The notes beneath the pieces were generated by a model. That model had not been told where the DNA came from and made no database searches. It saw only the letters and a program-made list of their open reading frames with translations. Positions 1 to 64,000 of a stretch of 64,000 nucleotides of DNA are shown here, in pieces. Every line of letters begins with the position of its first letter. Position 1 is the stretch's first letter. Position numbers and translations under genes: made by a program. Source of the DNA: Terebella lapidaria (lineage: Eukaryota > Annelida > Polychaeta > Terebellida > Terebellidae); assembly GCA_949152475.1 (NCBI GenBank), contig OX424559.1:15717809-15781808 (forward strand), written 5' to 3'.

Positions 1-654
1 CCTGTGTAAGGGTAGCGGCACGATGCGTCAAGAGAAGCTTTGTGTGTGGCAATGTTCCGTAAAGAGTATCAGGTGCAACGAAAATTTTACCATAATTCTG
101 ACATATAAATCGCAGTATTTACATCACATGATTCATGAAATATATATATGATGCCGGTATTTTGATCTTTGACTATAACATATTGTAGAAGTGACAACTT
201 TTCCAACATTGCTGAATAAATATATTGGCATCACTGTTCAGAAATAACCAACCATTTTTTTCTGCACGTTTATCGTCAACACCGGTAAGCACCCGACTGC
301 TGTATGACCGCTTTTCATTAAAACTCACTTTTCCTGAAGTTTTGATTCGCAAGCACGTGTGTTTCTAGTTTGTTAGTCGGTGAAGGGAATCAGCACCGCG
401 CAGGGTGTATCATTGAACATCGCGTAGGGCATTCATCGTGAAACAGTAATACTCCCGTGTCTTTAGACCGGCTAGTACAGTCACGCCATCTAGCGAAAAA
501 CGTCATTTGACCCTGCATCGCCCTAATATTACATATCAAGAAAATCATCATTCATTTCCTCCACACATTTTGACAAATGATTTGCCATTCTGCCTTCATA
601 GAATAAATGACCTTCACCAATTATGAAAATTGCTTATTATCGAAATATCAAATA
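1..654. other. AT-rich non-coding stretch
   Basis: I see no credible coding region, RNA gene or repeat terminus here. The composition is ordinary for the window. Confidence 0.5.
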
Positions 655-860
655 CAACATGGCGACCATTTGGCCATTCAGCGATGTTGGCTCAACCTGG
701 TGGGTTCGACGTCGGCAGATGTATGTTACAGTTACTGGACCGGTACCAATAATGACAGCCCACTATTGGTCAAGGGACTGATGATCATCGCAAATTCAGA
801 TTATGACAGCCCATATCGTGCCACTATTGGTCTGGTAGACTGCATGGCAACGAACACCAC
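655..860 (-). repeat. short copy of the 72-bp-unit element family
   Basis: This piece matches, in opposite orientation, the inner part of the large element at 30606-32804. It shows in order a GATGTTGG motif, a CGACGTCGGCAGA-like motif, GTTACTGGACCGGTA, and then about two degenerate units containing a CATATCGTGCCACTATTGG-like core. The large relative has about 17 units, so the array length differs strongly between copies. No terminal repeats were recognised here; it is probably an old truncated copy. Confidence 0.55.
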
Positions 861-1114
861 AGGACATTAAAATTATATTGTCTAAATTGTATTTCGACGG
901 AGGGAAATTAATAATATAAAGTAAAAGACACTCTGAAACAGACTGCCCCAAGGACAAAATACGGCAGTGAAGTGCCAACCTCGAAATCTATCGTAACATA
1001 CTTCTTGTGGATGGAACCTCCATTTTTTTACCGAGAGCTCCACCAGCGTCACTGATTAATCTGCCAAAGTTATCACCTATTGATGATCCAGTACACATCA
1101 TTGCGTTGAAAATG
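861..1114. other. no recognised feature
   Basis: AT-rich sequence between the short repeat copy and the hairpin at 1115. Nothing supportable was seen. Confidence 0.4.
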
Positions 1115-1147
1115 CATTGGAACTCACTCCAAAAGTGAGTTCCAATG
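1115..1147. repeat. perfect 14-bp hairpin
   Basis: The left arm CATTGGAACTCACT and its exact reverse complement are separated by five bases (CCAAA). It abuts the 21-bp minisatellite and may mark the edge of a small foldback element. Confidence 0.8.
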
Positions 1148-1149
1148 AA

Positions 1150-1372
1150 CGAAGTAGCCAAGTCGTCTGCACGAAGTACTAAGTCGCCCCCTCGAAGTAC
1201 TAAGTCCTTCGCACGAAGTACTACTTCGCTTGCACGAAGTACTAAGTCGTTTGCACGAAGCATAAGTCGTTTGCACGAAGTACTAAGTCGCTTGCATGAA
1301 GTACTAAGTCATTTGCACGAAGTACTAAGTCGTTTGCATGAAGTAGTAAATCGTTTGCACGATGGAAAGTTA
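1150..1372. repeat. 21-bp minisatellite
   Basis: About ten imperfect units of roughly 21 bp built on GCACGAAGTACTAAGTCGTTT. Because the period is divisible by three, both strands stay open over the array and give spurious repetitive peptides (ARSTKSF or RANDLVL repeats). I regard it as non-coding tandem DNA. A related foldback (TTCGTGCGAACGAAGTAGTA) occurs alone at 1800-1832. Confidence 0.8.
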
Positions 1373-2444
1373 CATAGTTGACAAATCCATCTACATCATC
1401 GTACCCCACCAAATAACAAGCGCTACATGGCACTCCACATGGTGCTTCAAATTTGGTGCCTTATATCTCCGTAAGCACCACATGACGCTCTAAATCATCC
1501 ATACTTCCCCTAGCAAAAATGTGATCATTTTAATCTAATTAATCTTGATTAATTAAAATAGATATTACTGAATACAATATTCTGCAATTATTTGAGGTAA
1601 ATTGATATTATCGATGAACTATTCATTATTCTATTAGTTGATTAATAAATGTAAATAGAGGATCCAGGTTTAGGAAATTGGGAGGACCTTGAAAATTGAC
1701 TATGGTAATTAAAGCGTTGATTGTTAACATTAGGATCACTCACTTCATAGGCTTAGTACAATGTTCGAATACAATGTATGGATATGTGAATGACTTATTA
1801 TTTCGTGCGAACGAAGTAGTACTTCGTGCAAACCCCAAAGGTTTTTTTCCATCATGTCCTATCACGGGCACCGTACTTACATGTAGATCTAGACTTATAT
1901 TTTACTGATACTTCCAGGTACAAAAATTCGGAATAAAAATGAAAAAAAAAAAATCTGTAATGTTGACATTAGGTGTGTATTGCGAGTTCAGATTATTGAA
2001 ACAGAAACATCGTAGTATAAGTAGAAACAACTAGTTTACATAATGCAAATGTTGGATGATGGGGGAACCAATACAGACTTTACAGGATTTAGTAAAATAT
2101 TGAGTCCAGTATAGATTTTCTGAATACCGTAAACTCTGTATTGGACGACCAGCATCCAATATTTGCTATATATTATCAATAGAACCAATCAGATAGTTAA
2201 TCTATTTGCATTTCATGTGCTCTTGAAGAGTTCATGATGAACCCAATGAAAACGAAACGACAAGATGACTTTGTTCAAACAAACACGCACAGGCCAATAT
2301 ACGCAATCCCAATGTCTCGGATTCAGTACACCTTTTTTAAGGGACAGACATGCGGATTGAAAGAGACTATCGCGCTGTCCGATACACGAATGCAATATAC
2401 CATATTGGGATCCAGCATACATTATTTGGGAGTGACACGTGGTA
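1373..2444. other. non-coding, AT-rich
   Basis: Apart from the small foldback near 1800-1832, nothing is recognised. It ends at the left target duplication (CAAAT, 2445-2449) of the BEL/Pao element. Confidence 0.5.
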
Positions 2445-2449
2445 CAAAT

Positions 2450-2812
2450 TGTAACGGCAGTTTCCCTATTCGTAGGTAGACGCAGATAGACGCAGACGCA
2501 ATTGGTTTCACCGATTTATTGACATCTACGATCGTAATTTTGAGGGATATTTGTTGACATTTATGACATCTATTGACATCTTCGATCTTTGTTATAAATG
2601 TGAAAACTTTTTGGCCTTTTATTGTAATTTTGAGGGATATTTGTTCGCAAAAAATTGCCGTCATTAGTGCGGATATAACTCGTTAGGTGTTGGCCGTGTC
2701 GCAGTACTGAAAAATCAACATAATGTATACAAAAAGATGAGAAAAATCAAACTAATGGCTCCTCGTGAGATCATAACGTACTAGTATCACAACAAGCCCA
2801 TGTTCACTCACA
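2450..2812 (-). repeat. BEL/Pao 3' LTR
   Basis: 363 bp, TG...CA bounded. It matches the 280-bp LTR at 7433-7712 from TGTAACGGCAGTTTCCC to CACTCACA. The extra length comes from an internal duplication around the TTGTTGACATTTATGACATC segment. Confidence 0.88.
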
Positions 2813-2944
2813 TGGCTCCTCCAATTTTGGAAACAAAATGTCTAACAACGAATTCTAGGAACAAACAAATATCAATATATTCTGAAACATATTTCAAGTT
2901 ATCATGTTATCATATCAATACGATTAATTAGACTCAAGTGTCTC

Positions 2945-3240
2945 AGACGTCCTTGTACTCGAGCAGAAGAACAAGTTTTTGAATTGGCCTTTCAAGGTAT
3001 GCATGTGTCCCTTGCACATTCTTGCCGGTTGATGTGTCGGCCATCATGACCCTAACATGACGCACATGGCCATCCTGTCCGGCGAATGTTTCGACGACCC
3101 GACCTAAGCGTCACTGGTTTCTAGGTAACTGGATGTCTTTCAACAAAACAACACCTCCGACCATCAGTCTGCGTCTAAATTGTGTCCATTTTTATCGCAC
3201 CTGTAACGCTTGAATGAAGTCTCTTTTCCAGCGGACACAG
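2945..3240 (-). pseudogene. BEL/Pao integrase C-terminal tail remnant
   Basis: The minus strand just inside the 3' LTR reads as the conserved tail of BEL/Pao polyproteins (DUF5641-like), with a run of the type LGRVVETFAGQDG followed by VMMADTSTGK and a final KLVLLLE. Its position directly before the 3' LTR fits the end of pol. Confidence 0.65.
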
Positions 3241-3579
3241 AATTCGTTGGCTAGATATTGAACACGGCGCCACCGCCTCCTGCAGTACATATCCGTTTCA
3301 GGAAGTTCCCTGGAGGTGGGAGGATCACTTTACTTTTCATGGTCAACAAATGGTTAGGAGTGAGCGGGTTGCAGAACACTAGGTCGTTCAAGTCTTTTTT
3401 TTATTTTTTTTTATACACAATATTTAATTGGATTGATCAACAGGACATTCCTATACAAAGATCTTTCCGGGTTCAAGTCTTGAACTGTTAGCGGCGACCA
3501 TTGATGACCGCAGCTGCTTCTGCCACCAAAGTCCATAAGAGTTCATCGTCCAGCTGTTCACTTACATCGTCCAACTAGA

Positions 3580-4375
3580 GGGCGGTGGGGGAGAGGCAGT
3601 CGGTCTCACAACCGCACAGTTGTCCCCCGTCTTTTTTTTCTTGGAATGAAGTATGTGACGCCATTTTCCGGAAAATATTTTTTTTGTGGCGGCCATCTTG
3701 TTTGTCCGATTCGGCTGAAAAATCAATAGTAACCTACCTCAGGGCCCAAAGTATGTGTACAAAAAGTTTCGTGATGATATTTTGTTGCATTATGTGGTTT
3801 CTGAGTTACCTCTTCATGGTAATTTTCGCGAATTCAAAATCATACAAAATCAATATATATACACTTCTGGCCATGCACTCATCAATAACGGTAACAGTGA
3901 CGCCTGTTGTACACCGCCAAGTGGTTATGAGATTTGTTGTGATTCCTGAAATTGGGTCCCCCCCCCCCCAAAAAAAATGTTCTTTTTTTGTGGCGGCAAT
4001 CTTGTTTTTCCGATCTGGATGAATTTCGATAGCAAACTACCACAGGGCCCTCTGTATGTGTACGAAAAGTTTCGTGATGATATCTTGACACGTTCCGGAT
4101 AACAGTGTGTGACGTCGTTTTGCCCAAAAAATTTTTTCGTGGCGGCCATCTTGTTTTTCCGATTTGGCTGAAATTCAATAGCAACCTACCTCAGGGCCCG
4201 ATGCAAGTGTACAAAGAGTTTCGTGATGATTTTTTGGTACCTTTTGGAATAACGTGCGTGACGTCATTTCTGGGATGGCGCACGGCGCACGGCTCACGGC
4301 TCACGGCTCACGGCTCACATGAACCCGCACAAAAACTATATGTCCCCCCTCCGGGGGACATAACAATTATGTGAG
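3580..4375. repeat. tandem-unit repeat nested in the BEL/Pao element
   Basis: About three imperfect units (near 3650-3790, 3985-4090 and 4110-4255). Each has a GTGACGTCATTT-like start, a GGCGGCCATCTTGTTTTTCC core, a CAACCTACCTCAGGGCCC segment and a GTTTCGTGATGATATTTTG end. A CACGGCT heptanucleotide repeat (near 4282-4318) and a hairpin with a GTCCCCC/GGGGGAC stem (about 4339-4362) follow. It interrupts pol sequence, so it is a later insertion. Its exact edges are uncertain. Confidence 0.65.
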
Positions 4376-4949
4376 CCAGCTTCGAACAGATCTAATTTGG
4401 CACTCCGACACATCCCTGGCGTGGCTAGCAGATGGGGCGTTCATCTCGAACTCCACTGCCATCTTTTGCTCCTGCACGGGATTCCGTAGTTTCCAACACT
4501 TGACACAGTTGAATAACATGCGTGAGACCAATGAGCTACATCCTGTGATCTAGTATCCATTACTCCTAATCTCATTGATTGTAATTCCACGACCTTGATG
4601 AGCTGTGGTTTCGTGATAGTGTCGTGCAATGATTTCCGTGATGTAATGATTCCTGAGCAGGATGGCCAGATGTTTGAAGTCGTAGGAGAAGTCGCTCCAT
4701 AGCACGCGACCACCGACCTGCAAATTGCATCTTCAACAGGGATTGGATCCAGTCGACACAGTGAACTGGTCGTCTTGATCAAACTGTTCTTGACTTTTGT
4801 GTTGATTCTGTTAGACCCTTTCCTGAGATTTCGTAAGATTCTGATCTCATCATTGAAGGCTGTAGCTTGAACCTCTCTGATGACTTCTTGTTCAGCACAT
4901 TTGATTTCCTCAACAAGGTTCATAACTGTGTACTTGTTTCGAGACTTTG

Positions 4950-6370
4950 TTGTTAGCACGAAGGAATTTTTGTCGGATTTGGGTCAGTAATCATTTCTTG
5001 TACCAGAATATGATCGCAATGGCATGCAGCAATCGAGGCCATTTCGAGAAGCGATCCAGCCTGTCGAGACCGAAGGTTCTGGTGGTCTTAGTGCTAAGAC
5101 ATTGTTTCAGGTTCAAGTCATCTGGATGCTCAACAGCTGAGTCGGAGTCCCGAGCTGGCAGATCTGTGTTCTATAGGAACCTGGGGCCTGTGAGCCATGT
5201 GGATCTTTGCATCTGCTCTCTAGTTAAGCCACGTGATCCGTCGTCTGCAGGATTATCTGTTGTGTTCACATGTCTCCATTGTTCGGGTTCAGATTGGTCT
5301 CGGATGAACTGCACCCAGTTCGCTACAAACACCTTGAAGTGAGATGATTCGTTCCTGATGTATCTTAGGCATCACTGCTAGCTGTCCAGTATACTTCTGA
5401 GTTGATCTTGTACTGTGTAGTGCCTTCTTGATGATCATGCTCACACGTACCGACATTGTTGCCGCCGTGAGTTCCAGACGAGGAAGAGTTACAGTTTTCG
5501 TTGGAGTAACTCTGCATTTTCCCATCACCAGTGAGCAGTGAACTTGACCACTTTCATTGACCAATCGCAAATATGAAGACTGACTCTATCCCGTCGTACT
5601 CGCATCTGAGAAATGGTGCAATGATGCATCAATCACTCTGCCAAAATCTGTGTGTTTGTAGCGTCTGGCTATTTTCAGGTCAGCTAGTGGCATCCGTTGT
5701 AGTTTCCACTGTTCCCATCGAGGTCGCACAGCTTCAGGAAGAGGCGTGTCCCAGTCCGTGCCAGACTGACATAACTCCTGGAGAATCTGCTTGCCGATAA
5801 GTACAACTGGTGCTATGTGTCCGAGTGGATCGTACACCGAACTCACAGTGGACAGTACACCCCGTCTTGTCGGTGGTTTCTCCCCGAGTCTGATTTGGAA
5901 TTGGAAAGAGTCTGTTTTTACCTAAAATTCAATTCCCAGTGTTCTCTCGATTGGGAGTTTGTCATGATGGATCAAGATCAAGGTTTCCGATGCCTTGGGC
6001 ACGATCATCCAGTTTGACTGGCTCCATTACAGCCTTTGAGTTGGATAGAAACTTATGGAGTCGAAGTCCTTCTTTGGCACACATTGCCTGAGAGTTGTTG
6101 ATCAGCCAAATCGCTTCCTGCTCTTCTGGGCCAGGCTTCGAGTTTATCTTCGAAAGCATTTGCTATCACAAATGGATCGCCATATCGCTGTTGGAGTAGT
6201 TGTTTGGCTCGGCTGAAGGCATCATGTATTTTCAGAAGTAGTAGATCCTTTCATTGGGAGGCATCGCTGTCTGCTTTATCAGAATTTCGAATGTTCCAAC
6301 TTGCATACTGAAGAGGGTCGCTGCAGAAAATTCCCGGTTCTGGCATCGGCAGACGATTCAGACGAAATTT
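4950..6370 (-). pseudogene. BEL/Pao pol remnant (RT/RNase H)
   Basis: Minus-strand frames contain signatures of Pao-type pol. One is SVYDPLGHIAP followed by ILQELCQ..W (connection domain after the RT). Another is MGKCRVTP.....LPRLELTAA (RNase H region). The order on the minus strand is correct for BEL pol downstream of the gag-like frame. The region is broken in several places. Confidence 0.75.
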
Positions 6371-6387
6371 CTCAGTGAACTGTTATG

Positions 6388-7410
6388 TCAGAGTTGTTTT
6401 CTCTGAGGGTTTGTTTCTGACATGAAAACTGGATACCCTGAGGTCGGAGTTTGCTGTGGCAGTGCATGATGAGGCATGGCAAATGTGGGCGGCATGCTGT
6501 ACTGACCGGCGGTCGCATTGGAAGACCTGTGTGTGACCGCTGGATTTCGGTGATTGACCTGGTCAGATTTTGTAGTGTCCACAGCATCATTGACAGATAG
6601 GTTCTGTGAATTCTGAACAGCATGTAAATAGTCACTCACATATTCATTAGCAGTATCTGGTACTTGAGGTTTGTTCTCCTCAATCAGCTGCTGTTCTACC
6701 TGTCCAACTTTTGTAATTGCTTCGTAATAACTGTGCCTCAGCCACTTTTGTAATAACTTTGCCTCAGCCACTTCTATTTCTTTCATCATCTGAATTTTCT
6801 CGAGCTCCATTTGCTTTGAAGACTCCAACTCCAGGTATTTTGATTTTGCCTTCAGTGATGCGACTTGTGTAGCAGCTTCCATTTTCCTGTCAAAAGTTGA
6901 TGCCCGAGACCGGCGACTACTTTGGCTTGACTGGCTACTTGCATGACCGGACCTGGCCGACATCCTGGAACAGCTGTCCGTGAGGTCATTCTCCAATACT
7001 TCGAGAAACTGTGATATCATGCTGAGTGCACTGACATCATCTTCACACACACTGTCATACAGATCATGTATAGCATCAGCTGCACTTAGATTGACGAGTT
7101 GCTCATCGACTCTATCTACAGACTGTTTACAAACTTTCAGTTTCAGTTTATACTGTTTCAACAGAGTCATATTCATCGATTCACAAATCAGCTCATTCAT
7201 TTTCTTCGCCACATCTCGCCAATGTTTTATATTTATTTTCACATCATGTAGGCTCCTTTCTATCGCCAGTGCTTGCCCCTTCTCTGTCAGCACCCGTGCA
7301 CGGCCGCTCGAACGTGGAGGCGGGTCACCCTGACTGTGCTGCACAGACGTGCCACCAGTACCGTCTGTCTCGCCTACATCAGGCACTAACTTCACCTCTG
7401 TTTCAGACAT
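6388..7410 (-). CDS. BEL/Pao Gag-like protein
   Basis: A 340-residue open frame beginning 22 bp inside the 5' LTR edge. It has an N-terminal acidic/PT-rich segment, a helical stretch starting near residue 40 (KGQALAIERSLHDVKINIKH), serine-rich sequence around residues 150-175 and a charged coiled-coil-like region at about 180-235. BEL/Pao polyproteins start with comparable helical Gag segments (DUF1759-like), which together with position supports the call. The C-terminal part is Q/N/P-rich. No zinc knuckle was recognised within this frame. Confidence 0.7.
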   Translation of the reverse strand: MSETEVKLVPDVGETDGTGGTSVQHSQGDPPPRSSGRARVLTEKGQALAIERSLHDVKINIKHWRDVAKKMNELICESMNMTLLKQYKLKLKVCKQSVDRVDEQLVNLSAADAIHDLYDSVCEDDVSALSMISQFLEVLENDLTDSCSRMSARSGHASSQSSQSSRRSRASTFDRKMEAATQVASLKAKSKYLELESSKQMELEKIQMMKEIEVAEAKLLQKWLRHSYYEAITKVGQVEQQLIEENKPQVPDTANEYVSDYLHAVQNSQNLSVNDAVDTTKSDQVNHRNPAVTHRSSNATAGQYSMPPTFAMPHHALPQQTPTSGYPVFMSETNPQRKQL

Positions 7411-7432
7411 AGTTCAGCGGTAGAGTTTTCAC

Positions 7433-7712
7433 TGTAACGGCAGTTTCCCTATTCGCAGGTAGACGCAGATAGATGCAGACGACCATTGGTTTCACAGATT
7501 TATTGACATCTTCGATCTTCGTTATAATCGTGAAAACTCTCTGGCCTTTTATTGTAATTTTGGGGGATATTTGTTGACATTGGCCTCGATAGGTGTCGGC
7601 CTTGTCGCAGTACTGAAAACTTATCATAATATATACAAAAAGACGAGAAAAATCCAGTCAGTGGCTCCTCGTGAGATCATAAAGTATCACAACAAGCCCA
7701 TATACACTCACA
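7433..7712 (-). repeat. BEL/Pao 5' LTR
   Basis: 280 bp, TG...CA bounded, matching 2450-2812. It is followed directly by the right target duplication CAAAT at 7713-7717. Confidence 0.88.
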
Positions 7713-7717
7713 CAAAT

Positions 7718-9100
7718 AGACCAACCATGTGGATGGATTCGTGCCGATTAATTAATATATCTTGTTATTGCGTGATTCTAAACTTGCGTGGTTCTAAACT
7801 GAAAATATCACCCACTTCCGATTTGAACGTTAACTTCATGTGCCGGACATATGATATTTGTAGTTTTTCATGTATTCCGTATGTGTTCCGCATCTACCAT
7901 TCGTTTATGAACAAAATGAATGCAGCAGCATTCCTTTGACAGTTAATTTATCCTAGTAGTGAAAACACTTCACCCTAGTCCTGAATTTCCGTCTGTGACA
8001 CTATACCCTGATCTGCCGGTAAAACTGAACGTCGTTTAATAAATCAACGATGTGCGGTTTCCATCAAAACAGTATCGCATTTTATCAATACACCAATAAT
8101 TAATAGCTGACTATTTATAGCGCACAGAACTGATACCAGTATCCGCCTCGATTGTCCAAGCAAGAATCGAACCACATGTACCTGTCGCCATCTTTTACTA
8201 GGGTAAAGCACTTTACCCTAGCCCGTGTTTGCACTGTGTGTTAGGTTGTAAAGATAAGTCAAACGGGGTATTTTTGTTAGGTTGCAAGTCAAACGAGGTA
8301 TTTTTGGTAACACATGACTGTGGTTTTTACGCTCGCTTCAATGTGAGTCAGATGTCTGTGTTTACAATATTTTCTGTACATTCACTGCATTGCTTGTTGG
8401 CTAGACGTAGGGTCTACGTGAGCCTAAATGGATCAACAACACTGATACAAACTTATCTGAGTTGACAGGCAATAAGCCTGGAAACGCGTATATTTCTTTT
8501 CAACTGCAGTCAGAAGCGCTTTTCCAGACGATTCAAGTCGTGCCGTGACACATCGTGGTAGTTACGACATTCTGTCTGTCCTTGATGTGAGTTCATGTGA
8601 CCTGCACTTACGACGTTCTGGCGTTCTCCACACATTGCCATTGCAGATACGACATTCTGCCCTTATCCCTTGTCAGTTACGACATTCTGGCAATCATCGA
8701 ATGAGCATATTGTCACTTAACACATTATTCCTTTCCTCAAAATCTTCTCATTATTATTGGTAATTTCAGCTGTAAATATGAACGAGCACATCGGAACGGT
8801 GTTAGAGATAATGAAAAGAAAAACATAAGTCATGTTGGCCGAAATTTCATTTACGACCTTCTGCCTTTCACCTTTCGATTTGAACTTTCTGGTGACATTT
8901 GTGTGGCGATTTTGCCCTAAGCACGCGGCAGGTGATTGTAAACATACATGCCATTTATGTGGCCTTTTCGGTCTTGGCCTTGTTTTGACACGCTCCACTC
9001 GAGCGGGCGTTGCTACGGCAACGCATTGTAATTTACGCTCCAGTAAACTATAACAATGGTTTGATTACGCTTCGCGTGCAGCCTCTAGTTTCTGGTGTAT
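7718..9100. other. non-coding with small palindromes and degenerate repeats
   Basis: No coding region is supported. Two related palindromes lie about 250 bp apart. The one at 8198-8221 is perfect (CTAGGGTAAAG, CA, CTTTACCCTAG); the one near 7952-7977 is a diverged version. A GTTAGGTTG...GTCAAACGGGGTATTTTT phrase is repeated at 8238-8310. Around 8555-8690 the phrase TTACGACATTCTG recurs four or five times at about 45-bp spacing. Confidence 0.5.
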
Positions 9101-9109
9101 TATATATAC

Positions 9110-9625
9110 ACTGGAAGCGACTTGGTCGAGGAGATTGTCCAAGGTCGAGTGACAGGATGCACTCGGAGCTCGCCATGAGCTTTGAGTTCCCTGGTCAGGA
9201 GTAGTGGGCTCTTAGAGCCCTGGGGAAGATTTCCATGGGGAGGCCCGGGCTGGGAGAGACAAGTTGCTGACTCGGGGGCGCAAGCCCTGTGGATCGCCAG
9301 TTCTCTCCCTTCTCAGGACGGTGTTACATAGGCTCTGGCCAGCATGTCGGACTGTACGGGGTTCCATCCCTGAGGCAGACCGCGGCTCGCCAAGCCCCTC
9401 CAGCTAACACCGTGGTGATGAACCAGTTTCTGAACGGTGTCGTAGGCCTGGGAGTGTTGGGTGGGCTGTTACCTGGTTACTGTTAATGCTAGAGTGGTTA
9501 CCATGTCCGCAGTGACCTCCAGTGAGCGGCGCCGCCGCAAGGATCCGGAATAGCGGATGTGCGTCCGCAAGGACTCGCGGTGAGAGGACTATCCTCGGGG
9601 ATCCCGAAGAGCGGACGATAGTCAA
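9110..9625. other. GC-rich island of unknown nature
   Basis: About 500 bp markedly richer in G+C than its surroundings, ending sharply at AT-rich sequence near 9625. Short open frames exist on both strands, but none has a recognisable domain. A CGCAAGGA-type phrase repeats near 9535-9575, and GAGCGGACGATAGTC closes the block. It could be an exon, an LTR-element leader or a structured RNA; I cannot tell which. Confidence 0.35.
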
Positions 9626-9801
9626 TAACTTTACATTTGATTTTCCCGCCAAAATTTTGGTCCAATTCATAAAATTCCACATATTTGATTTACCGGAAAA
9701 TTATCACATGTTCGTACATTGGTCTTGACCAGTTCTTACGATTGCTGACGAACTAAATATACAAGTATTTCATCCCATTTAAAAATGATAAAAAAAGGTA
9801 T

Positions 9802-10902
9802 TGTAACGGTTCTAGGGGTCGAGATTCTCTTCTTTCGTTTCAGTAGACTCCGGAACGTTGGCTACAGGGGCACTTCGGGAGGCTTCGGTGCTCCAGCAAC
9901 AAGCCATCTCAGTTGTCTCGGCTGCAAGGGCAGTTCGGGAGGCTCCGGGACTCCAGCTGCAAGTTGTCTCAGTTGTCTCGGGTGAGGTACTTCGGGAAGC
10001 TCCAATGCTCCGGCTGCAGGCCGTCTTGGTTGTCTCGGGTGAGGTACTTTGGGAAGCTCTGATGCTCCGGTTGCAGGTCATCTCAGTTGTAGCGTGTTGG
10101 GGTCTGCAGCTGCTAGTGTTCCCGAAGTAGGGATCACCTATCATGTAGTTCGGTATTCGGCTCCTTCTCTCGACCTCTTCTTCTTCGGTTGTAATTTCGG
10201 TTGATAGCTTGGGTTCACAGCTATCTCAGACGTTATCAGCTTTGATTTCAACCCGACTAGTCTTCCAGTCCTCTTGTATTACTTCGGTGGACTTTACTTC
10301 TTAAAATTCTCTAACTTCACTTCGGTTGTTATTCCAGCCGGCCAGGCTGGCTCAAAAAACTACTCTTGGCAGCAGTTCAAGGTTTATCGACGAATCATAC
10401 AGTCGGTTGAAATAGTTTAGAATTCATCCGGCGATGACATCTTCGGCAGTTCGCTCGCTCTTCGGCCAATTTGACTAGTTCGGGGATGTGCTCTGGTTGG
10501 TGTCCCAGGGTCAAAAGGCACTGACTCCTTAGAGTCGGCTGTATTTATACTTTTCGGGGTAGGTGTCATGTGACCTACGCCAACCAAGCAAAACTGACTT
10601 TTCTGCCGAAAAACATTTATGATTGACAATCAATCAGTAACCGCCACGTAATAATATGCATTGTTCTAAACGCTTCTTAGCAACTTGACGTAATTGCGTA
10701 TTTTGACCACCAAGGTCTGAGTTCAGCCGAAGAGAACCTGAAGCCGCCGGAAAATACCCGAACTTTGATATTCATATATACACTCTTAGAATCAATTTAA
10801 AACACCTTTAACGACCATAAAGCATAATGTAATCATTTATAACATTAACAAAACAGGTCTTAAAACTTAGCCGAACACACTTTTCGGCCTGAAGTCGTTA
10901 CA
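9802..10902 (-). mobile_element. solo LTR, Ty3-like, minus orientation
   Basis: It starts TGTAACGG and ends CGTTACA, with TG...CA termini and a 4-bp direct duplication GTAT on both sides (9798-9801 and 10903-10906). In the minus orientation a TATA-like box GTATAAATAC lies at 10541-10550, consistent with an LTR promoter. No internal coding region is attached, so it is a solo LTR. A 57-bp minisatellite lies inside it. Confidence 0.65.
9865..10095. repeat. 57-bp minisatellite in the solo LTR
   Basis: About four units, each with a CAGTTGTCTCGG-like start, an ACTTCGGGA(A/G)GCTC middle and a GCTCCGGCTGCAGG end. The period is about 57 bp, so open frames on both strands over it are a by-product. Confidence 0.75.
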
Positions 10903-11308
10903 GTATGTTTACATGTTGCGAGGTCATGCTCTATACAGGAGGAAAATGCTTATTCCTGTGAAACTACGTGACTAGTATGCAAAACGTTGATGGTGTTTGT
11001 GACTATATATGGTGTGATATATGTTTTGTACAATTTTTTTTTGTAACATCACAAAATATATTTTGTTATATTGGAATATGGGGTCCAAAAACATTATGTG
11101 AAACACAACATAGATCTGGGGCAAATTGACAATGAAAAAATCCAACCTCATTATTCTAAACAGGGGTATGCGTTAGTTCGGAGCATGTGTAATGAATTGA
11201 ATATCTAATCGTACCTATACTGGTAATAATAGTTTGTATGGTGCTTCTGAAATCGAGCAAAATAAAAAAAATGACCACGTGGCAGTGTTTGTTACCCCAA
11301 CGTACCTG

Positions 11309-12760
11309 AGGAGAGGAGCTTTTCACTAAGAATGTTATTAGCTCATACAGTCACATTTCATCATAAAACCAAGGATCCATCATTAAATTATGATCAAATT
11401 TGTTCGCTCATAATTTCCATGATAAACAATGATCGCTAGCAGGGTTGTCATTAAACATAATATTTCATCATAAAAGTACAGTGGCTGATAAGTGACACTG
11501 CGAAAAAAAAAAAATTCGGAGTAATCTTGACTTGTTCATAGTGGAAAAAACCTGAAAAGACATTTCTCATGAAATCAAAGTGCCGTTTGTTTACGGAGAT
11601 AAATTTTATGAGCGATATTTATGAGCGAACATTTTATGAGCATTTCAGTGAATCGGCTTTTGATATCCATCATTAATTCCTATATTTTCCTTATGAGCTC
11701 AAAATCTTTTACCCCCGTCACACTGGATTGGCGGTGTCAGGGCGGGGCTTGTACGATGTAGCTTGTAACTTGTTCAAAACTTCTGCAGTACCACCGCTAG
11801 TGAGGCCAATCTGCAGTAGGATCGTCATGGCACCGCCATAACTGCTGTGGAACCGTACAAGGACCTCGTTAGCATCTCCAGAACCGTCATGCATCCTCAG
11901 TAAGACCGCCATGCAAACGCCAGAAAAGTAAACTGGCGTCCCTACTGCGAGTGGCGGTGATTGCAGTGCTAATGAGGCTTCACCACGGGAGCACTCCTAG
12001 TATGGGGTCGCCATGGCGGACACAATGAGGAATTCGAGAGGAAGGCAGTGTTATTGAGGTGTCTGTGCGGCAATAGCGTTTCCACTGCAGTTGCACGGAA
12101 GTTGCACTGAGGATCTTGCACGGTGCTACTGCAGACAAATTTTTGCAAATAAAAGTTTTGGTTTTCTGAATAATTTTCAGCAGTGTTCTAAAATTTTGAA
12201 ACACTTCAGATCGATTCATTAATAAAAAATTCAGCAGCAACAGAGTGCTAGCCTGATGGGAAGACTCCTCTTCCGAGGGTGGAGGAGGCGTGGGATTGCG
12301 TTTCTTGGTAGCTCTTCCCCTTGTCGTGGTTCTTTCTGCATAATTACTGTAGTGTACACGTCTTCAGCAAAAATAGGTAATAAATTTCACCGAAAACCAC
12401 TTCCATTTCATAAAGCCACCTCGTTCCGCGATGCAGTGCCTCCGTTGTAACACCTCAGTAGCATCACTGTCCCGGTAGTAGCACCTCTGTGGCCCCTCAA
12501 TGCTTCCCCCAACACCGTAGTACTGCCGCCAATGATCGCCGTTGAATCGCCAACCAAACCATAGTGGTAACTAGTACTAGGATCGCCATGTCCGCAGTGA
12601 CGCCGCCGTGCTTCCTCCCTGGATCCTCAGTAGTACTGTGAAGAAAAACTCTACTGGAGGTGTCACTACAGTGATGACGTTTTGACTGAAAACGGTGGTG
12701 GTACCGTGGTAGCACCGCTAATGCAGTGTGACGGGGGTATTAGTGAAACGGTCCCCAGCT
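11309..12760. mobile_element. insertion unique to copy A, itself split by a MITE
   Basis: Copy B runs directly from GTACCTGA into ATACGTCATTTTATGAC (near 26334-26350). In copy A about 1.45 kb separates the same two phrases. The outer ends share TTTCACTAA in inverted orientation (near 11320 and 12742), suggesting a short-TIR element. The MITE at 11711-12739 sits inside it. No transposase was seen. Confidence 0.55.
11711..12739. mobile_element. MITE with CCCCCGTCACACTG inverted ends
   Basis: The left end CCCCCGTCACACTGGATT and the inverted right end CCCCCGTCACACTGCATT are both preceded by TA, so a TA target duplication is likely. The interior is GC-rich and made of scrambled repeats of a GCGGTG/CACCGCC theme, with an AT-rich stretch near 12130-12240. 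It encodes no recognisable protein. TA target use fits Tc1/mariner or ISL2EU-like transposases, but the superfamily is not decided. Confidence 0.65.
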
Positions 12761-13384
12761 GAATATGTCATTTTACGACAAATATGAAACGAAATTAATA
12801 GGCCCTATATGCAAACCTGAAAGGTCCATCAGCGAATATAAAGTCTTACACACTTGAAATTCTCACTCAAGATGATCTGTGTTGCTCGTAGTGAAGATGT
12901 AGATGAATTTCTAAGCTATAACCACTTGTTTTAATTTTTCGAACTCAAATCAAGTTATTTTCATTGAACTTTAAATTTCATTGATGACCATGAGCACTAA
13001 AATGCTCATTGTCAACGGTATTTGAACATTACTGAGTGTATGGTTACTTATGTCACTAAACGACACCACTGTATTGTTTAACTTTGCCAATTTTTGTATG
13101 GAAACATATACAGAGTGAGAACTCATCGAATTGAATTCGATACATGTCTTCGAGCCCAAAAAAATAGTATTTCATACAGAGAAGACTTCGATAAATTTGT
13201 TGGAAAATCATTTAGTTTTCTATTGGGCTAGGGTCATCAAAAGTTATGGTGGTTTAATACCAAAAATACATGTTAACATATATTGCGTGTATCACTTCCA
13301 TACCATCACTCAATTTTAATGAATTTTTATATATTGTGAACCCTCTAAGCGGTACTTATTTACGGTAGACCGTTAGTTCCAGGC

Positions 13385-13470
13385 GTGAAAATTCAAGTGG
13401 CGGCGACCACATCATTACCTGGCGGCCGCCACTTTAATATATTTAAGGACGGCCGCCAGATAAATATATT
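13385..13470. repeat. GGCGGCCGCC inverted-repeat cluster
   Basis: TGGCGGCCGCCA-type palindromes occur with AT-rich spacers. Copy B lacks this stretch and runs from CGACACC into a short CCAGATTAATATATT segment. Confidence 0.5.
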
Positions 13471-14215
13471 TTCACAACTTGCAGTATATATACTACTTAC
13501 ATGTTACAACTGACTGAACTTTGAAAGAATTATAATAATGTCATCATGGGTCATGCTGTCTCCAGCAGGCCAATTGATGGAGAGTTCTAACTAATGTTGT
13601 TCAATGGTAAATTATTTGCAGGAATGTATTGAGTGGCAAATAGTAAACCGTGAATAATTAGTAGAGAGTTTTATCCCAAATTTGCCGAATTGCGTTTTGG
13701 TATGTTTTATCCCAAACTTATGGATTGCGTTTTGGTATGTGAATTTGCCTGTTTTTCTATTTCAATTTTTTCTTCTCCCCAAAAGCATTTCACCAAACAT
13801 TTAAAGACGTGGAAAGATGAGATTTTCTTTTAATTGTCTCACGTTGAAAAATTGTCTTACGTTGGTATGAGATACGTTTTTATGTGCTCGAGTTACGCCA
13901 CTAACCAAGCTAACTGGAGCACTGAGTCGACGTATTTTTCCAGATCACTGATATTTTCGCATCTAATATCTAGTTTATAATGTCGCTCTGATGGTACATG
14001 TGAAATTCCTACGCAGCAAGATACATAAACTCTTAGTATTACTTTATGAAGATAATATTTATATCTTAAGTATGGAAATAAGCACATCGCAGTGAAATTG
14101 TAGGCGTTATATTGGTTATTTGAGAACAATACAAACACACAAATACAATAATTAGCTCCCATATTCAGGCAATGATCCGATATAACGCCAGTCTGCGATT
14201 ACCCGCCCATCTCGT

Positions 14216-14541
14216 GTTGTCGCCGGGGTCACATGTGGATAAAAATAATAAATGAATGATAATAGATGTTGTATAGGCCGGGACGGGAATAGGCAATAGT
14301 TTGGGGGTAGGGTCATATCAGTTCAGATCTTGGTCAGCAGGGCCAGGTGTCAAGAGGCTGACCAAATTGCGAACCTAATGGCTAGGAACGGGGCGGGACC
14401 GGGGTAACGGGGTTAATATATAGGAATGTTTGATAAGATGTTACTGGTTGTGAATAATAAACGTGTGTAACTCTACCAAGTGTGAGTTCTTCCCCAAGAC
14501 AGCAACCGCCAACATAAAGCACACGAACCCTTCACAACATA
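14216..14541 (+). mobile_element. possible small solo LTR
   Basis: The block starts TGTTGTCGCC and ends TTCACAACA, has an ATATATAGGAATG TATA-like phrase and an AATAAACG polyadenylation-like signal before the end, and is GC-richer than its flanks. Copy B has no matching sequence. No target duplication could be confirmed, so this is tentative. Confidence 0.35.
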
Positions 14542-14825
14542 AGGATTTGACGTATTTTTCACATTTCATGCAAGCAAACATTTTGTGAGACAAACCTTGA
14601 AGTGAACAAGTTTCAGTTATCGGCGCCATATGGTCCGATAAGCTTATGTCGCCGATTGGAATCCGTCGTCCGTTCTTGCGAAATATTGGAATCTGTGTGA
14701 TGATATTGCTGGAAAAATTTTCGTATATGTTTTTTTTGGGGAATCTCAGTGGTACTTTAAATTCATTTATTTACATAGGCAAAATACTACATACTTTTTG
14801 GATCATTTAACATGAAATGACGTTT

Positions 14826-15200
14826 TTCAAACTATGTCTATTTTGTTTTGCATGAGAATGGTACATGTTCATACAATTCCTGCTGTACATTTTCGTTTCA
14901 TTGCATCATCCAAAGCGGGGAATTCTGCCATTTTTGGCCCGATATGAATATTTTTTTTGTGCGAGGTTGGCAGTTTCTTTCAAAGGGTGATTTTCTCCAT
15001 GGTTTTCACCGTCTTTTTCGTTATGGAAAAAATAGGTTACTTCCATTTGTTCCACCTTTTCTTCCGTTCCACTAGGAAACATTGTTTTGCCATAATAAAC
15101 TCGTCTCTACTGAGTCCCAAAACGTTAGCCAATATCTAACGTTTCAATTGATTCCTTCTGGCTTCAATGCTCCTGGTCACTGGTATGTCTCTCTGCTGAC
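14826..15200. other. no recognised feature
   Basis: AT-rich sequence between the end of copy A and the presumed 5' region of the CR1 LINE. Confidence 0.4.
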
Positions 15201-15508
15201 ACGGATACATGCATGAACATGTTTGTTGTTATTTCCAGGATATACTGGTAGCATACTATTTATTGAATGTGCCTATAATGGTTTTGGAGTGCTAACGGAC
15301 CTTTTTTGAGACGATCTCACAAGGTTTGTGTGTGTTTTTGGACCCTGTAAGGTAGCACACCCAATTATCGCCCACCCTGTGTGATTGTGTTTGTGTCATC
15401 GTGTCAAGGACCCATGGACACAAGTTAATTGGACACAACCCGGTCCAAAAATCGTCACGCTCTATTGCTACGGCTTGGCGTGTGGCTCACCCGTCACCCA
15501 CTGGAACC

Positions 15509-17284
15509 ATGGCCCAAGCCTTGGGCAATGACCCGTTTAATGACACTACTACTGATATTACAATAGCCAACATAACACTGCCCACAGACTATTCCGTCAG
15601 CGATGTAACTCTAACTAACATGTCCATTCCACAATCACAAGACTTGTTCATCTCGCCATGCCCTGGTACAGATGCTGTGCAAGTAAAGGACAAGAAAAAG
15701 AAAAATGGCCAGAAAAACAACAAATCAAAGGGGAAATGTAATACTAGGGAGAAGTGTCACATCCCACAATGTAAGATCCCTCTAGACGAAATGGTGCAGT
15801 GCTATTTATGTCAAAGTTGGATACATCCAAGTTGTGTGGATGAGGATGACACTGACATAGTAGGAATATGGTCATGTCCCAAATGTCGTCTACTACCAAG
15901 TCAAGTAGGCAATCTCTTGGAGATTGTTAAGGAACAGACACATACCATTGCCATGCTCACCACCCAGATCAAGCATCTGAGTCATGAGGTAACTAACAGT
16001 CACAAAATTCAGCCAAATTGTACATCGGCAGACCATGACACACAACAAATAGCTACACTGACTAGAAAGCTAGACTCAGCCCATCAGAAGATAACTGGAT
16101 TGGAAGCCACAGAGAAAAAACTCTTGGAGCAATTAGAACGCACTAAATCTGAAATGTCCATGTTGAGCGAAAACCTTGTACAAACACGCCAACAAAACGC
16201 AGATGCTCTTACTAGGTTAAGTGTGGATACCTGGAAAGGGTTTAGAGAAGTGACGTCACCCACACGCACGCTTCTCTTCGGCAGCAGCATCATCAAATGC
16301 ATCTCAAGTGGGCATCTACACGACACTGACGTGATCTGCAAACCAGGTGCAGAAATTGCTGGTGCTATAGCAGCAATTAAGGATCTGGCAGATGCTGACA
16401 ACATATATCAGAAGGTCTGCCTTGTCATCGGGGGCAATGACTGTGCAAACCATGACCTCCAACCTGATGACATCATCAAAGACTACGAAAGACTGGTCGC
16501 CATGATAAAAGACAAAACAAGGGTTTCAGACATCACCATCTGCAGCATCTGCCCTCGTATCTTCCATGATAGTGAGTTCAACGAGAAGAGAAAATTAGTA
16601 AATGCTGGTCTGCAGGTCCTATGTGAAGACGAAGGCCTAAACTTCGTTGACAATGACAAGGTCTTCCACCTTGCTGACGGGTCCATGAATGACGGATATT
16701 TTCTCCATGACGGGACTCATCTCACGTTCAAGGCAACCAATAAACTCGCCAAGAATATTGGTCTCTCAATCAAAGATGTGGACAAAGGAGTATGTTCATC
16801 ACGTAAAGTCGAGAACAGCAAAACTAAGTCCAATGGAATTGGATCCCTTAGTGTGATGAAGAGTGCCACTAAATCCTTGGCACTCACAACCTCAAAGGTC
16901 CGCCATGACAGGGGCAGCAAGTTCCAAGCCTTCGCATGCGAGGTTAAAAGCCTGGAGGACGTAAAAGAGGCTATGGAGCAGGTCAGAAACAGCACAGCCG
17001 GAAGTGTGGCTACTCACCGGATTATGGCGTTTTGTCTCTCTCGTGATAATCCATCCACATCCTGTGTTGACGACGGTGAGCATGGTGCCGGGGGAAAACT
17101 GCTCCAACTTCTGCAGGAGAATGACGTCAAGGACGTGGTCGTTATTGTGTGTAGGTGGTATGGTGGGCAGCACCTTGGTGGCCGCCGATTTCAACATATC
17201 ACCGATGCTGGTCAACAGGTTCCATTCACAGCAGTCCATAGTACGAGACCAGCGACTTCACCCTACATCCCCTTACGAATATGA
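15509..17284 (+). CDS. CR1 LINE ORF1: PHD-like / coiled coil / SGNH esterase / IMPACT-like
   Basis: The ATG at 15509 (context AACCATGG) is preferred; the frame is open from 15401 but has no earlier ATG. Domains by position: a PHD-like Cys/His finger (15737-15905, ending WSCPKC); a coiled coil (15910-16230); an SGNH-hydrolase-like domain (16256-16770) with FGSSI, GGND and DGTH blocks; and an IMPACT/UPF0029-like domain (16905-17235) with FQAF, DDGE, GGKLL, CRWYGG and LGGRRFQHI. The IMPACT family is a conserved host fold (IMPACT/YIH1/YigZ), and its presence here suggests capture of a host domain. The frame ends just after it, while two CCHC knuckles continue in the +1 frame. ORF1 proteins bind the element RNA. 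Confidence 0.85.
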   Translation: MAQALGNDPFNDTTTDITIANITLPTDYSVSDVTLTNMSIPQSQDLFISPCPGTDAVQVKDKKKKNGQKNNKSKGKCNTREKCHIPQCKIPLDEMVQCYLCQSWIHPSCVDEDDTDIVGIWSCPKCRLLPSQVGNLLEIVKEQTHTIAMLTTQIKHLSHEVTNSHKIQPNCTSADHDTQQIATLTRKLDSAHQKITGLEATEKKLLEQLERTKSEMSMLSENLVQTRQQNADALTRLSVDTWKGFREVTSPTRTLLFGSSIIKCISSGHLHDTDVICKPGAEIAGAIAAIKDLADADNIYQKVCLVIGGNDCANHDLQPDDIIKDYERLVAMIKDKTRVSDITICSICPRIFHDSEFNEKRKLVNAGLQVLCEDEGLNFVDNDKVFHLADGSMNDGYFLHDGTHLTFKATNKLAKNIGLSIKDVDKGVCSSRKVENSKTKSNGIGSLSVMKSATKSLALTTSKVRHDRGSKFQAFACEVKSLEDVKEAMEQVRNSTAGSVATHRIMAFCLSRDNPSTSCVDDGEHGAGGKLLQLLQENDVKDVVVIVCRWYGGQHLGGRRFQHITDAGQQVPFTAVHSTRPATSPYIPLRI

Positions 17285-17480
17285 AGACTACGATCAGCGG
17301 CGCGATGGCGATTGGCGTACGGTGAAGTCACATGGAAGAAGCAAGGTCTCAGTCAGCCTGTGCGACTACTGCGGAGAACAAGGGCACCTCAAGGACAGAT
17401 GTCGACACGGCAAGACGCTTTTCTGCTTCAAGTGCAGCCGTCCTGGACACAAGGAAAAACTCTGTCACCTGTACTGCTAG
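17285..17480 (+). CDS. CR1 ORF1 C-terminal CCHC zinc knuckles (+1 frame)
   Basis: Two retroviral-type knuckles, CDYCGEQGHLKDRC (17361-17402) and CFKCSRPGHKEKLC (17424-17465), lie in the frame one base ahead of the rest of ORF1. That frame is open back to 17004 through the IMPACT-like region. A single-base indel between about 17215 and 17280, or a programmed +1 shift, would explain the arrangement. The TAG at 17478-17480 closes it. The ORF2 frame is the same frame and is open from 17481. Confidence 0.75.
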
Positions 17481-17537
17481 GGATACGGCAACGTACAGGT
17501 AGCCGGTCACAGAATAGCAGAACATTTGGTTTTAGAC

Positions 17538-20500
17538 ATGTGTCATGAAACATGTACATACGAGAAAGGTTTTAACGATGATTATGTTGGTGATTTTTTT
17601 GACAATAGAAACAGATGCATGAATAAGGTATGTGTGGAACAAAATGTTCGTAAAGTAATCACGGAAAATAATTTTGATGAAATTATGTTTTCTGGTATAT
17701 ATGATGACAATTGTCAGTCTGCTCTGTCAGCTGACCATGACTCTGTTGAAAATGTACATAAAAGTGGCAATTTGGCTTGTGACAGTAATAAATGTGACAT
17801 GACTGATGAAAGTGCAGGTGACAATGCTACAAATGGTGACAAGGATTATAATAATGTACTATGTTCCGGTATACACGTGTATGATTACAATGCTCATTTT
17901 GATGTGACTGACGATAATGTACATAATGTTTATAACCATGAAACGAATTACACAAACCTAGACACCGCAGACAGTAATTATATGCACAAGGGAGAGATAG
18001 AAATCAGTGAACTAAAAGATTATTACGTAAAAAATATAAAAATTTTGAAATTCGCAAGTCTCAATATAAATAGCGTGAGACACAAATTTGGCCCTTTGGC
18101 CGAAGCACTGAGTAAATCGATCATTGATGTGCTTCTGCTACAGGAAACTAAACTAAACGACTCGTTTCCAATGTCGCAATTTAATATTCCGAATTTCAAA
18201 CTATATCGAAAAAATGTGTCTGAGGTGTCAGGGGGATTGATTTTGTTAATAAGAAATGACTTGCCTCAGAGGCGAAGGGAAGATTTGGAAAATTTCGAGT
18301 GCAAATCTGGAAGATTTGAAAATATTATTGTTGAGGTACATATCAATTCCAAGAAATGGCTTATTGTTAACCTGTATAAACAACCTTGTGTAAAGGATTC
18401 AGATTTGAAGGAAACAATGGAAAGGTTATTTATTAAGTTGAGTAATGAAAATCATAACTATGTTATATGTGGTGACCTCAATGTAAATTTCCTCAAACCA
18501 AATATTTTAGAGGAACTTTTAGAGACTTACGGGGCCAAAAACATTGTAAAACGTGCGACATGTTTCAAGAGTAAAGTACCCACTCTAATTGATGTTGTTT
18601 TAACTAATGCATCCAAGTGTTTACAAAATGTAACAAGTTTTGATAGCGACTTAAGTGATTTCCATCACATGCTGTGTTTTTCCAGTAGAACGCATGTCTC
18701 ATCCAGATCCAGTAGAAAAGTTGTGTATCGAAGCTATCGAAAATTTGACGAAGATAAATATTTGGAAGATTTGTCACGTATCCCTTTCCATGTATGTGAT
18801 ATCTTCGATGATGTTAACGACTGTTACTGGATGTGTCAAACAATGATAAAAGATGTAATTGATGAACATGCACCAGTGAAATCCAGAATTGTAAAACATA
18901 AGCAAAATCCTTACATGAATTCGGAACTTCGAAAATGTATTAATGTAAAAAACATGTTGAAGCGTAAATATTACAAATGTAGGACGCGTCAAAACTGGGA
19001 AACCTATAGAAAGTATAGAAATAGGGTTGGTAATTTGAGGAAAAAGAGTATGAAGCAGTATTTAAATAATAAGTGTAAAGTCAACAATGATGGAAAACAA
19101 TTTTGGAAACATATTAAACCATTAATATCAAATAAGGGGGCAAACCATGATGATAAGATAATATTGATGGAAAATGGCTCCGTTATTAATAATGCTGATG
19201 ATGTGTGTAATATTATGAATGAATATTATGTAAATGTTGCAGATCACATTGGGCATACAGATTCCATATTTAGTGGTGATAATTTTGACTCCATTATACG
19301 TAGACACGAAAATCATGAAAGTGTCTGTGATATAAAAGCTAGACATTCAAATAATACATTTTCCTTTGAACTTGTCTCAGAGGGAACGGTGTTAAATCAT
19401 TTGAAGGGTCTCAATATAAGGAAAGCCACTGGACACGACAATATCCCGCCCAAGCTGATCAAACTTGGTGCAGATGTTCTGGTTAAGCCCATACAGTCTC
19501 TCATCAATATGTCCATTGATAGTTGCACATTTCCAGATGATCTTAAATTGGCAGAAGTGAGGCCGATTCATAAGAAAAATAGTACACTAGAGAAGTCAAA
19601 TTTTAGACCTGTGAGCATTTTGCCATGTTTATCAAAAGTATTCGAAAGCGTTTTCATAGATCAAATGAGCAACTACATTGAACCCTTACTATCTAAGAAT
19701 ATATCGGGATTTAGGAAAGGGTACAGCTGTGAAAGTGTTTTAGTAAATTTAGTTAATCGGTGCAAGACATCTCTTGACAATAGACAGATCAGTGCTGCAT
19801 TGTTAACAGACTTATCCAAAGCTTTCGACTGTCTGCCACATGGGCTGATGGTCGCAAAGTTAAATGCATATGGGTTTGAGGCAGAGGCTTGCACGTTGCT
19901 GAGTAATTATTTTCAAACTAGAATGCAGAGAGTTAAAATAGGAAAGGACACAAGTGAGTGGATGATGATCAAAAAAGGGGCAGCGCAAGGATCTAAGATG
20001 GGTCCTTTCTTGTACAATATTTACTCAAATGATCTGATGTATGTTCTCGAAAATGTATGTGATATTTATAACTATGCTGACGACAACACAATTTGTGTAC
20101 ATGATGATAATATTGACAAAGTTGTCACCAAGATCAGATCAGCATCAGCTATTATGCTGGAGTGGTTTGAGAACAATTACTTACAGGCCAATGCGTCTAA
20201 GTTTCAGTTCATTGTATTCGGCCAAGATAAGCAAGATATATCTCTGTGCATCAATGATAGCGTTACACTCACGTCTGAAAGTTCTGTAAAAGTGTTAGGG
20301 GTCCATATTGACCATGCCCTAAACTTTGACCTTCACATTTCAGAATTATGCAAGAAGGCTGGTAAATATCTAAGTGTGTTGGGCCGTTTATCGAAAGCTT
20401 TGGACTGTAAGGAGAAATTATTACTATTTGAAAGTTTTATTTTGTCACAGTTTAATTACTGCCCATTAGTATGGCACAACTGTAGCTTGAAAAATATAAA

Positions 20501-20930
20501 AAAAATTGAGAAAATCCAAGAAAGAGCTCTAAGGTTTGTTTTCAATGACTTTCAGTCAACATATAGTGAATTAAGGAATCTCAGTGGGAAATCCTTGTTA
20601 TATGTACAAAGACTTAGGCTTGTTGCTCTTCAAGTTTTCAAATCCTTGAACTATGATCATACCGGGCCCCAATATTTATTGGACATGTTCAAAATTAAGG
20701 AATCCAGATATGAGATGAAATGCTTACTCCCCCTGTCCCCACCTAAATTTAATACCATTAAGTATGGAAAAAATACAATTAGGTATGAGGGAGCAGCTTT
20801 GTGGAATAAGTTATCGAACGATCTCAAAAGTGTTACAGAATATACAAAATTTAAAAGAAATATCGCCAAATGGGAAGGTCCTACATGCTCATGTTCCTAT
20901 TGTAATTTATGTATTCTGTCACAAATCTGA
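17538..20930 (+). CDS. CR1 LINE ORF2: endonuclease / reverse transcriptase
   Basis: The frame is open from 17481; the first ATG is at 17538, giving about 1130 residues. A D/N-rich leader of about 165 residues precedes the AP-like endonuclease, which has ASLNINSVR, LLQETKL, SGGLILLIRNDLP, CGDLNVNF and SDFHH motifs. The reverse transcriptase follows with FRPVSILPCLSKVFE, LTDLSKAFDCLPHG, AAQGSKMGPFLYNIYSND and the catalytic YADDNT box (near 20071), then KVLGVHID and a Cys-rich C-terminus (CSCSYCNLC). It nicks DNA and reverse-transcribes the LINE RNA. It looks fully intact. Confidence 0.92.
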   Translation: MCHETCTYEKGFNDDYVGDFFDNRNRCMNKVCVEQNVRKVITENNFDEIMFSGIYDDNCQSALSADHDSVENVHKSGNLACDSNKCDMTDESAGDNATNGDKDYNNVLCSGIHVYDYNAHFDVTDDNVHNVYNHETNYTNLDTADSNYMHKGEIEISELKDYYVKNIKILKFASLNINSVRHKFGPLAEALSKSIIDVLLLQETKLNDSFPMSQFNIPNFKLYRKNVSEVSGGLILLIRNDLPQRRREDLENFECKSGRFENIIVEVHINSKKWLIVNLYKQPCVKDSDLKETMERLFIKLSNENHNYVICGDLNVNFLKPNILEELLETYGAKNIVKRATCFKSKVPTLIDVVLTNASKCLQNVTSFDSDLSDFHHMLCFSSRTHVSSRSSRKVVYRSYRKFDEDKYLEDLSRIPFHVCDIFDDVNDCYWMCQTMIKDVIDEHAPVKSRIVKHKQNPYMNSELRKCINVKNMLKRKYYKCRTRQNWETYRKYRNRVGNLRKKSMKQYLNNKCKVNNDGKQFWKHIKPLISNKGANHDDKIILMENGSVINNADDVCNIMNEYYVNVADHIGHTDSIFSGDNFDSIIRRHENHESVCDIKARHSNNTFSFELVSEGTVLNHLKGLNIRKATGHDNIPPKLIKLGADVLVKPIQSLINMSIDSCTFPDDLKLAEVRPIHKKNSTLEKSNFRPVSILPCLSKVFESVFIDQMSNYIEPLLSKNISGFRKGYSCESVLVNLVNRCKTSLDNRQISAALLTDLSKAFDCLPHGLMVAKLNAYGFEAEACTLLSNYFQTRMQRVKIGKDTSEWMMIKKGAAQGSKMGPFLYNIYSNDLMYVLENVCDIYNYADDNTICVHDDNIDKVVTKIRSASAIMLEWFENNYLQANASKFQFIVFGQDKQDISLCINDSVTLTSESSVKVLGVHIDHALNFDLHISELCKKAGKYLSVLGRLSKALDCKEKLLLFESFILSQFNYCPLVWHNCSLKNIKKIEKIQERALRFVFNDFQSTYSELRNLSGKSLLYVQRLRLVALQVFKSLNYDHTGPQYLLDMFKIKESRYEMKCLLPLSPPKFNTIKYGKNTIRYEGAALWNKLSNDLKSVTEYTKFKRNIAKWEGPTCSCSYCNLCILSQI

Positions 20931-21132
20931 TGTCAATAATCATATAACAAATACACACATATTGTATATTTCTGAATAGTCGTTGTACACACACAGTACT
21001 ATGATCATGCTGATTTACATGTATGTATTGTTTGGTTTTCATCCTTTCATTTGTATATTAATCATGTCATTTCTTCACTGTCGGTCAATAGCTGAAAAGC
21101 TACTGTTGCCTGTTTTTACTATACCGACGTTA

Positions 21133-21168
21133 AATAAAGTTTTATTCTATTCTATATTCTATTCTATC
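21133..21168 (+). repeat. CR1 3' terminus with polyadenylation signal and ATTCT repeats
   Basis: AATAAA is followed by repeated ATTCTATTCT-like units, the kind of short 3' tandem tail that CR1 elements use in place of poly(A). Confidence 0.75.
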
Positions 21169-22045
21169 ATGCCATCACAGCTGTCAAGCCTGGCCAAACA
21201 GTGACCTTGGTGACGGGGCTTAAATGCACCTAGTGGCTTCTTACGATTGCGTTCAAAATCATGACCAAAGTCGGGTTTTGTGCTTGTAGTCTTTAAATGG
21301 ACTTATTTTTGTCTCAATTTACTGTCTGTGACACCTGTCAAATTCGGTACCACTCCTAAGTTCATTCTGCTTATAATATAATATGTGTGACGGTACTGGT
21401 AAACTGGGCTTCGTTTTGTCTGCATCTGCCGTCTCAAATAGAGGTGAAGTTCATCCATTTTCTACTCTTAAGTAGGCATACAAATATATTCTACTGATTG
21501 TGATTGACAATTCAACATAATAAACTCGTGCCTGTTGTCTTACAGGCACAGTATACAAGTGGAGTGTGCGTGTTTGGTCGGGCTTTTTTTTCCTATTCTA
21601 AAAACGTTAGATGTTATTTTGTATTGGCAAGACAGAAATCTTTTAAATTAGAGGTACTATGTTGCTATATACATTCCCCATCATTACCCAATGAGACTTT
21701 TATATCCTGTCACATAATTGATATCTCGGGCATATTGTAGTTTATGTGCAAGTATGGAATGAACACACACTTGTTATATCATCGAACTCCATCATAATCT
21801 ATCGTTCATTGCTCAGACACACAGCATCAGACGTAAATTATTTACATGATAAAACTGGTTTTTACCACTTTCTTCCACTGTCCTGGAAGTAATAGGTTAG
21901 TGATCCAATTGTGGTCCAACCAGTATTGATTATCTCATGCAGCATTAGTGTCATTTGGCGTGACAGTATACACGCTCAAGTGTGTTTTATGATCACGGGG
22001 CAATTTATGTAAAACCACCAAGGCATCAAGGTAAGATGATGACGT
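21169..22045. other. non-coding, nothing recognised
   Basis: Open frames here are short and lack domains or codon structure. It ends where the GTTACCGGAC element begins. Confidence 0.45.
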
Positions 22046-22104
22046 AAGAAAAAATTAGCCCAAGGGCTAAGAAAGGTTACCGGATAATACATATTTTAGA
22101 TATT

Positions 22105-23165
22105 AGTAGTTTGTCCCGTGACCTTGAAAATAAGGTCATTGGTCAATTCAAGGACACAATAATATTCGGCATATGTCATTTCTAGTATGTCCACAACTGA
22201 TTTTTAAGCTGTAAAGTCAATAATAAGCGAGATATTAGCCATCATGTCCTGCGACCTTGAAAATGAGGTCAAAGGTTGATTCCACGGTCATAGCAAATTT
22301 CAGCTTATATCATTTCCTATACGTTCATAATTGATTCCTAAGCTCTGAAGTCGATAATATGCAAGCTATTAGCCACTTTGTCCCGTGACCTTGAAAATTA
22401 GGTCAAAGGTTAAGTTCAAGGTCATTACAATGTTCAGAATATATCATTTTCTATATGTCCACAATTGATTGCTAAGCTGTAAAGTCGATAATAAGTGAGA
22501 TATTAGCCATTTTGTCCTGTGATCCTGAAAATGAGGTCAGAGGTCAAATTCAAGGTCATGATAATATTCAGCATATATCATTTCCATATGTACACAATTG
22601 ATCCCTTAGCTGTAAAATCGATAATAAGTGCGATATTGGCCATTTTGTCCTGTGACCTTGAACATGAGGTCAAAGGTCAAATCAACATCATCAGAATATT
22701 TGGCATATATCGTTTCCTATATGTCCACAATTGATTCCTAAGCTGTAAAGTCGATAATAAGCGAGATATTAGCCATTTTGTGCTCTGACCTTGAAACTGA
22801 GGTCGGAGGTCAAATTCGAGGTCACGAGAATATTCAGCATATATCATTTCCTATATGTCCACAATTGATCCCTAAGCTGTAAAATCGATAATAAGTGAGA
22901 TATTAGCCATTTTGTCCTGTGACCTTGAAAATGAGATCAAAGGTCAAATTCAAGGTTATCAGAATATTCAGCATATATCATTTCCTATATGTCCACAATT
23001 GATTCCTAAGCTGTAAAGTCGATAATGAACGAGATATTAGCCATTTTGTGCTCTGACCTTGAAACCGAGGTCAGAGGTCAACTTCAAGGTCACAAGAATA
23101 TTCGGCATATATCATTTCCTATATGTCCACAATTGATTCCTAGTCTCTAATCTCAATATTAAGTG
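22105..23165 (+). repeat. 134-bp tandem array rich in AGGTCA half-sites
   Basis: Eight imperfect units start near 22111, 22250, 22386, 22518, 22651, 22785, 22920 and 23053; a ninth is near 23415. A typical unit carries TGACCTTGA, then AGGTCAAAGGTCA, then TCAAGGTCA, followed by CATATATCATTTCCTATATG and ACAATTGATTCCTAAGCTG. The hexamer AGGTCA and its complement are nuclear-receptor half-sites. AGGTCAAAGGTCA is a DR1 and TCAAGGTCA is an extended monomer site of the ERR/NR5A type. Confidence 0.85.
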
Positions 23166-23565
23166 AGATATTAGGCTCAATGTGTCCCATTATAAAGCAT
23201 AGGAGAATTTAACATGGGACAGTCCAATTTGGGCCGAGTTTAGGCCTAAAATGGCCAACTTCGAGCGATTCAAGCGCAACGAAATTTATACATGTCACAG
23301 GGGTACATATGAGGAGTGTTATGCATCAATAAGAAAAAAAGTTACTGAACAAATTTTGAGAAAACGACCATCAAAGTCCAAAATTGGCCATTTTTAGACG
23401 AAAACGGCCGCTCTGACCTTGAAACCGAGGTCAAATTCAAGGTCACGAGAATATTCAGCATATATCATTTCCTATATGTCTACAATTGATTCTTAGTCTC
23501 TAATTTCAATTTTAAGTGAAATATTAGGCTTAATGTGTCCCATTATAAAGCATAGGAGAATTTAA

Positions 23566-24556
23566 GGATGCTTATCAGTCAGGATCCATGCCTTATCAGC
23601 AGAATTCTGGTATGTTTTGTTTGGCCTATAACTCTGCAGTTTGGTAATGGATTGCGCTGAAAATTGTTGTGTAGGTTCTATCCACGACTACAATGCTTGT
23701 CCAATGGCCATATTGAAGACCCAGTCGATATTCATACAGATCCTGAACGTTATACACCGCCAATCAAATGTAACTTACATAGAAAACTGACAGCGTTTTA
23801 GGGTACAGTTTCTCGACTATGGTTAGTTTACCTATCATAGAACAATAACCTACTGTCTGTTTTGGGATTTACCTAAACACTTGATGGGAGTTTGATGGTT
23901 AAAATAGCATGTTATGTACCATCCGCATTGAAAATACACTGGGCGAAAGAAATTGATTGTCAATCGTAATAATGACGTCTATATCCGTTGGCATTGTAAA
24001 CTCAACCGCAAACAACATCAAGAATTCAGCGACTCTTAATATTTTCTAAGTGCAGTATAGAACCCAAATCACAACAACATCTCACTCCTGAGTACAACGT
24101 TCTCGACAGCTGAGCATTGACGGTATTTGCCATACGAATAATCCGCTGATCTGTACTTAGCGCTTCACTGATCAGCGGCACAAGACATTTTTGCGGAATT
24201 GCAATAGATATACACATTTGCGCATCAATTTTACATGATCATCGATGGGATACTTAAAATTTAAGGGTAGGTTATTGATCACGGATTTGTGCTCTCGCTG
24301 CAGTTAAGAAACTACACCATGTAATGCTTCGTGTACGCAACGTAAGTTACATTTGTTCGAGCAACATTCAACTCCACTTATATACTAAGTTATCAATGAA
24401 ATCTTCAATCTCTTATTCAAGTCAGCTTCATAGATATATACAGAATATATATTTCAAATTTCATGTAAGTTTGTTATGAAACGGCCGAGATATGAACCAT
24501 CATTGCACGTGGTATGAAACCATTGAAATTGCGTGGATCGTGCTCGATACTCAATC
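23566..24556. mobile_element. 991-bp insertion flanked by TTAA
   Basis: It interrupts the repeat phrase AGGAGAATTTAACATGGG, which is intact at 23200-23220 and near 36550. Both sides carry TTAA (23562-23565 and 24557-24560), the target duplication of piggyBac and Kolobok elements. The ends GGATGCTTATCAGTCAGGATC and, inverted, GATTGAGTATCGAGCACGATC are only weakly similar. No transposase was seen, so it is non-autonomous and of undecided superfamily. Confidence 0.6.
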
Positions 24557-24990
24557 TTAACATGGGAAAGTCCCATTTGGGCCAAGTTTGGGCCCAAAAT
24601 GGCCCACTTCGAGCGATTCAAGGGCAACGAAATTTATACATGTCACAGGGGTACATAAGAGGAGTGTCATGCATCAATAAGGAAAAAAGTTACTGAACAG
24701 TTTTTGAGAAAACGACCATCAAAGTCCAAAATTGGCCATTTTTCGACGAAAACGGCCGCCATTTTGAAAAAAAGCGAAAATCAAAAAACTAAAAAAAGCC
24801 TTGCCTGGAAATATTTTTAGGTATTTTTGTGCAAAATTTCAGAAATATACGCCTGTAAACTTTAATGATAAAAATGTGGACGGACGGACGGACGGACGAC
24901 GGACGCCGGACGACGGGCGACGGGCGACGGACGACGGACGCAACGCCACGGCAATAGGTTATCAGACCAAAGGTCCGGTAACCTAAAAAT

Positions 24991-26117
24991 ACTGGAGATT
25001 TGCGGTAGAGAAACGGAGCCCGACCAAACATATAAGTAAAAACGACATTAACGTCATCATGTGACGCATCTTAAGGTTACATGAAAAAGTGTGAATTAGC
25101 CTGAGGATTATGAATCCATCTATGTTTCGTAATTGGATGTTTCGTAATTGGTGACAAAATGCATGATAATGAAGCCTACATGTAGGTCTGTATGATGCAC
25201 ACACATGTTATAAGCAGTGCATCCTTTTGCGAACTTGACCTCAACGAGCCTTGAATGGTGGAACTGATGGGTTGTAACAGGGACGGATTAAACGACAGAG
25301 GGACCTGGGGCTGGAAAATATAGATGGGCCTAAAGCTATCCGGTTTGGTGAAAATTATGCACTATTTGGACATTCGAATCGGACTAGAATTTTGAACTTT
25401 TTTCCACTAAAGAGTAACAGGACTGAAAAAGTAATTTGGCCTAGATCTATCATTGTAAGTCCGGTAGATTTCAAATTTTGTGAATTTATCGAGGATTCCA
25501 AATAATTATTGAACTTAACCCCCTGAAAAATCAGTTATTATTTTAAGAATAAAAAAATCTAACATATTGTGATATATGTGCTTCTGTTTATTATAAACAG
25601 TGAAACACAATTTTTGGATGTAATCAATTTTTATTTTATGATCGAACATAAGTACTTTCCGGCCTTTTTGTGTGCAAATCTGTTGATGGCAGAAGTAGGT
25701 CTATCATGGAGTAGGCGGCCTTCTGTAGCCTAAGCCCACCTGTGTGAAGAGGAGACACACTAGCACCCGAAGAAAAATATAGATCCCCAAGTTTGAAAAA
25801 AACACGGTTTCAATTCGCAGCCTACAATAGGCCTATGATTAAGAAAAAGGTACGGATAGGCACTCTCTCCATAAAAAACTGTGGAGTTAAAAATTAGCGG
25901 TTGATAGAATATAACATCAGCGGTTGATGGGATATGACAATATAATCATAATCCTTCGAGAAAATCTATGTCACTACAGAGCATGATAGTACCAATTTTT
26001 CATACAATGACGCTGAACAGGAACCCCTGTCAATTTAGCCCGTTTTCAGATCGTAATTGCCGACCTAGCATACCTTCAGCAAAACCTTTCTCTACTCCAA
26101 ATCCTGTGAAATACCCA
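24991..26117. other. non-coding; one hAT-like terminus
   Basis: CAGGGACGGATTAAACG at 25269-25285 resembles a hAT/MITE end (CAGNG start), but I found no matching partner. Otherwise nothing is recognised. Confidence 0.4.
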
Positions 26118-26586
26118 AACATGCTGTGAAACACAACATAGATCGAGAGCAAATTGACTATGAAAGAAAATTTACTCCGATTATTCTAAACAGTGGTATG
26201 CTATAATTCGGAGCAAAAATGTAATAACTTGAATATCTAATTGTAACAACTGGTAATAATAGTTTTGTATGGTGCTCCTGAAATCGAGCAACATCAGCAA
26301 AAATGACCGCGTGGCAATGTTTGTCACCACTGCGTACCTGAATACGTCATTTTATGACATGAAAACGTTCCATACACGCCCTATATGCAAATCTGTGAAA
26401 TCTCCATGGCGAATATCATAGACCTAAAGCAGACACCCTAATTTCAGATTAATATTGCAAAATATATTATTCATTTTCCAGTTTCAAACTCCTTTCCCTG
26501 CTAAAAAAAGTTGTCATGATAACCAATTTTGCAAAAACTCAGCATACTTAGCACTATCATGGATAGGGCTGAATAATAAGCTGAAC

Positions 26587-27032
26587 CAGCGCTGGGCTGG
26601 GGGCAATAACTAAAAAAATGCAGCAATATTTGTTCTTCGATTTATTGTCTCAAAAAAACTTTTATGTACATATTTGCCAAAATACGTGATGAATCCGAAG
26701 ATTACCTGCTGACTTCGTCCACTATCAACCTAAGTAAGCCTAGGTAAGTAAGTGCTGGTTACATTGATGACTTTTTGCAGGATGTCATTGAGGCAATCTC
26801 AGGCAAAGTCATCTATGATTGAATTAATTGAGACAGATTTAGTGATTTTTTTCCTAGCAATGCGAAATAACATCCAAATGTTGTTCTGAAAAATGTGTCA
26901 TGAAAATATATCTCAATATATAAAATTTTCTCTCATTATTTAGGGGCCGGTCGATCAGAACCTTGATCGGGCCGGTGGCAATCATGGTGGCAATTGCCCC
27001 ATTTGCCCCATTATATTCATAATCCGCCACTG
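26587..27032. mobile_element. hAT-type MITE nested in the P-like element
   Basis: 446 bp flanked by an exact 8-bp duplication AGCTGAAC (26579-26586 and 27033-27040). The ends are CAGCGCTGGGCTGG and, inverted, CAGTGGCGGATTATG, sharing the CAG.G start typical of hAT elements. It is non-coding. Confidence 0.72.
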
Positions 27033-27258
27033 AGCTGAACTAAGGCCAACTTAATTGGTAGCCTTACAAAGAATTCCTAATTATCAGGTGTACAGTACAC
27101 TATGTTTACACTACACCCACTGTGAGTGTGAATGTCTAGAGCTGCAGAGCAAATTTCTCTTTCATGACCACAAATTCCCAGCGTCAATACAGAATTTGTG
27201 GACTACCTCATAAACAATACTAATAGAACCAATACGGGTTGATTTGAAGGTGGCTTAC

Positions 27259-27478
27259 CATGAAATACCAAGCACTTCGACTCAAAGTGCACAGTGCAGA
27301 TGTGCATGGTGTCGGCATTGAAGGAGGGGTCAGACCGGTTGACAGATGCGATCAATCTGCGCCTCCATTCCTCCGCCTCAACACTCAATCCTTTCTTGGG
27401 GAAACCAACAAAACTTATATTTTTGTTCTTGACACTTGTGTTGTGGCATCCAACTACACAGCAGTGTTTTCCTCCCAT
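27259..27478 (-). CDS. THAP zinc-finger exon (P-transposase-like, partial)
   Basis: The ATG at 27478 has a strong context (CACAATGGG) and starts MGGKHCCVVGCHN. The THAP C2CH signature is present: Cys6 and Cys11, Phe25-Pro26, Trp38, Cys61, His64 followed by Phe65. The exon ends at 27259 with a good splice donor (G|GTAAGC on the minus strand). THAP domains bind specific DNA, and in P transposases they bind near the element ends. The element is too short to hold the rest of a transposase, so the product may be a truncated DNA-binding repressor or nothing. A host THAP gene is the alternative, but the flanking TIRs favour a transposon origin. Confidence 0.75.
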
Positions 27479-28076
27479 TGTGGTGGCAAGAAAAATGCAA
27501 AAATTCACAAAACCGCCGAGCGATAAAACAGGATCGTTGTCAATATCACTGGTGACCCTCAAGTGTCAGTGACACTCACTTGCGGCGCTGCGATCGGCGG
27601 GACATATTTGGCGGGAAGCCAGAGAGCGCAGTTCCTCTGCTTTAGGTCTATGCGAATATATAGTCTCTCACACTTGAAATCATCACACAAGACGATCGGT
27701 GCTGCTCGCACTGTTATCTTATCGATTACATTTTGAAGTAGTACTGTTCACAACAGAAAGGAAGAAGTGAAGAGGAATTGGTAAGCTATAACCACTTATT
27801 TCACTTTTCGAACTCAAATCAAGTGATTTTCATAAAACTTCAAATTTCATTGATGAGCATACGCGCTAAGATGCTCATTCTCAACGGTATTTGAACATTA
27901 CTGGGTGTAAAGTTACCTATGTCACAAAACGACACCCCCGGCGTCACCAGATTAATATATTCTTACAACTTTCAGTATATATACTACTAACAAAACGTTA
28001 CAAATGACTGTACTCTCTTTGAATGAATTATAATGAGGTCATGCTGTTTCCAGCAGGCCCTTTGATGGATAGTTCT

Positions 28077-29352
28077 CACGGTGGCTAGGCGTTACGCGTT
28101 ATTCAGGGAGTGCCGCGTAAAATCATGAGTATTACGCGTTATTCGTGAGGAAATGGCAGCCTCTGGTTGACCCCTAGCAGGAAAAACACACAATTTCGCT
28201 AATTATACCGTTTTGAATTGTCGGATTTGGATTTGCACGGAACATTACATATATTCATGATTGTTGTTGAGAGTTTAAATCAAAGAAATAAGCCAGTGTA
28301 GTGAGAACTTCGGCTGCACAATATCTGTCAATTTTGCTCCAACAGCCGCTCTCCTCGGTTTTGGGGTTGAAAATGTTATGTATCGGCATTAATGTACATA
28401 GAATGACAGGTCTATGATATTGAAAATATGGGCATCACATGTGCCTGTCTTCAAAATGTTTCACAATGGTCGCAAGTGGCACGAATCTAGGTTGAATGTA
28501 TCGCTTGTTTATTTGTTATACTTTACGCGATTTGCGTGAGGGCATTACGCGTATGTGCATGAGTAAATATTTTGTTGAGGTTGGGATATTTCTTTTTTTA
28601 ATGCGAACTTTTCTCCAGTTTTACTGCTCAATTGATGGGATAAATTCAAGTTCAAGGGATAATGTTTTCACTTGGTGAACTTTTGTGTAAAAGACACGAA
28701 ATGCTCTTGGTATTGTCAATTTCAGATTTATGAAGATTGGGAGGAACGTATTGATGATAATGATAAATGAGAAGTATCGTCAGCACTTGGAACATGTGCA
28801 GCCTCAAATCATACTTTAAAAATATTTATGTATGCGTTACCAGCTCTACCATCCCCGACAACGCTCACATGTTTCCTCATGCTGTAACGCGTGTGCAGAT
28901 TTTCTCCCTCAGGCTGATACGCGTAAACCATAAAAAGCTTCTCATTTAATAAAATACTCGATTAAAACAACTGGTTGCATGGTGTAACAATAAAGGAAGA
29001 TTTATGCGAACATTCTATGATTTACCAACAATCACTTTGTTGGTTTCAATTGATAGTCGATGATATTTCCCAAACGAGTCGCAAGCGTGCGGGTGTTGTC
29101 ACGAACTGTGTGTCCATTTTCGTAAAGTATAACGATGTATGCAAGTAATTCATAGTAGCATACGTAATGTTTGCTCATTGGGATGTTCCGTGGAAACAAA
29201 ATTTTAGGAAGAAAATGAACTTTTTCATGAATTTTCCTCATTTGAAGTGGGGGACCCGTGTCGTTTCCTGTGCCATTTCCTCACAAATAACGCGTAATAC
29301 TCACGATTTTACGCGGCACTCCCTGAATAACGCGTAACGCCTAGCCACCGTG
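28077..29352. mobile_element. long-TIR element with CACGGTG ends and 5-bp TSD
   Basis: 82-bp terminal inverted repeats (28077-28158 and 29271-29352) differ at about two positions and begin CACGGTGGCTAGGCG. The flanking 5-bp duplication GTTCT lies at 28072-28076 and 29353-29357. Copy A shows the uninterrupted target AGTTCTAAC near 13585. Five-bp duplications and CAC-starting ends are traits of the Transib/RAG group, but no transposase is encoded and no nonamer-like motif was seen, so the assignment is tentative. The TIRs repeat TTACGCGTTATTC. Confidence 0.75.
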
Positions 29353-29419
29353 GTTCTAACTACTGCTGTTGAATTGTAAATTGTTTGCAGGAATGTAGTG
29401 AGTGACAAAAAGTAAACTG

Positions 29420-29500
29420 TGAATAATTAGTAGAGAGTTTTTTCTGGCACTCTGAATGCATTATTTCATGATGAGAACAGTGCCAGGAAAAACTCATCTG
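29420..29500. repeat. imperfect hairpin in copy B
   Basis: AGTTTTTTCTGGCACTC pairs with the inverse AGTGCCAGGAAAAACT about 40 bp away. Copy A lacks it, so it is a small foldback insertion or a local rearrangement. Confidence 0.45.
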
Positions 29501-29512
29501 GCACTCTGTGGT

Positions 29513-30137
29513 GGCTTGGACTAATTTGCACTCCGCGCCAGCGCGCCGCGCCGCGTGCCGCGTTAAATATGGCGCGGCGCGCTAGTTTGTTCCAGAAGGG
29601 AGGGAAGTAGGCCTAATATTTAATTTAGCCTACGTGCATTGTAAAGAAATGGCTTCGATCCGCCCGCGCTGATGGAGTTCCTGTTATTGCATTAAACACC
29701 GACGACAAATTTATAGGACAATATATTCGAAGTTTAGAAGCAAGCCAAATAGTCTACACTAAATCCAAAATTACCAAACAAACGCTCAATATGGATTTGC
29801 TCAATGTGGAGTTCATTCAGAATGTAGATGTTAGTGTTTTTATTTTTATTCCTTTGTTTTTTATCATTGGTTAATCGTGATGTCATATTTATCCATCAGG
29901 CCTGTAATAATGTAAACAGGGGACCATAAACACATTACCTACTAATGTAGTTATCAATTAACCAAATCAGAAACCTAATTAACCTTATTTCGCGTTTTGT
30001 TGCCATGATTTTCTATTTTCTGGCGCCTTTACGGTCGCTATAGATCTATATGATAAGCTAAACACCGACTAAAATATAAAATACGTGCGCGCCGCGCCGC
30101 GCACCGCGCTCGCGCGGAGTGCAAATTAGTCTAAGCC
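29513..30137. mobile_element. GC-end MITE with 9-bp target duplication
   Basis: The inverted ends GGCTTGGACTAATTTGCAC and GGCTTAGACTAATTTGCAC are followed by runs of CGCGCCGCGC-type sequence. An exact 9-bp duplication CTCTGTGGT flanks it (29504-29512 and 30138-30146). Nine-bp duplications fit Mutator-like or Merlin-like transposases. It is non-coding and 625 bp long, with an AT-rich middle. Confidence 0.75.
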
Positions 30138-30605
30138 CTCTGTGGTTGTCAAGCAAAACGTCATAAAAAAAACGAAAACGTTATCATTGCAAAAGCTACG
30201 TAACTAAGGCCATGTAAACAATTTTCCAATTTCCAATTTTTCTTCTCCCCAAAATCATTTCAACAAACTCGCTCCTGACGCATTTACGTCGATTCGCACC
30301 TTCAAAGACAGGATAACGTGAGATACGTAAATTGTGTTACGTTGATATGAGATAAGTTATTTATAGTCGGATTTTTTTGCCTGTGAACTCGCTTTTTCGC
30401 TCTAACTCTGGGAATAAAACGAATTTGGAGACTGCAATACATATCTATACTCACAAACAATTCCGGCAACTGCTCGCATATAGATTGTTTCAACAGATTA
30501 AATCCACTTCAATCTATCCTTTATTTCCTGAAATTGTCAATTCGAAGCGGCGTTTTTGCCGTGGAATCCATGAATGAGCCTGTGCAGACGACCGGATGTT
30601 TACAA

Positions 30606-32804
30606 CCCAGCAAACATGTCAGTATCGGCCCAGTATCGTATTATTGCCGGTTTAGTAATGTTCATACCGTACATCGGTAACCATTATTTAGCCAGTACTG
30701 GCCCTGTAACGGTTGTCATTATTGTCGATAGACCTAAATACATCACATTCACGATGTCACTGGGCCATTAGTGGCACGATCTTGGATGTCGTTATTGTCA
30801 ATACTTCTTAAACTATAATGGTCATGCAGTCTCTGGGCCAGTTGTGGCACAATATCGGCTCTCCTTATTGGTGATGATGTGAATCTATAATGGCCATCCA
30901 GTCTCTGGGCCAGTAGTAGCACAATATCGGCTCTCCTTATTAGTGATGATTTGAATCTATAAAGGCCATCCAGTCTCTGGGCCAGTAGTGGCACAATATC
31001 GGCTCTCCTTATTGGTGATGATTTGAATCTATAATGGCCATCCAGTCTCTGGGCCAGTAGTGGCACAATATCGGCTCTCCTTATTGGTGATGATCTGAAT
31101 CCATAATGGCCATCCAGTCTTTGGGCCAGTAGTGGCACAATATCGGCTCTCCTTATTGGTGATGATTTGAATCTATAACGGCCATCCAGTCTCTGGGCTA
31201 GTAGTGGCACAATATCGGCTCTCCTTATCGGTGATGATCTGAATCTATAATGGCCATCCAGTCTCTGGGCCAGTAGTGGCACAATATCGGCTCTCCTTAT
31301 CGGTGATGATCTGAATCTATAATGGCCATCCAGTCTCTGGGCCAGTAGTGGCACAATATCGGCTCTCCTTATCGGTGATGATCTGAATCTATAATGGCCA
31401 TCCAGTCTCTGGGCCAGTAGTGGCACAATATCGGCTCTCCTTATTGGTGATGATCTGAATCCATAATGGCCATCCAGTCTTTGGGCCAGTAGTGGCACAA
31501 TATCGGCTCTCCTTATTGGTGATGATTTGAATCTATAACGGCCATCCAGTCTCTGGGCTAGTAGTGGCACAATATCGGCTCTCCTTATCGGTGATGATTT
31601 GAATCTATAATGGCCATCCAGTCTCTGGGCCAGTAGTGGCACAATATCGGCTCTCCTTATCGGTGATGATCTGAATCTATAATGGCCATCCAGTCTCTGG
31701 GCCAGTAGTGGCACAATATCGGCTCTCCTTATCGGTGATGATTTGAATCTATAACGGCCATCCAGTCTCTGGGCCAGTAGTAGCACAATATCGGCTCTCC
31801 TTATTGGTGACGATTTGAATCTATAATGGCCATCCAGTCTCTGGGCCAGTAGTGGCACAATATCGGCTCTCCTTATCGGTGATGATCTGAATCTATAAAG
31901 GCCATCCAGTCTCTGGGCCAGTAGTGGCACAATATCGGCTCTCCTTATTGGTGATGATCTGAATCTATAACGGCCATCCAGTCTCTGGGCCAGCAGTGGC
32001 GCGATATCGGCTGTGATTAATGGTAGCCTACCGGGCCAGTAACTGCGAAATACTTCTGCCGACGTTGGATCAACTTTACTGGACCAATGTTGGGCCAACA
32101 TCGTGGAATGGTCAAATGGCAGCCATGTTGGATTCGATATTTTGATAATTGCCAATTTTCATATTTGGTGAGGGGCACTTATTTTATGGAGGCAGAATGG
32201 CAAATCAGCAATGAATCCATAATTTTTCAAAAGTTTATGACTTTATTCACGGATGAAATGAGTGATTATTTACTGATATATTATAATTACATTACCGGCC
32301 TGTCATCGTTACAATAAAGGCTAAAGAATAACTCAGCAATGCAGGTCCATGAATGAGCCAATTGTAATGCACTGGAGAGTACAATACGTCACTAATACCC
32401 TGCCGGGAACGATCTTGTGATGGTCCCGTACTGGACCAGTACTAGACTGGTTTTAGCACGAAATACTGGCCCGGTGCTGAATAATGTATTGGTCACCGGT
32501 GTTGGCCCAATATTGCACCTTTGTGCAAACGTTGCTGGCCCTTCATCGGTATCGTTAGATATTACATGTATTGGGCCGAGTTTCCAACGTATTGTGGGCC
32601 AGTACTGGACCGGTTTTAACACGAAATACTGGCCCGATACTGGATCGTTTTTGGACCAATATTGGTCACCGGTATTGGCCCAATATTGCGCCTCTGTGCA
32701 AAAGTTGCTGGCACGATATAGGAGCCTTTGTGATACCCTGTAATGGGCCGATTTGCCAAGGTGCATTGGGCCAGTACTGGACCAGTTGTGGAATGTTAGC
32801 TGGG
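30606..32804. mobile_element. TIR element built around a 72-bp tandem array
   Basis: The ends CCCAGCAAACAT (30606-30617) and, inverted, CCCAGCTAACAT (32793-32804) delimit 2.2 kb filled with variations on GGGCCAGTACTGG and TATTGGCCCAATATTG. The core is the 72-bp array. No transposase is present, so it is non-autonomous. A target duplication is not clear. A two-unit relative lies at 655-860. Confidence 0.65.
30818..32025. repeat. 72-bp tandem array, about 17 units
   Basis: The units run GGCCATCCAGTCTCTGGGCC, AGTAGTGGCACAATATCGGC, TCTCCTTATTGGTGATGAT, CTGAATCTATAAT. Unit variants (for example CTTTGGGCC, or CTCTGGGCTAG followed by TTATCGG) recur in the same order about 360 bp apart (near 31110-31250 and 31470-31610), which suggests expansion by multi-unit duplication. 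Since 72 is divisible by three, the minus strand stays open for 468 codons; I do not regard that as a gene. Confidence 0.92.
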
Positions 32805-32896
32805 AGACAACACCATGTACACCGCATCAAACTAAGTGGTCACCACAACAATCTGAGAACGTCGTTTGTTGCCACATTCATTGACCATGCATGATT

Positions 32897-33082
32897 TCAA
32901 TTGATTTCCACTTTGATTACTTTGACATATCTGATAGTTTTAGGACGCCAATCATCATCCCGATCACTGGTGTAGCTCCCGTTCCCCGAGTTGGAACCCC
33001 CGTTCATAATTTGGTTTTGGCCAAACAGGCCAATCAACAATAGGCATATGATAGAAAGGTTATTTGCACCACTTGAAAACAT
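32897..33082 (-). CDS. small hypothetical ORF with signal-peptide-like start
   Basis: A 61-codon frame beginning MFSSGANNLSIICLLLIGLF, a short polar start followed by a Leu/Ile-rich core as in signal peptides. A polar tail of N/S/G/D then V/I/K residues follows. No family is recognised, the ATG context is weak and no conservation can be shown, so chance is quite possible. Confidence 0.2.
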   Translation of the reverse strand: MFSSGANNLSIICLLLIGLFGQNQIMNGGSNSGNGSYTSDRDDDWRPKTIRYVKVIKVEIN

Positions 33083-33371
33083 ATGAGGCTACGATTACTG
33101 AAATTATATGTCTGATACATATATTTTTAACCCTCTCGATTGGCAACATTCATAAGAAAAATTGAATGTTTTCAGAATATTGTAGAAAATTCAAAGTCAC
33201 GGATCATCATGGGTTTTGAAAACTTCTGGTTCTCGGTCATTTGCAACCCCCGTTCACGGAGAAATACAGAAGTATTCAACGTCTTCTTCAGATGGTAACC
33301 AACATGAACATAAACACATGAGCATTATCGTCTATGTAGGACACAAGTTCACAACACTGTTGAGACACATT

Positions 33372-33625
33372 CCTATTTCCAGGGGCGGATCCAGGAAGAT
33401 CTGTTATGGGGGGTCCAGGCAATACTGACTAGAGCGATCGAGCGAAGCGAGAGAGCATTTCGGTCTGAGGATCTGGGGGGCGGCGTAAGCCCCCCAGGAA
33501 AAAATGGAAATTTATAGTTTTTATAGCACCTCTGGTGCTATTTTAGGGGTCCTGTATAGTTATTAAAAAAGAAAATTCAGGGGTCTAGGGGGGGGGGGGG
33601 GGCGGGATTGGGCCCCATAGGCCTT
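33372..33625. repeat. dispersed-repeat fragment with CAGGGGCGGATCC start
   Basis: It begins CAGGGGCGGATCCAGGA, a start like that of many hAT/MITE families, has GGGGGGCGGCGTAAGCC and a GCACCTCTGGTGC palindrome, and ends near a G15 run at 33588-33602. No matching inverted end was found, so it is probably truncated. Confidence 0.45.
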
Positions 33626-34509
33626 GTGGCTAAACATGATTTTTGGGTAAATATCACATGATCACTATTTATCCATTATACAAAATAACAGGAAGCAATA
33701 TTCCGAGCTCTAGCCACTTGCTTTATCAACAGTTAAAGCATTATTATTATTTAATCTGAGTGTATATTGCTTGTTATATATACTGTAAACCAAATAATTT
33801 TTCGCGGCCAATAATATCCACAATTTGTGGCAGCATACCCTTTTCGGCAGAAAAATGGGAATAAAAGTAACTAAGCGTTTCCAGAAGATGGTAATTGGTC
33901 GGGAAAAAAATACACAAATTTATTGACAGGTCGTTCAAGATATGAAAATAAATATAAATTATTGTTATATATATATATATATACTAGAATATATCAATTT
34001 AAGTACCTCAGCAAACTACCTAAGCAAAAAAAAAAGACAAAAGACTGGCTAGGAACAGCGATCACCTTTCAGCAAGGAAAGTCCTTGTAATAAATATAGA
34101 ATACCACAAACACGTAATATACCTCAATCTGGCCTTCACTGCTTCACAAGCCGTCAATCGTATCCACCCATAGTTCTTTTTAAAAATATTTTTGTTGGGC
34201 GAACCTATTTTTGTACATATATATGCCGTGCAGCTTAGCTATATTGACAATATATATTTACGAATGTTGAGTTCCATTTCTGTATGAGATTGTATGGCAA
34301 GGCTATGTCACACGCTTTCTATTACACCATTCCTGGACCAGATATGGGGGCGTTCCTGCCAGACCACTATCCACATATAGCATCTGTAGACCATGTGGTG
34401 TAATCATCCCCATTTGGGAGTCAAAACGCCAGGAAGTCCGCCAATGACGTACTCGTAAGTGAGTAACTGTGGTCAGCCTGCCCATTGACCACACGGCTCA
34501 CTCATCCTG
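33626..34509. other. non-coding, AT-rich
   Basis: A (TA)n microsatellite lies near 33967-33983. A GC-richer stretch at 34300-34505 contains an ACCATGTGGT-like palindrome and a GGTCAGCC...GACCACAC phrase. I recognise no gene. Confidence 0.4.
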
Positions 34510-35329
34510 GGTGGAGATCTTAAGCATGTAAATAACACATTGCGGTGAAATTGTAGGCGTTATATTGGTTATGTGAGAACAATACAAACACACGCTCAAG
34601 AATTTAACCACCGGAGCGCTAGATGTTTACTGTACTTAGTAAAGTAGGCACCGATCGATATCGTCTTCACAGTTTATTAGTCTTGTATGATTGCTTATTA
34701 ATGATCAACAATTATTGAAGTAATATATTTCCACCATTAACAATCGTTTATTAATCATTGTGTTTCGAAACGCATATATATTTTATTGCCTATAGTGCTG
34801 TGCGACTTGGCCGAAAGTCATGTAGGTGAAATAATAACAGAAAAAATATGGTTTGAGTCATTCTCAGAATTGCAGATTCGGGATAGTAATTTATCGGTGA
34901 TTTACATGGAACGCTAGGACCATATTATCAGTAATAACCACGCAACACGTGATATCCATTTTAAAAAAAATATATATTGAAAATCATATGATAAATGATC
35001 ACATATAACTGAGCATTGTGAACCTCCGTTCAATTTTATTAAATGTGTTTCGATGTGAATTTGTCGTTCAAAAGTAAAATTATACATGTACAGAAATATT
35101 TTCGTATATCATGCAAACAAACATTTTGCGAGACAGACATGATCCGATAAGCTGATGTCGCCGATTGGTTCCGTCGTCCGCTCGTGCGAAATCTTAGAAT
35201 CTGTATGATGATATTTCTGGAATATTTTTCGTATATGTACTTTACGGGAATCTCAGTGGTATTTTGGATACATAGGTAACATTCTGCAGGCTTTTGGGAT
35301 CATTTAACATGAAAGTGTCAGGGCCTATT

Positions 35330-35630
35330 CGGGGTTTGCCCAATTTGAGAGTCAGCATTCCTACTTGCTCGGCTATTGGGGATTCTCCATAAGCTCAATG
35401 ATAGAGTGTCAGACTATTGTTCGTTGGTTCCTGAGTCGGATCCCCCCTCAAGCAAGTGGATTTTCCGAACCCCAAAATATTGGCGCCCGCTTTTTATTGC
35501 TTGAATCTCGGGGCCGAGTTTCCCGAACAGGGAGGGATGGGTGCCAGGACCCCCATTCGAGTTCGCTCAATTCGATAGTCAGCATTGCTACCAGCTCGGG
35601 TAGTGGAGTTTCCTTTTAGCACACTTGGTA
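35330..35630. repeat. two-unit repeat of about 230 bp
   Basis: GAGAGTCAGCATTCCTACTTG (near 35347) recurs as GATAGTCAGCATTGCTACCAG (near 35574) with similar flanks. Between them lie AGCTCAATGATAGAG, which loosely resembles a tRNA A box, and TTGGCGCCCGC, which resembles an LTR-element primer site. Neither supports a gene on its own. Confidence 0.4.
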
Positions 35631-36095
35631 GTGTTCGAATATACAAACGACCATTCAACGAAAGTTATTTTCGTTGAATGATCTATGTAAATATATTTAC
35701 AATTTCTTCTGGGCTTCAGAGGACAGAAATGTCATAACTAAAATGAGTTCACCTTGAATGAGATGACACTCCTCGGTCTCTACCCTGAAAATAAAAACGG
35801 TCTCAATCCTATATACCAACACGCGATTCAAATAGATATTCCCCACTCTCCTCCATCAATATTAAGCATGGCTCTTAAGGTTTCAAATTCGAGATATTAA
35901 GATCCAAGAGATTTAAAGTTTCAAAGGTGTGAGACGGATTAAAAGGTACGAGCATATGTTTTCTGTTTACGAGCAGTATTAAGGTAAGAATCACATACAC
36001 TTCCATTGTAATGTTTTGCTGGAAAATACTTGCCAAAAGTTGTTCAATTTCCGAATAAATTTATTATGTGAAAGCCTTGTATATGACCCAAAATA
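35631..36095. other. no recognised feature
   Basis: A short palindrome around 35655-35680 (TCAACGAAAGTTATTTTCGTTGA). Otherwise AT-rich non-coding sequence. Confidence 0.4.
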
Positions 36096-36099
36096 TTTT

Positions 36100-36935
36100 A
36101 AAAAATTAGCCCTAGGGCTAAGAAAGGTTATCAGACAACATATATTTTAGATAATAGCCTTTTGTCCCGTGACCTTGAAAAAAATATCATTGGTCAATTC
36201 AACGTCACGAGAATGTTCAGCATATATAATTTCTAGTATGTTCACATTCCTAAGCTGTAAAGTTGATAATAAGCGAGATGTCAGCCATTTTGTGATCTGA
36301 CCTTGGAAATGAGGTCAAAGGTCAAGTTCAAATTCATGAGAATATTCGGACTATATCATTTCTCTACGTCACAATTCAATTCCTCAGCTGTAAAGTCGAT
36401 AATTAGCGAGATATTAGCCATTTTGTCCTGTGACCTTGAATATGAGGTCAAAGATTAAATTCAAGGTCACGAGAATATTCAGCATATATCATTTCCTATA
36501 TGTCCACAATTGATTCTAGGCAAGATTTTAGGCATAATTTTTCCCATTATAAATCATAGGAGAATTTAACATGGGGAAGTCCCATTTGGGCCGAGTTTGG
36601 GCCAACATGGCCCACTTCAAGCGAATCAAGGGTAACGAAACTTATACACACCACAGGAGCATATATAGGGACAGCTATTTAACAGTAAGAGAAAAAGTTA
36701 CCAAACAGGTTTTGAGAAAACGTCCATCAAAGTCCAAAATTAGACATTTTTCATAAAATAAAAGTCGAAAAAAATTGCGAAAATCATAAACCCAAAAAAT
36801 ACCTCCCTCTCAGATTATTTTTAGGTATTTTTGTTCAAAATATCAGAAAGAGTCGACTGTAAACTTTAAAGGTAAACATGTAGACGGACGACGGACAACG
36901 ACATGCCAATAGGTTATCGGACCAACGGTAACATA
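36100..36935 (+). mobile_element. GTTACCGGAC-family element, copy 2 (short)
   Basis: It starts TTAGCCCTAGGGCTAAG then AAAGGTTATCAGAC, and ends GCCAATAGGTTATCGGACC. It contains about three 134-bp-type units (near 36168, 36297 and 36427), the AACATGGGGAAGTCCCATTTGG segment and the CCATCAAAGTCCAAAATTAG stretch, in the same order as copy 1. It is non-coding. Confidence 0.72.
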
Positions 36936-39320
36936 AAAATAACATATGTTGTAGGAATAGATCCTTCGGCATGAGCACTTGATTGACACCTGGCGAATAC
37001 CTCGACAAACAAAGGACAAACAAAAGGGCCGATATACTCAATTGTGCCTCCGCCCAGTGGAAGCTTGTTTCATCTTGGAAACTTACTAGTACATGTAGGA
37101 AGGGAAATGGTTGTCACACAAGCATAAAAACTTGAAAAGAGCCTTTCTACATCATAACTTGTGTATTTTGAGCAGATACTGTGATTATAAAATTAATATA
37201 GAACCTTGATGTTCCGGTTTGATCATATAAGGAAATCGACACGGGTCGATAACCTCAAAGAGAAGTATACGTAACTATTTTTTCATGTGAGTCAAACACT
37301 CCAAAGTGGGTGCGTCCGACTAGAAACTGCGATTTTTTATGTCATATCTGAAATATATGCATTTATTCTTATCTTGCGATGAACGGTCTTACATGTATAT
37401 CTTGAAGATATCTTTTATTGCTTTATGACCACCATAAAATTCACCGCAAAAGTGGTTTAGTATTGAAGCACTTGAGAACGTAAGTGGACATCCAGGCCTC
37501 AGTTGAAGTGATTCACTGTTATACTGGTCGAGTTGCAAGTGGTGTCACGAGCATCAAATGCTTTGTAAATTATAACATGTTAAATTCCATGAAAGGCAAT
37601 AAAATTGAGTACATTAAGTGTGTTGCATAAAATATGCTGTCATAAAAACTGCATGTTTAATGATAACGCATTTTTAATGAAACATAGAATATGAAAAAAA
37701 AAACTGATCAGCCGTATTGATAGAGAACCTTCCGGTAATTTACATGTTACTAAATTGCGGACTGTGAAGTTAGAAGTGAATTGAACTAAACACCGGCAGA
37801 TAAAATAAGTATTGTAAAGATATATACATGCCTGTGTTTTTATGTGTGCTATTACATTTGATTTTGTAAAGAGTATAACCAATTATTGATAACGTGAAGC
37901 TTGTGTTGTAGCAAGAACTAGTAGGCATTATCCTTCAAGAGGATAAATGTGTAAATATTTAAATTTCACATTCATATTTCTCGCATAAATGATGAATGGA
38001 TGATATTTCATATGTTATCACTTCAATAAATACACATTCCATCGAAAAATTTGTATCTTACTGTGCGAACACAAGTTTTTAAACTGTGCCCCCCCCCCCC
38101 CCACACACACACTCAGAAATATACACAATATACATTGCTACTCCCCCCCCCCCCTCAAACCACACAAACCAGCAATAGGTCATACATAATTTTCAGTATA
38201 CCTGAAGGTACTCCTGATGAAAAGAAAAAATTGGATCAGGCGTGGAGTGTGTGCCTTGATCTGGATCCATCAATGCAATATTCAAACATAAATATTGCTA
38301 GTGCTGGTGAGCATTATTGTTCGTATGTATTGTCTACATAAGCGCACGCATCTGAATACTGTTGGCACTCGGCACCATGCCCAGCTAGATTGCCATTTTT
38401 TAAATTAGTGATGGACGGTGTTTATGGGCACTCATATGTCCCGTTTCTTTTACACATTTACCGATTTTGCATTATCCCACAAATGTTCAATTCACTGGAG
38501 CGCTTACGGCACATTTAATGATTTTGCTCAATTCCTTTTCTTTATCGAGTTCTGCATCAAATATGTATTTTCTGCATAATATTCTGTGCTTGTTTTTGTG
38601 AGGTTAGAATTTAATGAAAATTCTTACTAAAAATGCATGTTTTATGGAACCTGCCATCAAAATTGCATTCTTGATAAACAAGATTGAGATTTGATTAAAG
38701 AAAAGTTTATTAAAAATGCATTTTTTATGAAATGGGCCATTAAAGATGCATTTTTAAATGAAACGGCATGTTTAATACAAAATACCTCATATTCTATGAT
38801 TCATTTGAAATGTGTAGATATTCAATGAATCAATGAATGTTGATAACGAATAAATTAAAAGCTTTGTAGATCTACATCTATAGACTATGTACCTTTCATT
38901 GGATAGTTTTGTTCAAATAATCTTTACTTTGTTTCAGAACATGTAATCAGTACAACTCTGTTTATTAGATAAATAGTGTTTCATATTCAGGCCGTATCGA
39001 GTAGTAGATCTATCGAAAATTTACCAAATAATTTTTTTATTGCTAGATATACTTGTTTGGAATAATAGTGGTTCTCATAAACATCTAAATTCGATATAAT
39101 AATTATCATAATAATTCATTTCTTATACTGTAGAGTTATAGATTTAGTACTCAAAAACACATATTCATAGATCTGATAGACAACTCTAATCATGACTGGA
39201 TATATACCAAGACATTGATCGATATCTATCAAATATTCAGGGGAATTGTTGCCATTTCAGTTATAACCTGAATAGCAATTTTGATATGTGGAAGATAAAT
39301 ACTTTATCTATATCATTAAA
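36936..39320. other. non-coding with C-runs and a possible LINE ORF1 scrap
   Basis: Poly-C tracts at 38087-38102 and 38143-38154 flank CA repeats. The plus-strand frame at about 38160-38340 contains YIIFSIPEGTPDEKKKLDQ, which resembles the start of a LINE ORF1 RNA-binding domain; the support is weak. Repeated TTAATAAAAATGCAT-like phrases occur near 38620-38770. Nothing else is recognised. Confidence 0.35.
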
Positions 39321-39332
39321 TGTGCTTAAGTA

Positions 39333-41092
39333 TTGGAAAATACTTACAAATGCAATCAATCCGAACAGAACGAAACCCTTTTGCCACAATTCTTCAATAT
39401 CAATAATAACCTGGTATCAGGCAACATGAATATTGCTCAAGCATTTAATAGATTTTTTGCCGAAATTGGTGTTAAAACAAGTAATAGCATACCACTTACA
39501 AACATATCCTATAAGGACTATCTCTAAACACCATACAAATCAAGCATGTTTATTGAACCTGTCACACCACTAGAAGTACTGAATGTAGTATCTAAACTCA
39601 AACCCAAAACTAGTTATGGTCATGACCTTATCCCAATGAAAATAATAAAGAAAAACATTCATAATATCCATATAGCACTGACACACATAATAAATAGATC
39701 ATTACTGAAAGGCATAGTCCCCAATACCCTTAAAATTGGTAAAGTGGTTCCAAGCCATAAATCCGGTGACAACACAATTCGAAATAACTATAGACCAATT
39801 AGCTTATTACCTTCATTTCCCAAAATTTTTGAGAAAATTGTTTTCAACAAAATCACAGATTACTTCCAGAAATAAAACAATATTTTCTATAATCACCAGT
39901 ATGGTTTCAGATCCAGTCACAGTACAATCCAGTCAATTTTGCACTTAATTAACGACTGTCCAGAAGCAAACAATGTGTCACCCAAGGAATCTAAAATAGC
40001 CATACTGTGTGATCTTTGATGTGATAAACAGAGATATACTTCTAACCAAAATTGATTACTATGGACTAAGAGGCAAAATTAAAGACTGGTTAACAAACTA
40101 TTTGACTATGCGTACCAAATATGCTTTTGATTATTCAGTTTCTGAAAAATTACTTATGGATTATGGTGTAGCACAGGGATGAATACTCGGCCCTCTTCTG
40201 TATCTCATCTATGTAAATGATTCTGATAGTAGTATAGACAATTTGTATCTCAGTGCAAATAATGAAGTTATTAATCTATATAATTGGTTTTGTACAAATA
40301 GATTATCATTGAATGCCAAAAAAAATACGTCCACATCAGATCACCCAGAGCAAACATCAATTTATGAAACAATGATATATCTATAAATGGCACAGTCCTT
40401 GGAAGAGTTGGTCAAGACCAAATAGAAACTAGTATTAAGTTTTTAGGTGTCAAAATACATGTAGATGATCATCTCTCTTGGGGAGACCACATTAAAAATA
40501 TAAATACTAAAATATCTCGTGCCCTATTTATTATTAGGCAACTTTCTTCCACAGAAGTTTTCTTTTCTCTAATTCATCGATATCTTATTCATGGCTTGTT
40601 AGTATGGGGTAATGCCTCCACATCACTTATAAATTTCATTTCGATATTGCCAGAACGAGTAATCAGAGCTATAGGTGGGGCTAATTATAATAGTCATACT
40701 GAGCCATTGTTAAGAAACTAATATTCTCAAACTCTCAGATCAGTATGTATGTGAAATTACCCTATTTATATCTTAAAAATAAACTACCTGCAACTTTCAA
40801 TGACATGTTTGTTGTTAATCATGAAATTCGAACACACCATAACACCAGACAATCAGAGCAGCTTTATGTCCGACGTGCCACAAGTGACTCTGCTCATAGG
40901 TTCCTTATTTTCAAATTTCTTCACATCTGGAATGAATGGCAATCACCCTTGCCAGATCATAACTTCATGTCAATAAATCAAATAAAAACATATCTCAGAC
41001 ACGCAATGCTATCCAATTATAAAAACAATGTATGGTGTTCAAACCCTGCCTGCAAAGACTGTATGTGGACTTACAACCAATGTCATCTCTAA
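39333..41092 (+). pseudogene. decayed LINE reverse transcriptase
   Basis: Successive plus-strand frames show a pre-RT segment (IAQAFNRFFAEIG, stop at 39525), RT start motifs (KPKTSYGHDLIPMKII and NYRPISLLPSFPKIFEKIV, stop at 39873), YGFRSSHST (near 39900), an interrupted AQG*ILGPLLYLIYVND (near 40170-40220), and a C-terminal domain (40745-41092) ending in a CxxCxxC-like tail. The YADD region appears deleted near 40230. It is a plain LINE of a different family from the CR1 at 15-21 kb and resembles the fragment at 57.8 kb. Confidence 0.82.
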
Positions 41093-41795
41093 TCATAACG
41101 GGGCTAATATGTATCATAACGTATGCATGTATCATGACGTATGCATGCACATCTTGAAATTGTATATTGATGGGCATTACATTTTCAAGGGTCTCTAGGG
41201 CGGGAGGGATTCGTGGTTTTGTTTCAAGCATTATGATCTCTGATCGTGACTTGGCCAATATCATTACGTATACATACATACACATGTATCGTTTATTATT
41301 AAATCATCACAGAATCTTCTGTGTATGTCTTTGTAACTTAGGTCAGGGCACACTAATCTGATGGCCCATTCGCCATTTTTTGTGTGGAAATATATTTTTC
41401 AAGAACATTATGAAATAAATATATTTATATCCATGGCCTTACACTATCAATGATCTCTAGTATGGGTTGGATTCGTGGGTCTTTTTACTACCCACACTAC
41501 TGTTATTCAATAAATTTCCAGCTCATTTTGAAATCGAATCATAAATTCATAGCTCCAATGTTGTTACATGGCTTTTTAACTCTTCCTGGGATACTCAAAC
41601 TTGACAACTGACTTTTACAAACGTACATAAATGTGTGAGTTCACATATCCATAGCTGATATACATGTTGTAATCAACCTTGGAAAGTGTTTGAAAGAAGA
41701 ATCCACAAGTATTGCATCCATAAAACTATCCATGACAGCAAAATAATTTCCCTAGTGACTTATATGCATGTATTTATTCGATCCCCAATTATGAT
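41093..41795. other. no recognised feature
   Basis: AT-rich; GTATGCATGTATCATGACGT is partly repeated near 41115-41145. No gene is supported. Confidence 0.4.
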
Positions 41796-41799
41796 AAAC

Positions 41800-42981
41800 C
41801 ATTTTTTTGTAATGATTTATGCTTTCAAATGAAGTTGAGATCCAACATAATCAAAAATGTTGTCAACAACTGTTGTTGGCAGGGTGTGCCATCATCTTGC
41901 AGAGTGTTTGGTCCCTGTATCTCAGCACGTGTGCTGATGACACCAGGCTGTCACCCAGGATGCCCCTGAAAGTTCTGTGTCGTTTTGATTGTGTGGAGCA
42001 GATTGACCCCTCTGCATGACATGCAATCCCTGACCCCACACCATGACACAACCACCACCAAACTTTACTGGTTCGGCGGCGTTGCCCTGTGGAAGGTACA
42101 CTTTCCGAGCTCTGTGGTGGACGTGACCCCTATTGATGGAGTAGAGGTTGAATTTGGAATCGCCAGTGAATTAAAACCACTGACCAAACCACTCACGTCC
42201 AGACCTAGTAATGACGACAGAAGTCGATCCTCAGCTGCTTGGCTTTGGAGTGAGGCTAAGCTTCTTTCTGGCCACTCTGTCGTTCAAACCGACTGTTTTC
42301 AGAGGTTGGTGCACTCTTGTTCGAGAAGCATGGACACCATGGTCGCTCCAAAGGGCCCACAACTCAAGACCAGTGGCCCGTCTGCTCTGCTTGCAGTGAC
42401 GTACCAGGACTGGTCATCCTGGTCATCCCTGGCAGTGGGTACTGCAGGTCTTCCCGATCTTGGGCTGTCTCCAACATCTCCCGTTCCTGCGTATCAGGCT
42501 ATAGCAAGCCTCGCTGCCTTGCAGGAGTGTCCATCTTCGGCTTAAATTCCCCCTACGGCTCTTCCCGTACTGTTGAAGTCTGCACATCTAGATCGCCCAA
42601 AGTCGGTAAGCTCAGCCATGGTCAGGATCAAGTTGCACTGATGTTTTTTTCAGAACCCGAATCATAACCCCATTGTTGATCAACATATGTTGTGTCATTA
42701 AAAAGGGATATGAATAACAAGCTTCTGAAATGATTTGTGTGCATAATCTTGTGGTGGTGTCTTGAATACTGTGATTTTCTCTACTTTCAACATTCTTACA
42801 TTGAAAGTCACAGATGGGGCATTCTATTCTTTCATATGGGAACTGAAAGTATGCTTCTTCATCTCGTTTATAAGGGCCAGTTATATATTTGGCTTTTGTT
42901 CATGAATATCGTGGCCAGAACACAATGCTCATCACATGAGATAGAAATCCTCTGGGTGGGCCCAAACTTTTGGGGGTGACT
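41800..42981 (-). pseudogene. Tc1-like DNA transposon relic
   Basis: The minus strand shows scattered Tc1 transposase phrases across frames, including VKFGGGCVMVWG-like sequence near 42060 and an AHVLRYRDQTL phrase near 41910. The right end (42951-42981) is a Tc1-type terminus, which inverted reads TACAGTCACCCCCAAAAG then TTTGGGCCCACC. The other end is not found, so the element is truncated at about 41800. Long plus-strand frames here are shadows. Confidence 0.72.
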
Positions 42982-42984
42982 GTA

Positions 42985-44560
42985 TAATCCGGTCATTGAT
43001 AAGTACTGTGCACATGAGTGAACATTGTGTTTTCATTGTATTAGTTAAGTTGTTGTTACATTGACAGTTCGATTAGCCCTAAATATGACCGTTGACCTCT
43101 TGTTGACTGTTTTATGGACGATATTTTAACATGTCAACAGAGAAAAGGTCTTACAGGCAAACTTCTCCAGCAGCGGTAGACACATTTCAGAATGTCCGGT
43201 CGACATGAAATGTTCTTAATTACGCCAACTTGACTTGTTATTCCGGTAACATGTGCATATGGTGACTAGCCTCTGAGCTTTTTTTCCCGCATCCCGACGG
43301 GACACAATGCGCCGAGGATTAGTATACATGTACCAATCGTGCCACAATTGCTCCAGCACGTGCCAGTCACCGTGCCGACCCCTGTCACCACAGGGAACCC
43401 TCCAGTGACAGCATCAGCCACTTTCGCGATTCCGACAGCACACGACGCGCCTAAATTCGGACTACCGATCTCCGATTTGCTTAACTGCAGGTAGCTGCCA
43501 CATGCGGCTGTGCTCCCAACTCCTGTGCCAGACCAGCAACCGTCGCTGACATTGTGCGCGGCACACCCAACCTTCAAGATGAGACACGATGCGCCAAAGA
43601 TCAGTATGCCAATCGCCCAACAGACTGGTACACCGCGTCAGATGTGTCAGACCGCGCCAGACAATCACGGGATAGCAGTGCAGTCCCAAGTGCCTACAGG
43701 TAATCAGTATGCCGATATTCTCAACTCACAGACGTTCCTTCACACAGCGGTATACTGATGTCTTTGTTGCCCACTACGACCTTTTCGCCAACGTGCAATA
43801 AATGGGTGTCCAACCCGCGTGCCTACATTCCATCAAGGGGTTCCAACCCACGCACCCATGCTACATGGAGGGGTGTCCGCGCCACTACCAATTCGGCAAA
43901 CATGCTCACACCCAACGTCGCCATGTTGAGCTGAATCAGATTTCAAGTCATGGCAGTGCATGTCGTGATAACCCAATTCATTTGCAGAAATGAATGAACA
44001 CTCATGCCATAAATAACATTCGTGCTATGAACTATAATCCGGTCATTGATCAGTACTTGTGCAATAGCATGTCATGTCGTGATTATATCTATGTCCAGCA
44101 AAATGAATATAATTCGTTTCCATTCAGGGAAAGATGAAGATTCTATAACATACATTTTTGTGCCTAGAACTCTAATCCTGGTTACTGACAAGTGTCGATC
44201 TTGAAAAAAATTCTGTTCTCCTAAGAACGTTGAGGAACAGTTTGATTTCATTCCATCCAAAAAATATTTGTGGTGCTACGTTCTTATCGTGTCTTATATA
44301 TGTTTTACATGCCATGTTTCATCGTAGCTTGACTATAAACGGACCGAATGACTGACGACTTACACTTACATCACAGTACCCTGACCAATTGGACATCACG
44401 CACACAGACATGTTCAGACACGCTACCCTGTTTGGCGCGAAATACTCATACATAGTCAGACACCCACATTTCCCTGGGATTTCTAGGTTTGGCATTCCTT
44501 GAGTGAACATGTGTTTTCACTGTATTAGTTGAGTTGTTGTTACATTGACAGTTTGATGTA
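42985..44560. repeat. locally duplicated flanks around a GC-rich island
   Basis: AATCCGGTCATTGATAAGTAC at 42986 recurs as AATCCGGTCATTGATCAGTAC at 44036. The continuation GAGTGAACATTGTGTTTTCA (43017) recurs at 44503 with GTTGTTACATTGACAGTT in both. The second copy is split by about 440 bp. This is a small tandem duplication or the remains of a composite element. Confidence 0.6.
43260..43950. other. GC-rich island with repeated peptide-like motif, unidentified
   Basis: It is much richer in GC than its surroundings. Three plus-strand segments resemble each other at peptide level (HNAPRISIHVPI, HDAPKFGLPI and HDAPKISMPIAQQ). On the minus strand the same DNA reads Gly/Ala/Cys-rich phrases (ILIFGASC, PNLGASCAVG, ILILGALCPVG) that look membrane-like. 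AG|GT splice-like sites occur near 43491 and 43698. It may be a decayed exon or a transposon part. I do not recognise a family or know the strand. Confidence 0.3.
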
Positions 44561-46232
44561 TTCACTTGATTATTGTGTTCTAAATGGGCTAGTGCCGTGC
44601 ATCTGAGCCAAACGACTATTATCGGGACAGAATAATAACAGGCGTGCTGAACATTTCATCGGATATTCGTGCTGTGACTTGTCATGCCAAATGAAGGATA
44701 TTGTGAGCTGAACACTGGAGTTGTGCTTGAATACACAACGCTCTAGAACACTATATGTGCGATAGGCTTAATAGAGGCCTGAAGAACTCCTAATTTATCA
44801 CACTTAGTGCTAACTTTATCAAAATGTGGAATACGACAAAAAGTTGCGTTGGAATATGTTTTTCGGCTGATTCATATCATTAATTCCGTGGAGGAGTTGG
44901 TATTGTTATTAAGCAAATAAATTCGCAGTGAACAATTATTAATTATCACTCTCACTCTCAAAGGAGGAACCCGACTGTAAATAAAAAAAAGAACAGGAGG
45001 CACATCTCTTGTGGATAAACGACGACCTCCCAATGTGCGTTTGTGAAATAGCGATGGAGTTGCTATTTGAAATTAAAACATTTGGAATTATTTGATCATG
45101 TTAAAATGTTTGATAAGTTTTGATATTTTTGTTTCAGAAGAATCCCCCATATAACTTAATGTGTATTCGTTTTGCTGATTCCATTAGTCGTCTCCAAATT
45201 GTCCATGTGACAGCCATTTGATTTTCGAATGGGTCCGTTAAATATGTATTTTGCCCAAATCATGTCACTATTCGTTTTGAGCCTTTCCAGCAAAAAAAAA
45301 GTTTTTTTTTTCTCCCTTGGACTTCATTGGGATCATTGTATTCCAGACCTATTAAAACTTCATTTTGCAACACCCAGTACTCAGTTTAGCCTTCTCGACA
45401 TATTCATGATCACACATTAGTTTGAATCATTAGTTTGAATCATTTTCCGGTGAATTGCAATTCATTGATTCAACTACAGGCTGTGGCAGCCATCTTGAAA
45501 GGTTTTTTTTTACAATTCAAGAACGACGAAAAACCTGCGACCTGAAATCCTTGACCTCATACCTGGAATCAATTCATATGCTATTTAGAACATGAACTGT
45601 GCCGGTTGTTGTGTCTTTACCATCAAACGCACAAACATTGCATATTAGGGCCCCTGGTCCTAACTTGGGGATTTCATGGTTAGGATGAACGCATGTTCAC
45701 AACTGACTCATGATAAATTCATTATGGCATTGTTCTGTAATGGAACAGTTTGTAAACACAACATTATTACTATTGATTGCTCTTTTGTCCACAAAAAATG
45801 ACGCGAATTTGACAGGCACATTTTATTCGCTTCTCCTCAAAGCGCTCAATTCGAGAAGGCCTCCACATCTAAAAATTTAATCACTGGAGGAAATGTTCAT
45901 GCCTTAGTCACAAAATGCACAATCTCTTTTACTCATCTGCCAAACCAGTATTTTTTTCTTTCCCTAGGAAATCAGAGTTCATTCGATTCAAGTGAATGAA
46001 ATGCAGGAATAATGTGGGTCAGGACTGTGGGCGTAATTTGCTTTGTTCATTTTGACATGGTTGGCGCCCGAATGGAATTACATTTTTTTCTGTACAGCTG
46101 TTTATGAACGATTCTGATGATTGTCAACTACTGAATATTTAGTTGAATTTTCAGTAACGCAGTACAGTTATCTGTTCTCAAGTCAGAAAAGGAGGTAGTG
46201 GTTCTTCAAGAATTTAGAGCCAATCAGATATC
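44561..46232. other. non-coding, nothing recognised
   Basis: AT-rich sequence with A- and T-runs (for example 45292-45312). No supportable gene or repeat. Confidence 0.45.
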
Positions 46233-46235
46233 TAA

Positions 46236-48014
46236 GGGGCCGGTCATTATTTATCAGGTGGGGGGGGGGGTTAAAAACTGGGGGGGTCACACTTTCATTT
46301 TCAACATTATTGGGGGGTCATACTTTTATTTTCGATGGGACTGGGGGGGGGGGGGTCAGAGTTTGAAATTGAGTTATTTGGAGAAAATCTGAATAGTAAA
46401 ATAGTTAAATAATTAGGTGGAAACAATCCACTCAATATCAGTACATGAACTGATTGGTGTACGCGATGGAATTTCATAACATTTTCAGTAAAACCATAAT
46501 CTCACTGAAACCGGATCCCGCAGAGGACCATTCAGGAACACCAACATCTAGAGTTGCCGCAATCCGTGTGCATCAGGGCTCAAAATTTATACTATAGTAA
46601 TTTTATCCAGGAGTGAAAGGCTTTTCGCTCCTATTCAACAATTTCCAGGAGCCAATTGGCTTCTAGAAGCATATTTCAATATTACTTTAAAGATTTTCAT
46701 CAGCCAATTGGCTCGAGAGCTCTATTGCCTGGGAGCAAATCTGAAATGTTATGGGCCTATGCATTGCTAACTACAAGTGACAACTCTGAGCCCTGGTGTG
46801 CATTGATCAACGCTCATCACTCAGATTGAAACATTGTCACCAAGAATAAACTCTGGACCTAACGGAGCAGCACTACAGCTGAACACGGTGCCAGCAAGGA
46901 CGAACCCAGATCAGCAGGGTCCTGTCACAAACAAACCACGGATCAACCAGTCCATACCACCCTGAGCAACATATCATCCCTTACGATGAACCCGAACTAC
47001 ATGTAGCATGTCAGAACCACAGACTGGTTTTCCACTCGAAATTTTGTCAACACATGACCCCACTGAGGATATTCCCCGAAGACCTCAGGAATATCACAAA
47101 CCACCATGTAAAAGACATGGACCTTTCCACACAGAATGGCAAAATAGTCCTGGATCGCCCCGGATGACCTGGGTAGTGAATCTGACTCACATGATCTGGA
47201 TGGTGACAGAACATTATGAGCCCATCATAGAGCCAACACAGACCTGACTCAAGACTAGAAAAAAACAGTTCTGGATGGCCTGATTCACCAATTCTTCCCT
47301 GCTCATCAATGATATGTGGAAGAGCCCTGTAATTTTCGCGAGTTCACTATGGTGTCCAGTCAGTCCGTGAGGGTTTTCATACATTTTTTTCCATTCCATC
47401 AAAAATTTCGGAGTCAAGGAATCAACTGAATGATCTTTGACCTAGGTCTCGAGTGTTTCAAGTGGTCTCCGAAACGATGGCCTGTGTAGTGAAAAAGAAA
47501 ATGCTAGTATTCAGAGGAAAGTGATCCTGGATATGGATGTCGGGGGGGGGGGGGGAGTTGGGGGTGGAGTATATAGTATATAGCATATAGCCCATATATA
47601 GTATGCGTACAAGTAATAATTATTGTAATGGCATTCACACTTGAAGCGAAGGAGTGGTGGATACACGAAGAGCACAAATCATAATATTCACTGACCTTAT
47701 AGTATCATAAATTTGTGACAAAGGTCACAATTGTTTCAATAGAAATGTAAATAAAGCGTAAAAAGCATTCAAGTATCATATATATTATGATAATGGTGCG
47801 TTATAATTGTCATCAATTGTGAAGCATAACCTTATATTCATACATGGGGATTGGGGGGGGGGGGTCATACTTTTATTTTGGATCTTGGTGGGGGGGGGGG
47901 GGGGTAATAGATTGGTTTTCGATATCGGTGGGGGGGGGGTCAAACTTTGGAAACTCATTTCTTGGAAATACCATCCACCCTCCCCCCCCCATCCAGTAAA
48001 TAATGACCGGCCCC
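46236..48014. mobile_element. Harbinger-like TIR element with poly-G subterminal blocks
   Basis: The inverted ends GGGGCCGGTCATTATTTA (46236-46253 and 47997-48014) are flanked by TAA on both sides (46233-46235 and 48015-48017). A TWA target duplication and G-rich ends are PIF/Harbinger traits. Just inside each end lie repeated G8-G15 runs alternating with GTCATACTTTTATTTT-like phrases, pointing inward from both sides, so the inverted similarity extends about 150 bp. The interior encodes no recognisable transposase. Confidence 0.7.
47540..47600 (+). repeat. internal G-run and ATATAG repeats
   Basis: A G14 run near 47542 is followed by TATAGTATATAGCATATAG simple repeats, inside the Harbinger-like element. 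Confidence 0.6.
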
Positions 48015-48017
48015 TAA

Positions 48018-48680
48018 GACCTGCGGATGAATGACATCGCATGTTTTATTTACAGAGTATAAGTACTGAAATATCGATCACTCACCACGTAACATGATCA
48101 CTATATGTACATTAAATTACACACTTCATGGGCAGGTGATGGAAATGTTAACCTCGGCAGATTTACAAATAATCACGGTGATTCAGAATTTTTTTTACCG
48201 AAATGTCCTATGAAGTTATCGACATTTATTCACTGAACACATTACACACAGGCAGTTAAATATGATGTCAGACATCAATGTATATTTTCACAAGTTTAAA
48301 ATAATTTTACACTTCAAAAATGTATGCTATATGGGTGATTGACAATACAAATTCACACCGAGTAATATTCCAGAAAATCCTGACACATTGGTGATTTGTG
48401 GCATCATCTTGACAATATTTTCCGGGGGTACTCAGAAGTAACCTAAATGATTAGTTTTGATTCATACTATGTTTCAGTAAAACTAACCATTGGTATCAAC
48501 ATACATACTTAGGAAACACCATTAATTGAGCGGCATTTATCAATAATGACTTATCAATAAACATTGATAGGGTGAAGCCGTGTATCAGTCTGATGGGCAA
48601 TATGTTAAACAAGATAAAAAACGATGGACATATAGTCATCCAATCAGCATTAAACATGTAAAATTGTTTTTACCCTCGGC
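48018..48680. other. no recognised feature
   Basis: AT-rich spacer between two repeats; no gene is supported. Confidence 0.4.
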
Positions 48681-50060
48681 CGATGGGGGGGGGGGGGGGG
48701 CGGTATTGCATTTGGGTCTGTCTCCCTGTCTCCCTGTTTCCCTGTCTCCCTGACTCTCTGTCTGTCTGTCTGTCCGCGCGCATAACTCGAATTCGAATGG
48801 TCTCATCGACTTCAAACTTATGAAGATGAAGCGCTATGCTCGGCCCTGCTCAAGTTTTGTCGGAATCGAATAAAAACGGTTGCCATGGCAACGGAAAATG
48901 TGAAAATCACATAAATGGCTATAACTCAGGTTCTACTTGATATTAATGTTTCCAATTATTTTTGTATTTTTCTCTGGCCAATTCGGGATCGTATGGTGTA
49001 CAACCGATGGTCGTACAACTAAAATTCTCCATTATCGTCCGGTGTCGAAAAATTGAGGCTTCACGATTTCGGTTATTTTTTTGCCAGCGACTTTTTAGGG
49101 CAAATGTCTGCGCTGATAACTCAAAGACGAACGGTTCTATCGTTCTGAAATTTATAGGACTGGAGCGCTATGATAATGGCTCAATCTCTGGTAAATTTTG
49201 TCAAAATCAAAAATAAACGGTTGCCATGGCAACGGAAAAAGGGAAAATCTCATAATTGCCTAAAACTCCGATTCTACTTGATATTAATTTTTCCACCTAT
49301 TTTCGTATTTTTCTTTGGCCCATTGCGGATCGTATGGTGTACAGCCGATGGTCGTACGACTAAAGTTCTCCATTATTACCCGATGTCGAAAAATTAGGGG
49401 TCACAATTTTACGACTTTTGAGTGTTCTGAGACTCAAGGCCATATATTGTGAAGCTAGTTTTCAATCGTTTCAACCCATTTTCGTTCAGGAGATGTGCCT
49501 GGATGATAGAAACAATACTTTGACATTCTACAGCCCTATATTGAACGACAAGGTCAAGGTCAAGGTCAGATAAAAGATAAAAATCGAAAAGTTGCAAAAA
49601 CTTATATTAGTGATTAATTTTCCTTATTGATTTTGTTTTTTTCAGTGCTCAATTCCCATCATTTGCTGTATGACCGATGGTCGTATGATAAAAATTCCCT
49701 ATTATCGCCCAAGGTAGAAAGTCTAAGGGTCATCATCCAAAATCACTGATTCGTAGTATTTCGAGGTTTGGTAATTCCCAAACCATTGACGATATTCAAG
49801 AGACTGTTGAATTAAAGTATGCAGTATAAAGTTGTGATAGCTGGCGAAGTTTCGGTTGTCAGTATCAAGAATCCAGGTCGTGGTCGACAGGTCGAGAATA
49901 TGTTGAAGATAGAAAAAAGAACTCACCTTTGATTAGTGATTATTTCTCCCATGATTTTTTTTATTTTTTTATGGCCAATTTCCAACCATGACCAATGATA
50001 GTACGATCTAAAATCCCCGATTATTGTCCGGTAGAAAATGTAAGGGTCCTCAACGATATA
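48681..50060 (+). repeat. long-period (about 350-bp) tandem repeat element
   Basis: It starts with a G-run and CTCCCTGTCTCCCTG/CTGTCTGTC simple repeats. Four diverging units follow, near 48890-49070, 49240-49410, 49600-49740 and 49930-50050. Each contains GTTGCCATGGCAACGGAAAA (the first two), a TTGATATTAATTTTTCCAC-like run, GGCCAATT..GGATCGTATGGTGTA, CCGATGGTCGTACGACTAAA and CCATTATCGCCC..GTCGAAAA. It is non-coding and its family is unknown to me. Confidence 0.7.
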
Positions 50061-50630
50061 TTTTTAGTAAAACAAAATCTGGAAGGGCGAGGGTCTGCAA
50101 TTTCTGATTGTCTCGTTTGTGAAAGGCTTATGCGCCATGCAGAGTGGGATGAAAGAATTTATTATTATTTTATATTCATTTGTATTATGTAATGTCAAAT
50201 GCACGAACAATGCCGCAATTCTGTATTCTGGATTTCAGTTTCCTCCGGTCCCACAGCCGAACACGATGTATATAATACAATAATTCGTAAATTCCAGTAT
50301 ATGCCTACATGCCCCTCTCGTGACTCAGCTGATGTCATGAATCTACATGGTTGACATTTAATATGGAACATATCGGTTGGGTGGGTAAACTGATGAAATA
50401 TTATCTCATAGATTCAAATTGATAAGCACCATGAAGTTGCCACGGGAGTGCACATGGGGTGACGAAATAACTGACCGCTGCAATATGGGGTGATTTTTGT
50501 TCTGCTATAAATTATGTGGGCTGCTCAAATTCATGTGCATATCCCAGGATCTACCTGACTTGGAGCTACGAAATTTTAAACACAGATTCCTGAAGTACTG
50601 GTGCGTCAATTAAAGCGCAATAATCGTTTT
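50061..50630. other. no recognised feature
   Basis: Unique-looking AT-rich DNA before the first of three GTTACCGGAC-family elements. Confidence 0.4.
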
Positions 50631-50633
50631 TAG

Positions 50634-52455
50634 GTTACCGTACATATGGTCCGATAACCTATTGCCATGGCGTTGCGTCCGTCGTCCGTCGTCCGGCGTT
50701 AGTCCGTCAACAACTTTATCTTTAAAGTTTACGATCGTTTTTTTTCTCAAATTTTGCACAAAATGCTTAAAAATATTTCGAGAGGGAGGTATTTTTTAGT
50801 TTTTTGATTTTCGCATTTTTTTTCAAAATGGCGGCCGTTTTCGTCGAAAAAGTGCCAATTTTGGACTTTGGCGGCCATTTTCTCAAAAACTGTCTGACAA
50901 GCTTTTTGTTTCAAAAGATTCCTCTCATACACCCCTGTGACGTATATAAGTTTCATTGGCCTTGAATCGCCGGTCTGCGTGTGGCAGCCATTTTGATTTT
51001 TTCGACAGGTCCCAAATGGGACTTTCCCATGTTAAATTATCCTATGCTTTATAATGGGAAACATTTTTCCTGATATCTCACTTAATATTGAGATTAGAGA
51101 TGAGAGATTGGACATATAGGAAGATTGGACATATAGGAAGTGAAATATGCCGAATATTCCCGTGACCTTGAATTTGACCTTTGATCTGTTTTTCAAGGTC
51201 AAAGCACAAAATGGTTAATATCGCGCTTATTATCAACTTTACAGCTCATTAATCAATTGTGGACATATAGGAAGTCATACATGCTGAATATTTTCATGAC
51301 CTTGAATTTGACCTTTGACCTCATTTTCAAGGTCAGAGCACAAAAAGGCTTATATCTCGCTTATTATCAACCTTACAGCTTAGGAATCAATTGTGGACAT
51401 ATAGGAAATGATGTATTCTGAATGTTGTCATGACCTTGAATTTGACCTTTGACCTCATTTTCAAGGTCAGAGCACGAAATGGTTAATATCTCGCTTATTA
51501 TCGACTTTACAGCTTAGGAATCAATTGTGAACATATAGGAAATGATATATGCTGAATATTCTCGTGATCTTGAATATGACCTTTCACCTCATTTTCAAGG
51601 TCAGAGAACGTAATTGCTAATATCTCGCTTTTTATCGACTTTACAGCTTAGCAATCAATTGTGAACATATAGAAAATATATTCTGAACATCGTCATGACC
51701 TTGAACTTGACCTTTGACCTAATTTTCAAGGTCACAGGACAAAATGGCTAATATCTTGCTTATTATCGGCTTTACAGCTTAGGAACCAATTGTGAACATA
51801 CTGGAAATGACATATGCTGAATGTTCTGATGACTTTGAATTTGACCTTTGACCTCATTTTCAAGGTCAAAGAACAAAATGGCTAATATCTCGCTTATTAT
51901 CGACTTTACAGCTTAGGAGTCCATAGTGAACATATAGGAAATGATGTATGCTGAATATTTTGGTGACCGAGAATTTGACCTTTGATCCCATTTTCCAGGT
52001 CAGAGAACGAAATGGCTAATATCCCGCTTTTTATCGACTTTACAGCTTAGCAATCAATTGTGAACATATAGAGAATGATATATTCTGAACATTGTCATGA
52101 CCTTGAACTTAACCTTTGACCTCATTTTCAAGGTCACAGGACAAAATGGCTAATATCTCACTTATTATCGACTTCACAGCTTAGGAATCAATTATTAACA
52201 TATAGAAAATGATATATGCTGAATATTGCTATGACCTTGAATTCAACCTTTGATCTCATTTTCAAGGTCATAGGACATAATCGCTAATATCTCGCTTATG
52301 ATCGATTTTACAGCTTAGGAATCAATTGTGGACATACTAGAAATGACATATGCCGAATATTATCGTGTCCTTGAATTGACCAATGACCTTATTTTCAATG
52401 TCACTGGACAAAATACTAAAATATTTATTGTCCGGTAACCTTTTCTTTAGGTTAC
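50634..52455 (-). mobile_element. GTTACCGGAC-family element, copy 3
   Basis: Minus orientation. It begins AGGTTACCGTACATATGG then CCGATAACCTATTGCCATGG and ends TTGTCCGGTAACC. It carries the GGCGGCCGTTTTCG core, CCCAAATGGGACTTTCCCAT and a 134-bp array (51140-52410) of about nine units with TGACCTTGAATTTGACC, TTTGACCTCATTTTCAAGG and TCGCTTATTATCGACTTTAC segments. The order mirrors copy 1 inverted. Confidence 0.78.
51140..52410 (-). repeat. 134-bp AGGTCA-rich array, second large copy
   Basis: About nine units. TGACCTTTGACCT (a DR1 read on the other strand) and TCAAGGTCA or its complement recur in most units at conserved positions, as in 22105-23165. Some units have lost one half-site. Confidence 0.82.
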
Positions 52456-52560
52456 CAATTTTTTTTTAGGTTACCAAACCTCTGGTCCGATAACCTATTG
52501 CCGTGACGTTGCGTCCCTCGTCCGTTGTCCGTCGTCGTCGTCCGTCGTCGTCGTCGTCCA
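52440..52560 (-). repeat. nested element ends and GTCGTC repeats
   Basis: Several partial AGGTTACC...GGTCCGATAACC termini are stacked within about 100 bp, together with (CGTCGT)n. They are junction debris between two family copies. Confidence 0.6.
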
Positions 52561-52561
52561 C

Positions 52562-54613
52562 ATTTTTAGGTTACCGGACCTATGGTCCGATAACCTATTG
52601 CCGTCGCGTTGCGTCCGTCGTCCGTCCGTCCATCCCTCCGTCCACATTTTTATCTTTAAAGTGTACGGTCTGATTTTTCTGAAAATTTGGGAAAAGACAC
52701 CTTAAAATATTTCAAAAAGGAGGTATTTTTTAGTTTTTCGTTTTTTTATAATTTTTCTCAAAATGGCGGCCAATTTTGTCGAAAAATGTTCAATTTTGAA
52801 CTTTGGCGGTCATTTTCTCAAAAACTGTCTGATCAGTTTTGAGATTTTTGTGTCAAATGATTCTCCTTATGTACCTCTATGATGTGTATAAGTTTGGTTG
52901 CCCTTGGATCGCCGATCTCCATGTGGCGGCAATTTTGAAATTTTGACGAGTCGGAGAAAAATTTTTTTTTGCCCCAAATCGCATTACTATCCATTTTGGG
53001 TCATTTCTAGGCAAACAAATTTTTTCACCCTTTGAAAACAATTTTGGGCTTAGAAAATTTTCGGCACTTTTTTCCTTCATAATGGGAGCTGCCAGGACTG
53101 TACTCCTATAACGCTAGAAGATAGAGCTTAGAAATTGGCACTTTCAAATGGGAAGTCATATATGGCGACTTGTTTGGTGACCTTGAATTTGACCTTGGAT
53201 GACTTTGAAAGGTGAAAACAGCCATTTTGGGAGTGCCCAAATTTGCACCTTGTCTGTCTTTAATCGAAAACTGTCTGATCACTTTTGAGATTTTTATTTC
53301 AAAACATAGTAATTGGGGTTGTGTCTAAAGATGTATATAGTGTATAAAGTGCCTTGAATTGCTCAAAAGGCTCGAAATCTAGGCTGAATAGGCCCAAATT
53401 AAATTTTTTGCCGTTTTCCTTCAAATTTATCTCATCAGTTTTGAGATTTTAGTTATAAAACATGCTGATTGTGGTCCATGACATTGTGTATAAAGATGGA
53501 GTGCTTTGAATTGCTTAAAAGGCCCCTTGAGTGTGTAACTTGGCCTCTACAGCCATAATATGTTTGTAGGTATAGCTGGAATTGGAAGTCATACATGCCA
53601 GTTCTTTTGATGGCCTTGAACTTGACCTCAGATGACATTGAGTGTTATATCTCAGTGTCACGTCCAACAAGAAATGTGTAAATTTCGTCTATAGACTAAA
53701 GACTTTTAGATAGACCTTGTATTTGTATTGTGAACATACATGAATACAAGATTATATTATCATAATGTTGGACATTCAATATCTGTCCAATGAGGTATCA
53801 ATTATCAATCAAGATTAATTATTGCTTAAACTAAATATCTATATGATTATTATGTTGTGTTAAGTAGTATATCTTTATTCTATGTCACAATTTGTATTAT
53901 TGTGAACATGGTGAGTTATAACTGTTTTAAACTTGTTTCAACTTTTCTAAATTTTGAGGTGATCCCTTGTTCAGTAATTCCTTTGTCTGCTATTTCAGAT
54001 TTTCATGGTTTTGGACATTTCCCCTAAATCTCTATCCTCTGTCCTGGTTGCCATAGCAACACTTTCTGGATCACCTCATTTGGGACCATAGTCCCACCCA
54101 CAAACGCCAGTTTGGATCTGTTCTACTCTGTGATTGGTTTGACCATATAGCACGTAAGATCAGACCAGGCTTGGCGTCTTTTTCAAAATTCAAAATTCTT
54201 TAGTTTGGTTCTGAGTGGTCAGAGGTGTCGCACCTAATTTCATGTCGGCCCCGGCAAGTTATCCCTAATAAAGGAATCTTAAAACTAATAGCGGACAGTC
54301 AGTAAGATGGTAAAGAGATCGAATCATCGATGTCACCCAGGCGAATTCGAAGTTTGTGTCATTTGTGATCATTGACAACAGTACTGTAACAGCTGGATTA
54401 CACAATAAATTTGGAATCAACACTCAGTGTCGTTCTTCAACACCTCCAATCTGACACCCCGAATACCACACTACGATAATATGCTGCACACTTAATTGTG
54501 ACATTGAAGTTCACGAAGATGATCTTGATTGGTTAATCTGAACGTCATATTTCACCTGACGTGTTTCAACTAAAATTGTCCGGTAATCTATCTTAGCCCT
54601 TGGGCTAATTTTA
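52562..54613 (-). mobile_element. GTTACCGGAC-family element, copy 4 (different core)
   Basis: It starts AGGTTACCGGACCTATGG and ends TTGTCCGGTAATC then TTAGCCCTTGGGCTAA. The first part matches copy 3. The core differs: TTTGGGTCATTTCTAGGC, GGAGCTGCCAGGACTGTACTC, and GTGACCTTGAATTTGACC with GTCATATATGGCGAC. It is interrupted by the insertion at 53745-54478. It shares its core with copy 5. Confidence 0.68.
53745..54478 (+). mobile_element. insertion in copy 4, possibly a solo LTR
   Basis: Copy 5 runs from TTTGTATTATGAACATA to CATATGCAGCATAC with only a short spacer. Here about 730 bp separates the matching phrases. The insert has a GC-richer second half with TCCCTAATAAAGG and ACACAATAAATTTGG before its end, as in LTR R/U5 regions. 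The boundaries and family are uncertain. Confidence 0.35.
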
Positions 54614-55777
54614 AGGTTGCTGGACCTTTGGTCCGATAACCTATTGCCGTGGCGTTGTGTCCGTCGTCCATCCGTCGTCCGTCCACATTTTCACCTTTAA
54701 AGTTTACAGGCAGATTTTTCTGAAATTTTGCACAAAATGCCTAAATTTTTTTCAAGAGGGACCTTTTTTATATTTTTTTTATTTTCGCATTTCTCTCAAA
54801 ATGGCGGCCATTTTTGACGAAAAATGGCCTATTTTGGAATTTGGCGGCCATTTTCTCAAAAACTGTCTGATCAGATTTGAAATTTTGTTTTCAAAAGATT
54901 CCCCTTATGTACCTTTATGATATGTATAAGTTTTGTTGCCCTTGAATCGCCGGTCTCCGTGTGGCGGCCATTCTGAATTTTTGACTGGTCTACGAAAAAA
55001 AATTTGTTTGCCCCAAAAGTCGTTACTATCCATTTTGGGTCATTTCTAAGCCAAAAAAAACTTTCACCCTTTGAAAAAAAATTTGGACTTATTCCCTTCA
55101 TAATAGGAGCTGCAAGGACTGTACTCATAGAATGCTTGAAGATAAAGCTTAGATATTGGCACTTTCAACTAGGAAGTCGTATGTGGCGATTAGGCAGATG
55201 ACCTTGAATTTGACCTTTGATGACCTTGAAAGGTCAAAACAGCCATTTTCGGGTAAAAAAATGCCCAAATTTACCTATACAGATGAAATGCAAGTAGATA
55301 GAACTTCGGTTTGTATTATGAACATATAGGAAGTCATATATGGAGCAACGAATGATGACCTTGATCTTGACCTTGGATGACCTTGAGTGCTAAATATCTG
55401 ACTTGAAATCTGTAAAGTGGCCTCTGAAGCTTAAACTGTTGCACATACAGGTTAGGATTGTGTATAAGCCTATAAAAAGTCATGTATATGGCACACCTTT
55501 CGGTGACCTTGAACTTGACCTCAAACGAACTTGAAGGGCAAATCTCAAAAATCTTAAATTGGCCTCTACAAATAAAAATACTTGTTGATAAATCTTATAT
55601 GTTTGTATTATGAACATATGGGAAGTCATATGCAGCATACCTAATGGAGACATTGAAATTCACAAAGATGATCTTGACTGGTATATCTCAAAGTCATAAT
55701 ATGTCACTTACAATGCTTAAAACCAAAATTGTCCGGTAACCTATCATAGCCATTGGGCTAATTTTTGGTTTTCCAGT
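54614..55777 (-). mobile_element. GTTACCGGAC-family element, copy 5
   Basis: It starts AAGGTTGCTGGACCTTTGG then CCGATAACC and ends TTGTCCGGTAACC then TAGCCATTGGGCTAA. It has the same core as copy 4, with GACCTTGAATTTGACCTTTG, GATGACCTTGAAAGGTCA and CCTCAAACGAACTTGAAGGG. It lies directly against copy 4 in the same orientation. Confidence 0.72.
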
Positions 55778-56155
55778 TGAAAGTGATCAATAGCTGTTTT
55801 CAGAGCAGCTGTACAGAGCAAAAGTTCCAATGCGCACACGAATTTGTCTAAGCTTGACATTGAAAATCAGATTTTAAAAATAGTTTTGCACGGCACGGTT
55901 CCCATGCAGTGATGCAAAATTAACAAAAATAGCTGAAAATATAGAAAAATACGCAGCCCTATCACTTGAAACTCGTATGTGTATGGTATATTATTGTGGT
56001 GGAACCCCAAATATTCAGTTTGATTCTTTTGTGTTGCAAATAACGAAAATATAGGGAAATGCATGTCTTTGTTTACGTTAGCGCAGATGTGAACAATTCG
56101 TTCACATCGTGCCTTTTTCCGGTATGTTCAAACTCCACTGCAGGGTCATGCGGAC
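55778..56155. other. no recognised feature
   Basis: AT-rich spacer before the solo LTR; nothing supportable. Confidence 0.4.
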
Positions 56156-56566
56156 GTATTGTAACGGATTTGGGGTGTTCCCAATCGTTCCCCAAGGTAT
56201 TTCATACATTATTTCGTGATAATACGGTTGAATAACAATTCATTAAAATGTATATGTGTATAACAGTTCATACGGTTTCATATTGGTGGTATTAGAGAGG
56301 TGTTCCGGCTTAGAACTCAGAATAATTTTAAGACGGTTGAGACGGAAACGCCGGACACCCTCACGGTTGAGCTGGAGACCCCGGAATACAAAAACTTCAA
56401 ACTACGTAATTTCCGAAGGTCATGTGATCAGCATCATTTTTGGTTTAAAAGGTGACGTGGCAGCCACTGATTGGTTCTAACATGTTTGTGGAAATTCCGA
56501 GAAGTCAGTGTTTTGTCAGTCTATGACGTCACAATCGGTTGGTCACGTGACACCGGGTCTAAGGTC

Positions 56567-56573
56567 TATAAAA
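56567..56573 (+). promoter_or_regulatory. TATA box of the solo LTR
   Basis: TATAAAA in a GC-rich setting; transcription would start about 25-30 bp downstream near 56600. Confidence 0.5.
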
Positions 56574-56899
56574 GCCCTCGCTCCGGCGAGGATCACTGGA
56601 GTTGGTATCCTAACGTCGACCTGTTCAGACCCTTCTCCCAGAGCAGAGTATTCCCAGATCTCAGGCTTAGGTCATGCAGATGATTACAATTTATGTCTTC
56701 CGACGGTACACTTAGAAAGTGAACTTTAGAACATCATCCGGATTATTTTTCCGTGTTCCTGAAGAAATTTGAAGAATGATAAAAGTAATGGTAACCGGTA
56801 AAGAAAGAAATTCGGAGAAAAGATATACAAGTTAGCAGTCGGTTAAGATAAAGCTGATAACGTCTGAGGGTGATCCAGAACCCAGATCATCCGAGAAGA

Positions 56900-57005
56900 A
56901 GACGGAGACGAAATCAACGGAGCAGTTGAAGAGACGGAATCAATGGAGCAGTTGCAGAGACGGTACCTGACGGAGCAGTTGCAGAGACGGAAGCGGAAAC
57001 GCAAC
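56900..57005 (+). repeat. GAGCAGTTGCAGAGACGG repeats in the solo LTR
   Basis: About four imperfect units with a 30-36 bp period, each with a CGGAGCAGTTG(A/C)AGAGACGG core. Confidence 0.65.
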
Positions 57006-57199
57006 CTGAATCTAAATTTCAGGTGCAGTTGCAGATTACAGTCGGAAACGGTTGGAGGACCATTCCAGACCACACTACCAACCCTCAGAGACTTCTAGCC
57101 ATATTAACCGTGTAGCAAGTAGTCCCGAATTTTCCGTCAACTCCGGTTGACCCCCAGATCCGTTACAGTATTTTGGGGGTTGTATTGGTGCTACATCAT

Positions 57200-57810
57200 C
57201 TAATATATGATAGCCAGTTAATTGATAACGAATTTCAGAAACCGATTATAAGTGTGGCAGTTTGTCACGGATTGGTTGCCCTGCGACGTAATGGGCTAAA
57301 ACAGACTGAGATAGCTTGGCAACATCACACAGGGGGATGTCAGAAAGATTCTGAAAAGGAACCCCGAGACAGGTGTGCCTACTCCTAGATTTGGCCCAGG
57401 ACGTCTTATGAAGACAACAAGAAGACAGGACTGTTTGCTGATTCGCCTGTGTACTGAGGGCCGTACCATGCAAGCCCAGGCCTTGAGAGTAAACTAGCAG
57501 AAAGCCAGGTGTATGCGTATCCAGAACACTAGTGAACAGCCGATTGGTTAGAGCTGGGTATCGTGCCAGGAGACCTTTAAGGAGACCCCTGCTGAGTCAA
57601 AGACATCACAAGCGACATCACAAGCGACGTCTGCAGTGGGCCAGGGATCACCGCCATCTGGGACCACATCAATGGAATCAAGTTATGTCAGGGTGCAGGC
57701 TGGAGGCAGTGGGATAACCATATATGGGGAGCTCTCCACACATGTGAAAAAACTGATCTTGTGATCTTGGTCGGCAATCTGCATCAACACCAGTATATAC
57801 ACCAGTATAT
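57200..57810 (+). pseudogene. Tc1-like transposase relic
   Basis: Plus-strand phrases match Tc1 transposase in order but in shifting frames: an N-terminal helix-turn-helix (LRRNGLKQTEIA), a second HTH region near 57370-57440, then NSRLVRAGYRARRPLRRPLL, KRRLQWARDHRHLGPHQWNQV and a GELSTHVKKLILVILVGNL stretch. It ends abruptly at 57810, where a LINE fragment begins. At least two frame changes and several stops are present, so it is inactive. Confidence 0.82.
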
Positions 57811-59058
57811 ACACATCCTAGACCAAACAATGGTATTTGGAACCAGAAAAGATACAAAAACCATTGAAATTAACATAGATGGATGCAATATTCATAGGGT
57901 AAACTCAACAAAACTTCTTGGCGTGCACATGGACAGCAAAATAACCTGGAAAGTTCATATAAAGAACCCAATGAATAAAGTCTCGAAAAACATATGTATT
58001 GTTTATAGAACCAAACATGTATCAAACAAACATGCATTACAAACCTTATATAATACTCTTATTATGCCGTATCTAACATACTGCTGTGAAATTTGGCACA
58101 ACAATTACCACTCTAGACTTACCACTCTACCACTCTAGACACCTTTAACAATACTGCAAAAAATACAATAAAAAAACTTCCTAGATCATACTCAACCGAA
58201 ATTTGCTCAGTACAAGGCCTTGAAACTAGATGATTTAATAAAACTTAAAACTACGGAAATTATTTACAGAGCTCTCGCAGACGAATTGCCAAATAGATTA
58301 GAAGAAATAGTAACCAATCAACAATGCAACCATGAATACAAAACCAGAGAAAAACATGCTCTTAAAAGTTACCTCTGTAAAACAAATTACAAAATAATGA
58401 CAACTATAAACGTGGGATTGCTAGGGTGGGGCGGTTTACCGAAAGACATTATACATAGTGAACACACACATTTTTAATCTACAAAACGATAAATAATATT
58501 ATATGAATAATATGAATCACATGCGGATACGACTTGAAATACTATATTAGGTACAATGATATTGCTCAATTAATGTTTTCTTGTAGGTACGTTGTTCACT
58601 ATGTATAATGTATTTATTACATGACATTTCTATGTGTGTGTGTTGGGGGGGGGGGGGATGGAGGTATTATGTGGGTGTGTTTGGGTGTGGGGGAGAGTGT
58701 GAATGGGTGAGTGGGTGCAGGTGTAGGTGAATATGTGTGTGTGTGTAGGTGGGTGTATGGGTGAACTTGCGCATAGGGTGTATGGAAGAAAGGGTTGTCA
58801 ATTATGTTGAATTCGTGAGTTAGGTGTTGTTGTTGTTGTTGTTGTTTTTTTCAAAAAAATTTGTGTTGTTTTTTGAAATGTGGTGGGGGTGTTGTATTTG
58901 AAATGTGGTGGTGGTGTTGGGGCTTGGGGATGGGAAACTTTATGTCTTAGTGGGAAAGGTCTGGGAATACCACGTACATAAGTTCTGAAAACCTTTCAAC
59001 TTTCAACATGTTTACTTTTATATTGTTTTAATTGTAATTGTTGAATAAAAAAAATTGA
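57811..59058 (+). pseudogene. 5'-truncated LINE 3' fragment
   Basis: It contains the end of a reverse transcriptase ORF: MVFGTRKDTKTIEINIDG, STKLLGVHMDSKITWKVHI, LIMPYLTYCCEIWHNN and, after a stop near 58138 and a frame change, a C-terminal domain ending GWGGLPKDIIHSEHTHF (58475). A 3' UTR of about 580 bp follows, with G-runs, GTTGTTGTT and GTGGGTGTGT repeats, ending in AATAAAAAAAATTG. It truncates both the Tc1 relic to its left and the LTR-element fragment to its right, so it arrived after both or landed between them. Confidence 0.8.
58640..58920 (+). repeat. G/T-rich simple repeats in the LINE 3' UTR
   Basis: G12 run, GTGTGTGTGT, GGGTGAGTGGGTG and (GTT)n tracts. Confidence 0.75.
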
Positions 59059-60330
59059 TTGGTGCAGGGGCGCGAGTATCAGAGGTTGACATGTCGGGGT
59101 TACGGGTTCGGGGACTCCACATGGACGGTGGTTGCTGCGGTTGCATCGGTCATAGGGGCACTGAGGTCGTGGGGGCTGACGTCAATGGGATGCTCCCTGT
59201 GGTCGATCTCGCTTGGCTGGGTCGAGGGTATGTGATCATGGTCTGCTCGAACGGTATACGGGAGTATACCATGGGCACTGGGTCGTGTTGAGTCGACGTC
59301 ATTGTCGGCGCGAACTGATAAGATGCCGAATATGCACTTGGCGGCACTAGCTCTGTGATAGTGTCCCTATGACAGACCCATTGTCTAGTTCTCGAGTGGC
59401 TTGGCGAATGAGTCACCATTGACGTATCTATGGCCAGGGGCCACACTCACTGCTGGGTCGACAGGGTCGTACATACTCGTTTATTGACGTGAATGAGTAT
59501 AGTCTCTTACTGGCTGGGTTGTTCTGACCGGCGCAGCTGAGTACGATTGTGCGTGTGCATGAATAATGTCACTCACAGTGTGCAGGGGCCCTAACAGGTC
59601 TTCATCTAGAAACCCTCGATTCTGTCAGCGGATTGCGAAGACGATCTCAGGGTCGATTGGTCCTCGATGCACTGGAATAAGCCGGTCGGTTGTTGCTCTT
59701 GTGACAACGGGACTGTCACTTATAGCAACGGAGTGTGGGCTGGAAGGTTGGAATGTCGGGATCGGGTTGAAAGGATCGGGTTGAAGGTGTCATGGGGTGT
59801 TCCCGGGGTCATCGCTATTCCTGCTGGTAGGGTTGATTATCTGAGACTGGCTCAGAATCCTGGTCGTAGGCGCCAATGTGATAAATATCACATATCCTAA
59901 TATCACATATTCTAAATATCACATAAGTCTAATTTACCACAATTATATCACTGTTTTCTTGGATTTTCTATAACTTCACAACGTATCTTCTTTAACGATC
60001 ATGTCCATTCTTCACGGGGACTTCTGATCAAGTGCACAGGGCCGAGGAACATGTGGGGTATTTTCCCGCCTCGTGTATTCGGGGTTGTGTGATTGGTTGT
60101 GTGAATTCTGATGTCATGGAAAGTGGCGTGATTCTGTGCATGTCCTGATATGCTTGTCCACGTGATGAGAGCATGAATCTGCGAGTTTCCTTGTACCTGA
60201 GTTAGTGCATGTGTCCGAATGACGCAATGTAGAAGTACCGGTGAACCGGTGGTTGTGTGTGGCTATATATGTACTGATCGTGTTTAGTGTTGTGGCGTAC
60301 GGTCCCCTCTTCTACCCCATAGAGCGGGAT
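59059..60330 (-). mobile_element. fragment of an LTR retroelement: LTR, primer site, start of gag region
   Basis: Read on the minus strand, an LTR-like block with a TACATATATAGCC TATA-like motif near 60265 ends TTATCACA at about 59877. TTGGCGCC follows at once, the usual start of a primer-binding site in Ty3-like elements. Then come about 800 bp whose minus-strand frames are rich in Pro, Ser and Thr, as at the start of some gag genes. The outer LTR edge is not defined and the rest of the element is missing. It is a broken fossil. Confidence 0.5.
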
Positions 60331-62055
60331 ATGAAAAATGGACTCACCGGTCGCGCTTCAATTCAGCCAGGCTTGTACATGTGAGACATATATGGTCACT
60401 TCTGAATATACAAAATTCTCAAGACCTGAGAAAAAAACAAAGCACAAATAATATGATGTCATTGTTACATATTATCCATTTATATGATCTTTATCCTGGC
60501 TATGATAAGGAAATGATTGCGTCTGTTTAGACAACTTTGAACCATACAACTCCATAAACGCTAGGTCTGTGGTGGAGCGTTCACACGCACATGGCAAGCT
60601 GTATTGACCAGGTTTCAGACTGATCGCAGGTCTTTCCAGTGATAATCCGTCTTAAAGAGATGATTGAAAACTATACTTATATCCGTGTTCTCCCGTTTAC
60701 GTTTAGCACTGCCACCTACAGGCAAATGCATATGGGTTCAGTAGGAACACCACAAACATGTTGTGACATGGAATATATATGATTCTACCTCGGCCCACAG
60801 TATGTGACGTCAGCCAAATTAACTTTCTGCAATGATGAGCACTGACCCAGTGAACAAACACGTGTTATTTTGAGCCTACACAGTTTACACACTTGCAAGT
60901 GTTTTTGGCTCAAGGACCTTTTCGAGTGGATCGTCAAGGTTCAGTGTGTCAGGTATTTATGTATGGGATAGTGACTCAGGTTGATTGATTCGCCCAGTTA
61001 GTAACCTTTACTATTTAGATGACTTTAGACCTTTATATTGCTCACAATTGAAGTTTGAAGTATTTGAAACCTTCATTTCATACAGTGTTGCTGTACATGG
61101 GCCACAAGTTTTGAAAACATTGTGGTCAATGTTTGGACACTATATATTTGTGGACCACATATGTGGGCGAGGGCCTATTCATCAACAAATTCATGAACAT
61201 AGTCTCCTATGGATATTTAGACAGTACATACTTGTACATTGGTATCTCGTACACTGCATCGAATCCCTGATCTAAGGTAATATGTTCAGTATTTTGCAGA
61301 AACATTATTTTAATCCCCATGTGTCGGCATCAGCTGCCAAAAAGTTAGCATTACAGCGTTGACATCAACATGACCTGAATCCTAAACTAAAGAACTAGGC
61401 CGGACAATGCTCTATGCCATTTGGCAGGGTGCATACCCGCTAGCAGGTATATGAGTTATATATCAACCGCTGGAGAACAATAGGACCAGTAACTAATCAC
61501 GAATAAAAACCTTGGCCTTCTGCTTTGGTCTCTCTTCGTGAGAAATACTCAGCCTAGGGCATTTTCACATACTTAGATGTTGGAATAATGCCGATTTGGA
61601 CAATGCGACATGACAGGTCTGGTCATAGGTAATGGGCTAAACAAAATAGACAACACCGGTATTCGAGGAGTTGCTAGCGGTAAAAACAAAGGGGAAGAGA
61701 TTGGGACCTAAGACAAACGCTGATATGTACATTATTCTGGTATATAGAAGAGCCAGTTTATACAGATTACACTGTACATTGTTTGGAGGTTTGTTGATAA
61801 TAATCACCGATAACTGTGCAGGGAACCAACAAGACATTATTCAAATTGTTTTAGTTCCTCCCATTTATTCAAATGTCTGCTTGGGAAGTAAAATGAAATC
61901 ACACAGAACGGTTAGCAAATATTCAACATACTGGTATCAATGATGTGCAGACTTTCAACATCTAACTATGTTGGAGCTATATTTTCAATACATTTGGATA
62001 AATAATGTCTTAGGTGATACCGCTGGATGACAATTTGTTTCCAATGCTATTTCAG
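60331..62055. other. upstream and 5' intronic DNA of the cGAS-like gene
   Basis: No recognised repeat or coding domain. A GTTTACACACTTGCAAGTG-type short palindrome lies near 60880-60905. The frame at 60985-61275 has no features of a real gene. The stretch ends in a pyrimidine-rich tract and splice acceptor, so at least its last part is an intron and a 5' non-coding exon probably lies here or before the window. Confidence 0.45.
62050..62055 (+). promoter_or_regulatory. splice acceptor of the cGAS-like coding exon
   Basis: TTTCAG after a T-rich stretch (TTTGTTTCCAATGCTATTTCAG region). The exon begins at 62056, 17 bp before the ATG. Confidence 0.6.
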
Positions 62056-62072
62056 ATTGTGGTGCCATAAAC

Positions 62073-63458
62073 ATGGAAGAAACAGAAGAATTGTTCTACA
62101 CAGCCTTGCGAAGTGACAAAAGTGACATGGGTCCACCACGCTCTCAGCCATATACACAACATGAATTCCGGGAAGGAATGAGAATGGCACATGCTGTCGT
62201 GGCACATGGCGACCTAAAATCTCGCCATAAAAAGTTGGTCAACTTTGACCGTGATCATCCTGTCATTATTAACGTGGAGGATGTTGTAGATGATACGCAT
62301 CGTGGAGTCCTGCGAACATTTCCTCTGAAAGGCAGCTTGGAGCCAGTCGGAAGCTGCGCTGACGAGTGCCGTGTGGGGCAAACTTCAGAGATGGACTTCC
62401 TCTATGTCATTTCTGATGATTTCACGTTTACGAAGTCAGATGAAGGCAAGTATTTCGAGATCTTCACAACAACTGGTGAGAAGTTAGTCCCATCGTCAGT
62501 AGTTCCTCAGTTTGCTGATGCAGTGGAGGCCGCCGTGCAGAATTGTCCACACATCGGTTCAGCAGCAATACAACATGGTGGCTACAGAAGTCCTAAATTC
62601 AGTGGTGTTAGGTATAGTGGGCCAGCAGTCACCATACTGCTCAGGTATTCCCCAGAAGAGAAGTCAACACAACGCATAGGAAATGTATTGCCTGGTGTAC
62701 TGATATCAGAGAATAAGGGTGACATTGACATTTCCATCGACTTCACATTGGCTTTCAAACTGAGAGCTGACAGTGAAGTTGTAGCAAATGTTCGTGCGGG
62801 ACTGATGCCTTTACAGCAAGCACTGCCCAGAAAGGCAATCTCGAAGACAGACGTCCATTTTGTACCTGATCTCAAAAATGATGGATGGCTCCTGACAACA
62901 TCTCGACTTGAGGCAAAACTATTCTCTACTGTACCTGACAACGCATCTGTCAAAATGGCGTTTGCTCTCTGTAAAATCGTCAGCTATCAGAGTGCATACA
63001 CAGATCACGAATCCAAAACACCTCTGCAAACTGGGTTGGCACAAACACTCGAAAGTGCTAAGCAGGAACCAACAGGAGATTGCCTAAATAGATCTATGAG
63101 ATTCGCTCATTGTTTCCTCACACAGGAAGATGCATTCAGACTGGGAGAATGCACGAAAGCAGATATCAAATTGAATGCTGCTGCTCTGAAGCATATCTTG
63201 CTTGCCAAATCATTACAAGAACCAGTTTTCTTCCAAGAAGGCAATGACACCAAAAAAGATTTCAAAAACCTGGTCCTCGGCACATTTGCGATATGTGCTA
63301 ATCTGCAATCATCACACATTCCACACTCATTGATTACCGGTTCTGTGATCAATGTCTTTGCTATAGCGAAATCTGTTCTGCTTTGTGTGGAGAAGCAACT
63401 GGAGTTGAAGAGAGATATGAGAGCAAAATGTGCTTTATGCTGTCAGCTGTTTGATGAG
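62073..63458 (+). CDS. cGAS-like receptor (Mab-21 fold nucleotidyltransferase), partial
   Basis: About 462 residues lie in this exon; the ATG has context AAACATGG. Residues 1-85 are helical. At 93-112 the sequence PVGSCADECRVGQTSEMDFL gives the nucleotidyltransferase motif: Gly93-Ser94, then Glu106 and Asp108, with the same spacing as human cGAS Ser213 to Glu225/Asp227. The third acid is Asp223 in ISIDFTLAF, which closely matches cGAS ISVDITLAL. A Mab-21 C-terminal lobe follows (DGWLLTTSRLEAKLF at about 270-284, then MAFALCKIVSY). No cGAS-type zinc thumb is evident. Enzymes of this family sense nucleic acid and make cyclic dinucleotides for STING, but the ligand cannot be told here. The exon ends at 63458 with a strong donor, so the protein continues past the window; the open frame to 63500 is intronic. 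Confidence 0.85.
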
Positions 63459-63464
63459 GTAAGG
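63459..63464 (+). promoter_or_regulatory. splice donor of the cGAS-like exon
   Basis: GATGAG|GTAAGG at 63453-63464 matches the donor consensus. Reading through it adds only about 13 unrelated residues before a stop. Confidence 0.7.
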
Positions 63465-64000
63465 AGCAACTTACATATAAAAAGATATGGTATATTGTGA
63501 ATATATGTGTATGACATATATTGTATTTGTAATCATGCAATATTTTGACTGTCGAAAAGCATTGTTTTGATACGACTTTGTATGACGATGTGTATATTTA
63601 ATCTCCAATGGCATGTCTTGTTTCCATAATGTAACTGATATAAGCACGATGAGTGTTGAGTTGACATGTGGCGATTATTTTGAAGATTTAGTTGACTAAT
63701 TTAAGTCAGTCTGCCATTTTCTTAACTTAAGGAACTTTTGCATTCTCATTTGAGTCAATTGACATCCTGGATATGGCATGGAACAAATTGCTTTTGAAAA
63801 AAAAATGACTGGAAAGCAAAGATTGCGTCACACACAGTCACCTATTAAATCCCCCCCCCCCCCCACACACACACGTTTTTTTACCTTTGACTTCCTCACA
63901 ACCCGTCCATTCCCCCACACAACCCGTTAATCTCGCCCTCCTGTCCTCCCTGAGCCTTTGCGTTTTACGCTCCCTCCAGTCCATTCCTACTCACCACTCG
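63465..64000. other. probable intron
   Basis: AT-rich, with a C14 run and CA repeat at 63851-63874 and a C/T-rich tail. No further exon is recognised before the window ends. Confidence 0.55.

Follow-up and report, generated by a model that had tools for sequence, protein, structure and literature searches.

An IMPACT (UPF0029) domain in ORF1 of four LINE lineages of the annelid Terebella lapidaria, and a conserved in-frame UAG between ORF1 and ORF2

Main findings

An IMPACT (UPF0029) domain is an inherited and selected part of the ORF1 protein in four distantly related LINE lineages of one genome, that of the polychaete Terebella lapidaria. In one of them, lineage I, the stop of ORF1 is an in-frame UAG closely followed by an invariant motif, and the same frame continues as ORF2, which encodes the endonuclease and reverse transcriptase (RT); ORF2 of this lineage is most likely made by stop-codon readthrough. 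An overall explanation that is probable as a whole combines three parts: a selected IMPACT module in ORF1 of several LINE lineages, UAG readthrough in lineage I, and, less surely, an accessory role of the IMPACT domain. Domain capture by LINE ORF1 is already known from other systems (PMC4120745, PMC5563155). In the open-licence PMC literature, no description of IMPACT/UPF0029 or NADAR domains in LINEs was found, nor, by titles and the beginnings of abstracts, a LINE with such a UAG readthrough.

The LINE of the window

The window, the whole stretch of 64,000 nucleotides that was analysed, contains one LINE of at least 5.6 kb at about 15.5-21.2 kb, with the ORF1 ATG at 15509, ORF2 at 17481-20930 and the tail near 21141-21168. 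Its features are as follows:

15509..17284, plus strand: ORF1 frame from first ATG to stop, in a broken copy (stop-to-stop frame 15356-17284)
15779..15886, plus strand: PHD-finger, Pfam PF00628, ORF1 residues 91-126 (E 6.8e-05; 23.3 bits, just below the cut-off of 24)
16385..16726, plus strand: SGNH/GDSL esterase, Pfam PF13472 match (E 9.8e-09)
16910..17218, plus strand: IMPACT/UPF0029 domain (Pfam E 8.3e-27 within ORF1; Yih1 as PDB relative; fold)
17361..17402, plus strand: CCHC zinc knuckle 1, in the ORF2 frame (zf-CCHC profile and frame comparison)
17424..17465, plus strand: CCHC zinc knuckle 2, in the ORF2 frame (zf-CCHC profile and frame comparison)
17478..17505, plus strand: in-frame TAG (17478-17480) with the conserved motif TAG-G-N5-GGC-N-A-N-G-N8-GCC-G, a candidate readthrough signal (junction comparison across families)
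17481..20930, plus strand: ORF2 frame, 1149 codons open straight after the TAG, stop at 20928-20930 (frame reading)
18054..18650, plus strand: APE-type endonuclease, Pfam PF03372 (E 1.3e-07)
19566..20309, plus strand: reverse transcriptase, Pfam PF00078 (E 1.1e-26)
21141..21168, plus strand: likely 3' end, (ATTCT)n-like tail (by eye)

The element is an APE-type LINE, with an endonuclease/exonuclease/phosphatase domain and RVT_1 within one ORF2, and a PDB search relates its RT to R2 and LINE-1 proteins. ORF1 of this copy is broken: compared with ORF1 of locus L013, the frame shifts between 17221 and 17262, upstream of both knuckles (zf-CCHC E 3.8e-04). In other copies (e.g. L013, L020, L021), ORF1 is uninterrupted from the IMPACT domain through both knuckles. 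A Gly-Ser-Ser block, read by eye, lies upstream of the PF13472 match at 16280-16288. Chicken CR1 carries an 8-bp 3' terminal repeat; the window tail, judged only by eye, looks ATTCT-like rather than like an 8-mer.

The layout resembles the type IV (esterase) and PHD types of ORF1 in the CR1/L2/Jockey group, which likewise combine esterase and PHD in ORF1 with APE endonuclease and RT in ORF2 (PMC4120745). As far as the available text of that source goes, its ORF1 types comprise RRM, CCHC, PHD, CC, zf/lz, Tnp22/CTD and esterase; IMPACT is unmentioned, and the esterase type is reported in vertebrate groups only (PMC4120745).

Identity and fold of the IMPACT domain

The initial annotation had proposed an IMPACT/UPF0029-like domain directly after the esterase of ORF1, and had named a missing UPF0029 profile match as an outcome that would speak against it. 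Pfam PF01205 matches strongly, with E 4.8e-28 for the domain alone and 8.3e-27 in ORF1, over profile positions 1-105 of 107 and at 97.7 bits against a cut-off of 27. The position beside the esterase also holds, in many copies, in Pfam scans of the window and other loci. The peptides quoted at the time are placed differently: they do lie within the ORF1 frame (15356-17284), but not in the frame starting at 16905, which contains a stop.

A structure prediction likewise agrees, with a model at pLDDT 88 whose best folds are TTHA1053, YigZ and Yih1. By sequence, the PDB relative is yeast Yih1 (6bqi, E 3.5e-16), and a profile of the LINE domains reaches E 7.6e-30 with Yih1 vs 1.2e-06 and 4.1e-04 with two YigZ-type structures. 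By structure, the bacterial YigZ family gives the best Z (2cve 15.6, 1vi7 14.9), but the full-length NCBIfam YigZ model TIGR00257 remains far below its cut-off (47.2 of 168 bits, precisely 167.95, over only positions 21-110 of 205). Short YigZ-like proteins of Paracoccus, encoded by plasmid genes, are 40% identical to the LINE domain.

DDGE and RW(Y/F)GG..LG are signature motifs of the UPF0029/IMPACT family. The window copy has DDGE, RWYGG and RF.HI, and across 25 LINE domains D57, E60, W86 and G93 are invariant and R85 almost so. RWYGG is altered in lineage IV (RWASG, RWYSG or similar) and in some lineage II rows (RWNGP or RWCGS). The window copy has in common with eukaryotic IMPACT/Yih1 the UPF0029 domain with these three motifs and the same fold. 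Unlike IMPACT/Yih1, the LINE version comes without an RWD domain, and its neighbours within the same retrotransposon ORF1 protein are a PHD finger, an esterase and zinc knuckles; in the window ORF1, RWD (PF05773) was absent from a Pfam scan at E up to 1.

This difference bears on the role first suggested for the domain, namely translational regulation through GCN1/GCN2. Here, the captured domain would compete for GCN1, eIF2alpha would stay unphosphorylated and the element would be translated under stress. The family does include Yih1/IMPACT, a competitor for Gcn1 that thereby inhibits Gcn2 (PMC4503747), and the closer fit of the LINE profile to Yih1 than to YigZ-type structures points the same way. 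In yeast, however, it is changes in RWD helix H3 that lower Gcn1 binding, and overexpressed RWD alone inhibits, while the same papers, in their available text, call the function of the ancient (UPF0029) domain unknown (PMC4503747, PMC7140605). Since in Yih1 the changes tested for Gcn1 binding lie in the RWD, which also inhibits by itself, competition for GCN1 is possible but less likely, and can be called unlikely overall.

Copies, lineages and domain architectures

A search of the genome (761.6 Mb) gave 381 candidates, 150 of which were scored; counts by position are therefore lower bounds. Every scored candidate (150/150) passes the Pfam cut-off, and 140 have no internal stop. This rules out a chance or one-off insertion of a host gene, which the initial annotation had named as another outcome that would speak against capture.

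Twenty loci of 9.9 kb were read, and one IMPACT-bearing open frame per locus was scanned with Pfam; several of the esterase and PHD matches among them fall below Pfam cut-offs. Two domain orders predominate. The order esterase-IMPACT is found in the window, L013, L017, L018, L023, L024 and L025, and the order IMPACT-esterase in L009 to L012, L014 to L016 and L020 to L022. ORF1 of lineage I accordingly reads either PHD, coiled coil, esterase, IMPACT and two knuckles, or PHD, IMPACT, esterase and knuckles. L019 and L026 have coiled-coil matches and then IMPACT at the ORF1 end, with no esterase match; L027 has IMPACT only, and L028 has IMPACT followed by a weak esterase match. In a single copy, L023 (reverse complement 1202-3433), ORF1 carries two IMPACT stretches with an extra knuckle between them, an internal duplication.

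Comparison of ten ORF2s separates three lineages: lineage I (the window and most loci), lineage II (L019, L026) and lineage III (L027, L028). ORF2 identity is 22-27% between them over long spans and at least 43% inside each; L019 and L026 are 56% identical to each other and 23-27% identical to lineage I, and L027 and L028 are 59% identical. Lineage IV is represented by locus L065, whose 496-aa ORF1 contains UPF0029 (E 4e-20) and is followed by an APE endonuclease. To the eye, this ORF1 looked L1-like (Tnp22), an impression neither supported nor refuted by Pfam, by PDB or by a model predicted from the single sequence (pLDDT 34).

Position provides an independent check on the association of the domain with LINEs. 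IMPACT lies upstream on the same strand of at least 11 of 39 lineage I ORF2 hits and at least 24 of 31 lineage II ORF2 hits (each within 3.5 kb), at least six of eight lineage III ORF2 hits (within 6 kb) and at least 23 of 119 lineage IV endonuclease hits; on the opposite strand, lineage IV gave 0 of 119 within 6 kb. Because ten lineage II ORF2 copies are 99-100% identical with 1198-aa open frames, this lineage was recently active; UPF0029 lies upstream in nine of the ten. Some lineage I elements (L032, L036) carry no IMPACT, so the domain is not essential to a LINE of this type.

Selection, descent and donor

The IMPACT domain in LINEs evolves under purifying selection. Between subfamilies, pS is 0.62-0.90 (mostly saturated) and pN 0.12-0.35. 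Of 25 pairs run, 16 were saturated, and dN/dS is 0.09-0.19 in the five computable pairs with dS of at least 0.2. Four very close pairs gave dN/dS of 0.25, 0.33, 0.99 and 2.17; the two highest values come from close lineage III copies (L028/L054 0.99, L028/L056 2.17), as expected of dead copies. Such a mix is the pattern given by transposons with a working domain plus dead insertions.

A neutral passenger, that is, a processed host IMPACT fragment caught once and now decaying, would fit the frameshift in the window copy and the two lineage III pairs with dN/dS near or above 1. It is contradicted by selection across saturated synonymous divergence, by the presence of the domain in four lineages and two domain orders, and by the near-identical lineage II copies that combine an open ORF2 with IMPACT, which together make it highly improbable.

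A domain tree was built from 27 of 41 LINE domains (near-identical ones removed) and four outgroups, with the lineage labels of 20 short loci (L045-L064) assigned by eye from sequence. Tree groups follow the LINE lineage (lineage I order A 97/96, order B 94/94; lineage III 96/100; lineage IV 100/99), while lineage II splits into pieces and the tree gives no order for the forks between lineages. One capture followed by exchange between LINEs and several captures fit this tree alike.

Searches for a donor covered host, virus and bacteria. The host's own IMPACT gene was looked for in two ways and not found: seven matches to the RWD family turned up, but the six stretches cut out around them (L039-L044) contain no UPF0029 in tblastn with E values up to 1, and a back-translated pattern had no match. 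An IMG/VR scan showed no viral relative, and a BFVD fold search gave nothing at E 0.001. With the lineage II domain as tblastn query, bacterial genomes yielded no relative; among plasmid records, 13 have YigZ-like matches. A comparable capture is the viral RNA helicase of insect TRAS and Jockey elements, where a foreign domain likewise entered more than one LINE lineage and, in Jockey, ORF1; it differs in having an RNA virus as donor and in being a helicase domain (PMC5563155).

NADAR as an alternative module

Ten loci were picked by ORF2 similarity to the window, each without a listed IMPACT match, and six of them were Pfam-scanned. In L029 and L031, the stretch flanked by a weak esterase match on one side and the knuckles on the other contains a NADAR domain (PF08719), with E 1.2e-20 and 6.4e-21 and 74.9 and 75.7 bits, respectively, vs a cut-off of 35.1. 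L032, L036 and L038 have an esterase and neither IMPACT nor NADAR; L033, a fused frame, also has neither. One open frame at L033:2023-4200 combines PHD, endonuclease and a weak match to the esterase without a junction motif, the stop region seemingly having been deleted so that ORF1 and ORF2 are joined.

Genome-wide, NADAR gave 973 candidates, and all 150 of those scored are above the cut-off. The domain is amplified like a transposon domain: the scored 150 often lie in open frames of 400-500 aa, with many near-identical sets. Upstream of the 119 lineage IV endonuclease hits, NADAR lies in 29 cases and UPF0029 in 23, with no case of both. With only 30-36% identity between the NADAR-bearing endonucleases and that of L065, lineage IV is a broad group. 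In two distant LINE lineages (I and IV), IMPACT and NADAR therefore replace each other, and no element was seen with both.

The NADAR family removes ADP-ribose from guanine in nucleic acids and includes the antitoxins of DarT-NADAR operons; its role in animals is called unclear (PMC11125620). The same Pfam family occupies the IMPACT slot in L029 and L031, and the available text of that paper makes no mention of transposons (PMC11125620). It seems that LINEs have a slot in which modules of this kind can be exchanged. The replacement of IMPACT by NADAR in related LINEs also tells against competition for GCN1, to which NADAR is not known to be linked.

The UAG junction of lineage I

Lineage I elements have a TAG after the last knuckle, and the knuckle frame runs on beyond it as ORF2. 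Junctions were scanned in 31 stretches (the window and L009 to L038); the motif was required, the kind of stop was left free, and either a knuckle upstream or an endonuclease motif downstream had to be in frame. The scan gave 24 sense junctions, all 24 with UAG and each with knuckle residues upstream in frame, plus one antisense chance match. It gave none in L009, L025, L033 and L035, nor in four lineage II and III loci. A knuckle-and-stop scan independent of the motif gave the same picture with one exception: the decayed copy L025, which was left out of the 13 families, has TGA at the end of its knuckle frame. The frame stays open for at least 192 codons after TAG in 12 of the 13 families (38 in L012), and in L021 open frames of 679 aa and 1071 aa stand on either side of the UAG.

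The motif is strongly conserved. Its TAG, GGC, A, G and GCC columns are invariant in 12 of the 13 families, L014, whose loop is shorter by 3 nt, being excluded from the alignment; each of the two G positions that follow TAG and GCC is conserved in 11 of 12. GGC and GCC codons are present in 13/13 families, compared with a usage in the same ORF2s of 29/238 Gly codons for GGC and 45/209 Ala codons for GCC; the chance of 13/13 is about 1e-12 (GGC) and 2e-9 (GCC) on the assumption of independent families, which holds only in part. Across the genome, the full motif is matched 50 times vs four times for a reversed control, a few of the 50 perhaps by chance; a version with TGA instead of TAG is matched twice, as is its control. 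The motif is found alongside IMPACT, alongside NADAR and in elements that lack both, and so does not depend on IMPACT.

Readthrough is inferred because all 24 junctions have UAG with an invariant motif and ORF2 in the same frame. A fraction of ribosomes would read the UAG and make a minor ORF1-ORF2 fusion, which may amount to a gag-pol-like control of the protein ratio for a LINE. Murine leukaemia virus gag-pol readthrough similarly uses an in-frame UAG between structural and polymerase frames, with a signal a few nt downstream (PMC8310308). There, the signal is a pseudoknot 8 nt away (PMC8310308), whereas at the LINE junction it is at most a 4-bp stem 5-6 nt away, and no pseudoknot was found. 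The stem, predicted by RNAalifold, consists of GGC/GCC and one further pair; because three of its pairs never vary, covariation cannot support it. Pairing of the loop and spacer with downstream sequence was at the level of shuffled sequence in 12 families, and five Rfam matches all fell below the gathering score.

The main alternative for ORF2 is termination and reinitiation at or after the UAG, aided by the downstream motif in the style of SART1 or LINE-1. SART1 uses a stop-restart with a downstream structure, and an unusual, AUG-independent reinitiation has been proposed for LINE-1 (PMC5972666, PMC5009743). Such a mechanism does not readily account for knuckles and ORF2 sharing one frame, for a stop that is UAG in every junction, or for the long open stretch after it. 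The first in-frame ATG of ORF2 falls anywhere from codon 18 to 113 across the 13 families. In L031 it is codon 113, with the endonuclease motif at codon 93, and in L036 the two are at codons 110 and 54; an AUG start could not give the whole endonuclease in either element, since the first in-frame ATG lies inside it. The ATG precedes the endonuclease motif in all other families checked (12 families in total). Reinitiation is accordingly a decidedly unlikely source of ORF2, and readthrough is the preferred one. With a conserved UAG junction of this kind, LINEs would control the ORF1:ORF2 ratio in a gag-pol-like manner.

Lineage II ORF2s carry a different sequence. After a hydrophobic stretch and before the endonuclease, L019 (reverse strand, about 3135) has EDVHPNPGP and L026 (reverse strand, about 3441) GDIHPNPGP, which can be taken as a 2A-like ending. 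Lineage II may therefore use a recoding device other than the UAG of lineage I.

Possible roles of the IMPACT domain

The ORF1 protein may coat the element RNA through its knuckles, and its esterase may attach it to membranes, in analogy to the liposome-binding esterase of ZfL2-1 (PMC3905857). To these, IMPACT might add a ligand-binding function that helps the element RNA survive or be translated. Tentatively, the domain can be regarded as a ligand-binding accessory module in the ORF1 ribonucleoprotein, shielding the element RNA or its translation from a host response. The reason for this reading is that NADAR, which removes ADP-ribose from guanine, takes the place of IMPACT in related elements.

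Another possibility is that IMPACT is an RNA- or ribosome-binding part of the ORF1 nucleocapsid, standing in for the RRM of other ORF1 types. No RRM family was found in the 21 IMPACT ORF1s scanned (E limit 1 for the window and 0.05 for the 20 loci), and the regions of Yih1 sufficient for binding Gcn1, actin and the ribosome are reported to encompass the linker beside the ancient domain (PMC4503747). But elements of the same lineage do without IMPACT, and zinc knuckles are already present, which leaves a nucleocapsid role doubtful.

A bolder form of the accessory-module reading treats the site as a plug-in slot of ORF1 that two or more LINE lineages fill with either IMPACT or NADAR, and in which both would do equivalent jobs against the same host response (e.g. 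removing or sensing ADP-ribosylated guanine in element RNA or cDNA), coupled with lineage I being the first LINEs with a retrovirus-like UAG readthrough. In this full form the proposal is speculative and rather unlikely. If it is true, it would offer a functional clue for the ancient IMPACT domain and explain many animal NADARs as retrotransposon proteins; if IMPACT and NADAR are interchangeable, LINEs would represent a natural experiment on the job of the ancient IMPACT domain and on why animals have NADARs.

Other open frames in the window

Two further open frames were seen. On the minus strand, window 30749-32158 holds a 469-aa open frame that consists of a tandem repeat of roughly 24 aa (a minisatellite), and its Pfam DUF1285 match is probably spurious. 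On the plus strand, window 62031-63500 holds a 489-aa open frame with a weak match to the Mab-21 nucleotidyltransferase (E 0.0048, below the cut-off).
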